From the NCBI GenBank assembly GCA_039819165.1, contig JBCBSM010000002.1, positions 357,832-421,831 of the forward strand: a stretch of DNA of 64,000 nucleotides, in the 5' to 3' direction. This DNA is from Planctomycetota bacterium (GTDB taxonomy: Bacteria; Planctomycetota; Phycisphaerae; Phycisphaerales; UBA1924). Position numbers and translations under genes: made by a program. This document shows, piece by piece, positions 1-64,000 of this stretch (the first letter of the stretch is position 1; each line of letters starts with the position of its first letter). The notes under the pieces are model-generated. The model was not told the origin of the DNA. It made no database searches and saw only the letters and a list, made by a program, of their open reading frames with translations.

Positions 1-234
1 GATCGGCAGCACCCAGATGATGCCGACGTACGCCGCCACGCCCAGGCCGATCATGCCACCCACCACCAGCACCGACATCACGCCCACGTGCCGCGGAAGC
101 GTGCGCAGATCGTGAACGCGGACGGCCTTCCACGCCAGGCTGACCAGCAGCGCGATGGGCAGCAGAAGCAGGAACCACACCGAGTGCGCGTCGATGGGAT
201 CGATGAACGGCCGCCATGCGAGCACCGCGCTCAT
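1..234 (-). CDS. Membrane protein, 3' end cut by window edge
   Basis: Only the first 78 codons lie in the window; the gene continues beyond base 1. It begins MSAVLAWRPFIDPID and shows two hydrophobic segments, at about residues 19-36 (rich in Leu, Ile and Val) and 50-78 (rich in Gly and Val), with a short basic linker containing RVHDLRTLPRH between them. It is therefore probably an integral inner-membrane protein. The start overlaps the stop of the gene at 231..887 as ATGA, which implies translational coupling with that membrane protein. I do not recognise a family from this fragment. Confidence 0.6.
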   Translation of the reverse strand, partial: MSAVLAWRPFIDPIDAHSVWFLLLLPIALLVSLAWKAVRVHDLRTLPRHVGVMSVLVVGGMIGLGVAAYVGIIWVLPI

Positions 235-887
235 GCCGACGCACCCCCGGCCGTCGCCCGCCGCAGCGCCTCGCGGACCTCGCGCTCGGGCCGCCGGCGG
301 TTGAAGAGCGCATCGAGGATGGCCACGAGATTCATCATGCCCGCCAGCGTGGTGGCGAGCAGCGCGATCTCGTTGATCTTGCCGACCGACTTGGTCGCTC
401 CCCGCGGGCCGTCGTACCGGTCGGCCTCGCCCCACTGCGGCCGCTGGGCCACGGAGGGGTAGGGCATCGCGCCGCCCGGCGGCGGCTCGGACACGCGCAC
501 CTCGCCCTCGTAGGCCGACCGCAGCACGGGCTCCCTGCGTCCGCCCTGCGCGGGAGCCTCGATGGCCCAGGCCTTGAACCTGTTCTGGTGCACCCAGTTG
601 ACGCCGAAGGCCAGCGGACCCGTGAGCGACTGGCCGATGAACCACAGCCGGTCCTCGCGGCTGTCGACCGCATCGATGCCGCCCAGCAGCAGCCCGCCGA
701 AGAAGAGCCCGAGCACGCCGCACGCGATGGCCAGGCCCCGGCGGGGCTGGCCGAGCACGACGTGGCCCAGCCCGGGGAAGACGAAGGCGGCGATGCCCGC
801 GACGGCCTCGAAACGCTCCGGGCCCGGGCCGAAGACCGCCTTGGCGGCGTCGTTCGGCGCGTCGGGCGATGTCGGCGTGCCGGCCAT
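231..887 (-). CDS. Multi-pass membrane protein, DUF6677/TM2-like
   Basis: The product is 218 residues and starts MAGTPTSPDAPND. Residues about 25-75 hold a Pro/Gly motif (FPGLGHVVLGQPRRGLAIA) followed by a second hydrophobic helix, the pattern of TM2-like and DUF6677 membrane proteins. A third amphipathic segment (TGPLAFGVNWVHQNRF) follows, and a last helix lies near residues 175-195 (IALLATTLAGMMNLVAILDAL) before a basic tail. I infer an inner-membrane protein of unknown role. The ATG at 885-887 was preferred because sequence upstream in this frame is low-complexity and matches nothing. The TGA overlaps the start of the next minus-strand gene. Confidence 0.7.
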   Translation of the reverse strand: MAGTPTSPDAPNDAAKAVFGPGPERFEAVAGIAAFVFPGLGHVVLGQPRRGLAIACGVLGLFFGGLLLGGIDAVDSREDRLWFIGQSLTGPLAFGVNWVHQNRFKAWAIEAPAQGGRREPVLRSAYEGEVRVSEPPPGGAMPYPSVAQRPQWGEADRYDGPRGATKSVGKINEIALLATTLAGMMNLVAILDALFNRRRPEREVREALRRATAGGASA

Positions 888-955
888 GGCTCCGATGGTA
901 GCCGGCGCGGCGTGCGCGGTTGCACGCCAAACCCGGGGGCGGCCGCGGGCCGGGG

Positions 956-983
956 TTGACACCCGCCCGAGCCGGTGTAGCCT
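956..983 (+). promoter_or_regulatory. Candidate sigma-70-type promoter
   Basis: TTGACA (956-961) is a perfect -35 consensus. It is followed after 16 bases by TAGCCT (978-983), which matches 3 of 6 positions of a -10 box. It points at the acidic-protein gene starting at 1121, giving a leader of about 130 bases. The weak -10 keeps this tentative. Confidence 0.3.
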
Positions 984-1120
984 TGCGGCGCTCGGTCGGC
1001 CCGACGCTCGGTGATCGGTGGAGGAGAGCCTCCCCGGCGGCGGATCGATCCTGGCGTATCGACCCAGACGATGCTTGCCCCTGGCACCCAGCCCCCGGCG
1101 GGCCGACCCGGACCACACGC

Positions 1121-1447
1121 ATGCCCACGCTTTCGCCCACGATCCCGTCGTCCGTGCCCGCCCCGTGGTCCGCTCCCGGAACCACCACCGACCCCGCGAA
1201 TGGCCCCGCCGTCGTGCGGGAGCTTGGGACGCCGCGGTGGGCGCACGCCGACGCGCCCTGGGGTCCGGGCGTCCGAGAGCTTCTGGCCTACGACGACGAG
1301 GAAGAGGACGACGACTTCGCGGACCTCGACTACGACGACGACGAGGACGAAGATGAGGACTATGACGCCGACTTCCTCGACGATGACGAGGACGAGGACG
1401 ACACCGTCGAGGACGACGACGCCGCGGAGGACGATGAAGACCTCTGA
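1121..1447 (+). CDS. Small protein with extreme acidic tail
   Basis: This is a 108-residue protein starting MPTLSPTIPSS. The first half is Pro/Ala/Thr-rich and looks disordered. The C-terminal 54 residues, after a short GPGVRELLAY linker, are roughly 70% Asp/Glu with scattered Tyr and Phe. No catalytic motif or membrane segment is visible. Such tails often bind basic proteins, nucleic-acid-binding proteins or divalent cations, but that is inference. The start at 1121 was chosen because the frame upstream is unremarkable. It lies 70 bases ahead of another highly acidic protein on the same strand, so the two may be co-transcribed. I do not recognise a named family. Confidence 0.55.
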   Translation: MPTLSPTIPSSVPAPWSAPGTTTDPANGPAVVRELGTPRWAHADAPWGPGVRELLAYDDEEEDDDFADLDYDDDEDEDEDYDADFLDDDEDEDDTVEDDDAAEDDEDL

Positions 1448-1517
1448 GCCGGCGACCAGCCGGGGGGCCTGATCCCCCAACCGCACCCCGCCGGCGTATC
1501 GGGATGGAGCCGGCGCC

Positions 1518-2093
1518 ATGCACGACGACCTCGAGTACGACCGGGACGGCGACCACCTCGACGACGGCGAGCGGCCGATCGAGGACGCCTTCGAGGATGC
1601 CGATCTCGACGGCGACCTGGACGACAACGAGTCCGCCGCGCTCGAGGAGGCCATCGCCTCGGTGCCGGCCGACGACGACGATGATCAGCCGGCGCCCCGC
1701 TCGGGCGTCGTTGACCGCCGCCTCGGCCTGGATCGTCGAGCGCTCGCCGACGGCACGCCCACGGGCCTGGAACGCCGGCGGGGACGGGGACGCCGGCTGA
1801 GCGACTTCCATCGCTCGGCCGAAGAGGGCGAGATGACCAAGGAGCAGTTCATGTTCCTGGTGGCCATCGACGCCTTCAAGAAGGGCAACGACGTGGCCTT
1901 TCCCGCCTGGAGCGACGTGCTCGAGGTCATCCGGCTGCTGGGCTACCGCAAGGTACAGAAGTCGGCCGTCGACCTCGGCCGCGCCGAGGATTGGACCGAG
2001 CCCGTTGCGGCGCCCCACGGCGTGCGGACGGACCGCCAGTTGCAGCGGCACGCCGCCGCCAAGGCCGCCTTCAAGAAGGGCAAGGCCGCGTAG
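1518..2093 (+). CDS. Conserved planctomycete-type protein with acidic N-terminus
   Basis: The 191-residue product has an Asp-rich N-terminal third (MHDDLEYDRDGDHLDDGE), a basic linker around residues 70-95 (RRRGRGRRLSDFHR), and a compact, apparently folded C-terminal domain beginning near residue 104 (MTKEQFMFLVAIDAFKKGN). That domain includes FPAWSDVLEVIRLLGYRKV and a Lys/Ala-rich end. I recall similar short domains in planctomycete genomes but know no function. No membrane segment or signal peptide is visible. The length and the internal MTKEQF methionine leave open that a shorter product of about 88 residues is also made. It ends three bases before the stop of the convergent alkylation-repair gene. 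Confidence 0.7.
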   Translation: MHDDLEYDRDGDHLDDGERPIEDAFEDADLDGDLDDNESAALEEAIASVPADDDDDQPAPRSGVVDRRLGLDRRALADGTPTGLERRRGRGRRLSDFHRSAEEGEMTKEQFMFLVAIDAFKKGNDVAFPAWSDVLEVIRLLGYRKVQKSAVDLGRAEDWTEPVAAPHGVRTDRQLQRHAAAKAAFKKGKAA

Positions 2094-2096
2094 GAC

Positions 2097-2852
2097 CTAG
2101 CCCCGCTCGATCGATCGCCGGGCACGCTTCGCGATGCGCGTCGTCGCCGGGTTGCCCGGCTCGGCGCGGAGCCACGCGTCGGTCGTCTCTACCACCCAAT
2201 CCGGCCTCGTTTTCGACGCGTCGTTGAGCCAGTTGGCGACGCTGTCCTGCACGTACTTGCTCGCATCCGCCCTCAGCGGCTCGAGGAGCGGCAGCCCGAT
2301 CTCGGGCTCGCCCTTCAGTTCGGGCAGGTGGACGCACCACACCCCGCGCGGCCGGGTCGCCTCGCTGGCAAAGCGGCGGATGTTCGCACTCGAATCGCCC
2401 GCCCAGGGCGCGAGCAGGGCGATCGCGGCGCCCACGGATCGTGCGATCTCGTCGCGGACGGCGAGCCAGGCCCACTCGCGGACGCCGAAGTGGTGGTCGT
2501 CGGCGAGGGGCTGAAGCCGGCCCAGGATCCCGGCCAGATCTCCACGGGCGTGCGCCGCGATCGCATAGCACGCCCAGCTCCGGACGGTGTCGGATGGGTG
2601 CCCCGCGAAGCGATCCAGCGACGATGCGCCGGCATGGTCGAGCAGAAGCTCGCCGGCCAACCGGACCCGCCTGGTCACGCCCTCGCCCGAGGCGTCGCGC
2701 AATGCGCTCCCGATGGCCGCGGGCAAGCCGGCCGCGTCGGCGAGGGCCGCGAAGTCGACCGCGAGCGCCTCGGCGAGATTCGCGGTCTCGCGTGTGCCCG
2801 CGTCGAGCTCGGCGCGAACAGCGGTCGGTACTTCGCTCGGTCGCCGGGCCAT
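2097..2852 (-). CDS. DNA alkylation repair protein, AlkC/AlkD-like HEAT repeats
   Basis: The 251-residue protein is a string of helical repeats. It contains the block RRFASEATRPRGVW, followed by LPLLEPLRADASKYVQDS and VANWLNDASKTRPDWV, characteristic of AlkC/AlkD-type DNA glycosylases (COG4335 type). These enzymes remove N3- and N7-alkylated purines without base flipping. HEAT-like repeats run from about residue 60 to the C-terminus. The ATG at 2850-2852 lies 9 bases after the ferredoxin stop, so the two genes are probably one transcript. It belongs with uvrB, uvrA, pcrA and the alkyladenine glycosylase elsewhere in the window. The exact subfamily (AlkC versus AlkD) cannot be settled by eye. 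Confidence 0.82.
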   Translation of the reverse strand: MARRPSEVPTAVRAELDAGTRETANLAEALAVDFAALADAAGLPAAIGSALRDASGEGVTRRVRLAGELLLDHAGASSLDRFAGHPSDTVRSWACYAIAAHARGDLAGILGRLQPLADDHHFGVREWAWLAVRDEIARSVGAAIALLAPWAGDSSANIRRFASEATRPRGVWCVHLPELKGEPEIGLPLLEPLRADASKYVQDSVANWLNDASKTRPDWVVETTDAWLRAEPGNPATTRIAKRARRSIERG

Positions 2853-2861
2853 CGCGGTCGG

Positions 2862-3125
2862 CTATTGGTCCTTGTAGAAGTCCAGGTTGATCTGCACGTA
2901 CTTGGACCACTGCTCGGGCAGGTCCTCCTCGGGGAAGATCGCCTGCACGGGGCACTCGTCCACGCATAGGCCGCAGTCGATGCAGGTATCGGGGTCGATG
3001 TAGAGCTGCGTGGCGGCCTCGAAGTCGCCCTCGTCCTTGCCGGGGTGGATGCAATCCACCGGGCAGACTTCCACGCAGGACGTGTCCTTGGTGCCGATGC
3101 ACGGCTCGGCGATGATGTGGGGCAT
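2862..3125 (-). CDS. fdxA: 7Fe ferredoxin ([3Fe-4S][4Fe-4S])
   Basis: This is an 87-residue soluble electron carrier. Cysteines at 9, 17, 21, 25, 48, 51, 54 and 58 match the Azotobacter FdI/FdxA plan. Cys9, Cys17 and Cys58 would hold a 3Fe-4S cluster; Cys21, Cys48, Cys51 and Cys54 would hold a 4Fe-4S cluster; and Cys25 corresponds to the free cysteine next to it. The C-terminal extension (LPEQWSKYVQINLDFYKDQ) is typical of this group. The start has a good GGAG six bases upstream. It precedes the alkylation-repair gene and diverges from uvrB. The redox partner is unknown. Confidence 0.9.
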   Translation of the reverse strand: MPHIIAEPCIGTKDTSCVEVCPVDCIHPGKDEGDFEAATQLYIDPDTCIDCGLCVDECPVQAIFPEEDLPEQWSKYVQINLDFYKDQ

Positions 3126-3226
3126 GGCGAACTCCGAGAAACGGGCGACGCGACGAGTGATGCGAACATCGCCCGACTAGGGATTGAACAGGCCGGATTC
3201 TAGAACGCCCTCGCTAGACTCTGGCC

Positions 3227-5440
3227 GTGGTTAGGCCCTTCCAGATCCAGAGCCCCTTCCGGCCCATGGGCGACCAGCCGGCCGCCATCGAGGCCCTCGT
3301 GCGGCGGCTGGCCACCGGCACCGATTCGGCCACCCTGCTGGGCGCCACGGGCACGGGCAAGACCTTCACGATGGCCAACGTCATCGAGCGGCTCGGTAAG
3401 CCCGCGCTGATCATCAGCCACAACAAGACGCTGGCCGCCCAGCTGTACGAGGAGCTCCGCGAGTTCTTCCCGGACAACAGCGTCAACTACTTCGTCAGCT
3501 ACTACGACTACTACCAGCCCGAGGCCTACATCCCCCAGCGGGACATCTACATCGAAAAGGACGCCAGCCGCAACGACGACCTCGACCAGCTCCGCCTGGC
3601 AGCCACGAGCAACATCCTCAGCCGCCGCGACACCGTGGTGGTCGCCAGCGTGTCGTGCATCTTCGGCCTGGGATCGCCCGAGGCCTACGGCGACAAGGTG
3701 CTCACCCTCGCCAAGGGCCAGCGGGTCGATCGCCGGCAGCTGTTCGCCAGCATGACGGCGATGCAGTACCAGCGCAGCGACTACGAGTTCAGCCGAGGCC
3801 GCTTCCGCGCGCGGGGCGACGTCATCGAGGTGTGGCCCGCGTACGAGCGCTTCGCCGTGCGGCTCGACCTCTTCGGCGACGAGCTGGACCGCTTGGAGCT
3901 CATCAACCCGACCAGCGGCGAGGTGCTGGCCGACGAGGGCATCTTCCACCTCTTCCCGGCGGTGCACTACGTGCTGCCCGAGGAGCAGCTCGAGGCCATC
4001 TGCGACGACATCCGCCGCGAGCTGGACAGCCGCGTCACCGACCTGCGAAGCCAGGGCAAGCTGCTGGAGGCCCAGCGGCTGCTGGCCCGCACGAAGTACG
4101 ACCTGGATCTGCTGCAGGAGACCGGCAGCTGCCCTGGCGTCGAGAACTACAGCCGCTTCTTCGACGGCCGGATGCCCGGCGAGCGGCCCTTCACGCTGCT
4201 GGACTACTTCGACTATGCGCCCCGGCCAGAGGACAACGGCAAGGGCGATGACGAGGCCACGATGCTGCCGCGCCCGCCGACGGACGACCAGCTCGTAGCC
4301 CGCGACGACGAACGCCGGATCAAGCGGCCCAACATCGACGACTGGCTAGTCATCATCGACGAGAGCCACGTGACCATCCCGCAGGTGCGGGCGATGTACA
4401 ACGGCGACCGCATGCGGAAGGAGACGCTCGTCGAGCACGGCTTCCGCCTCACCAGCGCCCTCGACAACCGGCCGCTGCGCTTCGAGGAGTTCGAGCGGGT
4501 CGTCCCGCAGCTGCTGTTCGTCAGCGCCACGCCCGGCGACTACGAGCTGACCCGCACGGAGGGCGAGATCGCCGAGCAGGTCATCCGCCCCACGGGTCTG
4601 CTGGACCCCGAGGTGGAGGTCAAGCCCGCCGACGGCCAGGTGCCCGACCTGCTCGAGGAGTGCAGGGCCGTCGTGGCGCGCGGCGAGAGGGTGCTCGTCA
4701 CCGCGCTGACCAAGCGGCTGTGCGAGGATCTGGCGGCCTACCTCGACCAGCAGGGCATCAAGTCGAGGTACCTGCACAGCGACATCGAGACGCTCGACCG
4801 CCTCGAGCTGCTGACCGAGCTGCGGGAGGGCGGCTTCGACGTGCTCGTGGGCGTCAACCTGCTGCGCGAGGGCCTGGACCTGCCCGAGGTATCGCTCGTC
4901 GCCATCCTCGACGCCGACAAGGAGGGCTTCCTCCGCAGCGAGACGAGCCTGATCCAGCTCATGGGCCGGGCGGCGCGGAACGTGAACGGCCGCGTGGTGA
5001 TGTACGCCGACGAGGTCACGCCGGGCATGAAGGACGCGATGGACGAGACCGAGCGCCGCCGCGCCAAGCAGCTGGCGTACAACGAGGCCCACGGCATTAC
5101 CCCCGAGACCGTGCAGAAGGAGATCCGCCGGGGCATCGAAGTCCAGCTCCGCGCGCGGCGGACCGCCCGCGAGGCCGCGGGATCGGCGGAGGAGGCCTTC
5201 GACATCGCCGAGTTGATGCGGGAGCTGGAGGCCGAGATGCTCGAGGCGGCGCAGTCGCTCGAGTTCGAGAAGGCCGCCCGGCTGCGCGATCAGGTGAAGC
5301 AACTTAAGGAGCGGGTGGCGCAGGGCGACACCGCCAAGGTCCGCAAGAGCGAGCTGGAGCCCGGCAAGAAGTCCCGCCGCAAGCGGGCCAAGGCGGGCAC
5401 GCCCGGCACCAAGCCCAAGCGGCGGAAGCGGTCGGGCTAG
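3227..5440 (+). CDS. uvrB: Excinuclease ABC subunit B
   Basis: UvrB is the damage-verifying helicase of nucleotide excision repair. It is loaded by UvrA and recruits UvrC. The 737-residue product has the Walker A GATGTGKT near residue 40, the DNA-inserting beta-hairpin (YYDYYQPEAYIP) near 92-103, LVIIDESHVTIPQ, FVSATPGDYE, the helicase C-terminal motif QLMGRAARN, and a UVR domain (LEFEKAARLRDQVKQL) near 680. It is longer than the usual ~670 residues because of an insertion around 335-370 (containing RPPTDDQLVARDDE) and a Lys/Arg-rich tail. The start is GTG with no Shine-Dalgarno; a TAGACT hexamer lies six bases upstream, hinting at a leaderless transcript. Confidence 0.97.
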   Translation: MVRPFQIQSPFRPMGDQPAAIEALVRRLATGTDSATLLGATGTGKTFTMANVIERLGKPALIISHNKTLAAQLYEELREFFPDNSVNYFVSYYDYYQPEAYIPQRDIYIEKDASRNDDLDQLRLAATSNILSRRDTVVVASVSCIFGLGSPEAYGDKVLTLAKGQRVDRRQLFASMTAMQYQRSDYEFSRGRFRARGDVIEVWPAYERFAVRLDLFGDELDRLELINPTSGEVLADEGIFHLFPAVHYVLPEEQLEAICDDIRRELDSRVTDLRSQGKLLEAQRLLARTKYDLDLLQETGSCPGVENYSRFFDGRMPGERPFTLLDYFDYAPRPEDNGKGDDEATMLPRPPTDDQLVARDDERRIKRPNIDDWLVIIDESHVTIPQVRAMYNGDRMRKETLVEHGFRLTSALDNRPLRFEEFERVVPQLLFVSATPGDYELTRTEGEIAEQVIRPTGLLDPEVEVKPADGQVPDLLEECRAVVARGERVLVTALTKRLCEDLAAYLDQQGIKSRYLHSDIETLDRLELLTELREGGFDVLVGVNLLREGLDLPEVSLVAILDADKEGFLRSETSLIQLMGRAARNVNGRVVMYADEVTPGMKDAMDETERRRAKQLAYNEAHGITPETVQKEIRRGIEVQLRARRTAREAAGSAEEAFDIAELMRELEAEMLEAAQSLEFEKAARLRDQVKQLKERVAQGDTAKVRKSELEPGKKSRRKRAKAGTPGTKPKRRKRSG

Positions 5441-5443
5441 GCC

Positions 5444-5605
5444 ATGCGGACCAAGGAGAAGCTGCGGACGTACTTCATCGGCTTCGGCATCGGGCTGGTG
5501 CTGAGCGGGCTGATGCTGTACGCCCGCTGGCGGTGGCAGCAGGCCAATCCCCAGCCGCAGCCCGCGCCGTCTCCGGCGGGGCTCACTTCGCCGCCCGCTC
5601 CATAG
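5444..5605 (+). CDS. Small single-pass membrane protein after uvrB
   Basis: This is a 53-residue ORF starting MRTKEKLRTYFIGFG, three bases after the uvrB stop. It has a basic N-terminus, one hydrophobic helix at about residues 10-27 (YFIGFGIGLVLSGLMLYA), an aromatic-basic boundary (RWRWQQ), and a Pro-rich tail, so it looks like a type-I or tail-exposed micro-protein. The last 23 bases overlap the 3' end of the convergent gene at 5583..7061. The coupling to uvrB, the good hydrophobic helix and the lack of rare codons argue that it is real. I do not recognise a family. Confidence 0.55.
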   Translation: MRTKEKLRTYFIGFGIGLVLSGLMLYARWRWQQANPQPQPAPSPAGLTSPPAP

Positions 5606-7061
5606 CCTCGATCGACTGCGACACGTGCTCCTCGAAGCCCTCCCGCGGCATCAGCACGACCTGCCAGTTGCCCAGCACGCATGGCACGACTGGGATCGTG
5701 CCCGACGGCGTCGGATACTCGGCGCCGAGATCGAGCGGTGCGTGGAATAGGACCTGCAGCCGCTCCCTGGGAATGTCGCCCACCGCGACATCGCCGCGGC
5801 CGAGGTAGGCGTACGAGCCGTTGCGCCGCACCCAGTCGGCATCGGGCAGCGCATGGATTCGGGCCGGCGTCTCCTTCGATCGCGTCAGGAACACGCGCGC
5901 TGGCTCGTCCTGGTACATGCCCCAGAATCCGTCGAGGTAGGCCGCAACGTCGCCGGCCGTCGCGGGGAGCCGCTGCCCGTTGTCGCGTGCGTACGAGCGT
6001 GCCGCTCGTGCGAGCAGGGCGAGATCGTGCATCGCGTCGTCGACGACCGGCAACGGGCCGCCCGCGCGGATGGCGTCGAGCGTCTGCCGCGAGCCCTCTA
6101 CGCGGCTGCGCACGTACGCGCGCTCGCCGGCGTCGACCTGGCCGTTGGCCCGTGCAAACGCGAGCATCCGGACCATCTCCCAGGTCCCGGTCTTGGGTGC
6201 CTCGACGAAGGCCTCCGGCGATGCGTGCACCAGGAGCGTCAGCTGCGCGGCGGGGATGCGGTCAAGCTGCACGCCGGCACCCTCGTAGCGCCACATCGAC
6301 TGCGCGAGGATCCACTCGGCATCGGCATCCTCGGGGATGAACGTCGTGTCGCGGGCCCTGGGCGCCAGGAACATCTTCGCACGGTCACGCGGCGTCTCGC
6401 CTCGCCCCTCGCGGAGCGGCAGGTAGCGGTCATGGATGATGGCCCCGAGATCGGGCGGCAGCGTGCCGCCGTTCTCGTTGGCGTACGCGATGACTGCCTG
6501 GATGATCCGCTGTAGGTCGAGCTTGACCTGCCGGTGCGCCGGCAGCGGACCCCCATCGCGGATTGCGAGCATGGTCTTGCGCGAGTCCTCGGCGATCCGG
6601 GCCGCATCCTCCGGCGCGAGCATCTCGACGTGCCCATCGAGGAACGCGACGGGCACGACCGCGCCGCCGGCCAGATCGGGGAGCGCGTCCTCGAGATTGA
6701 GATGGGCGATGGCGATCTGCGGCCAGTCGGGCACGTCATCCAGATTGAGGCCCTCGAGCCCGAGGTAGGCGTAGGGCATGTGCTCGCGGAGGTCCTCGTC
6801 GTCGAAGGACTCGGGCAGGGGCTCGTCCTCGGGCGGGGGGATGAGCCCCTCGCGGACCATCGTGCTCAGGTCGGCGGGCATGCCGCCGTGCGTCTGGGCG
6901 TACACGTGCACGCCCATGGCGACGACGCGCGCCCGGGTCGACGCCTTCATCTGCTGGGCCTGCAGTCGAATGGCGGCGAGCTCTTCGAGGTCGGGGTCCA
7001 CGTCCTGGGCGTGGGTGGTGCAGCACAGCACCGTGAGCGCAACAACGAGCATCGATCGCAT
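5583..7061 (-). CDS. Secreted protein with three pseudopilin-like repeats
   Basis: The 492-residue product has a clear signal peptide (MRSMLVVALTVLCCTTHAQ), so it is exported. The mature part appears to be three tandem copies of an ~140-residue unit, each starting with a helix ending in a Tyr-Ala motif: VYAQTHGGMPADL, IAYANENGGTLPPDL and SYARDNGQRLPATA. Each runs on to an AYLG- or YEGAG-type segment and a beta-rich end; the first unit ends VVPVAFLDGHVEML. That resembles the C-terminal domain of type II pseudopilins and DUF1559 proteins, but the N-terminal pilin helix and prepilin site are absent. It starts 10 bases after the upstream glycosidase gene, so the pair is probably one transcript. 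Function unknown. Confidence 0.72.
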   Translation of the reverse strand: MRSMLVVALTVLCCTTHAQDVDPDLEELAAIRLQAQQMKASTRARVVAMGVHVYAQTHGGMPADLSTMVREGLIPPPEDEPLPESFDDEDLREHMPYAYLGLEGLNLDDVPDWPQIAIAHLNLEDALPDLAGGAVVPVAFLDGHVEMLAPEDAARIAEDSRKTMLAIRDGGPLPAHRQVKLDLQRIIQAVIAYANENGGTLPPDLGAIIHDRYLPLREGRGETPRDRAKMFLAPRARDTTFIPEDADAEWILAQSMWRYEGAGVQLDRIPAAQLTLLVHASPEAFVEAPKTGTWEMVRMLAFARANGQVDAGERAYVRSRVEGSRQTLDAIRAGGPLPVVDDAMHDLALLARAARSYARDNGQRLPATAGDVAAYLDGFWGMYQDEPARVFLTRSKETPARIHALPDADWVRRNGSYAYLGRGDVAVGDIPRERLQVLFHAPLDLGAEYPTPSGTIPVVPCVLGNWQVVLMPREGFEEHVSQSIEAMERAAK

Positions 7062-7071
7062 CGGGATCTCC

Positions 7072-8007
7072 TCAGCGCGACGAATCGCCGGCGTCGTCCT
7101 GTTCGCCCAGTCGCGCCGCGCGGATGCCCAGATGGCTGCCGACCACGCGCTCGGTGCCGCCGCTGGGGCTGTTGACCAACTGGGGTGCCTCGTCCTCGGT
7201 CTGGATGACCATGGTGGTCGAGCCGCCGCCGTCGACGTTGATCGCCGTCACGCAGCCGAGGCGCCGCATGATCTCGGCGAGTTCCCGCAGGCTGGCGCCG
7301 AGGCTGAACCCCGGCTGGCGACCGTCGACGGCGACCAGGACGATCTCCTGCTCGCTCGTCAATCCGATGGCAGTCCGGGGATGGCGATCCGTCGAGAACG
7401 CCTCGTTGGCGGTCGCGATACCGGCCGGCTCGCCGTCCCACAGCACCAGCCGACCACCGATGCCAATGGCCACCTCGCCGCCCGTGGCCGCGAGCGGACC
7501 CGCGCCGGCGGCGTCGGGCGCGACGAAGATCGACGCGTGCTCCTCGCCATCGCGAGCATGCACCAGGAACGCGTCCTGCTGGCGATCCGGTTCGTGCGGA
7601 CTCACCAGCTCCCCTTGGGCCACCGACAGCGAGATCAGGTCCTTCGGCTCGCCCGGCCGAGAGGCGCAGCACGGCCCGAAGAAGTGGGTGTTGATGGCGG
7701 CCTGGAGATCGAACTCACGGAGAAAGGCGCTCGCCATCCGGCCGTCGGTTTCCTGCGGCGCGTCGCCGTTGCCCGGCGTGGCGAACAGCGACAGCCCCGG
7801 GGCGTGCAGATCGACGCGCAGGACCTGGACGATGAGCGGCCGCGGTCGGTCGGTCGCCAGCTCGGCGTGCTCGACGCCCACGAAGACGGGTCGCCAGCGC
7901 GGCTCGGGCAGGCCGAGATCGGCCTCGGGCGGCGGCTCCGTAGAGCCTTGCTGCGCCCACGCCGCACAAGCCAAGAGGCACGCGAGCACGCACAGGACTG
8001 TCCGCAT
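7072..8007 (-). CDS. Secreted phosphodiester glycosidase (NAGPA domain)
   Basis: The 311-residue product starts with a signal peptide (MRTVLCVLACLLACAAWAQ). The mature protein carries the hallmarks of the phosphodiester glycosidase (NAGPA) family: QAAINTHFFG near 105, RHPRTAIGLTSEQEIVLVAV near 215, LRELAEIMRRLGCVTAINVD, and the catalytic-region GGGSTTMVI followed by GTERVVGSHLGIRA. The family cleaves sugar-1-phosphodiesters, for example in exopolysaccharide or phosphoglycan turnover; the substrate here is unknown. It is the first gene of a two-gene minus-strand unit with the repeat protein downstream, and both products are exported, so they may work together at the cell surface. Confidence 0.85.
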   Translation of the reverse strand: MRTVLCVLACLLACAAWAQQGSTEPPPEADLGLPEPRWRPVFVGVEHAELATDRPRPLIVQVLRVDLHAPGLSLFATPGNGDAPQETDGRMASAFLREFDLQAAINTHFFGPCCASRPGEPKDLISLSVAQGELVSPHEPDRQQDAFLVHARDGEEHASIFVAPDAAGAGPLAATGGEVAIGIGGRLVLWDGEPAGIATANEAFSTDRHPRTAIGLTSEQEIVLVAVDGRQPGFSLGASLRELAEIMRRLGCVTAINVDGGGSTTMVIQTEDEAPQLVNSPSGGTERVVGSHLGIRAARLGEQDDAGDSSR

Positions 8008-8055
8008 GGATCGACCTCCCCGGCAAGGGTACCGGGAGCGCGGGGAGGGGATGCG

Positions 8056-8083
8056 TTGTCCGAGCCAGAGGTATCGCTAGAGT
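8056..8083 (+). promoter_or_regulatory. Candidate promoter of lipoprotein gene
   Basis: TTGTCC (8056-8061) and TAGAGT (8078-8083) are separated by 16 bases and sit 24 bases upstream of the ATG at 8108. Between them and the ATG is a strong GGAGGTG (8091-8097). The layout fits a housekeeping promoter serving the SnoaL-like lipoprotein gene. Confidence 0.35.
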
Positions 8084-8107
8084 CGCCGAAGGAGGTGCGC
8101 CATCGCC

Positions 8108-8716
8108 ATGCAGACCCTGATCCCGCCCGCGAGCAGGCGGGATCGCCCTAGTCGTTGCTCAGGCCCCGGACGCCGGATCGCTGCGGCCACGGCCCGACGG
8201 GGCCTGGCGCTCGGACTGCTCCCCTGCCCGATGCTCGTGTTGGTCGGCTGCGCCGCGATGCCGGACCCCGACCATGCATCGGGCGCCTCGGCACGCCACG
8301 ACGACGAACAAGAGTTAAGGGCGGCCCTTGCGCAGTGGATCGACGGTTGGAGCCCGGGGACGGACACCTGGACGGGCGAGCAACTCCGGCCGCTGTACGC
8401 CGCGGGACCCCGCGCCATCCGCGTCTTCGACAACGTCGAGGGCGACGTCGTCGATCTCCGCAGCTTTGCCGCATATCAGGCCGAATGGACGGCGATGATG
8501 GCACCGATGCGGGACTGGGAGATCGCGCTCGTCGAGCCCGCCGAGGTACGCGTGGCGGGTGACATGGCCTACGCCACGTTTATTTTCGAGGGCGGAGAGG
8601 ATCCGTCGCACGGCGACGCGGTGCGGATACGCCAGTACGGCACGCTCGTCTGGGAGCGGCAGGGCTCGGACTGGGTGATCACGCACGAGCACCTGACCGC
8701 CGGCACGGTGCGGTAG
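8108..8716 (+). CDS. SnoaL/NTF2-like lipoprotein
   Basis: The 202-residue product has a long basic N-terminus, a hydrophobic stretch, and a lipobox (LVLVGC) near residue 48, so it is probably a lipoprotein. The mature domain of about 140 residues reads as an NTF2/SnoaL-like cone-shaped fold: ELRAALAQWIDGW, then VDLRSFAAYQAEW and MRDWEIALVEPAEVRVAGDM, and the typical final strands RIRQYGTLVWERQGSDWVIT with HEHLTAG. Such domains are ketosteroid-isomerase-like or binding modules; no catalytic pair is evident. The gene stands alone between divergent and tandem neighbours. The Arg-rich first 30 residues are unusual for a signal peptide and a downstream start is possible. Confidence 0.7.
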   Translation: MQTLIPPASRRDRPSRCSGPGRRIAAATARRGLALGLLPCPMLVLVGCAAMPDPDHASGASARHDDEQELRAALAQWIDGWSPGTDTWTGEQLRPLYAAGPRAIRVFDNVEGDVVDLRSFAAYQAEWTAMMAPMRDWEIALVEPAEVRVAGDMAYATFIFEGGEDPSHGDAVRIRQYGTLVWERQGSDWVITHEHLTAGTVR

Positions 8717-8790
8717 CCGCGGCACTTCGGGGCGGGATCGGGTATCCGGCACCCGGATCCGGCGGATGCACGATGGCCGGATCATTCGTG

Positions 8791-8819
8791 TTTCGTTTGG
8801 GTCGTCGTCGCGCTACTGT
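8791..8819 (+). promoter_or_regulatory. Candidate uvrA promoter
   Basis: TTTCGT (8791-8796) and TACTGT (8814-8819) are 17 bases apart. The -10-like box ends only 11 bases before the uvrA ATG at 8831, so transcription would start about five bases upstream of it. No Shine-Dalgarno is visible, which would make uvrA nearly leaderless. Confidence 0.35.
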
Positions 8820-8830
8820 GATCGTCCACG

Positions 8831-11947
<3,117 letters not shown>

Positions 11948-11953
11948 CCACCC

Positions 11954-12295
11954 TCACACCCCCGGCAGCATCGCCCCGCCCCGCGCCGAGGCGTGCCGCA
12001 GCAGGTCGTCGAGGCCGGGCAGCCAGCGGCGGGCCGTGGTGCAGTCGAAGGCGGTCGGGAGGGTGCCCGGCGCGTCGGCGTCGCCCAGGTGATCGAGCAC
12101 CAGGGCCAGCAGCCGCTCGACCAGCCGCGAGGGCGGCCAGGCGCCGCCGCACCAGAAGTCGTGGTCCTGGTGGCAGAGCGTGACGGTGTGGTCGCTGGCC
12201 TCGCCGTCCCGCGTGACGACGACGCCGTACCGCCAGCCCCGGCCCGTGGCCGTCTCGGTCTGGACGTCGATGCTCGGGGTGGCCTGGGTCGGCAT
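11954..12295 (-). CDS. Small conserved hypothetical protein
   Basis: The 113-residue product begins MPTQATPSIDVQTE. It contains GWRYGVVVTRDGE, then VTLCHQDHDFWCGGAWPP, an amphipathic helix (SRLVERLLALVLDHL), and a C-terminal helix (WLPGLDDLLRHA). The His/Cys-containing CHQDHDFWCG could bind metal, but only two cysteines are present. No signal or membrane segment is evident. The ATG at 12293-12295 was chosen because upstream sequence in frame crosses the divergent promoter region of the ABC permease gene. It is convergent with uvrA, whose stop is six bases away. I do not recognise the family. Confidence 0.6.
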   Translation of the reverse strand: MPTQATPSIDVQTETATGRGWRYGVVVTRDGEASDHTVTLCHQDHDFWCGGAWPPSRLVERLLALVLDHLGDADAPGTLPTAFDCTTARRWLPGLDDLLRHASARGGAMLPGV

Positions 12296-12434
12296 GGTCG
12301 TCTCGCGGCGTGGTCCATCGTCCGGGGGCAACGCCCGCGGCCGCCGCCCGTACCATACAGCAACGGGGCACGCCGCGGGGCTATTCGGACCCGCGTGACG
12401 CACGGCTCCGCGGCCTTGTATCGGGTGATTCCCA

Positions 12435-13760
12435 GTGGCATTCCTGCTCGAGACCATCCAGCTGGGCCTGGCCAACCTGCGGCTGCACAAGCTCCGCAGC
12501 TTCCTGACGGCGCTGGGCATCATCCTGGGCGTGGCGGCCGTCATCTGCATGGTGTCCATCGGCGAGGGCAGCAAGCAGGAGGCCCTCCGCCAGATCGAGC
12601 AACTGGGCGCCCGCAACATCATCGTGCGGAGCGAGCGGCCGCCCGAGGCCCAGCAGCAGGGCGAACAGCGGTCGGGCGTGGTCCGCTACGGCCTGAGCTG
12701 GACCGACCTGCGGAACATCCAGGACAACTTCTCGGACGAAGCCTCGATCATCGCCCTCAAGGAGATCGGCGCCGAGATCATCCGCGGGGCCGAGAAGCGG
12801 GGCAGCCAAGCCTTCGGCGTCGACCCGCAGCTGGCCGAGGTCGCCAACCTCCGCATCGCCCGCGGGCGGTACCTGACCGACGAGGACGACGACGAGCGGG
12901 CGATGGTGTGCGTCATCGGCTCGGACATCGCACGCCGATTCTTCCCCTTCGACGACCCGCTGCGGAACACCATCCGCGTCGACGACAAGGCGCTCATCGT
13001 CGTGGGCATCCTCCAGCCCGTGGGCCTCGCGGGCGGCGCGGGCACGGCGCTGGTCGGTCGCGACCTGAACCAGGACATCCACGTGCCGCTCGAGACGGCG
13101 CGGTACGTGTTCGGCGACACCGTCGTCCGCCGCTCCAGCGGATCCTTCAACGCTTCGGAGGTGCACGTCTCGGAGCTGTACATCACCACGCGATCGCGGC
13201 AGGAAGTCGTGGGCGTGGCCCAGCGGCTGGAGCGGCTGCTCGAGACCCGGCGGGACGGCCTGAGCGACGTGGCGATGATCGTGCCCTTCGAGCTGCTCGA
13301 GAACGCCGAGCGGGCGGCCCTCCGCGGCACGCTGATGCTCATGGCCATCGCCGGCATCAGCCTGCTGGTGGGCGGCATCGGCATCATGAACATCATGCTG
13401 GCGACCGTCACCGAGCGGACCCGCGAGATCGGCATCCGCCGGGCGCTGGGCGCCACCCGAAAGCACATCGTCAGCCAGTTCCTCGTCGAGACGAGCGTGC
13501 TGAGCCTCATCGGCGGGCTCATCGGCGTGGCGCTAGGCGTGGGACTCAGCCTGCTGCTGGGCTGGCTGGTGCCCCGGCTGCCCGACGTGCCGGTGCTGGG
13601 CCGGTTCGTGCCCGCCGACGCGAGCCTACCGACGCAGCTGGCGTGGTGGTCTGTCGTCGTGGCAATGGTCGTGGCGGTGCTGACCGGGCTGGTCTTCGGG
13701 CTCTACCCCGCCCGCAAGGCGGCGCGGCAGGACCCGATCGTGGCGCTGCGGCACGACTAG
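12435..13760 (+). CDS. MacB-like ABC transporter permease
   Basis: This 441-residue integral membrane protein has the MacB/FtsX permease plan. TM1 is near residues 22-45 (FLTALGIILGVAAVICMVS). A periplasmic MacB_PCD domain spans about 48-285. The FtsX domain has three helices near 300, 355 and 405, with the signature GGIGIMNIMLATVTERTREI, then GIRRALGATRKHI and a closing LYPARKAARQDPIVALR. The family couples to a separate MacB-type ATPase for efflux or lipoprotein-like mechanotransmission. No ATPase or membrane-fusion partner is in this window, so partners must be elsewhere. The start is GTG at 12435. The TAG stop shares its CTAG with the convergent gene. Confidence 0.9.
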   Translation: MAFLLETIQLGLANLRLHKLRSFLTALGIILGVAAVICMVSIGEGSKQEALRQIEQLGARNIIVRSERPPEAQQQGEQRSGVVRYGLSWTDLRNIQDNFSDEASIIALKEIGAEIIRGAEKRGSQAFGVDPQLAEVANLRIARGRYLTDEDDDERAMVCVIGSDIARRFFPFDDPLRNTIRVDDKALIVVGILQPVGLAGGAGTALVGRDLNQDIHVPLETARYVFGDTVVRRSSGSFNASEVHVSELYITTRSRQEVVGVAQRLERLLETRRDGLSDVAMIVPFELLENAERAALRGTLMLMAIAGISLLVGGIGIMNIMLATVTERTREIGIRRALGATRKHIVSQFLVETSVLSLIGGLIGVALGVGLSLLLGWLVPRLPDVPVLGRFVPADASLPTQLAWWSVVVAMVVAVLTGLVFGLYPARKAARQDPIVALRHD

Positions 13761-14458
13761 TTTCGAAGATCTTCGCCGCACTCGGGGCAGACGGGGTCGC
13801 GCAGCCCGCGGAGGTCGTAGCCGCATCGGGGGCAGATCTCTTTCTCGAGCCGCGTGCGTGCCCGATCGCGCGCCATCTGCAGCGCCATGGACCGCAGCAC
13901 GAGGACGGCAATCCAGGCCGGGGCACCGACGATGACGAGGTCGAGCGGGAGTTCGCGTCCCCCGCCCGTGCGTTCCCATCGCACGTACGCGACGCGCGCC
14001 GGATGTCCCGATGGAGCACCAAGCGTCGACCACGAACGAGCGCGGGGCGTGAAGCCGGTCGCACGCTCGATTGCCCGCGTGATCGATTCAATATCTGCGA
14101 CGTCGTCCGACGCGATGCGGAGATGGGCGTGGCCGTGCCGCGCAGCGACGCCGACCGGAAACGACGCGTCGCCATAGCCCTCGCGCAGGACGATGCGGCC
14201 GTAGGCGACGACGCCGGCACGATCCCGCAGCTCGGCGGCCGCATCTCGCAAGGTCGCGTTGCGCAGCCGACGAGCGCGGAACCCCCCGAACGGCGAACGC
14301 TCGACGAGCACGCGCATGTCCTGACGCGTCCTGGATGCCTCCAAGACGCGATAGGACAACGCCATGGCCAGCAGGATGCCGAGCAGCACCACCAACGCGG
14401 CCCGTTGGTGGTCACCACGGCGGTGCTGGGCGTGCCGGCGCCGGTGGGCATCGGTCAT
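13757..14458 (-). CDS. Membrane protein with C-terminal zinc ribbon
   Basis: The 233-residue product has a His/Arg-rich N-terminus, TM1 at about 20-36 (ALVVLLGILLAMALSY), a soluble stretch, and a second hydrophobic segment near 170-188 (LPLDLVIVGAPAWIAVLVL). It ends in a zinc ribbon with CPRCGYDLRGL and CPECGE, a tail common in planctomycete membrane proteins. Role unknown. Its ATG overlaps the infC stop as ATGA, so it is translationally coupled to infC, and its TAG overlaps that of the ABC permease. There is no link to translation in the sequence itself. Confidence 0.75.
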   Translation of the reverse strand: MTDAHRRRHAQHRRGDHQRAALVVLLGILLAMALSYRVLEASRTRQDMRVLVERSPFGGFRARRLRNATLRDAAAELRDRAGVVAYGRIVLREGYGDASFPVGVAARHGHAHLRIASDDVADIESITRAIERATGFTPRARSWSTLGAPSGHPARVAYVRWERTGGGRELPLDLVIVGAPAWIAVLVLRSMALQMARDRARTRLEKEICPRCGYDLRGLRDPVCPECGEDLRN

Positions 14459-15237
14459 TCACCCAGCAATGCGCTGATCTCGTCCTCCACGGGGTTGGAG
14501 ACCTTCCGCGTGGGCTTCTTGTCCTTGTCGGAGGCGTCGGCCGCCTGGGTCTCCGTGGCCTCGACGTCCTCGTCGTCGTCGGCCTCGCTGGCGTCGGCCT
14601 CGTCGAGCTTGGCGATCTGGGCGTCCAGCTCGGCGTCGGCCTTGGCCTCCGCGTCGGCCTCCTGCTGCTTCTTGCGCTTGGCCAGCTCGACCTTGTTCTT
14701 GTCGGGCGCGAGCACGATGCTGGCCTGCCGCATCACCCAGCGGGGCGCCATCTCGACCTTGGAGATGTCGCCGAGCTGCTCGACGATCTCGCTGAGCCGC
14801 TCGAGGCCCAGCTCCTTGTGGATCATCTCGCGGCCGCGGAAGCGCTGGGTGATCTGGACCTTGTGGCCCTGCATCAGGAAGCGGCGGGCCTGGTTGACGC
14901 GGATCTGCACGTCGTGGGGGTCGATCTTCACCGACCGGCCCAGGCGGACCTCCTTGATCTCCTGCTGGTTGGCCGACTTGTTGTCCTTGCGTTTGGACTG
15001 ATCGTACTTGAACTTGCCATAGTCCATGATCTTGCACACGGGCGGGCGGGTGTCGGCCACGACCTCGACGAGATCGAGTCCGGCCTCCTGGGCCATGCGC
15101 ATGGCGTCGCGCGTCTCGACGACGCCGACCTGCTCGCCCTCGGGCCCGATGAGCCGGATGGGCGTGATGCGGATCATGTGGTTGACCCGCGTCCTGTTCA
15201 CCGGGCCGGCGTCGCGATAGAACCTTCGTCCTCGGAT
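14455..15237 (-). CDS. infC: Translation initiation factor IF-3, apparent AUC start
   Basis: IF-3 binds the 30S subunit, blocks premature 50S joining and checks the start codon. The N-domain holds IRITPIRLIGPEGEQVGVV, then ALRMA-like AMRMAQEAGLDLVEV and the KIMDYGKFKYDQSKR linker. The C-domain holds EIKEVRLGRSVKIDPHD and RFRGREMIHKELG. An acidic/Ala-rich tail of ~75 residues after about residue 185 is absent from most bacterial IF-3s. The usual N-terminal segment is encoded upstream of the nearest GTG (15201). An ATC at 15235-15237 sits seven bases after a perfect AAGGAG and is in frame, giving 260 residues, so AUC is the likely start. Such non-AUG starts are the known basis of infC autoregulation. 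rpmI and rplT do not follow. Confidence 0.95.
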   Translation of the reverse strand: MRGRRFYRDAGPVNRTRVNHMIRITPIRLIGPEGEQVGVVETRDAMRMAQEAGLDLVEVVADTRPPVCKIMDYGKFKYDQSKRKDNKSANQQEIKEVRLGRSVKIDPHDVQIRVNQARRFLMQGHKVQITQRFRGREMIHKELGLERLSEIVEQLGDISKVEMAPRWVMRQASIVLAPDKNKVELAKRKKQQEADAEAKADAELDAQIAKLDEADASEADDDEDVEATETQAADASDKDKKPTRKVSNPVEDEISALLGE

Positions 15238-15636
15238 GGTCAGTCTCCTTGCCTGTCGCCGGCCCCTCGCCGGCGGGTGTATCTCGAAGTGCCCTGGCTT
15301 CCTTCGTTCCGCGTCGGCAGGCCCGGCTCGGGCCAGCTAGTGCCGACAAACATAACCCCGCGTACCCCGTCGGCGGCCGACGGCGATGCACCTGCGGGCC
15401 GGTCGGCCGCACGCACGCGATCCCGCGGCCCGGTCACGAGCCGCAACTCTGCATCGGTTGGGTGTGGTGGCCGCTCAAGCTAGCGGTCCGCTCTGGCCTT
15501 CACGGCCAAAGAGTAACGTCCCCGGGGGGCGGGTGCAAGCCAATTCTGTCTCATTCGTGGCGGCCACTCGATAGACCAACCACCTTTGACGGCGGGTTGT
15601 TCGGTGCCGATCGGAAGACCGCCGGCCGTTGGCGGC
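15238..15636. other. 399-base intergenic region upstream of infC
   Basis: This stretch lies between the kinase stop and infC, both on the minus strand. I see no ORF with coding character. It must hold the infC leader and promoter: on the minus strand TTGCAC and TACTCT lie 17 bases apart (about 15508-15536), a weak match. A TGGCC/GGCCA stem-loop lies near 15493-15508. On the minus strand a CCGCC/GGCGG hairpin just past the kinase stop (about 15620-15636) has no U-tract. No recognisable L20-type leader structure could be confirmed by eye. Confidence 0.5.
15245..15250 (-). promoter_or_regulatory. Shine-Dalgarno that decides the infC start
   Basis: On the minus strand AAGGAG is followed by seven bases and then ATC, in frame with infC. 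The GTG at 15199-15201 has no ribosome-binding site, and a CTG at 15241-15243 is too close to the AAGGAG to be used. Confidence 0.65.
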
Positions 15637-17067
15637 TCACGCCAGCAGCTGCAGCACGTTGAAGACCACGCTAAGCACCAGCGCGGCGACCAGGGCGAAG
15701 AGCAGCGGCATGCGGACGTCGCCGCCCGAGTCCGCGTCGGACCGGGCCGGGTCGTCGACCGCCGGCGGGATGGCGCTGGTCTGGCTCAGGGTGGCGAGGT
15801 CGGCCTCGTCCAGCCCGCGGTGGGCCAGCGGCGGCGGCTTGCCGGCCTTGACGACCTCGAGGTCGCTCAGCAGGTCCTGCACGGTGCGGTAGCGATTCTC
15901 CCGCTTCTTGGCGAGCATCATCTCGATGATCTCGCTGATCCCGCCGCTGAGCCTGGGATTGACCTGGTCGGGGGCGAGCACCTCGCTCTTGAGGTGCTTG
16001 TGCATGACGCTGGTGGGGTTCTTGCCGTCGAAGGGCACCGTGCCGGTGACCATGTGGTAGAGCGTGGCGCCCAGGGAGTAGATGTCGGCCTCGGGTCCGA
16101 TGCTGGTCTCGCCGCGGATCTGCTCGGGGCTGATGTAGAAGGGCGTGCCGAAGGCCTTGCCGGCCTCGGCCTCGGCGGCCTCCTTGTCGCTCATGGCGCG
16201 GGCGAGGCCCATGTCGGCCAGCTTCACGACGCCGGCCCGCGTGATCATGATGTTCTTGGGCTTCACGTCGCGGTGGATGATGCCCCGCTCGTGGGCGTGC
16301 CCCAGCGCCCGGGCCACCTGCGAGACGATCTCGATCGCCTCGGCCTCTTCGTACCGCTTGTTCTTGACGATCTCGTCGTAGACGGTGCGGCCGTCGACGT
16401 ACTCCATCACGAAGTAGTGGTACTCGCCGGCCTTGCCGACGTCGTAGGCCTGCACGATGTGCGGGTGGTTGAGCTGCGCCGCCGCGCGGCCCTCGGCGTA
16501 GAACCGCTCGATGAATTGCGGGTTGGCGCTCATCTTCCGCGGCAGCACCTTGATCGCCACCAGCCGGTCGAGGTTGAGCTGGCGGGCCTTGTAGACCGTG
16601 GCCATCGCGCCCGCACCGAGCTTGCCCAGCAGGCGGTAGCCGGGGATCTTCTGGCCGCTGCGCTCGGCGTCGATGATCTGCTTGAGGCGGGCGATCTGCC
16701 GCTTGGTGACGAAGTCGTGGTCGACCAGCTCGAAGGCGAGCGAACGCTGGCCGGCTTCCTCGTCCGGGGCCTTCTCGCGTGCGTCCTTGATCTTGTCGAC
16801 GCACAGGTCGACCTCTTCGCGGGTCGCCAGGCCGTAGTCGACAACGAGGCGTCCGAGCGCGGTATCGACGTTGCTGCCGCCCTCGGCGACCTCCTTGAGG
16901 ACGCGGTCGGGGTCGTCGGGCGTCGAGACGTTGCTCAGCGGCGTGACGCCGGTGCGGTCCATGGAGGGCAGGGCGGCGGTCTTCGCGGGCGCGCTGGTTT
17001 CCCCGGTGGCCGGCGCGTCGCGGCGGGGCGCGGGATCGGTGGCCGGACTGGGGCTGCCGTCGCTCAT
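15637..17067 (-). CDS. Membrane-anchored Ser/Thr protein kinase
   Basis: The 476-residue product has three parts. Residues 1-130 form an Ala/Pro-rich start, then a helical domain (LGRLVVDYGLATREEVDLCV and FVTKRQIARLKQII) resembling the N-terminal module of GspE/MshE ATPases. The kinase domain spans about 142-410 with a Gly loop (GKLGAGAMATVYKA), VAIKVLP lysine, HRDVKPKN catalytic loop, ADMGLAR (DMG in place of DFG), SPEQ and an ADIYSLGATLYHM segment. A single C-terminal helix (LLFALVAALVLSVVFNVLQL) makes it a tail-anchored cytosolic kinase. Catalytic Lys, Asp, Asn and the metal-binding Asp are all present, so it should be active. It diverges from the permease gene. Confidence 0.92.
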   Translation of the reverse strand: MSDGSPSPATDPAPRRDAPATGETSAPAKTAALPSMDRTGVTPLSNVSTPDDPDRVLKEVAEGGSNVDTALGRLVVDYGLATREEVDLCVDKIKDAREKAPDEEAGQRSLAFELVDHDFVTKRQIARLKQIIDAERSGQKIPGYRLLGKLGAGAMATVYKARQLNLDRLVAIKVLPRKMSANPQFIERFYAEGRAAAQLNHPHIVQAYDVGKAGEYHYFVMEYVDGRTVYDEIVKNKRYEEAEAIEIVSQVARALGHAHERGIIHRDVKPKNIMITRAGVVKLADMGLARAMSDKEAAEAEAGKAFGTPFYISPEQIRGETSIGPEADIYSLGATLYHMVTGTVPFDGKNPTSVMHKHLKSEVLAPDQVNPRLSGGISEIIEMMLAKKRENRYRTVQDLLSDLEVVKAGKPPPLAHRGLDEADLATLSQTSAIPPAVDDPARSDADSGGDVRMPLLFALVAALVLSVVFNVLQLLA

Positions 17068-17397
17068 GGCTGCTTCGGACCTGGCATCTGGTCGGCTGGT
17101 GCTCCGACGGCCGCGCGGCATCGCGCCGCCGGCCGGGCGGGACGGAACATAGCGGCCCGCCGGTGTCTGGACAAATGCTCCGCGGGCCGGTGCGCCCGGC
17201 ACCCCGCCGGGGGCATATCGACGCCAGCCGCGTGTGGCGATACCCGAAGGTCTCCCGCCGAGGGACGATTCGCATGCGGCCGCTGGCAGTTCGCGCCTTT
17301 CCCGGTCGCCACCCGAACGGACGCCCGCCGATAAGCCCGCTAGACTCGCGGCTCGGACCGACGCCGGCTCGACGCCGGAGGAGAGGGCGGACGGCCG
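17068..17397. other. 330-base divergent intergenic region
   Basis: This separates the kinase (minus) from the APC permease (plus) and should hold both promoters. It is GC-rich with no supported ORF. A CCCGGC/GCCGGG hairpin with a five-base loop lies at 17195-17211. TAGACT at 17341-17346 resembles a -10 box for the permease, and GGAGGAG lies at about 17377-17383. No clear -35 element was found. Confidence 0.4.
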
Positions 17398-19425
17398 ATG
17401 GTGATCAGCGAATCCAGGCCGCGGAACCTGGGCTGGCTGCACGCCGGCCCGCTGCTCTACGGCGACTGGGGCACCAGCCGGCTGTACGTGCTGGGCCTGG
17501 CCTTCCTGTACACCGGGCACGCCAGCGTCATCTACCTCGCCGCCATCGGCGCGCTGATGATCGCCGTCAGCTGGGCCTACACGCACATCTGCCGGTGCTT
17601 CCCCGATGGCGGCGGTGTGTACTCGGCAGCACGGCAGCTCAGCCCGACGCTCTCGGTCGTGGGCGCCACGCTGCTGCTGAGCGGCTACATCATGACGGCC
17701 GCCATCAGCGTCATCGAGGCCTTCCACTACTTCGGGGTGCCCCACGGCCTCACGCTGCCGCTGGGCGTGATCACGATCGTGGGCATCGGGGTAGTGAACT
17801 GGCTGGGCTCGCGTCGCGCCGGCCAGTTCGCCCTGGTCATCGCCGTGATGGCCATGGTGGTGTCGGCGGTCCTGGCGGTGCTGGCGATCCCGCTGGTGGT
17901 GGACGGCCTGGGCACCATCTCGCTGGACTACTTCACCGAGGTCGGCCCCTTCGACGCCTGGGTGAGCTTCGCCAAGATCTGCCTGGCGCTCGCGGGCCTC
18001 GAAGCCGTCGCCAACATGACGGGCATCATGAAGAAGCCCGTCGCCAAGACCTCCCGGAAGACGATCTGGCCGGTGAGCCTCGAGGTCGTGGTGCTCAACA
18101 TGGTTTTCGGCATCGCGCTGGCGGGGCTGAGCACCAACATCGCGACGACCTCCCCGGATGACCTGACCTACGGCCAGCAGCTCGCGATGTCGCAGCGGGC
18201 CATCGAGGTCGCCGTCGACGAGGGCTCGATCGAGCCGGCCGACGCCCAACGCATCGAGGAGGTCCGCGCCTACCGCGATACCGCCATGAAGGTGGTCGCG
18301 GCCGAGAGCGGCGAGCGATGGACGGGCAGCGAGACGGTCTCGCTGGTCTTCAGCAAGGTCGCGGGCATCACCTTCGGGCTGCTGCTGCTCAGCGCCACCA
18401 ACACGGCCGTCATGGCGATGGTGTCGGTCCTGTTCGCGATGGCCCAGGATCGCGAGCTGCCCCGATCGCTGACGCGGCTGAACTACTCGGGCGTGCCCTG
18501 GATCGGGCTGATCGTGTCGGTCATCGTGCCCATCGGCGTCATCCTGGTCGAGCAGGACGTGCAGGTGCTCGCCAAGCTCTACGTGCTGGGCGTGTGCGGC
18601 GCCATCACGACCAACATCCTGTGCTGCGCCGTCAACCGCAAGCTGGAGCTGGGCCGCGGCGTGCGGATCGGCATGTGGATCATGGGCTCGGTGCTGGGCG
18701 CGGTCTCGCTGACCATCGCCGCTACGCAGCTCGAGTCGCTGGCGTTCAGCGGCGGGCTGGTGGCGCTGGTGCTCGGGCTGCGGCAGATCATGCAGTGGCA
18801 GCGCAAGGGCGGGCCCGAGCCCATCCCCGAACCGATCCGCGGCTGGCTGAGCGAGGTGAAGCGCGAGCCCATCGCGCTCGACGCCAACCGTCCGAGGATC
18901 ATGCTCGCCGCCCGCGGCCGCTACCAGGCCGAATTCGCCTGCGACCTGGCCAAGAGCCGCGATGCGGTGCTGTTCGTGCTGTTCGTCCGCGTCTTCCGGG
19001 TGGGCGAATTTGGCCCGCTGCGGACGCCCAACATCGAGGAGGATTACGAGGCCCAGCAGGCCCTGGGCTCGACCATCGTGCTGGCGCGCGAACTGGGCGT
19101 TACGTGCATGCCCATCTACGTCACCAGCACCGAGATCGCCCCCGAGATCCTGGACTACACCGTGACCTACGGCTGCGACACGCTCATCATGGGCAAGAGC
19201 CGTCGATCGGTCTTCAGCCGCAAGATCGAGGGCGACGTCATCACCCGCGTGGCCGAGCACCTGCCCGACAACGTCTCGCTCATCACGCGGTCGGCCGACA
19301 CGCCGCACGTCGCCCGGAGGCCCAAGCCCGAACCCGAGCCCGGTGCCGCGTCCGAGGCCGGAGCCGCGGACGACACGGGCGCGCCCCCCGCTCCTGGCAG
19401 GGACGCGGACGACACGCCGGCCTAG
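17398..19425 (+). CDS. APC-superfamily permease fused to universal stress domain
   Basis: The 675-residue product has an N-terminal amino acid/polyamine/cation-type permease with about 10-12 helices over residues 12-475. It starts WLHAGPLLYGDWGTSRLYVL and includes LSGYIMTAAISVIEAFHYF and MMKK-like cytoplasmic loop GIMKKPVAKTSRK. From about 495 to 630 a soluble UspA-like domain follows: RPRIMLAARGRYQAEFACDL, ALGSTIVLARELGVTCMPIY and DTLIMGKSRRSVFSRKIEGD. The tail is disordered and Pro/Ala-rich. The Usp domain probably senses nucleotide or stress state and modulates transport; the substrate (amino acid or K+) cannot be told. It precedes pcrA by 17 bases. Confidence 0.88.
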   Translation: MVISESRPRNLGWLHAGPLLYGDWGTSRLYVLGLAFLYTGHASVIYLAAIGALMIAVSWAYTHICRCFPDGGGVYSAARQLSPTLSVVGATLLLSGYIMTAAISVIEAFHYFGVPHGLTLPLGVITIVGIGVVNWLGSRRAGQFALVIAVMAMVVSAVLAVLAIPLVVDGLGTISLDYFTEVGPFDAWVSFAKICLALAGLEAVANMTGIMKKPVAKTSRKTIWPVSLEVVVLNMVFGIALAGLSTNIATTSPDDLTYGQQLAMSQRAIEVAVDEGSIEPADAQRIEEVRAYRDTAMKVVAAESGERWTGSETVSLVFSKVAGITFGLLLLSATNTAVMAMVSVLFAMAQDRELPRSLTRLNYSGVPWIGLIVSVIVPIGVILVEQDVQVLAKLYVLGVCGAITTNILCCAVNRKLELGRGVRIGMWIMGSVLGAVSLTIAATQLESLAFSGGLVALVLGLRQIMQWQRKGGPEPIPEPIRGWLSEVKREPIALDANRPRIMLAARGRYQAEFACDLAKSRDAVLFVLFVRVFRVGEFGPLRTPNIEEDYEAQQALGSTIVLARELGVTCMPIYVTSTEIAPEILDYTVTYGCDTLIMGKSRRSVFSRKIEGDVITRVAEHLPDNVSLITRSADTPHVARRPKPEPEPGAASEAGAADDTGAPPAPGRDADDTPA

Positions 19426-19442
19426 CGGCAATACGCTGCTGC

Positions 19443-21848
19443 ATGACCGCGATGGACGCCACGGACGGCCGCCATGCTCCCGATTCGATGGCCCCGGACC
19501 CCGCCGACCCGCTGCTGAAGGACCTCACCGACGCCCAGCGGGAGGCGGTGCTGGCGACCGAGGGGCCCGTGCTGGTGCTGGCGGCCGCGGGCAGCGGCAA
19601 GACGCGGGTCATCACCCGCCGCATCGGCCAGCTCATCCGCCTGGGCGTACCTTCCTGGGCCATCCTGGCGCTGACCTTCACCAACAAGGCCGCCGCCGAG
19701 ATGCGTGAGCGCGTCGGCCTGCTGCTGGGCGAGGACCCCCGGGCGACACGGGGCCTGACCGTCGGCACCTTCCACAGCCTGTGCGCGCGGCTGCTTCGGC
19801 GGTACGCCGACGACCCCGCGCTGCCGGACGTCCGCCCCGACTTCACCATCTACGACACGAGCGACCAAACGGCGCTGATGAAGCGGACCATCAAGGACCT
19901 GGAGCTGAATACCAGCAACTGGGCGCCCCGGTCGGTGCTCGGCACGATCAGCAACGCCAAGAACGAGCTGCTGGACGCCGACGCATACGCCGCGCGGGCC
20001 AGCGACTTCTACGAGAAGCAGGTGGCCCGCATCTACTCGGCCTACCACGCCGCGATGCGAGACGCGGGCGCCGTCGACTTCGACGACCTGCTGCTGCTGA
20101 CTGCTCAGCTCCTCCGCCGCAGCGAGCGGGCGCGCACGGAGCTCCGCGACCGCTGGCAGTACCTGCTGATCGACGAGTACCAGGACACCAACCGGGCGCA
20201 GTTCGAGATCGCGGCGCTGCTGGCGGGCGAGGCGGGCAAGGACGGCCGGGGCGAGAACGGCCCCAACTTCTGCGTCGTGGGCGACCCGGACCAGTCTATC
20301 TATGGCTGGCGGGGCGCCGACATCAGCAACATCCTCGAATTCGAGAAGCAGTACCCGGCCTGCCGCGTCATCCCGCTCGGCGAGAACTTCCGCTCGACGG
20401 GCGCGATCCTGCGCACCGCCGACACGCTGATCCGCCAGAACCAGGTCCGCAAGCACAAGGACCTGTTCACCAGCGGCGACGCGGGCGAAGCCGTCGAGGT
20501 CACGCTGTGCCAGGACGAGCGGCACGAAGCCGAACTGGTAGCCGACTGGCTGGAGGCCCGCGGTGAGGACGGCCTGCCCTGGCGGGACATGGCGGTGTTC
20601 TACCGCACCAACGCGCTCAGCCGCGTGATGGAGGACGCGCTGCGGAGCCACGGCTTGCCCTACCGCATTGCGCGGGGTACGGCCTTCTACGACCGCGAGG
20701 AGGTCAAGAACGCCATTGCCTACCTCCGCGTGGTCGCCAACCCGGCCGACGGCGTCTCGCTGGCGCGGATCGTCAACACGCCCAGCCGCGGCATCGGCAA
20801 GACGAGCCTCGACCGCCTCGACGCCGCCGCCACCCACGCCGGCATCCCGATGTTCGATGCCCTCCGCGATCCGCAGCAGCACGCCGAGGTCACGCCCCGG
20901 TCGGCCAACGCCTGCAGGGAGTTCGTGGCGATGATCGAAGGCTGGACGGGCCACGGCACGTTCATGGGGGCGGAAGTGAGCACCTCGCTGGCCGACCTGG
21001 TGGCCCGGGTGATCGACGACAGCGGACTCCGCCCGATGTACGCCAAGCGAGCGGCCGGCTCCCGGGGGGCGGGCGGCGAGGAGGACGAGTCCCGCCTGGA
21101 CAACCTCGACCAGGTCATTAGCGGGGCCGCGGAGTTCGAGCAGGAGTACGACCCCGCGGGCGATCCACTGGCGTTCACCGACGCCGAGCGGGCACAGGCG
21201 GGCGACGACGCCGAGACGCCCCCGCTTCTGGCGATGCTCCGCGCGTGGCTCGAGACCGTCGCGCTCGTGAGCGACCAGGACGCGGTCGACGCGGCGGGCG
21301 GCGCGGTCACCCTCATGACCCTGCACGCCAGCAAGGGGCTGGAGTTTCCCGCCGTGGCGATGATCGGGCTCGAGGAGGGCACGCTGCCCCACAGCCGCGC
21401 CCGCGAGAGCGACGCCGAGCTCGAGGAAGAGCGGCGGCTGTGCTTCGTGGGCATCACCCGCGCCATGACGCGGCTGCTCATGACCTCTGCCCGCATCCGC
21501 AGCGTGCGGGGCGTGCCCGAGCGAACCATCCCCAGCCGCTTCCTGGGCGAACTCGGCGCAGAGGGCGACGAGCACCTGCGAGTCAGCGACCAGGGCGACC
21601 CCACCGCCATCGACCATGCCGATCCCTGGGGCGATCGACCCGCACGGCGCTCGGGCGTCCACAACGCCGACGCGCCGCGGCCCGGCCAGACCTACGCCGT
21701 GGGCAGCAAGGTGCGGCATCCGCAGTTCGGCGTGGGCACCGTGGTCTCCTGCGGCACGGGCCGGGGCGCCCGGGCCCGCGTGGACTTCGTCGGGCTGGGT
21801 GTCAAGACGCTGATCCTCGAGTACGCGCGGCTGACGCCGGCCGACTGA
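19443..21848 (+). CDS. pcrA: UvrD/PcrA-type superfamily 1A DNA helicase
   Basis: This 801-residue 3'-5' helicase has the full motif set: the Q-motif region (LTDAQREAVLATEGP), Walker A AAAGSGKT near residue 50, ALTFTNKAAAEM, VGTFHSLCARLLRR, DEYQDTN near 260, GDPDQSIYGWRGA, LGENFRSTGAI, the VTLMTLHASKGLEF block near 620, and RRLCFVGITRAMTRLL. It ends in a PcrA-type C-terminal domain (GSKVRHPQFGVGTVV). PcrA/UvrD removes UvrABC products and dismantles RecA filaments or stalled polymerase. A linker rich in Gly/Glu (GSRGAGGEEDES) interrupts the 2B region. The ATG at 19443 follows the permease stop closely. UvrD and PcrA cannot be distinguished securely by eye. Confidence 0.95.
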   Translation: MTAMDATDGRHAPDSMAPDPADPLLKDLTDAQREAVLATEGPVLVLAAAGSGKTRVITRRIGQLIRLGVPSWAILALTFTNKAAAEMRERVGLLLGEDPRATRGLTVGTFHSLCARLLRRYADDPALPDVRPDFTIYDTSDQTALMKRTIKDLELNTSNWAPRSVLGTISNAKNELLDADAYAARASDFYEKQVARIYSAYHAAMRDAGAVDFDDLLLLTAQLLRRSERARTELRDRWQYLLIDEYQDTNRAQFEIAALLAGEAGKDGRGENGPNFCVVGDPDQSIYGWRGADISNILEFEKQYPACRVIPLGENFRSTGAILRTADTLIRQNQVRKHKDLFTSGDAGEAVEVTLCQDERHEAELVADWLEARGEDGLPWRDMAVFYRTNALSRVMEDALRSHGLPYRIARGTAFYDREEVKNAIAYLRVVANPADGVSLARIVNTPSRGIGKTSLDRLDAAATHAGIPMFDALRDPQQHAEVTPRSANACREFVAMIEGWTGHGTFMGAEVSTSLADLVARVIDDSGLRPMYAKRAAGSRGAGGEEDESRLDNLDQVISGAAEFEQEYDPAGDPLAFTDAERAQAGDDAETPPLLAMLRAWLETVALVSDQDAVDAAGGAVTLMTLHASKGLEFPAVAMIGLEEGTLPHSRARESDAELEEERRLCFVGITRAMTRLLMTSARIRSVRGVPERTIPSRFLGELGAEGDEHLRVSDQGDPTAIDHADPWGDRPARRSGVHNADAPRPGQTYAVGSKVRHPQFGVGTVVSCGTGRGARARVDFVGLGVKTLILEYARLTPAD

Positions 21849-21865
21849 TCTTGGAACGCTCCGTA

Positions 21866-21921
21866 GCGGCCCTCCGGCCGCACACTCGCTTGTATACGGC
21901 CTCGCCGGAGTGAATCCGGCG
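21866..21921. terminator. Two GC hairpins between convergent genes
   Basis: GCGGCC-CTCC-GGCCGC (21866-21881) and CGCCGG-AGTGAAT-CCGGCG (21903-21921) are perfect six-base stems in the gap between pcrA and the convergent GNAT-like gene. Neither is followed by a T-run on either strand, so they are weak terminator candidates only. Confidence 0.3.
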
Positions 21922-21963
21922 GGCCTCTGCGCACGCATGGGGACCATTGGAAGCCAGAGCGCT

Positions 21964-22965
21964 CTAGCCGCCGGTCCGACGCGCGGCGTCGTCCTCCCGC
22001 CCGACGAACCACCACGCGGCGAGCTCGCGGCGGCCCGCGTTGGCCGCCGTCCGCCGGCTTGGGGTGTTGCGGCCGGCGATGGTGCCGAACAGCGGCAGCG
22101 CCGCGTTGGCGGCGTCGCGATCAACGAGCCGCCGCGCGAGTGCGCGCTGGGCGGCCGCCGCGGTGCCCCGCCCCGCCGCCCAGCCCGCAACGCACTCCTC
22201 GACGACCAGCCAGCCGTCGAGGCCTTGCCAGTCGATCCGCTGGACGGCGAGGAGGCCGGCGGGCGGCGAGGGCTGTCCCGGGAGCCGCCAGAACAGCACG
22301 GCGCCGTCCCTCGCGCAGTCCTCGAACTCCGCGCGGTCCGACGGCCGCACGTCCGCGCACAGCGACGGATCGCGGTCACCGAAGGCGTCGTAGCAATCGG
22401 CCTGGAATTCCAACGCGTCGTCGATGGACGCCTCGGCGAGTTCCACGGCCGCGGCCTCCGATGCAACATCGCCCAGCGGGGCCGCGATCAGCACCTGGTC
22501 GATCTCGGCGTGCCACCCCCGTGCCAGCTCGGGAGCATCCAGGCCGGCGCGGAGCATGCGGACCCGCCGTGGATCGAAGCGGGCGAAGGCGTGCATGCCG
22601 CACTCGGCCGCGGCGGCCAAGGCCGGACCAGTCTCCAGCAACGCGTCGTCCCACGCGATCATCTCGACGAAGGGCAGCCTCGGGTCCATGCCCTCGTGGC
22701 GGATGCCGCAGAGCAGCACCCCGTCGCCGATTTGGACGAGGCGGTTCTGGAAGTCGCACGGCAGGCCGGCGCGGTGGTGCGACGCGCGCTCGACGGCCAC
22801 GATGCGGTTCGTGCACCAGTCGAGCTGCTCATCGAGCACCGCGGCCCGTGCGGTCTCGATCTCGATGGCGGTCCGCCAGGCGTGCATCTCGGGCGGCAAT
22901 CGCGAAACATCGGCCGCCAGCAGCCGTCGACGCAGCTTGGAGGAATCGGACGTCACGTCGTTCAT
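21964..22965 (-). CDS. GNAT-like acetyltransferase-domain protein
   Basis: The 333-residue product starts MNDVTSDSSKLRRRLL. The C-terminal ~110 residues look like a GNAT N-acetyltransferase: AVQRIDWQGLDGWLVVEECV as the central strands, a turn GWAAGRGTAAAAQRALARRL for acetyl-CoA binding, and LFGTIAGRNTPSRRTAANAG then WWFVGRED as the final strands. The N-terminal 200 residues may be a second, degenerate GNAT-type half (RLVQIGDGVLLCGIRHEG, DPRLPFVEMIAWDDALLET). The substrate is unknown. The ATG at 22963-22965 was preferred over longer readings whose N-terminus is Arg-rich and unlike a protein. It diverges from dps. Confidence 0.68.
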   Translation of the reverse strand: MNDVTSDSSKLRRRLLAADVSRLPPEMHAWRTAIEIETARAAVLDEQLDWCTNRIVAVERASHHRAGLPCDFQNRLVQIGDGVLLCGIRHEGMDPRLPFVEMIAWDDALLETGPALAAAAECGMHAFARFDPRRVRMLRAGLDAPELARGWHAEIDQVLIAAPLGDVASEAAAVELAEASIDDALEFQADCYDAFGDRDPSLCADVRPSDRAEFEDCARDGAVLFWRLPGQPSPPAGLLAVQRIDWQGLDGWLVVEECVAGWAAGRGTAAAAQRALARRLVDRDAANAALPLFGTIAGRNTPSRRTAANAGRRELAAWWFVGREDDAARRTGG

Positions 22966-23214
22966 GCCGCACGCAGGATAGTGATGGCCCGCGGTAGATG
23001 CCGGGATTCCCGGCGTTCCATGCCGCAGAACCCCGACGCGCCGGCGCCGCAACCGGCGGTTTGCCTTGCAAGCGACGGGCGGCTCGAGTGCCATACGTAA
23101 CATTCCGTGCCGTAAGAGCCGTGTGCCAATTTCGAGCACGCTCGTGCGTCGTTCGAGGCGGCACGGGCCGCCCGGCTCACCACGAACCGAGCATCATCAG
23201 GAAGGAAGCAACCC

Positions 23215-23748
23215 GTGACCACCGAGACGCCCTGGCGCCCGCAGGACATGATCGAGGACAACCCGATCCACCTCGCGGAGGATGCCGTCCGCGCCATCGC
23301 CCCCGAACTCGACAAGCACCTCGCGGCCACCTTCGTGCTCTTCCATCAGTACCAGAAGCACCATTGGTTGGTCGAAGGGCCGCAATTCCGCGACATCCAC
23401 ATCTTCCTTGAGGACGGCTACAACGAGCTGCACAAGTACGCCGACATGATCGCCGAGCGGATGACCGCGATCGGCGGCATCCCGACCAGTTCGCCGTCCA
23501 ACATGGCCGAGCTCTCCTATATCGAGCACGAGCCAGAGGGCGTGTTCCGCATCCGCGACATGCTGTCGCGCGACCGCGAGGCGGAGGGCGAGATGGCGAG
23601 GCGGCTGCGGGAGACCATCCGCCTGTGCACCGAGCACGGCGACTTCGGCACCGAGACGCTGCTCAAGAAGACGCTGCTGAAGGTCGAGGACAGGGCCCAC
23701 CACCTCGACCACTTCCTGGGCGAGGATTCGCTCGGACTTGCGCTCTAG
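23215..23748 (+). CDS. dps: Dps-family ferritin-like protein
   Basis: The 177-residue product belongs to the Dps family: dodecameric shells that oxidise and store iron with peroxide and shield DNA in starvation. The intersubunit ferroxidase ligands are visible in HHWLVEGPQFRDIHIFLEDG (the H-x12-D-x3-E pattern, completed by the next few residues), and a first-helix His in FVLFHQYQKHHW. The helix YADMIAERMTAIGGIP is also typical. The start is GTG with AGGAAGGAAG just upstream. Its length is close to archaeal/cyanobacterial DpsA-type members. It ends on a TAG shared with the convergent zinc-ribbon gene. It complements the DNA-repair genes nearby. Confidence 0.9.
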   Translation: MTTETPWRPQDMIEDNPIHLAEDAVRAIAPELDKHLAATFVLFHQYQKHHWLVEGPQFRDIHIFLEDGYNELHKYADMIAERMTAIGGIPTSSPSNMAELSYIEHEPEGVFRIRDMLSRDREAEGEMARRLRETIRLCTEHGDFGTETLLKKTLLKVEDRAHHLDHFLGEDSLGLAL

Positions 23749-24290
23749 GCATCGGCGTCCCGAGTCACCGGGCGATCGCAGCCCGGCGACTCCCGGCCGA
23801 TCACGATGACCCGCCTCGACGTTGCCGCTTGATCTGGCAGGATGCGCTCCGCCAGCCATTGCGCGCCGCACTCGGAGCAACGCACGCGATCGAGCGGCTC
23901 GCACGCCGGCGGGCGGTGCATCGCGTAGCCGCACGAGCCGCAGCGCCCCTTGCGGAGCAGACCCGAGACCACGCGACTGGCGTAGCGCTGCCGCGCCCGC
24001 GCGGCGATAACGCCTCCACCGATCACGCCGCCCAACGCCGCCATCACGAATGGCGTATGGGCCGCGAAGCCGAGCGTCCGCCAGCCCTCGTTGAGAAACA
24101 GCACCGCCAGCAGCATCGCACCAACGACCAGACCCGCGGTCACTACGGCGTGGGCCGTGCACGCCGCCCGAAGAACGGTGGCGACGGCCCGACCGCGGTG
24201 AGGCTCGCCGCCCGCAATCGCCGACTCGGCCAAGGCGAACGCGTAGCAGGGCTCGCCCGCGTCGTCGCCGGTCTCGATCCGCGGCAGCAC
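23745..24290 (-). CDS. Membrane protein with C-terminal zinc ribbon
   Basis: The 181-residue product has two close hydrophobic helices near residues 43-66 (TAHAVVTAGLVVGAMLLAVL) and 78-97 (HTPFVMAALGGVIGGGVIAA). These are followed by a basic linker and a zinc ribbon with CGSCGYAM and CSECGAQW. A disordered tail ends in DRPVTRDADA. The GTG at 24288-24290, four bases after the ppx stop, is the most economical start; a start further upstream inside ppx is possible. It resembles the zinc-ribbon protein at 13757..14458 in layout. Function unknown. Confidence 0.6.
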   Translation of the reverse strand: MLPRIETGDDAGEPCYAFALAESAIAGGEPHRGRAVATVLRAACTAHAVVTAGLVVGAMLLAVLFLNEGWRTLGFAAHTPFVMAALGGVIGGGVIAARARQRYASRVVSGLLRKGRCGSCGYAMHRPPACEPLDRVRCSECGAQWLAERILPDQAATSRRVIVIGRESPGCDRPVTRDADA

Positions 24291-24294
24291 GATC

Positions 24295-25956
24295 CTACCC
24301 GATCTCGAAGCGGCACCGCAGGCCGAACGCCTGGGTGAACAGCTCGCTCTTCCGCTGCGCCCCCCAGATGTCGGTCGCCACGTCCGTCGGCGCGTCGACG
24401 ACGAATACGACGGAATTCCCGTCGATGCGGACCACGACGCGTTCGACGATCTGCGTGTGGGTGCGATCGAGGCCGTCGGCGACGCGGAGGATGGCCGCAA
24501 GCCGGCGGACGACCTTCCGCTCGTGCGCGTCCAACGCGGCGTAGGCATCGTGGCTTGGCTTGGGATGGCTGCGGCGATGGTACCTCGCGATGTTGGCGAT
24601 CAGCTCCCGCTCCCGCGGGCCATAACCGTCCAGTTCGCTGTTGGCGATGATGTAGTAGCTGTGCTTGTGGTGCTTGGAGTGGTTGACGAGGTAGCCGATG
24701 TCGTGCAGCACGCCGGCGGCCTCGAGCAGCGTCCGCGCCTCGGCGTCCAGCCCGGTGTGCCCGTCGAGCACGATCGGGTGCGCCGGCGCCTGCGGCGCGA
24801 GCTCGCCGGCGAGTGCCGGCACCCGCTCGGCCAGCTGGTCGAAGATCTGCAGCGCCAGCCCGGTCACGTGCTCGCTGTGGGCCTCGTGGTACCGGCAGGT
24901 GCGGGCAAAGCGGCGGAGCGAGGCCGAGCGGCCGGCCTGCGCCGGCGGCCGGCGACGCGTCCGCTCGTGGATCATCTCGAGCATCAACCCATCGCGGATG
25001 CCGCGGTCGTGCACGACCAGCTCGGGCGCGGCGAGCACGTCCATGAGCGCCTCCACGATCGCGGCGCCGGGCACGATGATGTCGTAGCGATCCTTGGAAA
25101 GGCCCGGCACGTCCTTGCCGCGGCGGATGAGCTCGCGGACGGCGTCGAGCGTCTTGCCGACCTCGGCCCGGCTGAGCCGCTGGCCCTGCACGCTCTCGAT
25201 GGGCCGGCCGATGGAGGCCTGGTGGATCGCCGCGAGGGCCGCGTAGGTCCCGCCCGTGCCGTAGAGGACCGTGGGCCGCAGCGGGAGCCGGCCGACGGCC
25301 GCCTCGATGGAGCCTCGCAGGAACTGCCGCATCTCCTCGAAGTGCTCGCCGCGGCTGCCGTCGGCTCCGCCGAAGCGCTCGGTCATCCGCACGGCACCAA
25401 TCTTGAGGCCCACGATCTTCTCGATGGCGCCCGCACGGCTGAAGACGAGTTCGGTCGAGCCACCGCCGATGTCCGCGACGGCGAACTGCCGACCGGCGAC
25501 GTCGAAGGCGCCCACGACGCTCTTGTGCGCCAGGCGGCCCTCCTCGTCCGGGCCGATCACCTGCATCGCGAGGTTGCTGACGCGGCGGACGCCCTCGATC
25601 AGCTCCTGGCCGTTGCGGGCTTCCCGGGCCGCGGACGTGCCGATGACCCGGATCTCGGCGACGCCGTAGCCGATGGCGATCTGCTTCATCCGCTCGATGG
25701 CGTCGATGGCCTGCTCGATGCGGTCGGGCGCGATCATCCCCGTCTCGCCCAGCCCGTGGCCCAGCCTGGGGGTGACCTTCTCGTCGTCGAGGATGCGATA
25801 GCCGCCCTCGCCGTCGTGCTCGGCCACGATCAGGCGGATGGAGTTGGTGCCGACATCGATGGCGGCGAGCCGCAGCGGGCCGGTGGTCGCGGGATGGGGC
25901 GCGGCGGAGGCGGCCCGGCGGGCGTCGGCATCGGCGTTGGCATCCAGCGTGCTCAT
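24295..25956 (-). CDS. ppx: Ppx/GppA phosphatase with HD domain
   Basis: The 553-residue product is an exopolyphosphatase/guanosine pentaphosphate phosphohydrolase of the ASKHA fold. Phosphate motif 1 is AAIDVGTNSIRLIVAEHDG near residue 30; phosphate motif 2 is VADIGGGSTELV near 168; and the adenosine-type motif TVLYGTGGTYAAL lies near 255. The C-terminal part from about 360 has the HD-type helical domain (HSEHVTGLALQIFDQL, GVLHDIGYLVNHSKHHKHSY). Such enzymes degrade polyphosphate or pppGpp, tying into phosphate storage and stringent control; which substrate is used cannot be read here. It diverges from ffh, and the zinc-ribbon gene follows four bases downstream. Confidence 0.92.
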   Translation of the reverse strand: MSTLDANADADARRAASAAPHPATTGPLRLAAIDVGTNSIRLIVAEHDGEGGYRILDDEKVTPRLGHGLGETGMIAPDRIEQAIDAIERMKQIAIGYGVAEIRVIGTSAAREARNGQELIEGVRRVSNLAMQVIGPDEEGRLAHKSVVGAFDVAGRQFAVADIGGGSTELVFSRAGAIEKIVGLKIGAVRMTERFGGADGSRGEHFEEMRQFLRGSIEAAVGRLPLRPTVLYGTGGTYAALAAIHQASIGRPIESVQGQRLSRAEVGKTLDAVRELIRRGKDVPGLSKDRYDIIVPGAAIVEALMDVLAAPELVVHDRGIRDGLMLEMIHERTRRRPPAQAGRSASLRRFARTCRYHEAHSEHVTGLALQIFDQLAERVPALAGELAPQAPAHPIVLDGHTGLDAEARTLLEAAGVLHDIGYLVNHSKHHKHSYYIIANSELDGYGPRERELIANIARYHRRSHPKPSHDAYAALDAHERKVVRRLAAILRVADGLDRTHTQIVERVVVRIDGNSVVFVVDAPTDVATDIWGAQRKSELFTQAFGLRCRFEIG

Positions 25957-26059
25957 CGGCCATGGAAGGTTAGCACGGCTGGCTCGCTCTATGATGGACG
26001 GCGGCGGCGGTGGTCCGCCCGATAGCCATCCCCGCCATCGCAAAGGAACGCTGCCCGGC

Positions 26060-27565
26060 ATGCTCGAACGACTCTCCGAAGGCTTCCAGAACGCCCTCCG
26101 CTCGCTCAGTGGCAAGGGCGAGATCTCCGAGAAGAACGTCCGCGAGGCGATGGCCGACGTCCGCGAGAGCCTGCTCGAGGCCGACGTGGCGCTCGAGGTC
26201 GTCGAGAACTTCTGCGCCGAGGTCATCGAGGAAGCCAAGGGCACTCGCGTCACCCAGTCGGTCAAGCCCGGCGAGGAGATGATCAAGATCGTGCACGATC
26301 GCCTCGTCGAGGTGCTCGGCGGCACGCCCGGCGAGGCCAGCGACCCCGGCGTGCAGGCCTACGGCCCTGGGCCCACGGTCATCATGATGTGCGGGCTGCA
26401 GGGCAGCGGCAAGACGACCACCTGCGGCAAGCTGGCCGCGTGGCTCAAGAAGAAGGACCAGTCCACGACGCTCGTCGCGGCCGACCTGCAGCGGCCGGCG
26501 GCCGTCGAGCAGCTCGAGACCGTCAGCGCCCAGATCGCCGAACTGCCGGGCAGCGCCCCGGTGCGCTTCCACGGCGAGCTGGATCAGGTCGGCGCGTACG
26601 GCGAGCGTGTTGGCGTCGCCGTCGATGTGTGCAAGCGGGGCCTCAAGCGGGCCAAGGCCGACGGCAGCGATTGGGCGATCCTCGATACCGCCGGGCGGCT
26701 GCACGTCGACGACGACCTGATGGGCGAGCTGGCCCGCATCAAGCGGGCGGTCAATCCCCACTACATCTTCCTCGTCGTCGACAGCATGACCGGCCAGGAC
26801 GCCGTCCGCAGCGCCAAGGCCTTCCACGACCAGCTGGGCATCGACGGCGTCATCCTGACCAAGTTCGACAGCGACACGCGGGGCGGGGCGGCGCTCAGCG
26901 TCCGCCGCGTCACGGGCGCCACCGTCCGTTTCGTGGGCACGGGCGAGGGGCCGACGGCGCTCGAGCCCTTCCACCCCGAGCGCTTCGCGGGCCGCATCCT
27001 GGGCATGGGCGACGTCGTGTCGCTCGTCGAGCGCGCCCAGGAGGAGGTCTCCGAGGAGGAGGCCGAGAAGCTCCAGAACAAGATGATGCGCGGCGAGATG
27101 GGGATGGACGACTTCCTCAAGCAGCTCAAGACCATCCGCCGGCTGGGGCCCATGAAGCAAGTGCTCGGCATGCTGCCGGGCGTGGGCAGCATGCTCAAGG
27201 ACGTGAACATCGAGGACCGCGAGCTCGACCGCATCGAGGCGCAGATCCAGTCGATGACCGAGGACGAGCGGGCCAAGCCCAGGCTCATCGACCACTCGCG
27301 CCGCAAGCGGATCGCCCGGGGCGCGGGCGTGGATCAGCCCACCGTGGCCAAGCTCGTCAAGCAGTTCAACATGATCAACCAGCTCACCCGCAGCATGGGC
27401 GACATGAGCGCTAAGGGCAAGATGAGCGCGATGAGCAGCATGGCCGCCTCCGCGGGCGGGGCCGAGACCGCCTTCGGCGGCGCGGGCGGCATGCCGGCGC
27501 TCACCCGCCGCAAGGGCACCAAGTCGGGCGGCAAGAGCTTCAAGCAGCGCAAGAAGCGGAAGTAG
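26060..27565 (+). CDS. ffh: Signal recognition particle protein Ffh
   Basis: Ffh is the GTPase of the signal recognition particle; it binds signal peptides and the 4.5S RNA and docks at FtsY. The 501-residue product has an N-domain from MLERLSEGFQNALRSLSGKG, G-domain motifs GLQGSGKTTTCGKLA, DLQRPAAVEQL, DTAGRLHVDDDLM and TKFDSDTRGGAALS, and a Met-rich M-domain (MKQVLGMLPG, then DHSRRKRIARGAG near 425). A longer than usual Gly/Ala/Met-rich C-terminal tail ends in basic residues (KSFKQRKKRK). The ATG at 26060 is the only start that aligns with the family. A TATGAT box at 25990-25995 may be its -10. Confidence 0.97.
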   Translation: MLERLSEGFQNALRSLSGKGEISEKNVREAMADVRESLLEADVALEVVENFCAEVIEEAKGTRVTQSVKPGEEMIKIVHDRLVEVLGGTPGEASDPGVQAYGPGPTVIMMCGLQGSGKTTTCGKLAAWLKKKDQSTTLVAADLQRPAAVEQLETVSAQIAELPGSAPVRFHGELDQVGAYGERVGVAVDVCKRGLKRAKADGSDWAILDTAGRLHVDDDLMGELARIKRAVNPHYIFLVVDSMTGQDAVRSAKAFHDQLGIDGVILTKFDSDTRGGAALSVRRVTGATVRFVGTGEGPTALEPFHPERFAGRILGMGDVVSLVERAQEEVSEEEAEKLQNKMMRGEMGMDDFLKQLKTIRRLGPMKQVLGMLPGVGSMLKDVNIEDRELDRIEAQIQSMTEDERAKPRLIDHSRRKRIARGAGVDQPTVAKLVKQFNMINQLTRSMGDMSAKGKMSAMSSMAASAGGAETAFGGAGGMPALTRRKGTKSGGKSFKQRKKRK

Positions 27566-27576
27566 GCCGATCGGGC

Positions 27577-27606
27577 TTGCACTCGCCCCCCCGCGTGCGG
27601 TCTAAT
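27577..27606 (+). promoter_or_regulatory. Promoter of PEP-CTERM-like gene
   Basis: TTGCAC (27577-27582), 18 bases, then TCTAAT (27601-27606, 5 of 6 with TATAAT). The upstream ATG at 27605 lies inside this -10 box, so it cannot be on the transcript. This supports the ATG at 27626, which also has GGGAGG about nine bases upstream. Confidence 0.45.
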
Positions 27607-27625
27607 GCCCCGGGAGGGCGACGAG

Positions 27626-28207
27626 ATGCAACGAATGGCGGGAGCTGTGGCGGTCCTCCTCGGGTCGGGCACCCTGGCCCAATCCGCGGTGCTCATCGAG
27701 ATCGACGACCCGGTGCTCGAACCCGGCGTGTCGACCGGCGTGCTGCTGTCTGCCGCCTTCCCGGCAACCGACTACGCGATGTGCTGCATCCTGACGGACC
27801 TGCTGGCCTCGAGCGACGCCGGCACGTGGAGCGACCTGGAGGTCGTTGCGCCCATGGACGGCCCGGGCGCCAGCGCCGGCGCCGTCACGCCCGCGGGCAT
27901 CGAGGGCATCCTGGGCGGGCAGCTCAACTTCCCGCCTGCGGGCAGCGGTCCCTCGCCCGACAACCCCATCGCCTTCTGGCGGGGCACGTACACGGCGCCC
28001 GATGACGTGGCCGCCCCCCTTGATCTCGATCTGATCACACAGACGACGCGGTTCGAGGTCTACATCGCCGACGGCGACCCCACGCCGGTATCCCGGCTCG
28101 ACGGCCTGGTCGAGGCCTCGGCCACCATTCGTGTGGTGCCGGCGCCGGGCGCGGGACTGCTGCTCGCCGGGCTGCTGCTCGGGGGTGGTCGCCGGCGTCG
28201 GGCCTAG
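27626..28207 (+). CDS. Secreted PEP-CTERM-like protein, paralogue 1
   Basis: The 193-residue product has a signal peptide (MQRMAGAVAVLLGSGTLAQS), a beta-rich domain and a C-terminal sorting-like tail. Marks shared with the proteins at 31468..32043 and 32040..32630 are EIDDPVLEPGVSTGV, VAPMDGPGASAG, GQLNFPPAG, FWRGTYTAP and SATIRVVPAP. The tail is VPAP plus a Leu/Gly helix and GGGRRRRA, the layout of PEP-CTERM-type exosortase or related surface-sorting signals, although the motif reads VPAPG, not PEP. It is probably cell-surface or matrix material; the function of the domain is unknown. The TAG is shared with the next gene on the opposite strand. Confidence 0.78.
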   Translation: MQRMAGAVAVLLGSGTLAQSAVLIEIDDPVLEPGVSTGVLLSAAFPATDYAMCCILTDLLASSDAGTWSDLEVVAPMDGPGASAGAVTPAGIEGILGGQLNFPPAGSGPSPDNPIAFWRGTYTAPDDVAAPLDLDLITQTTRFEVYIADGDPTPVSRLDGLVEASATIRVVPAPGAGLLLAGLLLGGGRRRRA

Positions 28208-28545
28208 TCGCGCAGCGAATCCAGGTGCACCAGCGCGACGATGCCGCAGACGCAGCTGACGACGTTGCCGAAGATGATCGAGATCACCTGCACGATGGCG
28301 ACGGTGCGGACGAGGCCCTCATGCTGCGCCCACGGCCCGGGCTTGGTAAGCCTGGAGTGGACCTTCAGCTCATAGATCGCCAGGATGATCGCGGGCACCG
28401 GGATTACCAGGCAACCGCAGCCGATGCCGAGCGTGGCAACGCCGAGCACCACGGCACTCACGACGGCGCTCGCGGCCCAGATGAGATTGAAGATCGCGGA
28501 GATGAGCATCGCGATGCTGATGGTCGTCGGCTGCTGGGTCGACAC
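28204..28545 (-). CDS. Small multi-pass membrane protein
   Basis: The 113-residue protein starts at GTG with GGGAGG five bases upstream. It contains three to four hydrophobic segments: ISIAMLISAIFNLIWAAS, VVLGVATLGIGCGCLVIPVP, a shorter amphipathic IILAIYELKVHSRL, and VAIVQVISIIFGNVVSCVCG. Scattered cysteines (CGC, CVC) lie within membrane helices. It follows the AI-2E transporter by 31 bases and is probably in that operon. No family recognised. Confidence 0.65.
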   Translation of the reverse strand: MSTQQPTTISIAMLISAIFNLIWAASAVVSAVVLGVATLGIGCGCLVIPVPAIILAIYELKVHSRLTKPGPWAQHEGLVRTVAIVQVISIIFGNVVSCVCGIVALVHLDSLRD

Positions 28546-28576
28546 GGGCACCTCCCGGAAGTAGGGATCCGCAAGC

Positions 28577-30202
28577 CTACCGCCTGATCGGCAGGAAATC
28601 CCGCGCGTCTCCACGCAGCCAGGCGTGGAAGCGGGGCCAGAACAGCTCCCGCAGCAGGATCTTGGCGCAGGCCGCCACGGGGATGGCCAGCAGCAACCCG
28701 TAGATGCCAGCCAGGATGCCGCCCGCGATCGACGCGAACAGGATCGTCGGAGTGTCCATGTTGGTGGTCTTGCCCTGGATGGCCGGCGTCAGCACGTAAT
28801 CATCGAGCAGCTGGCCCAGCTGGTACACCACGACGGGCGCGAACAGCGTCCACCACCACGTCTGCTGGAAGGCCAGCCAGCCCGAGTTGTCGATCGCCAT
28901 CGCGATCACCGTCAGCGGGATGCCGATGAGCGCCACGTACGGCACGACGCTCAGCACGCCGACGATTGGCCCGAGGATCAGCGGCGCGGGCACGCCGATG
29001 AGCCAGTAGGCGATGATGAAGTAGACCGACTGGATGAGCGCGATGGTGAACCGACCGCGGACGAAGCCCGCGATCACGCGGTCCATCTGGCCCACCAGGT
29101 CCAGGGTGGTCTCGCGGTGCTTCTCGGGGATCATATCGACGCCGAAGCCGCGGACCTTGGCCCAGCCCGTGCTGAAGAAGAAGAAGAAGAACCCCGTTAG
29201 GAAGAGGCTGAAGAGCAGCAGCCCGACCGAGGCGAGCGTGCCCAGGGCCGTCGCGAGCGTGAAGCGGCCGCCCTCGACCGCGGCGCCCGCCACGCCGCCG
29301 GCGTTGCCCCGCAGCGTGTTGACCAGCCAGTCGATGGCCTCGGCCACCACGCCGCCCTGCGCCGTGGTGCCCTCGCCGTCCTCGGTGGGCTCGATGTCGG
29401 TGATGTACCAGTAGACCAGCGTCTGGAGCAGCGGCGGCAGGTCGTCGAAGGCCGCGCTCGCGCCGCGGGCCCGCTCGGTGACCACCCGCGGCGTCGTGGG
29501 CCGGGGGTCGGCGAGGGGCTCGACTGCTTCGTCTGCCGGGGTTGCGTCGGCAGAAGTTGCGTCGGCGTCGGCCGGTTGCTCGGGGGCGGGCTCTGCATCT
29601 TGCCCGGCTTCTTGCTCGGGCTCTTGCTCGGGCTGCGGCTCGGCTTCCGGGATCACGTCCGGCTCGGGCGGCGGCCTCTCGAAGAACAGCAGCGTGGCGG
29701 GCTCGACCTCGTCGGTCTCGGGGTCGTCGCCCTGCCGCCAGGGCCGCACCGTTGCGCCCTCCTCGGTGACGTACCGCGTGACCGCGGAGATCTGCCGCAC
29801 CCGCTGATTGGTGACCTCCCAGATATCCCGCCCCTGCACGACGGCGAACGCCGTGCCGAGCACCGTGGGCACCGAAACCAGCGCCACGATCGCCACGATG
29901 ATGCCCGCCACGGCACCCTGCCGGCTGATGAACTTGCTCTGCTCCAGCCGCTGCACCAGCGGCTCGAACAGGTAGGCCAGCAGCAGCGCCGCGAGCATCG
30001 GCACCGTGACCGTGCGGAGCACGTAGCCCAGGTACAGCAGCCCGACGATCGACAGCACCACGAGCACGTCGCGGACGGGCTGGATCTGCCAGAGATGCCG
30101 GGTGTGCCAGGCCTTGCGGCCGCGCGACGAGCCGCGACCCTCCGACCGTGCATCGCCTTCCGCGGCGGCGGGATCGGGCGTGGTCTCGTCCTCGTTAGCC
30201 AT
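28577..30202 (-). CDS. AI-2E family transporter with acidic loop insert
   Basis: The 541-residue product is an integral membrane protein of the AI-2E (TqsA/YdiK/PerM-like) family, with about eight helices. The N-terminal helices lie near 48-90 (VLVVLSIVGLLYLGYVL, VPMLAALLLAYLFEPL). The C-terminal half holds IAGFVRGRFTIALIQSVYFI, the PYVALIGIPLTVIAMAI helix and QLLDDYVLTPAIQGKTTN. Between helices three and four is an inserted, low-complexity stretch of ~70 residues rich in Pro, Glu and Ala (about 165-235). The transported solute is unknown for most members. It overlaps the Minf_1886 gene upstream by eight bases. Confidence 0.88.
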   Translation of the reverse strand: MANEDETTPDPAAAEGDARSEGRGSSRGRKAWHTRHLWQIQPVRDVLVVLSIVGLLYLGYVLRTVTVPMLAALLLAYLFEPLVQRLEQSKFISRQGAVAGIIVAIVALVSVPTVLGTAFAVVQGRDIWEVTNQRVRQISAVTRYVTEEGATVRPWRQGDDPETDEVEPATLLFFERPPPEPDVIPEAEPQPEQEPEQEAGQDAEPAPEQPADADATSADATPADEAVEPLADPRPTTPRVVTERARGASAAFDDLPPLLQTLVYWYITDIEPTEDGEGTTAQGGVVAEAIDWLVNTLRGNAGGVAGAAVEGGRFTLATALGTLASVGLLLFSLFLTGFFFFFFSTGWAKVRGFGVDMIPEKHRETTLDLVGQMDRVIAGFVRGRFTIALIQSVYFIIAYWLIGVPAPLILGPIVGVLSVVPYVALIGIPLTVIAMAIDNSGWLAFQQTWWWTLFAPVVVYQLGQLLDDYVLTPAIQGKTTNMDTPTILFASIAGGILAGIYGLLLAIPVAACAKILLRELFWPRFHAWLRGDARDFLPIRR

Positions 30203-30638
30203 CGGTGGCCGCATCGAGTGCGCCGCCGCGGCCCAGGCCACCGGGGCGGGCTTGTGCGTCAACGCCGCCCTCGAAGGCCTCGCCGAAGTCGTAGACGCCG
30301 CGGAAGTCGTCGAGCGAATCCTGGTCGCTGGTGCGCATCAGGCCAGCGTCGACCATGGCGTACACGATCTTGCCGAAGTCCTCGGTCGTCGTCACCCCCC
30401 ACTTGCGGAGCACCGTGCGGGCCAGCAGGCCGTACCGCTCGACCGCATAGGACCGCAGACCCACGCACAGCTCCTGGCCCGTCACGTGCCGGGTGCCGTC
30501 GTCGGCGGGCACCGGCCCGTCGCGGCTGGCATCGAAGCCCGCGACGGTGTGCGCCAGCCCCTCCCGGACGAACTGGAACGCCTCGAGCGCGAAGGGCGCC
30601 CGCGAACGCAGCTCGTGCCAGTCGATCAGTTCGTCCAT
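30195..30638 (-). CDS. Minf_1886 family protein
   Basis: This 147-residue soluble protein belongs to a family found mainly in Planctomycetes and Verrucomicrobia. Marks are PFALEAFQFVREGLAHTV, RHVTGQELCVGLRSYA, GLLARTVLRKWGVTTTEDF, GKIVYAMVDAGLM and DDFRGVYDFGEAF. No enzymatic motif is known for it. Its TAA overlaps the start of the AI-2E transporter gene (ATGGCTAA), so the two are translationally coupled. The Gly/Ala/Asp C-terminal tail is variable in the family. Confidence 0.88.
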   Translation of the reverse strand: MDELIDWHELRSRAPFALEAFQFVREGLAHTVAGFDASRDGPVPADDGTRHVTGQELCVGLRSYAVERYGLLARTVLRKWGVTTTEDFGKIVYAMVDAGLMRTSDQDSLDDFRGVYDFGEAFEGGVDAQARPGGLGRGGALDAATDG

Positions 30639-30786
30639 GCCTCGTCGCCCGGTATGGGTGCGTACTCCGGAGATTCCGTCACAGCATAATGGTCGCAACT
30701 CTATTCGGGCGCATCGAACTCCGGGCTCCACCGGGCGGACAAGCCCGCACCCGTTATCGGTCGACCCCGCACCCCGGCCTCCAGCG

Positions 30787-31419
30787 TCATCCGCCGGCCG
30801 GCTTGCTCAGGCCGCGATGGCCCGCCTCGGCGAACCGCAGCGATGCGCCGACCCACGGTTCGCCGGTACCGGCGATGCCGATCCGTGGGCCGGCCACGAT
30901 CGTGCTGGGATTTCGCGCGCCGGCCTTCGGGCCCTCGAGCCATAACCGCTGGGAAGACAACAGGTTCTCGCCGTCGAATTCCCGATCGATGGCCAGCGCC
31001 CGGCACAGCCGCGCCGGCCCGGCGCACAGCAGCCGCTCGGCGATCTCGGCCGGCGCCTTGGGGCCCGTCCGCCGCAGTTCGAGCATCCGTCCGGCACCGT
31101 CGAGAGGCTCGAGGGCCCGGATCAGGACGGCCTGCGGATCGTCCGCGGCCCGGCACGACACGTTGAAGCACCAGTGCATGCCATAGGTGAAGTAGACGTA
31201 GGCCGTGCCCGGGGCGGCGTACATCGAGGCGTTCCGCTCGGTGCGCCGCCCGCCGAAGGCGTGGCTCGCGGCATCCTCGACGCCGCAGTAGGCCTCGGTC
31301 TCGATGATCCGGCCGGCGAGCATCGCGCCGTCGTCGAGCCGACGGTGCAGCGTCCAGCCGATGAGGGCGGGCGCAACGGTCTTCGCATCGCGTGCCAGGA
31401 CACGCCGGAGATCGGCCAT
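30787..31419 (-). CDS. mpg: 3-methyladenine/alkyladenine DNA glycosylase
   Basis: This AAG/MPG-family enzyme excises alkylated and deaminated purines to start base-excision repair. The 210-residue product has LARDAKTVAPALIG, GRIIETEAYCGVEDAASHAF with the catalytic Glu, GGRRTERNASMYAAPGTAYV, YFTYGMHWCFNVS and VLIRALEPLDG, which are all core signatures. A GTG at 31435-31437 would add six residues; the ATG at 31417-31419 is preferred. It lies 48 bases downstream of the two coupled PEP-CTERM-like genes. Together with the AlkC/AlkD-like gene at 2097 it gives two independent alkylation-repair glycosylases in one window. Confidence 0.93.
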   Translation of the reverse strand: MADLRRVLARDAKTVAPALIGWTLHRRLDDGAMLAGRIIETEAYCGVEDAASHAFGGRRTERNASMYAAPGTAYVYFTYGMHWCFNVSCRAADDPQAVLIRALEPLDGAGRMLELRRTGPKAPAEIAERLLCAGPARLCRALAIDREFDGENLLSSQRLWLEGPKAGARNPSTIVAGPRIGIAGTGEPWVGASLRFAEAGHRGLSKPAGG

Positions 31420-31467
31420 CACCCCAGCGTAATCCACCGGCGACGGCCCGGATCTAGCGACGACGGC

Positions 31468-32043
31468 CTAGCGACGCCGACGCACGGCGAGCACGGCGGC
31501 CCCGATCACCACGAGCGGTGTCGGCGCGGGCACCACGCGGATAGTGGCCGACGCCTCTTCCAGGAGATCGAGGCGGGAGGCGCCCACCGGATCGCTGCGG
31601 TCCAGATAGACGTCGAAGCGGGTCGTCGCGGTCCGCAGGTCGACGTCGAAGGCCGCCGGCACGTCGTCCGGGGCCGTGTAGGTCCAGGACAGGTACGCGC
31701 CCGGTGCGGGCGGCGGCGTCCAGCCCGCCGGTGGGAAGTTGAGCTGGCCAACGAGATAGCCCTCGATGCCGGCATCGGTGGGGTCGCCCGCCAGCGTGCC
31801 CGGCCCGTCGTAGGGCGGCACTATGGAGAGATCGGTGAGGCCGTCGAGGCCCGTCGAGACCTCCACGTCGCCGCCGACGTAGGCGAGGGCGTAGTCGGTC
31901 CAGGTGGCCCACAGCGTCACCGCCGTGCTCTCGCCGGGCCGCAGCGTGGGGTCATCGATCTCGAAGTACAACCGGTAGTCGTCCTGCGCCGCGAGCGGCG
32001 CGGCTACCGCCAGCGTGCTCGCGATCGTGATGGTGCGCGTCAT
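31468..32043 (-). CDS. Secreted PEP-CTERM-like protein, paralogue 2
   Basis: The 191-residue product has a signal peptide (MTRTITIASTLAVAAPLAAQ), the shared domain (EIDDPTLRPGESTAVTL, PYDGPGTLAG, GQLNFPPAG, SWTYTAP, SATIRVVPAP), and a tail VVPAPTPLVVIGAAVLAVRR plus a terminal RR. The short C-terminal hydrophobic segment ending in Arg resembles PEP-CTERM-like sorting signals. Its ATG overlaps the stop of the paralogue at 32040..32630 as ATGA, so the two are made together, perhaps by tandem duplication. Function unknown. Confidence 0.8.
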   Translation of the reverse strand: MTRTITIASTLAVAAPLAAQDDYRLYFEIDDPTLRPGESTAVTLWATWTDYALAYVGGDVEVSTGLDGLTDLSIVPPYDGPGTLAGDPTDAGIEGYLVGQLNFPPAGWTPPPAPGAYLSWTYTAPDDVPAAFDVDLRTATTRFDVYLDRSDPVGASRLDLLEEASATIRVVPAPTPLVVIGAAVLAVRRRR

Positions 32044-32630
32044 GCCCGCGACCTCCTCCGGCTCGCGGCAACGACGCCAACGCCCAGCAGCGCCAGCGAC
32101 GCCGGCGCGGGCAGGACGCGGATGCTGGCCGAGCCCTCGACGACCTCGTCGATCAGCGATTCCGTGGTAGCGCTGCCGAACTCGGTGTACACCTCGAAGA
32201 CATCGGTCTCCGTTGCCAGCACGACATCGAAGGGCGCGGACGCACCGAACGGCGCGGTGTACGTCGCGCGCCAGAAGGGGATCGGGTTCGGATCGGGCGG
32301 CAACCCACCCACCGGGAAGTTGAGCTTGCCCGCGATGATCCCGTCGATGCCCGTCGCAGCGGCCTCCCCCGCGGACGTGCCGGGGCCGTCCATCGGCGCG
32401 ATGAGTCGCGGATCGCTGAGACCCTCGGCCCCCTCGGAGCTGATCAGGTCCGTCCAGATGGCCGCCATGGCGAAGTACCGGTCGCCCCACGCGGCGCTCA
32501 TCGTCACCGTCGTGCTCTCACCCGGCCGCAGCTCGGCGTCCGTGACGTCGACCACCACACCGACGCTGGGCACGACCTGGCCCAGCGCGGGCGCCGCGAC
32601 GAGACCCGCAAGAACCACGCACGCGCGCAT
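32040..32630 (-). CDS. Secreted PEP-CTERM-like protein, paralogue 3
   Basis: The 196-residue product starts MRACVVLAGLVAAPALGQVV (signal peptide) with AGGAG six bases upstream. The domain matches its paralogues at DAELRPGESTTVTM, APMDGPGTSAG, GKLNFPVGG, FWRATYTAP and SASIRVLPAP. It ends PAPASLALLGVGVVAASRRR plus SRA, a typical PEP-CTERM-like tail. Of the three copies it is the closest in domain to the copy at 27626. It is the first gene of a unit with paralogue 2, and the alkyladenine glycosylase may be read through from it. Confidence 0.8.
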   Translation of the reverse strand: MRACVVLAGLVAAPALGQVVPSVGVVVDVTDAELRPGESTTVTMSAAWGDRYFAMAAIWTDLISSEGAEGLSDPRLIAPMDGPGTSAGEAAATGIDGIIAGKLNFPVGGLPPDPNPIPFWRATYTAPFGASAPFDVVLATETDVFEVYTEFGSATTESLIDEVVEGSASIRVLPAPASLALLGVGVVAASRRRSRA

Positions 32631-32696
32631 CGCACGCTCCTCTCTCCCCAGGACGCGTGCAGCATACCGCACACGGGCGGGCGGCACAAGAACGTT

Positions 32697-34508
32697 CTAG
32701 GCGTACGCGTGCAGGCCCGGCAAGAGCAGATTGACGCCGAAGTAGCACCACAGCATCATGAGGAAGCCCACGATGCTCAGCCAGGCGGTCATGAGGGCCT
32801 TGTTGCGGCCCATCACCAGCCGCAGATGGATCACGATGAGGTAGATGATCCAGGTGATGAGCGCCCAGGTCTCCTTGGGGTCGAAGGCCCACCAGCGGCC
32901 CCAGGAGTGGTCGGCCCACCACGCGCCGAGCAGGATGCCGACGCCCAGCGTCCAGAAGGCGAGCTGGAGCACCGTCATGTGGGCGCTATCGAGGTCGGCC
33001 AAGGTGCGCGCCAGGGTGCGGGGCTGTGCGCCCTCGTCCCCGTGCAGCGCGACCATGGCGGCGGTGCCGGCGCTGCCCAGGTCGTCGCTGGTCTTGGCTC
33101 CACGCAGCCGGGCGACGAGCGACACGACCAAGTAGAACACCGCGCACAGGAAACCCAGGCTTATGAGCCCGTAGCTGACCAGCACGGTCGTAACGTGGTA
33201 CTTGAGCAGCACGCTGGTGTTGAGGATGGCCGCCTCGCGCGAGATCGATTCGCCCGGGATGCCCGTCTGCGTGGCGGCGATGAGCACCAGGAAGCCCACG
33301 CCCGCGGCCGCCGCCCCGAAGAGCCACTGCCGCTTCCATATCGTCATGCCCAGCCCCGCTAGCGCCGCGAACAGGCTCAGCCCGGTCATCGACTCGAACT
33401 GGTTCTGGATCGCGAAGCGCTCGGCGATGATGCACCTAAGCGTGAAGCCCGTGGCGTGCAGCGCCACCGCGACCGCCAGCATCGCGACGCCGGTGATGAT
33501 GAGCCACCGGCGGCCCGTGCCGAACGCCAGGATCAGCCCGAGGAAGCCGGCGAGGTAGGCCCACATGCCCCAGTCGAAGAACCGGCCACGATTGTAGAGC
33601 AGCTCGAGGCGTGCGCGCTCGACGGGCTGGGTCTCGGGGTGGATGGCCGCGAGCTCGCGCACCAGCTCGTCGATGGCGCGGTTCGTGGCGGCCGCGTCGA
33701 GCGATCGCCACGCCGCGCCCAGCCGCTCGGCCGCCCCCCGCGCCGGATGGCTCGCGGGCAGGTCCTCGACGTGCCGCCAGGGCAGGTCGAGCGACTCGGG
33801 GGCGACCAGCACCATGTTGCCCGCCGTGCCCGCCGCCAGCCCGAGCGCCCGCTCGACGCGGCCGATCGACTGCCGCATCTGCGGCTCGTCGCCGTAGCGC
33901 TCGAAGATGGCGCTCGAGTGGGTCTCGATCGCCCTGGGCGACACACGGGTCATCAGCCGCCAGAGCTCCTGCTTCTCCTCGTTGTCGGGGAACGCCGCCT
34001 GCAGGTAGCGGTCGCGGAGCGTGAGGTATTCGACGCCCACGAGCGGACGATCGACGTAGTGGCCCGGATCGATCGCCAGATCGAGCAGCGTGAAGAGCGG
34101 ATCGAGCTTGGCCTTGTCGAGCGCATCGGGCCGGGGCCTGGCGTACCGCCACTCCCAATCGGGGCCCTCGGCATCGATCGCGACGCCCTGGGCAACCACC
34201 AATTCCTCGTATCGCGCGCGGCCCGTGACCGCTCGCACCGTCTCCCGTGCGAGCGTGTCGAGGATCTTGACGCGGCCCGCGTGGAAGACCGGCACGCCCC
34301 GCAGCGGCGCGAGATCGACCCCGGCGGCGAAGGCGAGCTTCTGCTCGGGCGTTGCCGCGGGACGGTGCGGCGCGCCGAAGGGCGCGTTGTACGCCGGGCT
34401 GCCCACGAGGTCGGCCTCGGGGTGCTGGTTGCCCGCCGGCCCGGCCTGGGCGCCGGCGAGCGACGCGCACCACAGCACGACCACTATCGCGACAAGCCTC
34501 CGCATCAT
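32697..34508 (-). CDS. ccsA: Cytochrome c biogenesis protein CcsA (System II), with large exported N-domain
   Basis: CcsA/ResC, with ResB, carries heme out and ligates it to apocytochromes c. The 603-residue product has an N-terminal signal (MMRRLVAIVVVLWCASLAGA). A ~310-residue exported domain unlike standard CcsA follows (VPVFHAGRVKILDTLARETV and RVSPRAIETHSSAIF). From about 330 come at least eight helices with LLKYHVTTVLVSYGLISLGF and the heme-binding tryptophan motif WWAFDPKETWALITW near 545. Conserved His residues are in YHVTT, DHSWG and HLRLVMG. Its ATG overlaps the resB stop (ATGA). It serves the c-type cytochromes of the alternative complex III and caa3 oxidase upstream. Confidence 0.93.
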   Translation of the reverse strand: MMRRLVAIVVVLWCASLAGAQAGPAGNQHPEADLVGSPAYNAPFGAPHRPAATPEQKLAFAAGVDLAPLRGVPVFHAGRVKILDTLARETVRAVTGRARYEELVVAQGVAIDAEGPDWEWRYARPRPDALDKAKLDPLFTLLDLAIDPGHYVDRPLVGVEYLTLRDRYLQAAFPDNEEKQELWRLMTRVSPRAIETHSSAIFERYGDEPQMRQSIGRVERALGLAAGTAGNMVLVAPESLDLPWRHVEDLPASHPARGAAERLGAAWRSLDAAATNRAIDELVRELAAIHPETQPVERARLELLYNRGRFFDWGMWAYLAGFLGLILAFGTGRRWLIITGVAMLAVAVALHATGFTLRCIIAERFAIQNQFESMTGLSLFAALAGLGMTIWKRQWLFGAAAAGVGFLVLIAATQTGIPGESISREAAILNTSVLLKYHVTTVLVSYGLISLGFLCAVFYLVVSLVARLRGAKTSDDLGSAGTAAMVALHGDEGAQPRTLARTLADLDSAHMTVLQLAFWTLGVGILLGAWWADHSWGRWWAFDPKETWALITWIIYLIVIHLRLVMGRNKALMTAWLSIVGFLMMLWCYFGVNLLLPGLHAYA

Positions 34509-37027
34509 GCCGCCACCTCCCGCTGCTGTTGCTGCTGCGCGACCCGCTCGGCCAGCGCCCGCTTCTGCCGGCGGACCATCCACGGCTTGACGTAGAACGC
34601 CCAGGGCGTGCCCACCGCCATCAGCACGCCTCCCAACGCGATCACGTGGATGCCCGGGTTGTTGCCCACGTGCAGGATCGTGAACTGCGCGTAAGGCCTG
34701 GGGATCTCGCCCGCGTCGGCGAGCGCCTGCGTCCGCTCCCAGCCCTGGGCATCCCAGCCCGCCTGGGCAAACTTGAATTGCGAGGGATCCAGCCGCGAAC
34801 CGAAGAAGCCGGCGATGTTGGCCGGCAGCGATCGCTCCTCGCTCCACACGAAGGGCGCCCGCAGCGGCGCGTTGAGCTGCGTCTTGCGGGTGTAGGGCTC
34901 GAACCATTCGTCGGGACCGCTGGGCTCGACCAGCACCGTCGAGCGATAGTCCCGTGGCGCGCCGCGGTGGTCGTAGCTGACCATCTCGAAGTCCGCCAGG
35001 CGGACCTGGAAGCCGGGCAGGCGGCGCATCGCCCGGCCGAAGGCGAGCTGCACGTGGCGGCCGTCGGGCAGGTCGATGGCGGCCTTGTTCTCCTGCCCCG
35101 CGTCGAGATACTTGGAGAAGGGGATCCACACGATCCGCGAGAACGCGGGCCGGCCCTCGGCGGCGGGCAGCGACACCTCGACGGCGACCATCGCCCGGTC
35201 GTGCGTGCCGACGAACTCCATGTCCTGCTCGACCTCTGGCACGATCGCCGGCCGCTCGAATGCGCGGGCGTGCGGCCAGGCCCCGGAGATCTCCAGGGCG
35301 ACGCCCGGCACGATCGGCACGCGATCGCCGATGCCGACGCCCTCGACGATGGTGACCTCGTTGCCCGGGCCGCGGATCGCCATGCGGGTGCGGTCATCGT
35401 CCTCGACATAGGCGACGTGCAGCGCGCTCAGGTCGAGGTATCGCACGCGGACGATCGACTCGTCGGCCCGCTGCCGCGCCGGTCGGCCGCCGTCGCCGGC
35501 CACGCCCGACTCGTCGAGGTCCTGGCTGATCTCTGGGAATCGGCTGTAGATCCATCGCGTAAAGGGCCCGCCCTCGGGTGGCGTGATCTTCACGATCGCC
35601 ACGCTGCTGGTCGAGCCCTCGTAGCCCTCGGTGATGATCGGGAAGGGCGGCTGGGGCATCACCCGCTCGACCTCGAACTCGATGCCGGCGTGCTCGAAGG
35701 CCGAGCCCGGCTCGGCGGGTGCGATGAACGGCTCGGTGGCGCCCGGCGGCGTGATCGCCAGCGCGTGCCGTAGCCCCGCCGGCACCGGCGCCGTGAGCTC
35801 TCGCCACGCCTGCTCGTCGCCGCCGCGGACGTACTCGATGCCGAAGGTGCCCGGGATCTGCGCGATCCGCAGCACGGGCTCGTCGGGCACGAAGTAGAAG
35901 CGGAAGATCGGGAGGGCGGCGTCGGCCGTCGCGTCGGCCACGCGGCCGTCGGCATCCAGCCCGCTGTACATCTCGATGAACCGCACGGGCCGCGGGTCCT
36001 CGACGGCCGCGGGCTCGGCCCGCAGCCAATCGGTGCGGGCCTCGGCGTAGGGCGCGTATCCCACGATGCGGTACTCGATGTCGGCGTCGCTCACGCCGCC
36101 GCGGGGCGGGGGCACCAGCAGGTCGAGGTCGCGGTCGGGCTCGGTCGCTTCGGGCAAAAGGCCCGCGAGCTCGAGTGCGCTCTCCCCGGCGCCTGCGTCG
36201 AGGTCGTACACGTTGTAGCGGGGCACGCCGGCGACGCGGCGCTCGTCCCACCCGCGACCGTTGCTCACCCACAGCGCCACCGCCGTCCGCTCGTAGAAGC
36301 CGGCGGCGGGCGGGCCCATCATCGGGATGCCGTCCGGCCCGTTGCGGCCCGCGAACAGCAGGACGTCGCCCTCGAGCTTCAGTGAGCTGTAATACAGGCT
36401 GCCCCAGCCCAGCATGATGATGCCCGTGTGCACCGACAGCACGCCGAGATTCGGCAGCGTAAACGCGACGCGGCGCACCGTGCTGACGACCATCGTGGCG
36501 ATGAACAGGATGAGCGCCACCCGCAGCGGCCACCAGGCGTAGAACTCCAGCTCGGTCATCTCGAAGAAGGGCAGCCGCCGGATGGTGACCGAGTCGTAGT
36601 GGTCGACGAAATCGGCGAACAGCCGCAGCCCCTCGCCCGTCACGGGGTCGTACCGCAGCCCGGGCCAGAGCGCCTGCGACCACAGCCACGCGCCCGCGGC
36701 CGTGCCGGCGACCGACGACGCGAAGAGCCAGAAGAAGCGCCACGGCTTGTCGGCCCGCCGCGACGCATACGCCGCGACGCCGACGGGGACGGCCGCGCCG
36801 ACGATGCAGGTGGCGAGCAACGTTGCGCCGTAGATCAGCCAGGTCAGCCCGCCGACGAGCAGGCCCACGGGCACGCTCGCGAGCACGCCGTACAGGCACA
36901 CGAACACGAGCAGCGCGACGCCGAACAGCACCGAGCTGAGCAGCCGCAGCCCCCACTTCAGGGGCAGCAACGGCCCCCGTAAGTGCTGGTCATCCCACTG
37001 CTTGGCGTGCTGCCACTTGCGGCTCAT
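34505..37027 (-). CDS. resB: Cytochrome c biogenesis protein ResB (System II)
   Basis: The 840-residue product pairs with CcsA. N-terminal helices lie near 28-50 (LLSSVLFGVALLVFVCLY), 60-85, 95-115 and 165-180, with WPLRVALILFIATMVVSTV and LSVHTGIIMLGWGSLYYSSL. A long periplasmic domain follows over about 225-790, containing IYSRFPEISQDLDE, GWERTQALADAGEIPRPYAQ and FTILHVGNNPGIHVI. A final helix (HVIALGGVLMAVGTPWAFYV) and a basic tail close it. The periplasmic domain is longer than in most ResB. A TATAGT box at 37050-37055 (minus strand) may be its -10. It lies 77 bases after the amidohydrolase stop. Confidence 0.88.
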   Translation of the reverse strand: MSRKWQHAKQWDDQHLRGPLLPLKWGLRLLSSVLFGVALLVFVCLYGVLASVPVGLLVGGLTWLIYGATLLATCIVGAAVPVGVAAYASRRADKPWRFFWLFASSVAGTAAGAWLWSQALWPGLRYDPVTGEGLRLFADFVDHYDSVTIRRLPFFEMTELEFYAWWPLRVALILFIATMVVSTVRRVAFTLPNLGVLSVHTGIIMLGWGSLYYSSLKLEGDVLLFAGRNGPDGIPMMGPPAAGFYERTAVALWVSNGRGWDERRVAGVPRYNVYDLDAGAGESALELAGLLPEATEPDRDLDLLVPPPRGGVSDADIEYRIVGYAPYAEARTDWLRAEPAAVEDPRPVRFIEMYSGLDADGRVADATADAALPIFRFYFVPDEPVLRIAQIPGTFGIEYVRGGDEQAWRELTAPVPAGLRHALAITPPGATEPFIAPAEPGSAFEHAGIEFEVERVMPQPPFPIITEGYEGSTSSVAIVKITPPEGGPFTRWIYSRFPEISQDLDESGVAGDGGRPARQRADESIVRVRYLDLSALHVAYVEDDDRTRMAIRGPGNEVTIVEGVGIGDRVPIVPGVALEISGAWPHARAFERPAIVPEVEQDMEFVGTHDRAMVAVEVSLPAAEGRPAFSRIVWIPFSKYLDAGQENKAAIDLPDGRHVQLAFGRAMRRLPGFQVRLADFEMVSYDHRGAPRDYRSTVLVEPSGPDEWFEPYTRKTQLNAPLRAPFVWSEERSLPANIAGFFGSRLDPSQFKFAQAGWDAQGWERTQALADAGEIPRPYAQFTILHVGNNPGIHVIALGGVLMAVGTPWAFYVKPWMVRRQKRALAERVAQQQQQREVAA

Positions 37028-37104
37028 GCAGGCTCCGTTCCAACCTCTTTACTATAGAAGGGCACCCGCCGGGGCCTTCCTGCGACATAGGAACAATTCC
37101 GATA

Positions 37105-38466
37105 TCACAGGAACTCGATCGGGCTCCGCGAGGCTACGAACGCGTTCGCCGCTCCACGGCCGGCATCGGCCGCTACGGCGATCAATCCGGGTACCGCCGC
37201 CCCATCCCGGAGCGAGAACAGGGCGGGGTCCAGGCCGATCGCCGCCGGCGTGTGGTGGTAGAGCATCTCGAGGAGAACCGCCGGCGGGCAGCCGTCGCGT
37301 TCGAACAGCCGGCGGGCTTCGTCCAGCACGCAGATGCCCCGCACGGCGACGTCCTCGGGCGGCAGCCCGAGAACCGAGTCGGTCCCCAGGCCGACGGGGA
37401 TGCCCGCGGCGAGCAGATCCCGGTAGCGATGCGGGCCGAAGCGGTCGGCCGCCCCGAAGTAGTCCGACGAGCGGGGGCAGTACGCCGCCCGCACGCCCCG
37501 GGCTGCCAACGCCTCGATGTCGCGGTCGTCGACGTCGTTGAGGTGCACGGCCAGCGCCGGCGGTGAATCGGGCAGCACCCCGATGGCCTGGGCCACCGGC
37601 GACCGGGCCCGGCCGAACTCCGCCGCCACGGCTTCGTCCCAGAGGCCCATGTCCGTGAGGAATGCACGCATGTCCCCCTCGCCGTCGACGATCAGGTCTC
37701 GCTCAGCGGGCGACTCGGCCAGGTGGGTGCACAGCGGGCGTCCGCCGGCGACCTCGGCGGCCCGCTCGTAGCCCCGCACCGAGACCGTGTAGGGCGCGTG
37801 CGGCTGGATGCCCAGCTCGATGGCGCCGCCAGCCACTTCGGCGTCGAGAGCCGCCCGCACGTGGTCGATGGCGGCGTCGGCCCGCTCGGCCAGGCCGAAG
37901 AATTCCAGGTAGGACACCCCCAGCATGCCGGCGGCCCGCAGCTCGGCGGCGGGCACGAGCAGGTCGGCCTCGCCGACGCCGCCGGCGATGTCGCCCACCG
38001 CGGCCGTCCCGCCGCGTTGCAACAGGCCCACGCCCTGACGCACGCTCTCGGCGATGCCCGCGGCGTCCCGCCGCCGCACGTCCAGGATGCCGCGGAGCCA
38101 GGCCACGAATCCGTCCGCGGGATCGTGGGGCACGGGCCCGGCGTGGGTGAGGTCGAGGTGTGCGTGCGCGTTGGCCAGGGCGGGCGCGACAACGGCACCC
38201 GGGAGCTCCAGCCGGTGCGCATCGCTCCAGGCCGGGTGCCGGCGGAGTTCGTCCGTGCTCCCTAGCGCCAGCAAGCGACAACCGACAGGGCCGTCGCCGC
38301 CTTCGGGCGAGAACAGCATCGCGTTGGCGCCGGCGATCTCGCCGGTGGCATCGACGAATCCGCGGCACGTGAGCGCAACAACGCGCGTCCCGGGCGGTGT
38401 CCGCCGGGGCCAGTGCGCATAGCCTGCGTGCGGGACGGACCCCATCGCGTCGCTCGAGCGCGGCAT
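37105..38466 (-). CDS. Amidohydrolase-family deaminase/hydrolase
   Basis: The 453-residue product belongs to the ATZ/TRZ branch of the amidohydrolase superfamily. Metal-ligand and active-site motifs are visible: PALANAHAHLDLTHAG near 110, IQPHAPYTVS near 225, LCTHLAES near 250, AVHLNDVDD near 310, AYCPRSSDYFG and VGLGTDSVLGLPPED near 370. These enzymes deaminate or dechlorinate heterocycles. Some relatives act on 6-amino-6-deoxyfutalosine in the futalosine menaquinone pathway, which would suit the quinol-oxidising complex downstream, but the sequence does not prove this. The ATG at 38464-38466 was chosen over a GTG at 38506-38508. It diverges from the OmpA-like gene. Confidence 0.85.
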   Translation of the reverse strand: MPRSSDAMGSVPHAGYAHWPRRTPPGTRVVALTCRGFVDATGEIAGANAMLFSPEGGDGPVGCRLLALGSTDELRRHPAWSDAHRLELPGAVVAPALANAHAHLDLTHAGPVPHDPADGFVAWLRGILDVRRRDAAGIAESVRQGVGLLQRGGTAAVGDIAGGVGEADLLVPAAELRAAGMLGVSYLEFFGLAERADAAIDHVRAALDAEVAGGAIELGIQPHAPYTVSVRGYERAAEVAGGRPLCTHLAESPAERDLIVDGEGDMRAFLTDMGLWDEAVAAEFGRARSPVAQAIGVLPDSPPALAVHLNDVDDRDIEALAARGVRAAYCPRSSDYFGAADRFGPHRYRDLLAAGIPVGLGTDSVLGLPPEDVAVRGICVLDEARRLFERDGCPPAVLLEMLYHHTPAAIGLDPALFSLRDGAAVPGLIAVAADAGRGAANAFVASRSPIEFL

Positions 38467-38549
38467 GTGATGGGGTGCTTGCACGGACCCCGATAATAGA
38501 TGTTGCACCAGTGCCCGGAGGACTCGGGCCCCGCACGGAGGATTTCACG

Positions 38550-39419
38550 ATGCCAAGGACGATCCGACGCCTGAGGCCCGCGCTGCTCGCAACCGCCGCC
38601 GGAGTGGCGGCCGCGAGCCTGGGCGGCTGCGCCTCGCAGTCCACGCTCGACGCGGCCGAAGCCGACAACAAGAACCTGCGCGAGCAGCTTGTCCAGCGGG
38701 ACCAGGAGATCCGCTCGCTGCGGGACAGCCTGGATAGCGAGCAGCGGCTGCGCCGCCAGGCCGAGGCCGCCACGGGCGACGCCGGCCAGGCGCTCACGCA
38801 GGCGCAGCGGGAGCTGCTGGCCGCCCAGCAGGACCTGGAGCAGTTCGGCGAGGCCCTGGACGACATCGACCTGGCGATCGACCCGCGCACGGACGTCGCG
38901 CTGCGGCGGCTGGCGCAGCGATTCGCCGGTCGCATCCTCTACGACGGCAACGGCATGCTCCGCTTCGCCAGCGACCTGACCTTCGCCTCGGGGTCGGATT
39001 CGGTGACCGACAGCGGCCGCGAGAGCCTGGCCGCACTGGCCGAGGTGCTCAACGCCCCCGAGGCGACCGGCTACGCCATCGAGGTCGTGGGCCACACCGA
39101 TAGCCAGCAGCCCAGCGCCGGCACCCGCCAGCGGCACGCGACCAACATGCACCTCTCGGTGCACCGCTCGATCGCGGTCCGCCGCGAGCTGGTGTCGATG
39201 GGACTTCCCGCCGGCCGCATCAAGGCCGCCGGCTGGGGCGAGCAGCGGCCGCTGGTGCCCAACACCACCACCGGCAACACGCCGCAGAATCGACGCGTCG
39301 AGATCTTCATCCGGCCGGACAGCCAGGGCGCGACCGCGTCCTTTGGCGGCGGCTTCGAGGCGATCGAGGCCGACATCGACGACGCCCGCGGCAGCGGCGG
39401 GCGGATCATCGACAAGTAG
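38550..39419 (+). CDS. OmpA/Pal-like peptidoglycan-binding lipoprotein
   Basis: The 289-residue product has a signal peptide and lipobox (AAASLGGC near residue 27). A coiled coil follows from about 33 to 90 (LREQLVQRDQEIRSLRDSL, REL LAAQQDLEQF pattern), then an OmpA C-terminal domain. That domain includes LTFASGSDSVTDSGRESLAA, VVGHTDSQQPSAGTRQ and GLPAGRIKAAGWGEQRPLVP, plus the NRRVEIFI end (residues ~235-250). It should anchor the outer membrane to peptidoglycan non-covalently. A Gly/Asp tail follows. GGAGG lies eight bases before the ATG. A strong hairpin terminator follows the stop, partly inside the convergent gene. Confidence 0.93.
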   Translation: MPRTIRRLRPALLATAAGVAAASLGGCASQSTLDAAEADNKNLREQLVQRDQEIRSLRDSLDSEQRLRRQAEAATGDAGQALTQAQRELLAAQQDLEQFGEALDDIDLAIDPRTDVALRRLAQRFAGRILYDGNGMLRFASDLTFASGSDSVTDSGRESLAALAEVLNAPEATGYAIEVVGHTDSQQPSAGTRQRHATNMHLSVHRSIAVRRELVSMGLPAGRIKAAGWGEQRPLVPNTTTGNTPQNRRVEIFIRPDSQGATASFGGGFEAIEADIDDARGSGGRIIDK

Positions 39420-39457
39420 CGAATAGACCCTCGCACTGGCGAGCCGATGTGCATCGC

Positions 39458-40363
39458 TTAGGACGCGGCGTCGAACGACGCCGCGTTCTTGTTGGCGTCG
39501 TCGAGCGCGGCATCATCCGCGACCGGCCGCGCCGGCGCGAACGCCCAGGCCAGCGAGAACAGCCCGACGAGCGCGAGCACCGTTGCGGCCAGCAGCGTCC
39601 AGCCCAGCGCGTCCATCGCGCCGCGGCCGAACTGGGGCGCCGGCGCGCCGCTCTTGGGCATGACGTTGAGCGCGGCATCGAACTGCCAGGTGCCGAACTT
39701 GAGCTCGTCGCCCCGCCGCTCCGGGACGGGATCGCCCGCACGGCGGGCCCGCTGCACGCGGCGATTGAAGGACCGCTCGCTCTCTGGGAATCGGAGCGTC
39801 TCCTCCTCGATGGCGCCGTCGGGCATGAGCTCGAGGAGGCGGAAGCGCCAGTCGCCCCGCATGACCTCGCCGAAGCTCTCGGGATCGACGCCGGGGCGTT
39901 GCTGGCGAACGACGATGGCCAGCCGCTCGTCAGTCGCGCCGGTGCTGATGGCCTGCTGCAGCTCACCGATAGACTCGCCGCGCCGGGGCACGAAGCGGAG
40001 CACGCGGAGCCAGGCCTCGTGGCGGCGGAGGCCCGGCACGCTCTCGGGCAGCGAGCTCAGGCCCGAGCGGAGCCGCTCGGTCGCGTCGCCGAATCGCAGC
40101 ACGGCCACGTCCGCGCCATCGGGATCCATGTCATCGGTGATCTCGACGGGGATGCCGGCCCAGGTGAACTCGCGATCGATCACGGGCTGGAAGACGTAGA
40201 GCTCGCGGCCGAACTCGTCGTGGTAGTCGTTGAGGCGGCTGGCCATCTCGGCCGCGACGCCGACGAGCCCGAGCGCACAGAACAGGGCGAGGCCGAGCAG
40301 GGCCCAGCGGCCCCGGGTCCATCGGCGCGGCGGCTGCGTCGTGCTAGGAATCGTCATCTCCAT
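39458..40363 (-). CDS. Unknown two-helix membrane protein ending the oxidase cluster
   Basis: The 301-residue product has an N-terminal helix near residues 20-40 (WALLGLALFCALGLVGVAAE), a periplasmic domain, and a C-terminal helix near 255-278 (WTLLAATVLALVGLFSLAWA). The middle holds ELYVFQPVIDREFTWAGIPV, VLRFGDATERLRSG, the RVLRFVPRRGESIGELQQAI segment and DWRFRLLELMPDGAIEEE. No cofactor motif is seen. It overlaps the coxD stop by 20 bases, so it is translated with the oxidase operon and may be an accessory or assembly factor. Either ATG at 40361-40363 or 40355-40357 could be the start. Confidence 0.7.
   Translation of the reverse strand: MEMTIPSTTQPPRRWTRGRWALLGLALFCALGLVGVAAEMASRLNDYHDEFGRELYVFQPVIDREFTWAGIPVEITDDMDPDGADVAVLRFGDATERLRSGLSSLPESVPGLRRHEAWLRVLRFVPRRGESIGELQQAISTGATDERLAIVVRQQRPGVDPESFGEVMRGDWRFRLLELMPDGAIEEETLRFPESERSFNRRVQRARRAGDPVPERRGDELKFGTWQFDAALNVMPKSGAPAPQFGRGAMDALGWTLLAATVLALVGLFSLAWAFAPARPVADDAALDDANKNAASFDAAS
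39463..39493 (+). terminator. Rho-independent terminator of OmpA-like gene
   Basis: ACGCGGCGTC (39463-39472), loop GAAC, then GACGCCGCGT (39477-39486) form a perfect 10-base stem followed by TCTTGTT. It lies 44 bases after the OmpA-like stop, within the last codons of the convergent gene at 39458..40363. Confidence 0.7.
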
Positions 40364-41114
40364 CGTCGGCGTGCTCCTCGCCCGTCTCGTCGTCATCGCC
40401 GCCGTGGTCATCCGGGTCGTGGGCCAGGAAGAGGCCCGGCGTGAGCCCGTGCCGCACGCGGCTGCGATCGGCGGAGCTGCCATGATCGTCGTGGTGGCCG
40501 TGGCCGGCGTGCTTCTCGGCGAGCTTCTTCTCGTAGGCCTTCTCGCCGATCTCCTGGATCTTCTTGTCCTTGGCATACTGGTAGATCGGGCCGGCGATGT
40601 TCTCGTCCTCGCCGCGGGTCAAGCCGCCCGTGCCGCCGGGCGTTATCTGGGCGGACTTCCATTCGTAGAAGGTATCGCGGTTGCCGAGATCGAGCGCGGT
40701 GAAGCCGATGAACAGCCCCACGCCCATGAGCGTGAAGAGCAGCGTGATCAGGTTGAGACGGTTGTCCCACTGCAGGTGCATGAACACCGCGACGACGAGC
40801 ATGGCCTTGATGGTGGCGATGCTCATGGCGATGAAGACATTGACCAGCGTGGGGATCTCGAGCTCGAAGGTCTCGGCGATCCAGATCTCGGCCCGGGACG
40901 AAGCAACCGTCAGGATGGTGAAGAAGACCAGCGCCGCGAGCACACCGCGGAGCATCCACTTGCCGATCACGTGGTGCTCGTGCTCCTCGCCCGCGTGCTC
41001 CCCGTGGTGCTCGGGGTGGAAGGCGTGCGGATCGGCCATGTAGTCCTGGTATTCGGCCTCCGTCATCGTGGACGGATCGGGCCGGTGCGCCTCGCTGGAT
41101 TGGTCGTGCGACAT
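40344..41114 (-). CDS. coxD: caa3 oxidase subunit IV with His/Asp-rich extensions
   Basis: The 256-residue product contains the prokaryotic COX4 core at about 50-145: three helices, with GVLAALVFFTILTVASSRAE, IAMSIATIKAMLVVAVFMHL and ITLLFTLMGVGLFIGFTALD. Family members are usually ~100 residues. Here a His/Glu-rich N-terminus (HAFHPEHHGEHAGEEHEHH) and a long C-terminal tail rich in His and Asp (HAGHGHHDDHG, then DPDDHGGDDDETGEEHADD) more than double the length. These could bind copper or other divalent metal, which is inference. The gene lies 22 bases after coxC and overlaps the unknown gene downstream. Confidence 0.9.
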   Translation of the reverse strand: MSHDQSSEAHRPDPSTMTEAEYQDYMADPHAFHPEHHGEHAGEEHEHHVIGKWMLRGVLAALVFFTILTVASSRAEIWIAETFELEIPTLVNVFIAMSIATIKAMLVVAVFMHLQWDNRLNLITLLFTLMGVGLFIGFTALDLGNRDTFYEWKSAQITPGGTGGLTRGEDENIAGPIYQYAKDKKIQEIGEKAYEKKLAEKHAGHGHHDDHGSSADRSRVRHGLTPGLFLAHDPDDHGGDDDETGEEHADDGDDDS

Positions 41115-41136
41115 CGCGTGTCTCCTCGTGGGCGCG

Positions 41137-41823
41137 TCAGTGGATGAGGTAGAGCAGCGGGAACAGGAAGATCCAGATCAGATCGACGATGTGCCAATAG
41201 AGGCCGACGTTCTCCACCGCGAGGTAGTTCTTGGGGCCGTAGCGATTCATCTCGTTGCGGACGATGAGCCAGCCGATCAGGCCCATGCCGATGATGACGT
41301 GCGAGGCGTGGATGCCGGTGGCCACGTAGTAGAGGCTCCACCACATGGGCTCCATGGGGTCCTGGGCGTAGGCGTAGTCGAAGAGCACGCCGGGACGCTT
41401 GCCCTCGCCCCACTTGGGGATGTATTCGAGGAACAGCTTGACCACGAGGAAGGCCAGGGCGCAGAACCACGTGATGATGAGGTTGATGCGAGCGGCGGCC
41501 TTGTTGCCCAGCTGGGTGTGGCGGATGGCGGCCGCGATGGTGTAGCTGGAGTAGAGCAGCACCAGCGTGTTCAGCCCGCCCCACCGCCAATCGAGGTAGT
41601 GCGACCCGTTGGCAAAGGCCTCGGGGTACTTCATCCGCATGATGGCGTAGCCGCAGAAGAGGCCGGCAAAGAGCAGCACCTCGGTGGCCAGGAACAGCCA
41701 CATGCCGAACTTGCCGCCGTCGAACTCGTCGTCGCCCGTTCGCCAGTGGTGGCCCTTCTCCACGGTTTCGTGGTAGGGCCGATCCTCGGCGGGCAGGCTG
41801 TCGGTGGGATCGATGGTGGTCAT
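41137..41823 (-). CDS. coxC: Cytochrome c oxidase subunit III
   Basis: The 228-residue heme-copper oxidase subunit III has about five helices. Motifs are KFGMWLFLATEVLLFAGLF near residue 40, LVLLYSSYTIAAAIRHTQLG, ITWFCALAFLVVKLFLEY, YYVATGIHASHVIIGMGLIG with conserved His, and a C-terminal ENVGLYWHIVDLIWIFLFPL. It stabilises the active site of subunit I and may guide proton uptake. It lies 36 bases after coxA. Confidence 0.95.
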   Translation of the reverse strand: MTTIDPTDSLPAEDRPYHETVEKGHHWRTGDDEFDGGKFGMWLFLATEVLLFAGLFCGYAIMRMKYPEAFANGSHYLDWRWGGLNTLVLLYSSYTIAAAIRHTQLGNKAAARINLIITWFCALAFLVVKLFLEYIPKWGEGKRPGVLFDYAYAQDPMEPMWWSLYYVATGIHASHVIIGMGLIGWLIVRNEMNRYGPKNYLAVENVGLYWHIVDLIWIFLFPLLYLIH

Positions 41824-41859
41824 GCGGGCCTCGCGTCCACTCGCGGCATCGGCGTCGAG

Positions 41860-43629
<1,770 letters not shown>

Positions 43630-43674
43630 GGTGCGTCCCTCCAGAAGTCGAATCGGGCGGCCCGGGCGAATCGA

Positions 43675-44976
43675 TCAGCCATCGCCCGGCTCCATCATGC
43701 CCGTGCCATCACCCGCGGCGCCGGCCTGCCCGTCGGCTTGCTCACCCTCGGCCGCCTCGCCCTCCGCGTCGGGATCGACCTGCGCGGCGTCGAGCTCGGC
43801 CTGGGGCGTCGAGGTGCTCAGCGTCTTCATGTACGCGATGATCCAGCCGATCTGCTCGCTGGTCAGGATGCCGTCGTAGGGCACCATCTGATTGGCGTAG
43901 CCGGCCCGGATCTTGGCGCCGGGCACGAGGATGGACTCGCGGAGATGGTTGTCGTCGGCCAGCACCATGCTGCCGTCGGCGTACTGGTTCTCGGTGTTGT
44001 ACAGGTTCAGCCAGGTCGGGCCCGTGCCGGTGCTGCCGTCGACCGAGTGGCACGAGAAGCAGCCCTGCTGCTGCGAGACCAGCTGGCCCCGCTCGGCCAG
44101 CGTGCCCCGCGGCGAGCCGAAGACCTCGAGCTTGGCGTCGTAGATCTCCCGCGGCACGATGCGGATGATCGCCGCCATCTCGGAGTGCGAATCACCGCAG
44201 AACTCGGCGCAGTGCATGACGTGGTCGCGATAGGGATAGGGGCCGAGTTCATCGTCCTGGGGCGACATGGTGACGGCAGTATCGTCCAGCATGTCCGGCG
44301 TGAACGTGTAGCTGGTGTAGCGATTGGGGAAGAGATCCATCTTGGTGCGGAAATCGGGCACCCAGAAGCTGTGGATGACGTCCGTGCTGGTCATCCGCAG
44401 CAGCACGGGCTCGCCCTCGGGGAAGTACCAGACCGGCGCCTCCAGGGACGCGAAGGCCTGCTCGTTCTCGCTGGCCCGGGCGCCGCGGGTCACCGTGGCG
44501 GTCTCGTTAGAGATCTGGCCGTTGGGGTACTCGAGCTTCCAGCTCCACCGGAAGCCGGTCAGGTTGCACTCGATGGCGCCGGCGGGCGCGTAGTTGAGGT
44601 TGACGTAGCCGCGGAAGCCCTCGAAGAACATGAACAGGAAGAACAGCGTGGGGATCACCGTCCAGGTGATCTCCAGGATCGTGTTGTGCGACGCGCTCAC
44701 GGGCGCCGCGACGCCCTTGCGGCGGCGGTAGCGGATGGCGAACAGCACCATCAACGCCATCAGCAGCAGGAAGAAGGCCACCGACGACCACCAGATGAAC
44801 ATGAACATCCAGTCGGCCTGGCGGGCGGCATCGGTGAACGGCCGGTCGCCGAACCAGAAGACGTCCCAGAACTTCTTGGCGGCATCGAAGCCACCCCCAC
44901 CCGAGGAGCCCAGCAGCACGCGGCCCGCGTCAACGGAATCCACAAGCCCATAGATGGACGCCAGCAGCGTGCTCAT
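43675..44976 (-). CDS. coxB: caa3 oxidase subunit II with fused cytochrome c
   Basis: The 433-residue product carries the electron-entry CuA site and a covalently bound heme. Two N-terminal helices (MFMFIWWSSVAFFLLLMALM; ILEITWTVIPTLFFLFMFF) precede the cupredoxin domain. CuA ligands are in TDVIHSFWVPDFR and VMHCAEFCGDSHSEM (Cys-x3-Cys, His, Met). The C-terminal cytochrome c has CFSCHS near 305 and axial Met candidates in ANQMVPYDG. An acidic Ala/Gly tail follows. The fused heme marks a caa3 enzyme, fed here by alternative complex III. Its ATG overlaps the sco stop (ATGA). Confidence 0.96.
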   Translation of the reverse strand: MSTLLASIYGLVDSVDAGRVLLGSSGGGGFDAAKKFWDVFWFGDRPFTDAARQADWMFMFIWWSSVAFFLLLMALMVLFAIRYRRRKGVAAPVSASHNTILEITWTVIPTLFFLFMFFEGFRGYVNLNYAPAGAIECNLTGFRWSWKLEYPNGQISNETATVTRGARASENEQAFASLEAPVWYFPEGEPVLLRMTSTDVIHSFWVPDFRTKMDLFPNRYTSYTFTPDMLDDTAVTMSPQDDELGPYPYRDHVMHCAEFCGDSHSEMAAIIRIVPREIYDAKLEVFGSPRGTLAERGQLVSQQQGCFSCHSVDGSTGTGPTWLNLYNTENQYADGSMVLADDNHLRESILVPGAKIRAGYANQMVPYDGILTSEQIGWIIAYMKTLSTSTPQAELDAAQVDPDAEGEAAEGEQADGQAGAAGDGTGMMEPGDG

Positions 44977-45902
44977 GCGTTCACTCCCACCGCTCTCACC
45001 GCTCCCGCGGCCGGGCCGCGCTCCGAGTCCGCGCGTGCGTCGCGCGCCTTCACCACCCGTTCGCCCAGCTTGAGCACGGCCACGAGGCCGCCCACCAGCA
45101 CGATCGAGATCGCCGCCCCGATCTGCATCACCCGCGTCGCCGCCAGCGCGTAGGAATTGCGATTCGGGTCGTACGAGAAGCAGAACAGCAGCACTCGATC
45201 TCCGAAGCTCGCGCCGATGCGGCCATCCGCGGCATCGAGCAATGCCAGGCGGACCTGCCGAGGCTCGTAGCCGAAGCCATAGAAGTACCGCGAGACGGTG
45301 CCATCGGGCGCCAGCACGACCACGCCCGTCGCGTGGGCGTACTCGTTGACCTCGGGCAGATAGCGGAAGCCGAAGCCCACCGAATCGGCGATGGCCCGCG
45401 ACGTATCGCCGCTGGCCCGCAGGAAGCGATAGCCCTCGGCCACGGTCTCGGGATTGTCGGCGTTCTGCTCGTAGCCCGAGCGGTACAGCGTGGCGTACTG
45501 GCTGGCCTGGGCCTGTGTGTTGGTGGGGTCGAAGGACACCGCCAGCACGTTGAACTCATCGCCGATGGTCCAGTCGTCGAGGCCGTTGAACGCCCGGTTG
45601 AGGTTGTTCAGCAGCGCGGGGCACGCGATCGGGCAGTCGTAGTAGACCATCAGCAAGAGCGTCGGCTTGCCCCGCTCGGGCGCATCCCGCGAGTCGAAGA
45701 AATCGCCCAGGCGGACGGTCTCGCCCTCCACGGTGGTGAGCTCGGCGTCAAGGGGCACTCGCTCGCCGAGCTTCTCGACGATGTCCAGACCCCGCGCCTC
45801 CTCCGGCACCTCGCTGTTGACCACCTGCGCACGCACGGGCGACGCGGCAATGGCCGCGGACGCCGCGAGGAAGGCCAGGATGGTGCGCATCGAGCGTGTC
45901 AT
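44973..45902 (-). CDS. sco: SCO1/SenC copper chaperone with C-terminal anchor
   Basis: SCO proteins deliver copper to the CuA site of subunit II. The 309-residue product has a signal peptide (TILAFLAASAAIAASPVRA) and a thioredoxin-like domain with the copper motif MVYYDCPIACPALL and the third ligand His in VNEYAHATGVVVLAPDG. Unlike typical SCO, which is anchored at the N-terminus, a C-terminal helix (MQIGAAISIVLVGGLVAVLK) and basic tail suggest the anchor is at that end. Its stop overlaps the coxB start, so chaperone and target are translated together. Confidence 0.93.
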   Translation of the reverse strand: MTRSMRTILAFLAASAAIAASPVRAQVVNSEVPEEARGLDIVEKLGERVPLDAELTTVEGETVRLGDFFDSRDAPERGKPTLLLMVYYDCPIACPALLNNLNRAFNGLDDWTIGDEFNVLAVSFDPTNTQAQASQYATLYRSGYEQNADNPETVAEGYRFLRASGDTSRAIADSVGFGFRYLPEVNEYAHATGVVVLAPDGTVSRYFYGFGYEPRQVRLALLDAADGRIGASFGDRVLLFCFSYDPNRNSYALAATRVMQIGAAISIVLVGGLVAVLKLGERVVKARDARADSERGPAAGAVRAVGVNA

Positions 45903-45977
45903 GGGTCGTGCTGGGTCCGTGCGTGCTGCATCCGTTCGTCGTGCGTGCTCCGTCCTGCGGGCGGTTCGCCCGCCCGC

Positions 45978-46361
45978 TTAGCCCCCTCCGGTGCCGTAGC
46001 CCGCCAGTACGCGATCCCGGGCCTCTGCGATGGGGACTCGCACCCGCGTTCCCGTCTCCTCGGCCCAGCCATAGCTCTCGAGGGCCTCGAGGGATTCGTC
46101 GCGGTAGGCGTTGGCCTCGCGAGCGAGGTTCAGGGTTTCGATCTTGTCCTGGCGCACCTGCCGCATGTAGTGGCCGTAGAACAGGCCGACGCCCACGACG
46201 CAGACCACGACGAAGACCACCATGCCGGCGTAGAAGACGAGGATCCCGCGCGTGCTGATGTGGCTGCCGTTCTCGCGCTGCGGCAGGCCCTCTTCGCGCG
46301 AGTGCGCAAACCAGTCGTCGTGCTGGTCGTGTTCGTCGTGATGGACGGGCGCGTCGGACAT
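45978..46361 (-). CDS. Small single-pass protein between ACIII and oxidase genes
   Basis: The 127-residue product has a His/Asp-rich N-terminus (HHDEHDQHDDWFAHSREEG), one helix at about 38-62 (GILVFYAGMVVFVVVCVVGV) and a C-terminal soluble part (IETLNLAREANAYRDESLEA) with a final AGYGTGGG. It sits where R. marinus has the small membrane subunit ActG, so it may be a structural subunit, but I see no sequence proof. It follows actF by 74 bases, a gap that contains an inverted repeat, and precedes sco by 75. Confidence 0.72.
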   Translation of the reverse strand: MSDAPVHHDEHDQHDDWFAHSREEGLPQRENGSHISTRGILVFYAGMVVFVVVCVVGVGLFYGHYMRQVRQDKIETLNLAREANAYRDESLEALESYGWAEETGTRVRVPIAEARDRVLAGYGTGGG

Positions 46362-46409
46362 GGTTGCTTCCTGGATCGTCGTTCCCTGGGATCGTCGTTT
46401 CTTGCCCAG

Positions 46410-46424
46410 CAGTACAATTTACTG
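46410..46424. promoter_or_regulatory. Inverted repeat between actF and the oxidase genes
   Basis: CAGTA-CAATT-TACTG is a perfect 5-base inverted repeat in an unusually AT-rich patch (46411-46428) of the 74-base gap upstream of the small membrane protein gene. It may be an operator or an internal promoter. TACTGT here also occurs in the AT-rich actA/ctaA gap. Confidence 0.4.
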
Positions 46425-46435
46425 TATGACAGCGT

Positions 46436-47761
46436 CTAGACGTAGTTCTTGTGCACGAGGGTTTCTGGCAGCCTCGGTTCGCGGACGTTGAGCAGCGGCG
46501 CCTTGGTCAGCCGCCAGACCAGCACGCCGGTGTACAGCAGGACGACCCCAGCGATGGCCGGGATGTCCACGAGCAAGCCCGGGGCGAACCCGACGGGATC
46601 CTCTCGGGCGATGGTGAGCGCGGGCCGGATGATCCAGTAGATGTCGAGCACGTGCATGAGCACGAGCCAGCCGCCGATGCCGCAGTAGAGGATCGTGTTG
46701 CGGCGGAAGACCCTCCAGAGCAACGGGAAGAACGGGACGATGAAGTGGCCGATCACCAGGAAGGCCGTGAGCACCGGCCACTCCTGCTTGCGGTGGATGT
46801 ACCAGACGGTCTCCTCGGGGATGGCGCTGTACCAGATCAGGAAGTACTGGCTGTAGGCGATGTAGGCCCAGAACACCACGAAGCCGAACATGAACTTGCT
46901 CAGGTCGTGGTGGTGCTCCTCGGTGACCAGCCCCACGAGCGTGCCCTTCGAGCGGAGGAAGGTCAGCAGCAACGCCATCGCGGGGAAGGTGACGAAGAAG
47001 GCGCCCGCGAAGAAGTACACCCCCCACATGGTGCTGAAGAACTCGTAGTCGGTCAGCGCCATGAGCCAGTCGAAGGCGAAGAAGGCCGTCGCCAGCGCGA
47101 GCACCAGCAGTCCCCAGGCCGAGTGGAACGACGCCTTGTTGTTCAGCCAGCGGTCGCCGGAGGCCTCGAGCCTGCGAGAGATGCCCCAGAGCAGGCGGGC
47201 CAGGCCGATCCAGACAACCAGATAGAAGACCAGCCTCGCCCCCACGAAGAAGGGATTGAAGTAGGGCTTCTTCTTGGTAATGAAGTACTCTTCGGCGGTG
47301 ATGGCGTCGTTGAGCCAGGTCGACACGATGCCCGTGCCGCCCGACATGGCGCTGACCAGCTCCGATAGCACGAAGAGCAGCACGCCGATCGCCGGCAGCC
47401 AGATCAGCAGGGCGACCTGCTCGAGCACCCGCTTCATCGCGATCATCCAGCCGGCATTGACGACGTAGTTGATCATCAGGAAGAACAGTGCGCCGAGGCT
47501 CGGACCGAGCACGGCCACCACGCCGACGAACAGCGCCCCCTTGGTGTGCGCGATGGCCGACGAAACGCTGTGCGACTGCGCGACGATCACGCACGCGACG
47601 ATGGACGCGGCGATGCCCACCACGCCCGCGGCAACGAGCGCCTTCCACAGCAGCGCGACCCGGCCCGATGCGAGGTTGATGTTCTCCTCGGTGAGGGCTG
47701 GATGGTCGGGGATGGGTGCGTCGGCGGCGGCCCCGGCGGCGTCAGCGGTGATCTGGCTCAT
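46436..47761 (-). CDS. actF: Alternative complex III subunit ActF
   Basis: The 441-residue integral membrane subunit is related to NrfD/ActC and has about ten helices. Motifs are NLASGRVALLWKALVAAGVV, GPSLGALFFLMINYVVNAGW, AFFAFDWLMALTDYEFFSTM, FVVFWAYIAYSQYFLIWYSA and RKQEWPVLTAFLVIGHFIVP. It is part of the quinol:cytochrome c oxidoreductase that replaces bc1; together with ActC it spans the membrane. Its ATG overlaps the actE stop (ATGA). Confidence 0.93.
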   Translation of the reverse strand: MSQITADAAGAAADAPIPDHPALTEENINLASGRVALLWKALVAAGVVGIAASIVACVIVAQSHSVSSAIAHTKGALFVGVVAVLGPSLGALFFLMINYVVNAGWMIAMKRVLEQVALLIWLPAIGVLLFVLSELVSAMSGGTGIVSTWLNDAITAEEYFITKKKPYFNPFFVGARLVFYLVVWIGLARLLWGISRRLEASGDRWLNNKASFHSAWGLLVLALATAFFAFDWLMALTDYEFFSTMWGVYFFAGAFFVTFPAMALLLTFLRSKGTLVGLVTEEHHHDLSKFMFGFVVFWAYIAYSQYFLIWYSAIPEETVWYIHRKQEWPVLTAFLVIGHFIVPFFPLLWRVFRRNTILYCGIGGWLVLMHVLDIYWIIRPALTIAREDPVGFAPGLLVDIPAIAGVVLLYTGVLVWRLTKAPLLNVREPRLPETLVHKNYV

Positions 47762-48567
47762 CCCGCGGCTCCCTTCTCGGCCGGGTCGGCGGCGCCGTCG
47801 GCGGGCCCGGCATCGGCGCGGCCCCGCAGCTCGCGGAGGCGGCGGGCCTCCTCGGGCGGCAGGTCGTCGATGTCGTTGTTGAGCGCCTCCTGCAGCACCC
47901 GGATGTGGGCAACGATGGCCCAGGTGTCCCGCGCGGTGAGCGCGTGGCCGTAGCCCGGCATGCGGTAGCGGCCGTCGGGGTGCTTCAGCCCGTTGCGGGC
48001 GATGTGGAACATGTAGCCGTCCGTGCCGGTGTCCAGCGAGCGGTCGAGGTACTTCTCGTCGTGGTAGCTGGGCACCGGGGCGGACCAGCGGCGGCCGACG
48101 GTGCCCAGACCATCGCCCTCGTAGCCATGGCAGGCGGCGCAGTAGATGTTGTACCGCTCGGCCCCGCGCTCGAGCAGCGCCTGGTCGACGGCGACCGGCA
48201 TCCGCTGGACGAACTCGCCACCCTCGGTAAGCCCGACGTAGAGCGCGGTGTCGCCGGCCAGCGCCTCCTCCCGCTCGAGGAGGAAGGGCTCGGCCCAGTC
48301 GGCGTCCTCGGGCAGCATCGACTCGTCGAGCATGAATGCACCGAAGGCGACAGTGCCGTCCTCGGGCGGCCGCATCGCGCGACCGTCGGCGAAGAACTCC
48401 GTCTCGGTCTGCGGCTTGAACTTGGGCGAGTCGTCCATGTCGGGGAAGAACTGCCGCGGCGGCTTCTCGGAGCGTTCGCCGCGGCACCCCGCGAGGGGCG
48501 CCGCGACGCCGAGGAGCGCCGCCACGCAGACGCTTGCCCGAACGAACTGTCGGATGGCGGGCCGCAT
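47758..48567 (-). CDS. actE: Alternative complex III monoheme cytochrome ActE
   Basis: The 269-residue lipoprotein has a signal peptide and lipobox (APLAGC near residue 28). A single heme motif CAACHG lies near 145, with YNIYCAACHGYEGDGLG around it. An axial Met candidate is in RYRMPGYGHALT near 195. It should accept electrons from the ActB/ActA part and pass them on to the caa3 oxidase. The Pro/Ala/Asp tail is disordered. It follows actD by five bases. Confidence 0.93.
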   Translation of the reverse strand: MRPAIRQFVRASVCVAALLGVAAPLAGCRGERSEKPPRQFFPDMDDSPKFKPQTETEFFADGRAMRPPEDGTVAFGAFMLDESMLPEDADWAEPFLLEREEALAGDTALYVGLTEGGEFVQRMPVAVDQALLERGAERYNIYCAACHGYEGDGLGTVGRRWSAPVPSYHDEKYLDRSLDTGTDGYMFHIARNGLKHPDGRYRMPGYGHALTARDTWAIVAHIRVLQEALNNDIDDLPPEEARRLRELRGRADAGPADGAADPAEKGAAG

Positions 48568-48572
48568 GGCGT

Positions 48573-49157
48573 CTACTCCTCCACCAGTTCGACGTGGACG
48601 GCGCCGAGCTCGCCCAGCATGGTCGCCGTCGGGGCGCCCTCGAACCTGGGGTCGCCCGCCTCGATCACGATGGCGTAGGCGTCGTCGCTGGTCCGCAGGA
48701 AGCGGTCGTTCTTCATGAGTGCATGGTGCCAGCGGGGCAGGCCGTTGAGCGCCAGCATGCCGAAGAGCGCGCTGAAGGCCGCGAAGAGCACGCCCAGCTC
48801 GAAGGTGATGGGCACGAAGGGCTCCCACGCGTTGTACGGCTTGCCCTGGACGACGATGGGGTAGTCCACGCCCGTCATCCAGTACTGCATCGCGAGCGCA
48901 CAGCCGATGCCGGTGAAGCCGCCCATGGCCACGATGAGCGGCAGCTTGGTGCGGGCGATGCCCATGGCCTCGTCGATGCCGTGGATGGGGAAGGGGCTAA
49001 ACACGTCCCACTTCTTGAAGCCCGCGTCGCGGACCTTCTCGGCGGCGTGGTAGACGTCCGCCGGCGTGGCGAACTCGGCCAGCACGCCGTGCACGACCGC
49101 GCCGTCCTCGGTGCGGAAGGCGTGCGTGGGCTTGTCGGGGAGACCCAGGATGCCCAT
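48573..49157 (-). CDS. actD: Alternative complex III subunit ActD (DUF3341)
   Basis: The 194-residue product has the ActD/DUF3341 plan: an N-terminal soluble segment (HGVLAEFATPADVYHAAEKV, KWDVFSPFPIHGIDEAMG), then two helices (KLPLIVAMGGFTGIGCALAM; ITFELGVLFAAFSALFGMLA), and a C-terminal soluble part (DRFLRTSDDAYAIVIEAGD). It is a structural membrane subunit of the complex. The ATG at 49155-49157, one base after the actC stop, is the start. Confidence 0.93.
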   Translation of the reverse strand: MGILGLPDKPTHAFRTEDGAVVHGVLAEFATPADVYHAAEKVRDAGFKKWDVFSPFPIHGIDEAMGIARTKLPLIVAMGGFTGIGCALAMQYWMTGVDYPIVVQGKPYNAWEPFVPITFELGVLFAAFSALFGMLALNGLPRWHHALMKNDRFLRTSDDAYAIVIEAGDPRFEGAPTATMLGELGAVHVELVEE

Positions 49158-49158
49158 G

Positions 49159-50793
49159 TCAGGAGCCCTCCTTCGAGTCGCTGGCGCCCGGCGCGGCGGC
49201 CCGGCCGTGGCCGGGCTCGTCTGCGTGTCCATCACCATGGCCATCGCCGTGATGATGCGGATCGGCCTCGGGCAGGATGGCCTTGATCTCGGCGATCGGG
49301 AACACCGGCAGGAACCGGAGGAACAGCAGGAACAGCGTGAGGAAGATGCCGCAGGAGCCCGCGAAGGTCAGGATGTCGACCCACGTCGGATAGAACATGT
49401 GCCACTCGCCCGGCACGAAGGCCCGGTGCAGGCTGGTCACGATGATCACGAAACGCTCGAACCACATGCCGATGGTCACCAGCAGCGCCACGATCCAGAT
49501 GACGATGGGGTTGCGGCGGAGGCTCTTGAACCAGAAGACCTGCGGGCTGAGCACGTTGCAGGAGATCATGGTCCAGTAGGCCCACCAGTAGGGCGCGCCG
49601 TCCTCGTGCAGCCAGATGGGCAGTGCCCGGTTGAAGGCGAACACGTCGTACTCAAAGCTGTTGCCGCCGTACCAGGCGATGAAGAACTCCATCGCGTAGG
49701 CGAAGCCCACCAGCATGCCCGTGACCAGCAGGATCTTGGACATGTTCTCGAGGTGCCTCAGCGTGATGAGGTCCTTCATGTTGGGGAACAGCTCGCGCGC
49801 GGGGATCAGCAGCAGGAGCACCATCGCGAAGCCGCCGAAGACGGCGCCCGCCACGAAGTACGGGGGGAAGATCGTGGTGTGCCAGCCCGGCAGGATCGAG
49901 GTCGCGAAGTCGAACGACACGATCGAGTGCACACTGAGCACCAGCGGCGTGGACAGGCCCGCCAGCAGGATGTAGGCCTTCTCGTACCGCATCCAGTGGC
50001 GGCTGCTCATCCGCCAGCCCTGCGCCAGGAAGCCGTAGATATACACCCGCAGCGTGTCGGCGGCGATCGGCAGGAAGGGGATGCGCACCGGGTTGGGGTT
50101 CTGGCGGAGCCGGAGGTCGGCCCGGTCGCGGAGCGTCGCGAAGTCCGGGATCATGCCCATGTACCAAAAGAGCGCCGACACCGTGGCGTATGTGCTCACG
50201 GCGAATACGTCCCACAAGAGCGGGCTGCGGAAGTTGGGCCAGATCCAGTTGTAGTTGGGGATGGGCGGCAGGAACCACGCGAACCACACCCGGCCCACAT
50301 GGATGCCCGGGAAGATGCCCGCGCAGATCACCGCGAAGATGGTCATCGCCTCGGCCGCGCGGTTCACGGCCGTCCGCCACTGCTGCTTGAAGAGGCACAG
50401 GATGGCGCTGATGAGCGTGCCGGCGTGGCCGATACCGATCCAGAATACGAAGTTGGTGATGTCCCAGGCCCAGTCGACCTGGTTGGTCAGGCCCCACACG
50501 CCCACGCCGGTGATGATCAGGTAAACGATCATCAGCTGGCACACGCCGGCGAGGGTGGCGGCCATGCCGAAGAGCGGGAGCCACCAGCGGCCCGGGCTCT
50601 TCTCGGCGTAGCCACACACGATCTCGGTAATCTCGCCGACCGAGCGGTTGTTGAGCACCAGCGGGCCCCGGAAGGCGGGGTCCTCGGTCAGCGAGCCGTC
50701 GCCCAGCCCGGGATCGACGCGGCCGTCGATGGCCTCGGGACGGCGACCGGCGAGCCGCTCGGCGGTGACCTGGTCGGGGTTCAGTGAGGTCAC
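49159..50793 (-). CDS. actC: Alternative complex III subunit ActC (NrfD-like)
   Basis: The 544-residue NrfD/PsrC-type membrane subunit has about ten helices and should hold the quinol site. Motifs are [76 protein letters not shown] and [20 protein letters not shown]. The C-terminal tail is His/Gly-rich ([20 protein letters not shown]). The start is GTG and overlaps the actB stop (GTGA), so the subunits are coupled. Confidence 0.95.
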
Positions 50794-53700
50794 AGCAGGC
50801 CTCCGGTCGGTCCAGTCGCCGCACCGCCGAGCACACGCAGGCTCAGCGCGTAGCCGTCGTCGTCCTCCCGCCGCAACAGATCGATGAACGTGCTCCGCGA
50901 GGCGTGGCCCTCGTCGCCGTGCTCGCCGTGCCCGCCATGCTCATCGAGGTGCTGGTAGTGCGGCTCGAGGCCCTTCTTCTTCCACTTCACGTCGTGGGGG
51001 TGCCAATCGAGGTACTCGTAGCGCTTCTTGTCGTAGACCTTCAGGATCTCGGGGTTGGGGTTGTGCACCGCCATCAGGTGCGTGGTGCGCGGCCGGGTGT
51101 TGAGGTAGCCCAGCACGGCGTAGTTGCGGCCGCTCGTGCGGGTCCGCGTTACGCGGCTCTCGGGGTCCTGGATGTCGCCGAAGGTGATGCAGCCCGTGGG
51201 GCAGGCTTGCTGGCAGGCGGTCTGCACGAAGCCATCGGGCACGTGCTCCAGGCCCGTGAGCTTGGTCTCGATCTTGGCCTCGTTCGTCCGCTGGATGCAA
51301 TAGGTGCACTTCTCCATGACGCCGCGGGAGCGCACGGTGACGTGGGGGTTCTTCTGCAGCTTCTCGATCTCGGAGAGCTGCTTGCGGAGGCGGGGCGGGA
51401 TGAAGTGCTGATTGGGTGGCAGCTTGTCGTCGAAGAAGCCACCGGTGGCCCTGCTGGTCTCCTCGTTCAGCCCGCCATCGAGCGGCTTGACGCCATAGTC
51501 GAAGAAGTTGAACCGCCGGACCTTGTAGGGGCAGTTGTTGGCGCAGTACCGCGTGCCGATGCAGCGGTTGTAGACCATGTAGTTGTGGCCCTCGGGGCCG
51601 TGCACGGTCGCATTGACCGGGCAGACGACCTCGCAGGGCGCGTTCTCGCACTGGACGCACGCCACCGGCTGGTGCAGCACCTCGTCGGGATCGTTCAGGT
51701 CCTCGCCCACGAAGTAGCGATCGATGCGGATCCAGGCCATCTCGCGGCCCTTGGCGACCTCCCGCTTGCCGACGATGGGGATGTTGTTCTCGCTCTGGCA
51801 CGCAACGGTGCACACGCCGCAGCCCAGGCACGAGGCCATGTCGATCGTCATGCCCCACTGCGGCCGCCGGGCGTACTCCGATCCGGGCTCGGGCTCGCCA
51901 TAGCCCTCGTTGTACGGGTTCTTGTAGATCGAGCGATTGGGCGGCGCGTGGCTGACCACGCCCAGCTGCTCGGCGAAGTTCAGGTCGCTGGTGCCCAGAT
52001 CGTACTGATCGTCGTGATCGATCCGCAGGTTGCCGTAGGTCTGCCACGCCGGCAGCTCGACGCGGCGGACGATCTCGGTGCGGCCCTCGAGCGACCAGTG
52101 GTTCTGCGTGCTGGCGATGAGATAGTCGCCGGGCACGCGCTCCATGGTTGCGCCCGACGCCCGCCACTGGCCGGCGCCCCGCAGCGCGTAGGTGTTGAAG
52201 CCCGAGCCCTCGGCGATGGGGCCGCCCCGCTCGCGGCCGTAGCCCAGCCGTAGCACGATGGTGTCGTCGGCGATGCCCGGGCAGATCCACGCGGCGATGT
52301 CGAGGGTGCGGCCTTCGACCTCGAGGCGGACCATCTTGGCGGTCGTGTGCTCGCGCAGGTAGACGTGCCGCGGGTTGCCACCGCCCGGCACCAGGCCCAG
52401 CCGCTGGGCGGTGCCCGGACTAATGAGCGCCGGGTTGTCCCAGGTGGTCATGCTGCCGATGTCGGGCAGCTCCTGCAGCCAGCCGTTGCCGGCCATCCGC
52501 CCGTCGAGCGTGCGGCCCGGCGTGAAGAGCACGTCGAGCGACGACTCGGCGGGCGCCCCACCCACGCGGATCGAGCCGATGCCCCGAACCACGCCAGCGA
52601 CATTGAGCGGCGGCGTCTCGGCGGGCGTGCCGCTGCCGGTCACCAGGCCATCGTGCAGGGCCCGCCTCCAGCGCTTCTCGAAGCCGCCGGCGCTCATCAT
52701 GCCGAATCGGTCGGCCAGCAGCCGGCGCCACACGCTCCGCACGATGTGGTGCCCGCGGGGCCACGCGGGCAGCTCCGATCCTCCGGCCTCGTCACCATCA
52801 CCAGCGTCGGCCTCGAGGTCGGCGACGTACACGTCGTCGGGATTGCCCACTCGCTGCAGGCCCTCGGCGCCGCTGACGACGACCGCGCCCTCCTCGCGCG
52901 CCGACTGGTGCAGCGCGGTCAGGCGGGCCTCCTCCTCGAAGGACTCGCCCGCCAGGAAGGCCAGCAGCTCGATGTCGGTGCGGCCGCCGTAGAGCGGCGC
53001 GATCATCGGCTGCACGACCGACAGCGTGCCGTCGGCGGCGACCGCGTCGTTCCACTGCTCCAGGTAGTGCGTGCCGTTCAGCCTCCACGTCGACGCCGCC
53101 GCGGTCTCGGTGTCGTGCACGTCCAGCGTCACGCGGACGGGCACGCGGGCGAAGGCGTCGGCGAAGCCACACTCGACGGGCGCGTCGTACACCGGGTTGG
53201 CATCGATGCACACGATGGCCTGGATGGCCTCCGACCCCGACTCGATGTCGCGGCACAGGCGGACGAGGTCGGCGTGGCCGTCGCTAGCGACGTCGTCGGC
53301 CATCGGGCGGTACCGCACGATCGGGCCGACCGCGCCCAGGGCCGCGTTGATGGCGTGCACCAGCGCGTGCACGCCCGCGGGCAGCGAGCGGCCGGCGAGC
53401 ACTACCGAGCGCCCGGGGTTGGCCGCGAGATCGTCGGCGCACAGGCCGATCCAGGCCTCGTCGAGCGTGGCGTCCGGCGGGATCGACACGCCGTCGAGCG
53501 CGGCGCGGATCCGGGCGTCGCCGCCGAGCCGTTCCATCAACGCCCGAGCCAGCGCGACCACGAAGGCCGGCTGGAGCGACGGGGCCATCCGCAGGCGATG
53601 GTCGGCGCGGCCACCGGCACTAGAGAGCGCGCCCTCGACCGCGTAGATGCGGCTCATATCGACCGGCGTGCCGTCTTCGTTGGTGGCGTGCATCGGCGCC

Positions 53701-54596
53701 CGCTGCGAGACCAGGCCCCGCGCGTTCTTCAACTCGCCGGCGCCGCCCGACGCCGGATCGTGCTCGATCAGCAGGATGCGGTGGGCGTTCTCGAGCCGGA
53801 GATCCTCGACCATCGACGAGCCGAAGGCGAGCCGCGAGCCTTCGACGACGGCCGGACTCTCAAGCGGCTCGTAGGCGATCCACCTCGCGTTGGGCCAGCG
53901 GCGGAGGACGGCGTCCCGCATGGCGTCGCGGCTCGGGCTGGTCTTCTTGCCGACGACGAACGCCAGGCCCGCGCCACCCGTGGCGTCGAAGCGGTCGAAG
54001 CCGTCGCCGCTGCGGGCCCAGACGGCGAAGTCATCCCAGGTTGCTTCCAGCGGCCCGCGGTCCGGGTTCTCGAAGGTGACGCCCATGAGGCGGTACGGGT
54101 CGTAGAGATCCAGCACGCTGGCCTGCGACCACGCACTGGTGCAGCCCTGGTTGATCGGGTGCAGCGGGTTGCCCTCGACCTTGATGGGGCGGCCGTCGTA
54201 GGTCGCGATCAGCAGGCCCTCGGCACCGCCGCCGGGCAGCGGCATGGCCGTGGCGTAGTACAGCGGGCGGCCCGGGGTCTGGTCCTCGGGGACGTCCTTG
54301 GAGTAGGCGTAGATCGTGTGCTCGGGACGGCGGCAGCCGGGAATCGTCGCCGCTCCGGCGAGCGCCACCGAGGCGCCCATGATCTTCAGGAAGTCTCGCC
54401 GGGAGCCCTGCAGCAACTCGCTGGCGCGCGCCGGGAACTCGCGGTCGAGCCACTCGCGGAAGCCCGGCGTGTCGACGAACTCGTCGGCACTCCGCCAGAC
54501 GCTCCGGCCGTTGCTCTGCTGCAGCGTGCGGGGCGTCCGATCGACGGCCTTGGCGCCGCGGGTCGAGGGACACTGATCGATGGTCTTATCCGCCAT
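50790..54596 (-). CDS. actB: Alternative complex III iron-sulfur subunit ActB
   Basis: The 1268-residue product fuses a molybdopterin-oxidoreductase-like domain without an evident Mo ligand (about 80-790) to a ferredoxin-type domain (about 930-1170). Fe-S motifs are [56 protein letters not shown] and [13 protein letters not shown] with [10 protein letters not shown], consistent with three 4Fe-4S and one 3Fe-4S cluster. A Tat motif ([10 protein letters not shown]) lies after a ~60-residue N-terminal extension, as in the extended-Tat MoCo family; a lipobox-like TIPGC follows. The C-terminal tail is His-rich. It lies 21 bases after actA. Confidence 0.96.
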
Positions 54597-54617
54597 GGTG
54601 CGCTCCGGGAGCCGTCC

Positions 54618-55343
54618 CTAGTAGTGGCACGCGCCGCAGTTCTCGGGCGGCGCCCTGCGGATGCCCTCGATCAGCTGCTGCACCGCGACGGCCTGCCGGT
54701 CGGTGCCCATCCAATCGCCCAGCCAGACCGTCTCGACCCACTCGATGTCGGTGACCTTGTCGTGCGGCACGAGCCGCTTGGCGACCGCCGTCGGATCGTC
54801 CTTGTCGTCCCATGTGTCGCGGTGGCAGTCGAGGCACCAGCCCATGCTCAGGCTGTGCGCCTGGTAGACCACCGGCATGCCCTCGATCTGGCCGTGGCAG
54901 CTGTAGCAGCTCACGCCCGCGTTGACGTGGATGTGGTGCGGAAAGTCGCGCACGTAGTCGGGCAGCTTGTGGATCCGCACCCACGGGATGCTCTCGTCGT
55001 CGGCCCACGCCGTGCGGACGAACTCGACCTTCTCGCCGGGGTCGTACGTCGGCGCCAGCATGCCCTCGGTGTGGCAGCCCATGCACGTCGAGACCGCCGG
55101 GACGTTCGAGTGGGCCGCCTTCTCGACGTTGGTGTGGCAGTAGCGGCAGTCCATGCCGAGCTTGCCAGCATGGATCTGGTGGCTGAAGCCAGATCCCGGC
55201 TGCACCGGCATGTAGCCGACCTCCCAGTAGGAGGGCGTGAAGTAGTGCGTGACGACGGCGATCACCAGGATCGCGCCGCACACCGTGCCCAGGGCGCCGG
55301 CCGTGGGCAGCAGGTTCATCCAGACGGGGAATCGTGCGGACAC
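54618..55343 (-). CDS. actA: Alternative complex III pentaheme cytochrome ActA
   Basis: The 241-residue product has an N-terminal membrane anchor at about 11-31 (LLPTAGALGTVCGAILVIAV) and five CxxCH heme sites: CRYCH 66-70, CMGCH 87-91, CYSCH 146-150, CLDCH 170-174 and CGACH 236-240. It carries electrons on the periplasmic face. The GTG at 55341-55343, six bases after a perfect GGGAGG, is chosen as start; a longer reading adds residues with no support. It is the first gene of the 16-kb respiratory array and diverges from ctaA. Confidence 0.95.
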   Translation of the reverse strand: MSARFPVWMNLLPTAGALGTVCGAILVIAVVTHYFTPSYWEVGYMPVQPGSGFSHQIHAGKLGMDCRYCHTNVEKAAHSNVPAVSTCMGCHTEGMLAPTYDPGEKVEFVRTAWADDESIPWVRIHKLPDYVRDFPHHIHVNAGVSCYSCHGQIEGMPVVYQAHSLSMGWCLDCHRDTWDDKDDPTAVAKRLVPHDKVTDIEWVETVWLGDWMGTDRQAVAVQQLIEGIRRAPPENCGACHY

Positions 55344-55465
55344 CGGACGCCTCCCGAAAACTTGCCGTGCCGCGGGTGGCCCGACTGCCATCCCGCATCT
55401 CGCCACCCGGCATCCCGGACCGCGGACGGCATTCTCCCCTCTGTCGACCCTCAGCACCCGATTTG

Positions 55466-55498
55466 GTGTACACTTAGACAGAAAAAAGTACTGTCTTA
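55466..55498. promoter_or_regulatory. AT-rich palindromes between actA and ctaA
   Basis: GTGTACAC (55466-55473) is a perfect palindrome. Next to it TTAGACAG (55474-55481), nine bases and CTGTCTTA (55491-55498) form an inverted repeat with one mismatch. The patch is strikingly AT-rich for this genome and lies midway between the divergent starts, so it is a good candidate for an operator or promoter pair controlling both the ACIII array and ctaA. Confidence 0.5.
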
Positions 55499-55545
55499 CC
55501 GTAATTGAGATCTAGTCTCATTCATGCAGGGGGAGCTCGGAGGGC

Positions 55546-57189
55546 ATGGCATCAGGTACGGCTAACGCCAGCAGCACGCGCGACTCCGCACCGCCCAGCC
55601 GCATCGCCGGACCCACGATCGTGCTGGGCTTTGCGGCCGCGATCTCGATGTGGCTGGCGTGGCTGGTGGCGCACCAGCCCTGGATCGACCTGCCCGCGGG
55701 GCTCTCCGGGCCGGCCATGGTGCTGCTGCTGGCCGCGGGCGCGGCCGTCGCGGGCGGATGCGCCGGGAGGCGGCTGGGGATCGCCGTTGGGGCGGCCACG
55801 GGCTTGGTGGCGGCCGCCCTCAACCTGCTGGTGATGGGCTCGCTGGTGTCCGAGCAGGCCGATGAGGCCGCCCGGGCCGCCGGCGAGGCCGCCGCGTCGC
55901 TCACGCCCTCGGGCCAGACGGCGATGCTCGGCTTCCTCGGCCTCGGCGTGGCGCTCGGCGGGGTCGCCGGCGGCATCGCCGGCCTGCTGCGCGCGAACCC
56001 CTCGCCGGTGCCGCTGGCCCGGTGGACCGCCCGCTTCGCGATCGTGGCGGTGCTCTCGGTGGTCCCGCTGCTCCTGCTGGGCGGCCTGGTCACCAGCACC
56101 GACGCGGGGCTCGCGGTGCCCGACTGGCCCGGCAGCTACGGCGCCAACATGTTCCTCTATCCCATCGCGCTGATGGCCGATCCGCGGATCTTCCTGGAGC
56201 ACTCGCATCGCCTGTTCGGCACGCTGGTGGGCGTGACGATGATCGCCCAGGCCGTGCTGGTGTGGTCGCAGCGATCGATGCGGAGACGCTGGGACCTGCG
56301 CATCTCGGTGGCGGCGGTGCTGGTGTGCGGCTTGCTGCTCGTGGGCGGCATGGCGATGCACACGCGCGGGGATCTCGACGGCCTGGCGTTCGGCGGCGTG
56401 GCGCTGCTGATCGGCGTCGCAAGCGTCGCGTGGTTCCTGCGGGGGCTCGCGGCGGAACGTCCCGCGCAGGCGGCGGCGGCGTTGCTGCTGATGGTCGGTG
56501 CGCAGGGCGTGCTGGGCGGCACGAGGGTGACCGAGGCCAGCCCGCTGCTGGGATCGATCCACGGCGTGCTCGGACAGGTGTTCTTCGCGTCGACGGTGCT
56601 CTTTGCGGCGTGGCTATCGCCGAGCGCCGCGACGCTGCGCGCCGACGGGGCCGCCCGCGCCTGGGTGCGCGGGGCGGCGTGGTTCCTGCTCGCGGCGCTC
56701 GTGCTGCAGCTGACGCTCGGCGCGCTGCACCGCCACGGCAGCCACGCCGAGGAGCACCTGGCGCCGTGGGCGCTGCACGGGCACATGGGCTTCTCGGTCG
56801 TGGTCGTGCTGGCGGCGGCGATCACGGGATTCGCGATGGTGGCGCAGGGACGCGGGCCGTCGGCGTCGGCCGATACGCCGCACGAGCGCACGGCCGCCCG
56901 CGCGTGCGGCCGCATCGGCCTGCTGCTGGCGTTGATCGTGTTCGGGCAGTTCGTGCTGGGCTGGGTGACGTTCTTCGTCGTCAGCGGCGCCCCGCCGCGG
57001 ACGGTGCCGACCGCCGGCGAGTTGCAGGCGGTCCCACCGGTGCCGGTGGCCGAGGCGATCGTGACCTTCCTGCACCAGGCGACGGGCGCCGGGCTGATCG
57101 CCATCGCCAGCGCCGCGGTCGTGTGGGCCGGGCTGGCCCGCCCCGCGGTGCACGCACGGCCGGCCCGTGCGGCGGTGCAGCCGGGGTAG
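55546..57189 (+). CDS. ctaA: Heme A synthase, COX15/CtaA family
   Basis: The enzyme oxidises heme O to heme A for the caa3 oxidase. The 547-residue product has two parts. The N-terminal ~165 residues are an extra, hydrophobic region with four helices not found in most CtaA. From about 165 comes the CtaA core: GGLVTSTDAGLAVPDWPGSY, FLEHSHRLFGTLVGV with paired His, LLGSIHGVLGQVFFAS, TLGALHRHGSHAEEHLAPWA and VTFLHQATGAGLIAI. These four His-bearing helices bind the two hemes. It diverges from actA. No ctaB (heme O synthase) is present in the window. Confidence 0.93.
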   Translation: MASGTANASSTRDSAPPSRIAGPTIVLGFAAAISMWLAWLVAHQPWIDLPAGLSGPAMVLLLAAGAAVAGGCAGRRLGIAVGAATGLVAAALNLLVMGSLVSEQADEAARAAGEAAASLTPSGQTAMLGFLGLGVALGGVAGGIAGLLRANPSPVPLARWTARFAIVAVLSVVPLLLLGGLVTSTDAGLAVPDWPGSYGANMFLYPIALMADPRIFLEHSHRLFGTLVGVTMIAQAVLVWSQRSMRRRWDLRISVAAVLVCGLLLVGGMAMHTRGDLDGLAFGGVALLIGVASVAWFLRGLAAERPAQAAAALLLMVGAQGVLGGTRVTEASPLLGSIHGVLGQVFFASTVLFAAWLSPSAATLRADGAARAWVRGAAWFLLAALVLQLTLGALHRHGSHAEEHLAPWALHGHMGFSVVVVLAAAITGFAMVAQGRGPSASADTPHERTAARACGRIGLLLALIVFGQFVLGWVTFFVVSGAPPRTVPTAGELQAVPPVPVAEAIVTFLHQATGAGLIAIASAAVVWAGLARPAVHARPARAAVQPG

Positions 57190-57322
57190 ACGCGTCCGGA
57201 GCCGCCCGCATCGATCTAGGACCATTCGCGGCAACGCGCTGCAATGCTGCCTCATAGATTCCGTTTACCACTCGGGTACGGGCGGGCCGATGCTCGCCCT
57301 GGCGATTCGATATCGGATGCGC

Positions 57323-57334
57323 GGGAGGCCTCCC
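57323..57334 (+). promoter_or_regulatory. Shine-Dalgarno within a 12-base palindrome
   Basis: GGGAGGCCTCCC is a perfect palindrome directly before the ATG at 57335. Its first half, GGGAGG, is the ribosome-binding site, six bases from the ATG. Self-pairing without a loop is unlikely in cis, but the sequence is unusual and could pair between transcripts. Confidence 0.45.
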
Positions 57335-58903
57335 ATGGCCCAAACGACCGCAGCGGGACAGGCGACGCAGGACGGCACCCGGCCGAAGGAGCGGCCGCGG
57401 CGCACGCCACGCCGGGAGATCTGGCGGCCCATCGACCGGCAGGACTTCGGCTTCGACGAGGCGCGGCACCTGTTGTGGCGGGCGGGCTTCGGCGCGACGC
57501 CCGACCAGATCTCGGCGATCGAGCGTTTGGGCCCCCAGCGCGCGGTGGACTACCTGCTGAGCGCCGACGAGATCCCCTACGAAGATCCGCGGGCCGACCT
57601 GTTCGATCCCAACATCATCCGCCCCTACACGCAGGAAGAGCAGCGGATGGCCGCGCTGGCGCGGCGGCAGCGAGACGAGGACACCCTCGCACGCCTGCGG
57701 GCCATGCGGCAGCAGGCCCAGCGGGAGGACCGCCGGCAGATCCGCGGCGTGCAGCGGTGGTGGCTGGAGCGGATGATCGAGACGCCCCGGCCACTCGAAG
57801 AGAAGATGACGCTGTTCTGGCACGGCCACTTCGCGACCAGCTACCGCACGATCGAGAACAGCTACCACATGTACCTGCAGAACCAGCGATTCCGCCGGCA
57901 CGCGCTGGGCAGCTACGCGGACCTGATGTTCGAGATCATCCGCGACCCGGCGATGCTCGCCTACCTCGACAACAACGACAGCCGCAAGGGCCAACCCAAC
58001 GAGAACCTCGCCCGGGAGCTGATGGAGCTCTTCAGCCTGGGCGTGGGCAACTACACCGAGCGGGACATCAAGGAGGGCGCGCGGGCGCTCACGGGCTACA
58101 CCTTCCGCGACGACGAGTTCTACTTCGATCGCGGCAACCACGACGAGGGTCCCAAATCGATCCTGGGCGCGCGGGGCGGCCTCGACGGCGATGGCTTCGT
58201 GAACGCGATCCTGTCGCGCGACGCCACCGCCGAGTTCATGACGCGGAAGCTGTACCGCTACTTCGTGGCCGACCTACCCGAGAGCAACCGCGACGACCCG
58301 CGGGAGGCCGCCGAAGCGCTGCGGAACATGCGGAGCGTCTTCCGGCGATCGAAGTACGAGATCAAGCCGCTGCTCCGCGAGCTGTTCCTGAGCAACCACT
58401 TCTACTCGGACGCGGTGCGGGGCGAGCACATCAAGAGCCCGGCCGAGCTGGTCGTGGGCGGCGTGCGGGAGCTGCGCACGCCGGTGCGGGACCTGTCGGT
58501 GCTGCTGGATGCGATGGAGTTGATGGGCCAGAACCTGCTGTTCCCGCCGAGCGTTGCGGGATGGGCCGGCGGCCGGGCGTGGATCAACACGTCGACGATG
58601 TTCATCCGCCAGAACACGCTGGCGTTCCTGCTGACGGGCCGCAAGCCGGGCGGGGCGGACGCCCTGGCCGATCGCCAGGTGTACGACCCCGGGCCGATCC
58701 TGGGGCAGCTGGCCGAGGCGCTCGGTGCCGGGGACGAAGCGCACACGGTGCGATCGGTGCTTCGGTACGCGCTGGGCCGCGTGCCCGGGCACGCCCGGGA
58801 ACCGCTCGCCGGCGCGCTGCGGAGCGCGCGGGGCTCATCGAGCGAAGCGATGCGGGACATGCTGCTGCTGGTCACCGCGATGCCCGAATACCAGCTCTGC
58901 TAG
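57335..58903 (+). CDS. DUF1800 family protein
   Basis: The 522-residue product matches the DUF1800 family by ARHLLWRAGFGATPDQISAI near 45, WWLERMIETPRPLEEKMTLF then WHGHFATSYR near 160, QNQRFRRHALGSYADLMFEI, AMLAYLDNNDSRKGQPNENL then ARELMELFSLGVGNYTE near 220, and FPPSVAGWAGGRAWIN near 410. Function is unknown, but in planctomycetes and others it is almost always beside a DUF1501 gene, as here (67 bases downstream). No signal peptide is obvious. An Arg-rich N-terminus precedes the domain. The ATG at 57335 has GGGAGG at six bases. Confidence 0.92.
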   Translation: MAQTTAAGQATQDGTRPKERPRRTPRREIWRPIDRQDFGFDEARHLLWRAGFGATPDQISAIERLGPQRAVDYLLSADEIPYEDPRADLFDPNIIRPYTQEEQRMAALARRQRDEDTLARLRAMRQQAQREDRRQIRGVQRWWLERMIETPRPLEEKMTLFWHGHFATSYRTIENSYHMYLQNQRFRRHALGSYADLMFEIIRDPAMLAYLDNNDSRKGQPNENLARELMELFSLGVGNYTERDIKEGARALTGYTFRDDEFYFDRGNHDEGPKSILGARGGLDGDGFVNAILSRDATAEFMTRKLYRYFVADLPESNRDDPREAAEALRNMRSVFRRSKYEIKPLLRELFLSNHFYSDAVRGEHIKSPAELVVGGVRELRTPVRDLSVLLDAMELMGQNLLFPPSVAGWAGGRAWINTSTMFIRQNTLAFLLTGRKPGGADALADRQVYDPGPILGQLAEALGAGDEAHTVRSVLRYALGRVPGHAREPLAGALRSARGSSSEAMRDMLLLVTAMPEYQLC

Positions 58904-58970
58904 CCTCTCGTGGCCCCGCGCAACAGAACGACACTCAGGACGACCGGTTCACGACGAAGGAAGCACGACG

Positions 58971-60302
58971 ATGGATCTGCACAACAGCAAGGCGTTCACG
59001 CGGCGGACCTTCCTGGGCCGGGGCGTGATGCTGGCGTCGGCCTCGGTGATGGCGCCGGGCTTCGTCCAGTCGTCGGCGCTCGGCCTGCCCGCACCCTCGG
59101 ACCTGCTGGGCAGCCTCGCGGGCGTGCCCGAGGACCAAGTGCTGGTCATCGTGCAGCTCTCGGGCGGCAACGACGGGCTGAACACCGTCATCCCCTACGG
59201 CAGCGACGAGTACTACCGAGCCCGGCGGAACCTGAACGTCTCCAAGGAGAACGTGCTGCCGATCAGCGAGAAGCTGGGCCTCGGCCTGCACCCCTCGCTC
59301 GCCCCGATGAAGGAGCTGTACGACGAGGGCATGTGCTCGATCTTCCAGGGCGTAGGCTACCCCAACCCCAATCGCTCGCACTTCAAGAGCATGGACATCT
59401 GGCACACGGCCGACACCAGCGGCGTGGGCACGGGCTGGTTGGGTCGCTACCTGGATAGCGAGTGCGTCGGATTCGGCGCGGGTGAGAGCGGCTCGCGTCC
59501 CGATGCGCAGGTGAAGGCCGGCAACGGCGCGCCCCCCGCGGTCGCCATCGGCCGCAGCGCCCCGCTGGCGATGCAGGGCGGCCAGATCCAGCCGGTCGCC
59601 TTCGAGACCGCCGACCTGTTCCGCTGGCTGGGCGAGGATCACGACGCGCGGCTCACCGACGAGTACCACGCGCTCAACTCGCACGAGCCGGCGGATGGGA
59701 ACGACGGATCCAACGCCTCGTTCTTGACCAAGACCGCGCTGGATGCGCAGGTCAGCAGCGAGCAGATCCGCAGGGCCGTCGCGCTGCGGCCGCTGGTGCA
59801 GTACCCCGGCAACCCGCTGGCGCAGCAGCTGGCGATGATCGCCCAGATGATCCGCGCCGGGCTCAAGACCCGCATCTTCTACGCGACGCTGGGCGGCTTC
59901 GATACGCACGCCGGCCAGGGCGGACGCTTCGGGCGGCACGCGCAGCTGCTGGGACAGATGGCCCAGTCGATCCGCGCGTTCTACCGCGACCTGAAGGAGC
60001 AGGGCAACGACGGCCGCGTCATGACGCTGACCTTTAGCGAGTTCGGCCGTCGCGTATCGCAGAACGCCAGCGGCGGCACCGATCACGGGACGGCCGCGCC
60101 GATGTTCCTCTTCGGGCCCATGGTCCGCCCCGGCATCCACGGCACCCACCCGTCGATGAGCGACCTGGACAACGGCGACCTGAAGCACACGCTGGACTTC
60201 CGCCACGTCTACGCCGGCGTGCTCGATAGCTGGATGGGCGCCGACGCGAGGGCCATCCTCAAGCGGAGTTACCGGCCCGCGCTCGTGCTCCGCCGGGGCT
60301 GA
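58971..60302 (+). CDS. DUF1501 family protein, Tat-exported
   Basis: The 443-residue product has a Tat signal (AFTRRTFLGRGVMLASASVM) and DUF1501 motifs: LVIVQLSGGNDGLNTVIPY near 58, LGLGLHPSLAPMKELYDEG, YPNPNRSHFKSMDIWHTA, YATLGGFDTHAGQ near 305, TFSEFGRRVSQNASGGTDHG then TAAPMFLFG near 355. The family resembles alkaline-phosphatase/sulfatase-fold proteins with conserved Asp/His, but activity is not established. It follows the DUF1800 gene and probably works with it, one protein exported through Tat and the other without an obvious signal. Confidence 0.93.
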   Translation: MDLHNSKAFTRRTFLGRGVMLASASVMAPGFVQSSALGLPAPSDLLGSLAGVPEDQVLVIVQLSGGNDGLNTVIPYGSDEYYRARRNLNVSKENVLPISEKLGLGLHPSLAPMKELYDEGMCSIFQGVGYPNPNRSHFKSMDIWHTADTSGVGTGWLGRYLDSECVGFGAGESGSRPDAQVKAGNGAPPAVAIGRSAPLAMQGGQIQPVAFETADLFRWLGEDHDARLTDEYHALNSHEPADGNDGSNASFLTKTALDAQVSSEQIRRAVALRPLVQYPGNPLAQQLAMIAQMIRAGLKTRIFYATLGGFDTHAGQGGRFGRHAQLLGQMAQSIRAFYRDLKEQGNDGRVMTLTFSEFGRRVSQNASGGTDHGTAAPMFLFGPMVRPGIHGTHPSMSDLDNGDLKHTLDFRHVYAGVLDSWMGADARAILKRSYRPALVLRRG

Positions 60303-60465
60303 CCGGACCGGCCCGAGCGGCAGCCGCGGCGGCGATGGGCCGCGTGACCGCGCCAGATGGCTCTACCGGCGATCGCGTCCGCGATGCCGCGGCGGTTGGG
60401 CGAACCACCGCCCCAGGAACCCCGATGCCACCGGCGGGTATGCCCGCACCCCTGGAGGCCTCGGC

Positions 60466-61488
60466 ATGTTCACGCGGTTCCGCAACGGCTGGTCGCTCGG
60501 CATGGCGAGCGTCGGCCTGCTCCGGCAGAATCCCAAGCTGCTCGTCTTCCCCTTCTTCAGCACCATCGCGTGCGCCGTTGTGCTCGCGAGCTTCGTGCTG
60601 CCGCTGGTTGGCACGCCCACGGGGCAGGCGATCCTCGCGTCCGAGGATCCCAACGCCGGCATCGGGCACATGCTCGTGCTCTTCCTGATGTACTTCTGCT
60701 GCTACCTGGTGATGCTGTTCTTCAACTCGGCCCTCGTCGGCGTCACGATGCTCTACCTCGATGGACGGGACTACAAGCTGACCGATGGCCTGCGGATCGC
60801 CTGGGATCGCTTCTCGCTGATCATCCTGTGGGCGCTCATCGCGGCATCGGTGGGCTTTGCGCTCAAGATGATCGAGCAACGCTCCAAGCTCGTCGGCAAG
60901 ATCATCGCGCTGCTGCTGGGGTCGGCGTGGACCGCCATCACCTACTTCGTGGTGCCGGTGCTGATCGTCGAGCGAGCCCCGGCGCACCAGGCGATCGGTC
61001 GATCGTTCAGCCTGATGCGGCAGACCTGGGGCGAGGGGCTGGTGGCCAACTGGGCGACCGACCTCGTCGTCGTGCTCGGCACGCTGCTGTGCGTGCCCGT
61101 GATGCTGCTGGGCTTCGCCACCGGCGATCCGATCGTCATCGGCATCACCATCCTGCTGTGCCTGGCATGGTTCGGCTTCATGATGCTGGTCTCCATGACG
61201 CTCGAGACGGTGCTCACCGCCGTGCTCTACGTGTACGCGCGGACGGGCGAGGCCCCCGAGGGCTTCGACGCCGAGATGCTGGGGCTGGCCTTCGCGGGCC
61301 GCGGCGGATCCGAGGCGATCCGCATCGGCAACGAGGGACCCGAGACGGCCGAGGCGCAGTCGGCGATCTCCGCCGGCGGCGGCCTTCCCGCGATGCCCGC
61401 GATGCCCGCCGCTCAGGCCGGGCCGTCGCTGGCCGACATCCGGGCGCGGCAAGACGCGGACGCCGGTGCGTCCACCGACGCCGCGTAG
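60466..61488 (+). CDS. DUF6159-like integral membrane protein
   Basis: The 340-residue product has about six helices: LLVFPFFSTIACAVVLASFV near 25, MLVLFLMYFCCYLVMLFFNS near 68, FSLIILWALIAASVGFALKM near 115, ITYFVVPVLIVERAPAHQAI near 158, LVVVLGTLLCVPVMLLGFAT near 195 and ILLCLAWFGFMMLVSMTLE near 225. The start (MFTRFRNGWSLGMASVGLLR) and the helix order match DUF6159-type proteins of unknown role. A disordered Met/Pro/Ala tail follows from 280. GGAGG lies seven bases before the ATG. Confidence 0.8.
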   Translation: MFTRFRNGWSLGMASVGLLRQNPKLLVFPFFSTIACAVVLASFVLPLVGTPTGQAILASEDPNAGIGHMLVLFLMYFCCYLVMLFFNSALVGVTMLYLDGRDYKLTDGLRIAWDRFSLIILWALIAASVGFALKMIEQRSKLVGKIIALLLGSAWTAITYFVVPVLIVERAPAHQAIGRSFSLMRQTWGEGLVANWATDLVVVLGTLLCVPVMLLGFATGDPIVIGITILLCLAWFGFMMLVSMTLETVLTAVLYVYARTGEAPEGFDAEMLGLAFAGRGGSEAIRIGNEGPETAEAQSAISAGGGLPAMPAMPAAQAGPSLADIRARQDADAGASTDAA

Positions 61489-61593
61489 CAGAGGGGATCG
61501 CGTTCGGCCCGCGGGCCGCCGAACCCTGAGCGTTGATTGAGGTCCGTCCTCACGCCGGGCGGGTGCATGCGGCGTCTGCTGGCCGGCGTACAC

Positions 61594-61623
61594 GAAAACA
61601 CCCCGGACGATGCGTCCGGGGTG
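61594..61623 (-). terminator. Rho-independent terminator of the dockerin-like gene
   Basis: On the minus strand CACCCCGGAC, loop GCATC, GTCCGGGGTG (61623-61599) form a perfect 10-base stem followed by TTTTC (61597-61593). It lies 57 bases after the stop at 61681. The plus-strand side lacks a T-run, so it mainly serves the minus-strand gene. Confidence 0.75.
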
Positions 61624-61680
61624 CTGGTATCGAGCATGCCAGGGTGCGTGCCCCCTTGGGCTTCTACGCCGCGATGCCGA

Positions 61681-64000
61681 TTACGGGCAGCCGGCGTCGA
61701 AGAGGTTCTGGAACTCGAGGAAGTCGAAGATCGTCAGCTCGCCATCGCCGTCGAAGTCGGCGGCCAGGTCGCCGGCGTCGAAGAGGTTCTGGAACTCGAG
61801 GAAGTCGAAGATGGTGGCCTCGCCGTCGCCGTCGAGGTCGACCGGGCAGCCGGTGCCGAGCAGCGCGTCGATGGCGTCGAGGTCGTCCTGGTTGACCACC
61901 AGGTCGCCGGTGACGTCGGCCGAGAGATCGAAGAGCACCGCCTCGGCGATGTCGTCCCAGTTGGCCTCGCCGTCGCCCACGGCGTCGATCTGGGCCTGGA
62001 TGTAGGCGCGGTCGTTGGCGTCGACGACGCCATCGGCGCCGGCCTCGGGCGACCAGCCCGGCGTGGTCAGGCCCGCGGCGTTGGACACGTCGAAGCGGGA
62101 ATCGCCGCTGGAGTAGGCGATCGAGCCATCGCCGATGGTGGTCATGAAGAAGTTGCCGCTGGCCGAGGCGTCGTCGATGGCCGTGAAGCCGGCGACGCGA
62201 TCGAGCAGGCCGGTCGTGGGATCGATCGCCAGGCCATCGGCGGCGTAGCGGGCGTCATCGGCGTCGAAGTTGCCGTCGCCGTCGAAGTCGCCGATGATCT
62301 CGAGGACGAGATCGCTGCCCGGCTCGAAGCCTGCACGATCCTCGAGGGCCTCGACCAGCTCGTCGAGGTCGTCCAGGTTTCGCTCGCCGTCATTATCGAA
62401 GTCGCCGGCGATCTTGTTGCGGTCGGACAGCTCTGAGGCGTAGAGCACCGGGGCGCCGGACTGGTCGACGTAGTTGCCGCCGCCGACAACGCCGTCGGTG
62501 TAGGTGACGCCGGTGGTGCGGGTGGGCACCAAGCCGGCCTCGTCGAAGTCGAAGTCCTGGGCCCGCGGGTCGCCCAGCACGTCGCTGTTGACGCGGATGA
62601 AGTCCTGCAGCGACTGGTTGAAGTCCGGGTTGGCGATCAGGTTCAACGGATCGTTGAGGTCCTGGACGAAGTCGGTCGAAGCCGTCAGGGTGAAGTTGCG
62701 GGCCAGGAACTCGGCCGGGGTGAACTCGGCCTCGGGGACGGTGGGATCATCCTCGAACACCGAGATGCTGCCGGTGATGTTGTTGAGGTAGGCCGCGGCC
62801 TGCTCGTTGGCCATCGGGGGCAGGGTCGAGCCGGCCTCGCCGCCCAGCGACGGGGCGACGGCCTTCGGCGAGCCGATGGTCGTGAAGCTCTCGGGGCCGC
62901 CGATGGTGTAGCCGTTGGCGTCGTTGTCGAGCACCTCGTCGATGACCGCACGCGAGAACTCGGTGCCGCCCTGGAGGTCGTTGCGGACGGCCAGCATGTT
63001 GGCCTGGCCCGAGAAGAGCCAGCGGCTCAGGCGCTCGGCGCCGGTGTGGCCGATGGCCAGGCGGGTGTTGATGACGGTCTGCTCAAGCGAGCCCGAGCCG
63101 CCCTTGTTGCCCGGCACAAAGTCCGGACCGAGGATGTTGAACTCGGCGCGGTTGTTCTTGACGCCGATGTTCTCGCCGCGACCCCACGAGGGATCCAGGC
63201 CGATGGAGTTCTGGAAGCCGTTGCGGGTGCCCGAGCCCGAGTCGCGGACGACGAACACGAGGTTCTCGCCGTTGCTGCGGCGGCCGGTGGCGTTGCCGTA
63301 GCGGAGGTCGCTCATGTCGATCTCGCTGAGGCCGACGCCGTAGTTGACGACCGGGGCGATGGGCACGAAGGCGATCGGCGTGTCGAAGATCACGTCGGTG
63401 GCGTCGATGGCCGGCGGGTTGGTGGGATCGAACAGCGACAGGCCGCCCAGATCCTTGAGGCCCTGGCCCTGGCCGCTGGGCGTGCCGTCCTTCTCGACCG
63501 ACGAGATGCCCGAATCGCCGTAGCCCACGGCGCCAGGGTTGGCCTCGAACGAGCCGGTGCCGGCGATGGTCACGAACCACGACGACGGCACGTCGAGGAC
63601 GCCCATGTCGATGCGCTTGCCGCCGGCGCTCTCGGTGCCGGGGAAGGTGTAGGTGCTTGCCAGGAAGCTGCCGTCGGTGGCCGACCGGAACGGCGAGCCG
63701 CCCGGGTTGGCGACATTGAAGACGCCGGCGACCGGGCCGGTGTCCTCGTTGATGAACAGCTCGCGGTTGGCCAGGGCGTTCTCGGCGTCCTCGGAGAACA
63801 GGCCGACCTGCGGATCATCATCGTCGCGGGTCTCGTCGAAGAAGGGGAAGCCGCCGCCGCCGAAGGGGCCATCGGGATCGCTGGTCAGCACGAACTCGGC
63901 GAAGCCGTTGCCCGAGCCGGTCGAGCGGTAGGTGACGATCCAGTGGGCGTCGTCGTCGAAGGGCACGGTGCGCTGGCCGGCGGGGGCGAGCTGGTCGACG
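61681..64000 (-). CDS. Large secreted substrate-binding-like protein with dockerin-like 'GC' tail, 5' end cut
   Basis: At least 772 residues are visible; the N-terminus lies beyond base 64000. The N-terminal two-thirds resemble periplasmic phosphate/solute-binding proteins: VFVVRDSGSGTRNGFQNSIG, GRGENIGVKNNRAEFNILG, LSRWLFSGQANMLAVRNDLQ and SRAVIDEVLDNDANGYTIGG. The C-terminal third has Ca-binding-type Asp loops (DFDNDGERNLDDLDELVE; DFDGDGNFDADDARY), then two adjacent repeats (DLDGDGEATIFDFLEFQNLF; DFDGDGELTIFDFLEFQNLF) ending in DAGCP, the 'GC-type' dockerin-like tail known in Phycisphaerae. It should be surface-attached or exported. A clear terminator follows. Confidence 0.85.
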   Translation of the reverse strand, partial: VDQLAPAGQRTVPFDDDAHWIVTYRSTGSGNGFAEFVLTSDPDGPFGGGGFPFFDETRDDDDPQVGLFSEDAENALANRELFINEDTGPVAGVFNVANPGGSPFRSATDGSFLASTYTFPGTESAGGKRIDMGVLDVPSSWFVTIAGTGSFEANPGAVGYGDSGISSVEKDGTPSGQGQGLKDLGGLSLFDPTNPPAIDATDVIFDTPIAFVPIAPVVNYGVGLSEIDMSDLRYGNATGRRSNGENLVFVVRDSGSGTRNGFQNSIGLDPSWGRGENIGVKNNRAEFNILGPDFVPGNKGGSGSLEQTVINTRLAIGHTGAERLSRWLFSGQANMLAVRNDLQGGTEFSRAVIDEVLDNDANGYTIGGPESFTTIGSPKAVAPSLGGEAGSTLPPMANEQAAAYLNNITGSISVFEDDPTVPEAEFTPAEFLARNFTLTASTDFVQDLNDPLNLIANPDFNQSLQDFIRVNSDVLGDPRAQDFDFDEAGLVPTRTTGVTYTDGVVGGGNYVDQSGAPVLYASELSDRNKIAGDFDNDGERNLDDLDELVEALEDRAGFEPGSDLVLEIIGDFDGDGNFDADDARYAADGLAIDPTTGLLDRVAGFTAIDDASASGNFFMTTIGDGSIAYSSGDSRFDVSNAAGLTTPGWSPEAGADGVVDANDRAYIQAQIDAVGDGEANWDDIAEAVLFDLSADVTGDLVVNQDDLDAIDALLGTGCPVDLDGDGEATIFDFLEFQNLFDAGDLAADFDGDGELTIFDFLEFQNLFDAGCP
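61690..61812. repeat. 42-base direct repeat, period 81 bases
   Basis: The sequences 61690-61731 and 61771-61812 are identical over 42 bases. They encode the ATIFDFLEFQNLFDAG-like unit twice, 27 codons apart, in the tail of the dockerin-like protein. Identity at the nucleotide level implies recent duplication or gene conversion. Confidence 0.9.

Follow-up and report, generated by a model that had tools for sequence, protein, structure and literature searches.

The window analysed here, a stretch of 64,000 nucleotides of planctomycete DNA, carries on its minus strand infC, the gene of translation initiation factor IF-3 (Table 1). The long form of the protein scores 184.6 bits against TIGR00168 (cut-off 60), with IF3_N and IF3_C both above cut-off, and the profile search found a single infC copy in the source genome. 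Behind IF3_C the protein has a long, charged and largely acidic C-terminal tail (window 14455-14703). The serine/threonine-kinase label of the ORF upstream of infC was read from its translation.

Table 1. Features of the infC locus, with coordinates of the window.
Feature	Position	Strand	Basis or remark
Shine-Dalgarno sequence (SD) AAGGAG of infC	15245..15250	-	sequence; complementary to the genome's own 16S 3' end
7-base spacer ACTGACC, SD to AUC	15238..15244	-	sequence
Inferred AUC (ATC) start codon of infC	15235..15237	-	SD spacing and comparison
infC N-terminal codons 2-13 (RGRRFYRDAGP and the GTG codon)	15199..15234	-	in the short form lost or, for GTG, the start
GTG, first ordinary start codon of the infC frame, residue 13 of the long form	15199..15201	-	without SD (by eye)
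infC, translation initiation factor IF-3, 260 aa from AUC	14455..15237, stop included	-	TIGR00168
IF3_N domain, residues 18-85 of the long form	14983..15186	-	PF05198
IF3_C domain, residues 93-178	14704..14961	-	PF00707
infC leader, gap between the upstream serine/threonine-kinase-like ORF and infC	15238..15636	-	no Rfam family

According to the original prediction, infC starts at an AUC preceded by AAGGAG and seven bases, and this arrangement, in frame with IF-3, was confirmed on the minus strand. The 3' end of the source genome's 16S rRNA reads CACCTCCTTT and matches the infC SD; the terminus GGATCACCTCCTTTCT is an exact hit at the end of the Rfam SSU match (1433.5 bits, L326), and given the tail CACCTCCTTTCT in the same genome, the SD of infC would pair perfectly over 6 bases. 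AGGAG or AAGGAG is retained in all 7 genomes of the genus. The GTG codon downstream was said to have no ribosome-binding site, and none is seen there by eye. It was also said that a start at this GTG would remove part of the N-domain, which is wrong: IF3_N begins five residues after the GTG, so such a start would trim the extension and not the domain. The next in-frame ATG (15177-15175) is residue 21 and lies inside IF3_N.

The order of the source genome was sampled with 61 genomes, i.e., 58 with an IF3_N match among the source genome and 60 relatives (the match was absent in three of these 61, and all 58 matched genomes were read) and three added from the phylum draw. Start codons were called by an automatic rule, with 7 calls hand-set after reading. 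The SD-anchored infC start is ATC in 49 genomes, ATT in 5, ATA in 4 and ATG in 3; an AUH codon is thus read in 58 of the 61 members, which bears out the claim that AUC, behind the only good SD, is the start. GGAG and the AUH are 7 or 8 bases apart in 52 of the 58 AUH calls. A conserved ATG or GTG with an SD of its own, the outcome that would have spoken against the AUC start, did not appear in this order-wide comparison (58 AUH, 3 ATG). By comparison, the codon, the SD and the spacing are kept across the order and the canonical codons are not. In the three members with ATG (L015, L057 and L058), GGAG lies 12-13 bases upstream compared with the usual 7-8, as if the spacing, not the codon, weakened initiation there.

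We also used a codon-blind search, in which the start is picked by SD score and spacing alone and the identity of the codon is ignored. The blind pick in 58 infC genes of the order was ATC in 41, ATA in 3, ATT in 3, another codon in 11 and ATG in none; the 11 non-AUH picks were mostly a neighbouring codon or another purine run. ATC is missing from the 12 commonest blind picks listed for either of the other two frames of these genes, and the 41 in-frame picks indicate that the SD-ATC of infC is more than chance. Under the same rule the control gene rplT (the top 30 by score among 61 matches, drawn from the 61 genomes above) gave ATG in 26 of 30, and reading of the starts gave ATG in 30 of 30; the E. 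coli record gives the expected ATT for infC (annotated start).

The 12 codons after the AUC behave, in their pattern of variation, as coding sequence. Among the 7 genomes of the genus, all 40 sites at bases -60 to -21 vary, as do 13 of the 20 sites at -20 to -1. Within infC codons 2-17, the first, second and third positions vary in 2, 0 and 8 of 16 codons, a pattern similar to that of the following 50 codons (6, 3 and 32 of 50). GC3 in the genus is 0.23 in codons 2-6 (35 sites), 0.86 in codons 7-17 (77 sites) and 0.90 beyond (350 sites, the 50 codons after the extension). Across 58 members of the order, codons 2-5 have a GC3 of 0.29-0.55, and from codon 15 onwards most values exceed 0.78. Please note that a drop of GC3 just behind the start codon is usual in bacterial genes.

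Two other places for the start have to be weighed against the AUC. Translation might begin at the GTG, which has no SD, the SD-AUC upstream of it being there by chance or for regulation: no ordinary start codon precedes the GTG in the frame, IF3_N would remain complete in the short protein, and the same position is GTG in 14 of the 58 AUH order members, two of which (L005 and L052) have an SD-like run there (a downstream GTG with such a run is found in three AUH members, L005, L037 and L052). However, 44 of the 58 carry a different codon at this position, and the stretch from AUC to GTG varies like coding sequence. Moreover, 17 of the 61 order genomes have an in-frame stop and then no ATG, GTG or TTG before IF3_N, so an ordinary infC start is unavailable in those genomes. 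We regard a start at the GTG as very improbable, and this codon is probably an internal Val codon. A start further upstream, at some unnoticed codon, seems more improbable still. The window's own frame is indeed open upstream (293 aa with this part included), but an in-frame stop lies no more than 20 codons upstream of the AUH in 26 of the 58 AUH members, in some of them inside the SD itself (TGA AGG AGA in L005 and L009). The full variability of bases -60 to -21 in the genus also stands against it, and an upstream ATG, GTG or TTG with an SD score of -6.5 or better occurs in only one order member; in one AUH member, L055, an upstream TTG shares the SD. Initiation of infC at the AUC is, judged from these comparisons, well supported.

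Very probably, the locus is best explained by translation of infC from this AUC behind a strong SD, together with a negative feedback by IF3 that we infer by analogy. The initiator tRNA would read AUC with a third-base mismatch, and IF3 would destabilise the mismatched initiation complexes; plentiful IF3 would lower its own synthesis and scarce IF3 would raise it, a negative feedback of the kind established for the AUU start in E. coli infC, while the strong SD may compensate for the weak codon. It is also conceivable that the AUC is the start but merely holds IF3 output low, with no IF3 feedback. Weak codons by themselves reduce expression, and there are relatives with AUG and other families with GTG or TTG, which suggests that feedback through the choice of codon is not indispensable. 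On the other hand, the gene of IF3 itself keeps codons that IF3 discriminates against, both in these planctomycetes and in other phyla, as feedback predicts, and feedback on E. coli infC was reportedly demonstrated by Butler et al. in 1987 and by Sacerdot et al. in 1996 (both cited in PMC5472188). We consider the absence of feedback unlikely, though it is the most serious of the three competitors to the AUC start with autoregulation.

Control of infC by a known leader RNA or riboswitch was rejected, since nothing in the window matched Rfam at gathering score and the fold of 15178-15300 is ordinary (z -0.71; equalled or bettered by 49 of 200 shuffles). The AUC start would correct the beginning of an essential gene, which a table-11 caller limited to ATG, GTG and TTG would set 12 codons late, and with it an entire order would join the organisms that have an IF3-disfavoured start codon in the gene of IF3 itself.

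The phylum was covered by a draw of 195 genomes (191 matched, 146 of these read), which together with the order and further genomes makes a set of 196. The automatic rule called ATC in 76 of these, ATT in 41, ATA in 8, ACG in 17, TTG in 12, GTG in 10, ATG in 4 and none in 28. GTG is the call in 9 of 17 infC genes of family f30, and TTG in 5 of 5 of family f15, indicating that a non-canonical infC start is not universal in the phylum and that codons which are ordinary, if weak, are used as well. The GTG starts of f30 (L061, L065, L070, L078, L083 and L117) stand unusually close to the SD, at a spacing of about 4 (AAGGAGCTACGTG and the like). In the codon-blind tally of the same set, 9 genomes had a weak SD and 187 were counted: ATC was picked in 57 (2.6 expected), ATT in 16 (2.4 expected) and ACG in 12 (3.5 expected), with P values that ignore kinship.

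The ACG calls deserve separate consideration. In families f21, f23, f36, f37 and f46, an ACG lies 7-9 bases after GGAG at the apparent infC start in 16 of the 17 genomes read (L079, L075, L088, L174/L201, L191, L192, L193/L157, L194, L195, L196/L093, L197/L169, L198, L199/L186/L204, L200, L202 and L081); the exception, L190, is TTG by the automatic rule. Families f23, f37 and f46 form one order, in which 13 of 14 genomes had a match (G243 gave no IF3_N match). One of these ACG loci, L204, comes from a named genome, the Planctomycetota MAG VGYY01000110.1, apparently the same contig as that of G120. The codon after the ACG is Ala or Ser in 11 of 16. Other Thr codons in the same infC genes are ACG in 35 of 104, compared with 16 of 16 at the candidate start, indicating that this is not just a conserved Thr, though kinship weakens the count. 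L079, L174/L201 and L194 lack any NTG or ATH codon from the in-frame stop to IF3_N; no other genome among the 196 shares this, and all three carry the ACG. With the blind rule, ACG is chosen in 11 of the 17 genomes of the ACG families, namely in 7 of the 13 from the order of G162 and in all 4 from f36 and f21. If one simply tallies the codons that follow any SD-like run at 5-9 bases, ACG does not stand out (20 genomes, vs 24 for GCC, 21 for ACC and 20 for TAC), so that the case rests on the position, the exact codon and the three genomes without alternatives. Two further ACG calls were rejected, that of L165 (f45), in which an ATT two codons on is the start in its relative L173, and that of L239, in which ATC is the next codon.

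Taken together, we think it highly probable, if slightly less so than the explanation given for the window, that the order of f23, f37 and f46 as well as f36 and f21 start infC at ACG, by which the IF3-sensitive mismatch would have shifted from codon base three to base two. If true, this would be a natural bacterial ACG start fixed over an order, with the initiator tRNA still paired to the first and third bases. We also considered two other ways to account for these genes, namely editing of the ACG to AUG at the RNA level, which occurs in chloroplasts (PMC9845219), and a changed initiator tRNA. By reading, ATG is the rplT start in each of the 12 matched genomes of the ACG order, which argues against a genome-wide change of start codon there. 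In an E. coli cell-free system only Watson-Crick pairs were tolerated at codon bases one and two, according to PMC10158994; this intolerance of a second-base mismatch would speak either against efficient use of ACG or for a strong sensitivity to IF3. In a limited literature search, ACG starts turned up for eukaryotes, viruses and chloroplasts, and no natural case from bacteria was found. An ACG start would add to the codons with which bacteria naturally begin translation, and AUC, AUU, AUA and apparently ACG in infC would make up a natural mutational series, with which one could test whether feedback is what the codon is selected for and which mismatches with the initiator anticodon are tolerated.

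An AUH start of infC is not new in kind. The gene starts at ATT in E. coli and at ATC in Streptomyces, with IF3 autoregulation, and in Streptomyces IF3 represses non-canonical starts, among them the GTC start of sigR (PMC5472188); an AUA start of S. aureus infC was detected by Ribo-Ret (PMC13009471), and Listeria infC starts at ATT (PMC13068326). We also scanned named genomes, in which 559 loci were confirmed and 80 of them kept; the 55 of these from outside the planctomycetes gave ATC in 16, ATA in 16, ATT in 9, GTG in 5, CTG in 4, TTG in 1 and none in 4. On the planctomycete side, infC of Gimesia or Gemmata relatives (L245 and L280) reads SD-AUC. Myxococcus infC (dsg) starts at AUC, and an arXiv survey of bacterial genes that prefer non-AUG starts reportedly covers infC. 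The notion that an AUC start here would newly carry the AUU logic into a deep branch was therefore overstated, with ATT, ATC and AUA of infC already in print from elsewhere and AUH calls in 41 of the 55 non-planctomycete loci. In four Gemmatimonadetes/Gemmatimonadales records (L249, L256, L260 and L276), infC apparently starts from CTG, 9 bases after GGAG.

The closest comparison is with E. coli, whose infC shares with that of the window a strong SD, an AUH start, a basic N-terminal extension before IF3_N and 41% protein identity, the alignment running from the first residue over 181 columns; the codon itself differs, being AUU there and AUC here. The thrS-infC-rpmI-rplT genes of E. coli are adjacent, whereas here infC (G000:C2:372 kb) and rplT (G000:C1:1706240-1706560) are far apart on different contigs; an infC-rpmI-rplT operon with an L20-type leader is not seen here, rplT not being beside infC and no leader RNA being matched by Rfam in the window. 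In the ACG order, infC and rplT lie within about 1.2 kb of each other in the 12 genomes matched for both. Streptomyces infC has the same ATC start (PMC5472188) but belongs to another phylum, and IF3 control was examined there on sigR. The infC genes of S. aureus (AUA) and Listeria (ATT) likewise have an AUH start, with another third base and in another phylum. Finally, the putative ACG-start infC genes of other planctomycetes have in common with the window a strong SD and, 7-9 bases behind GGAG, a codon that mismatches the initiator anticodon at one base, but they lie outside the window's order and their mismatch would fall on the second and not the third base of the codon.
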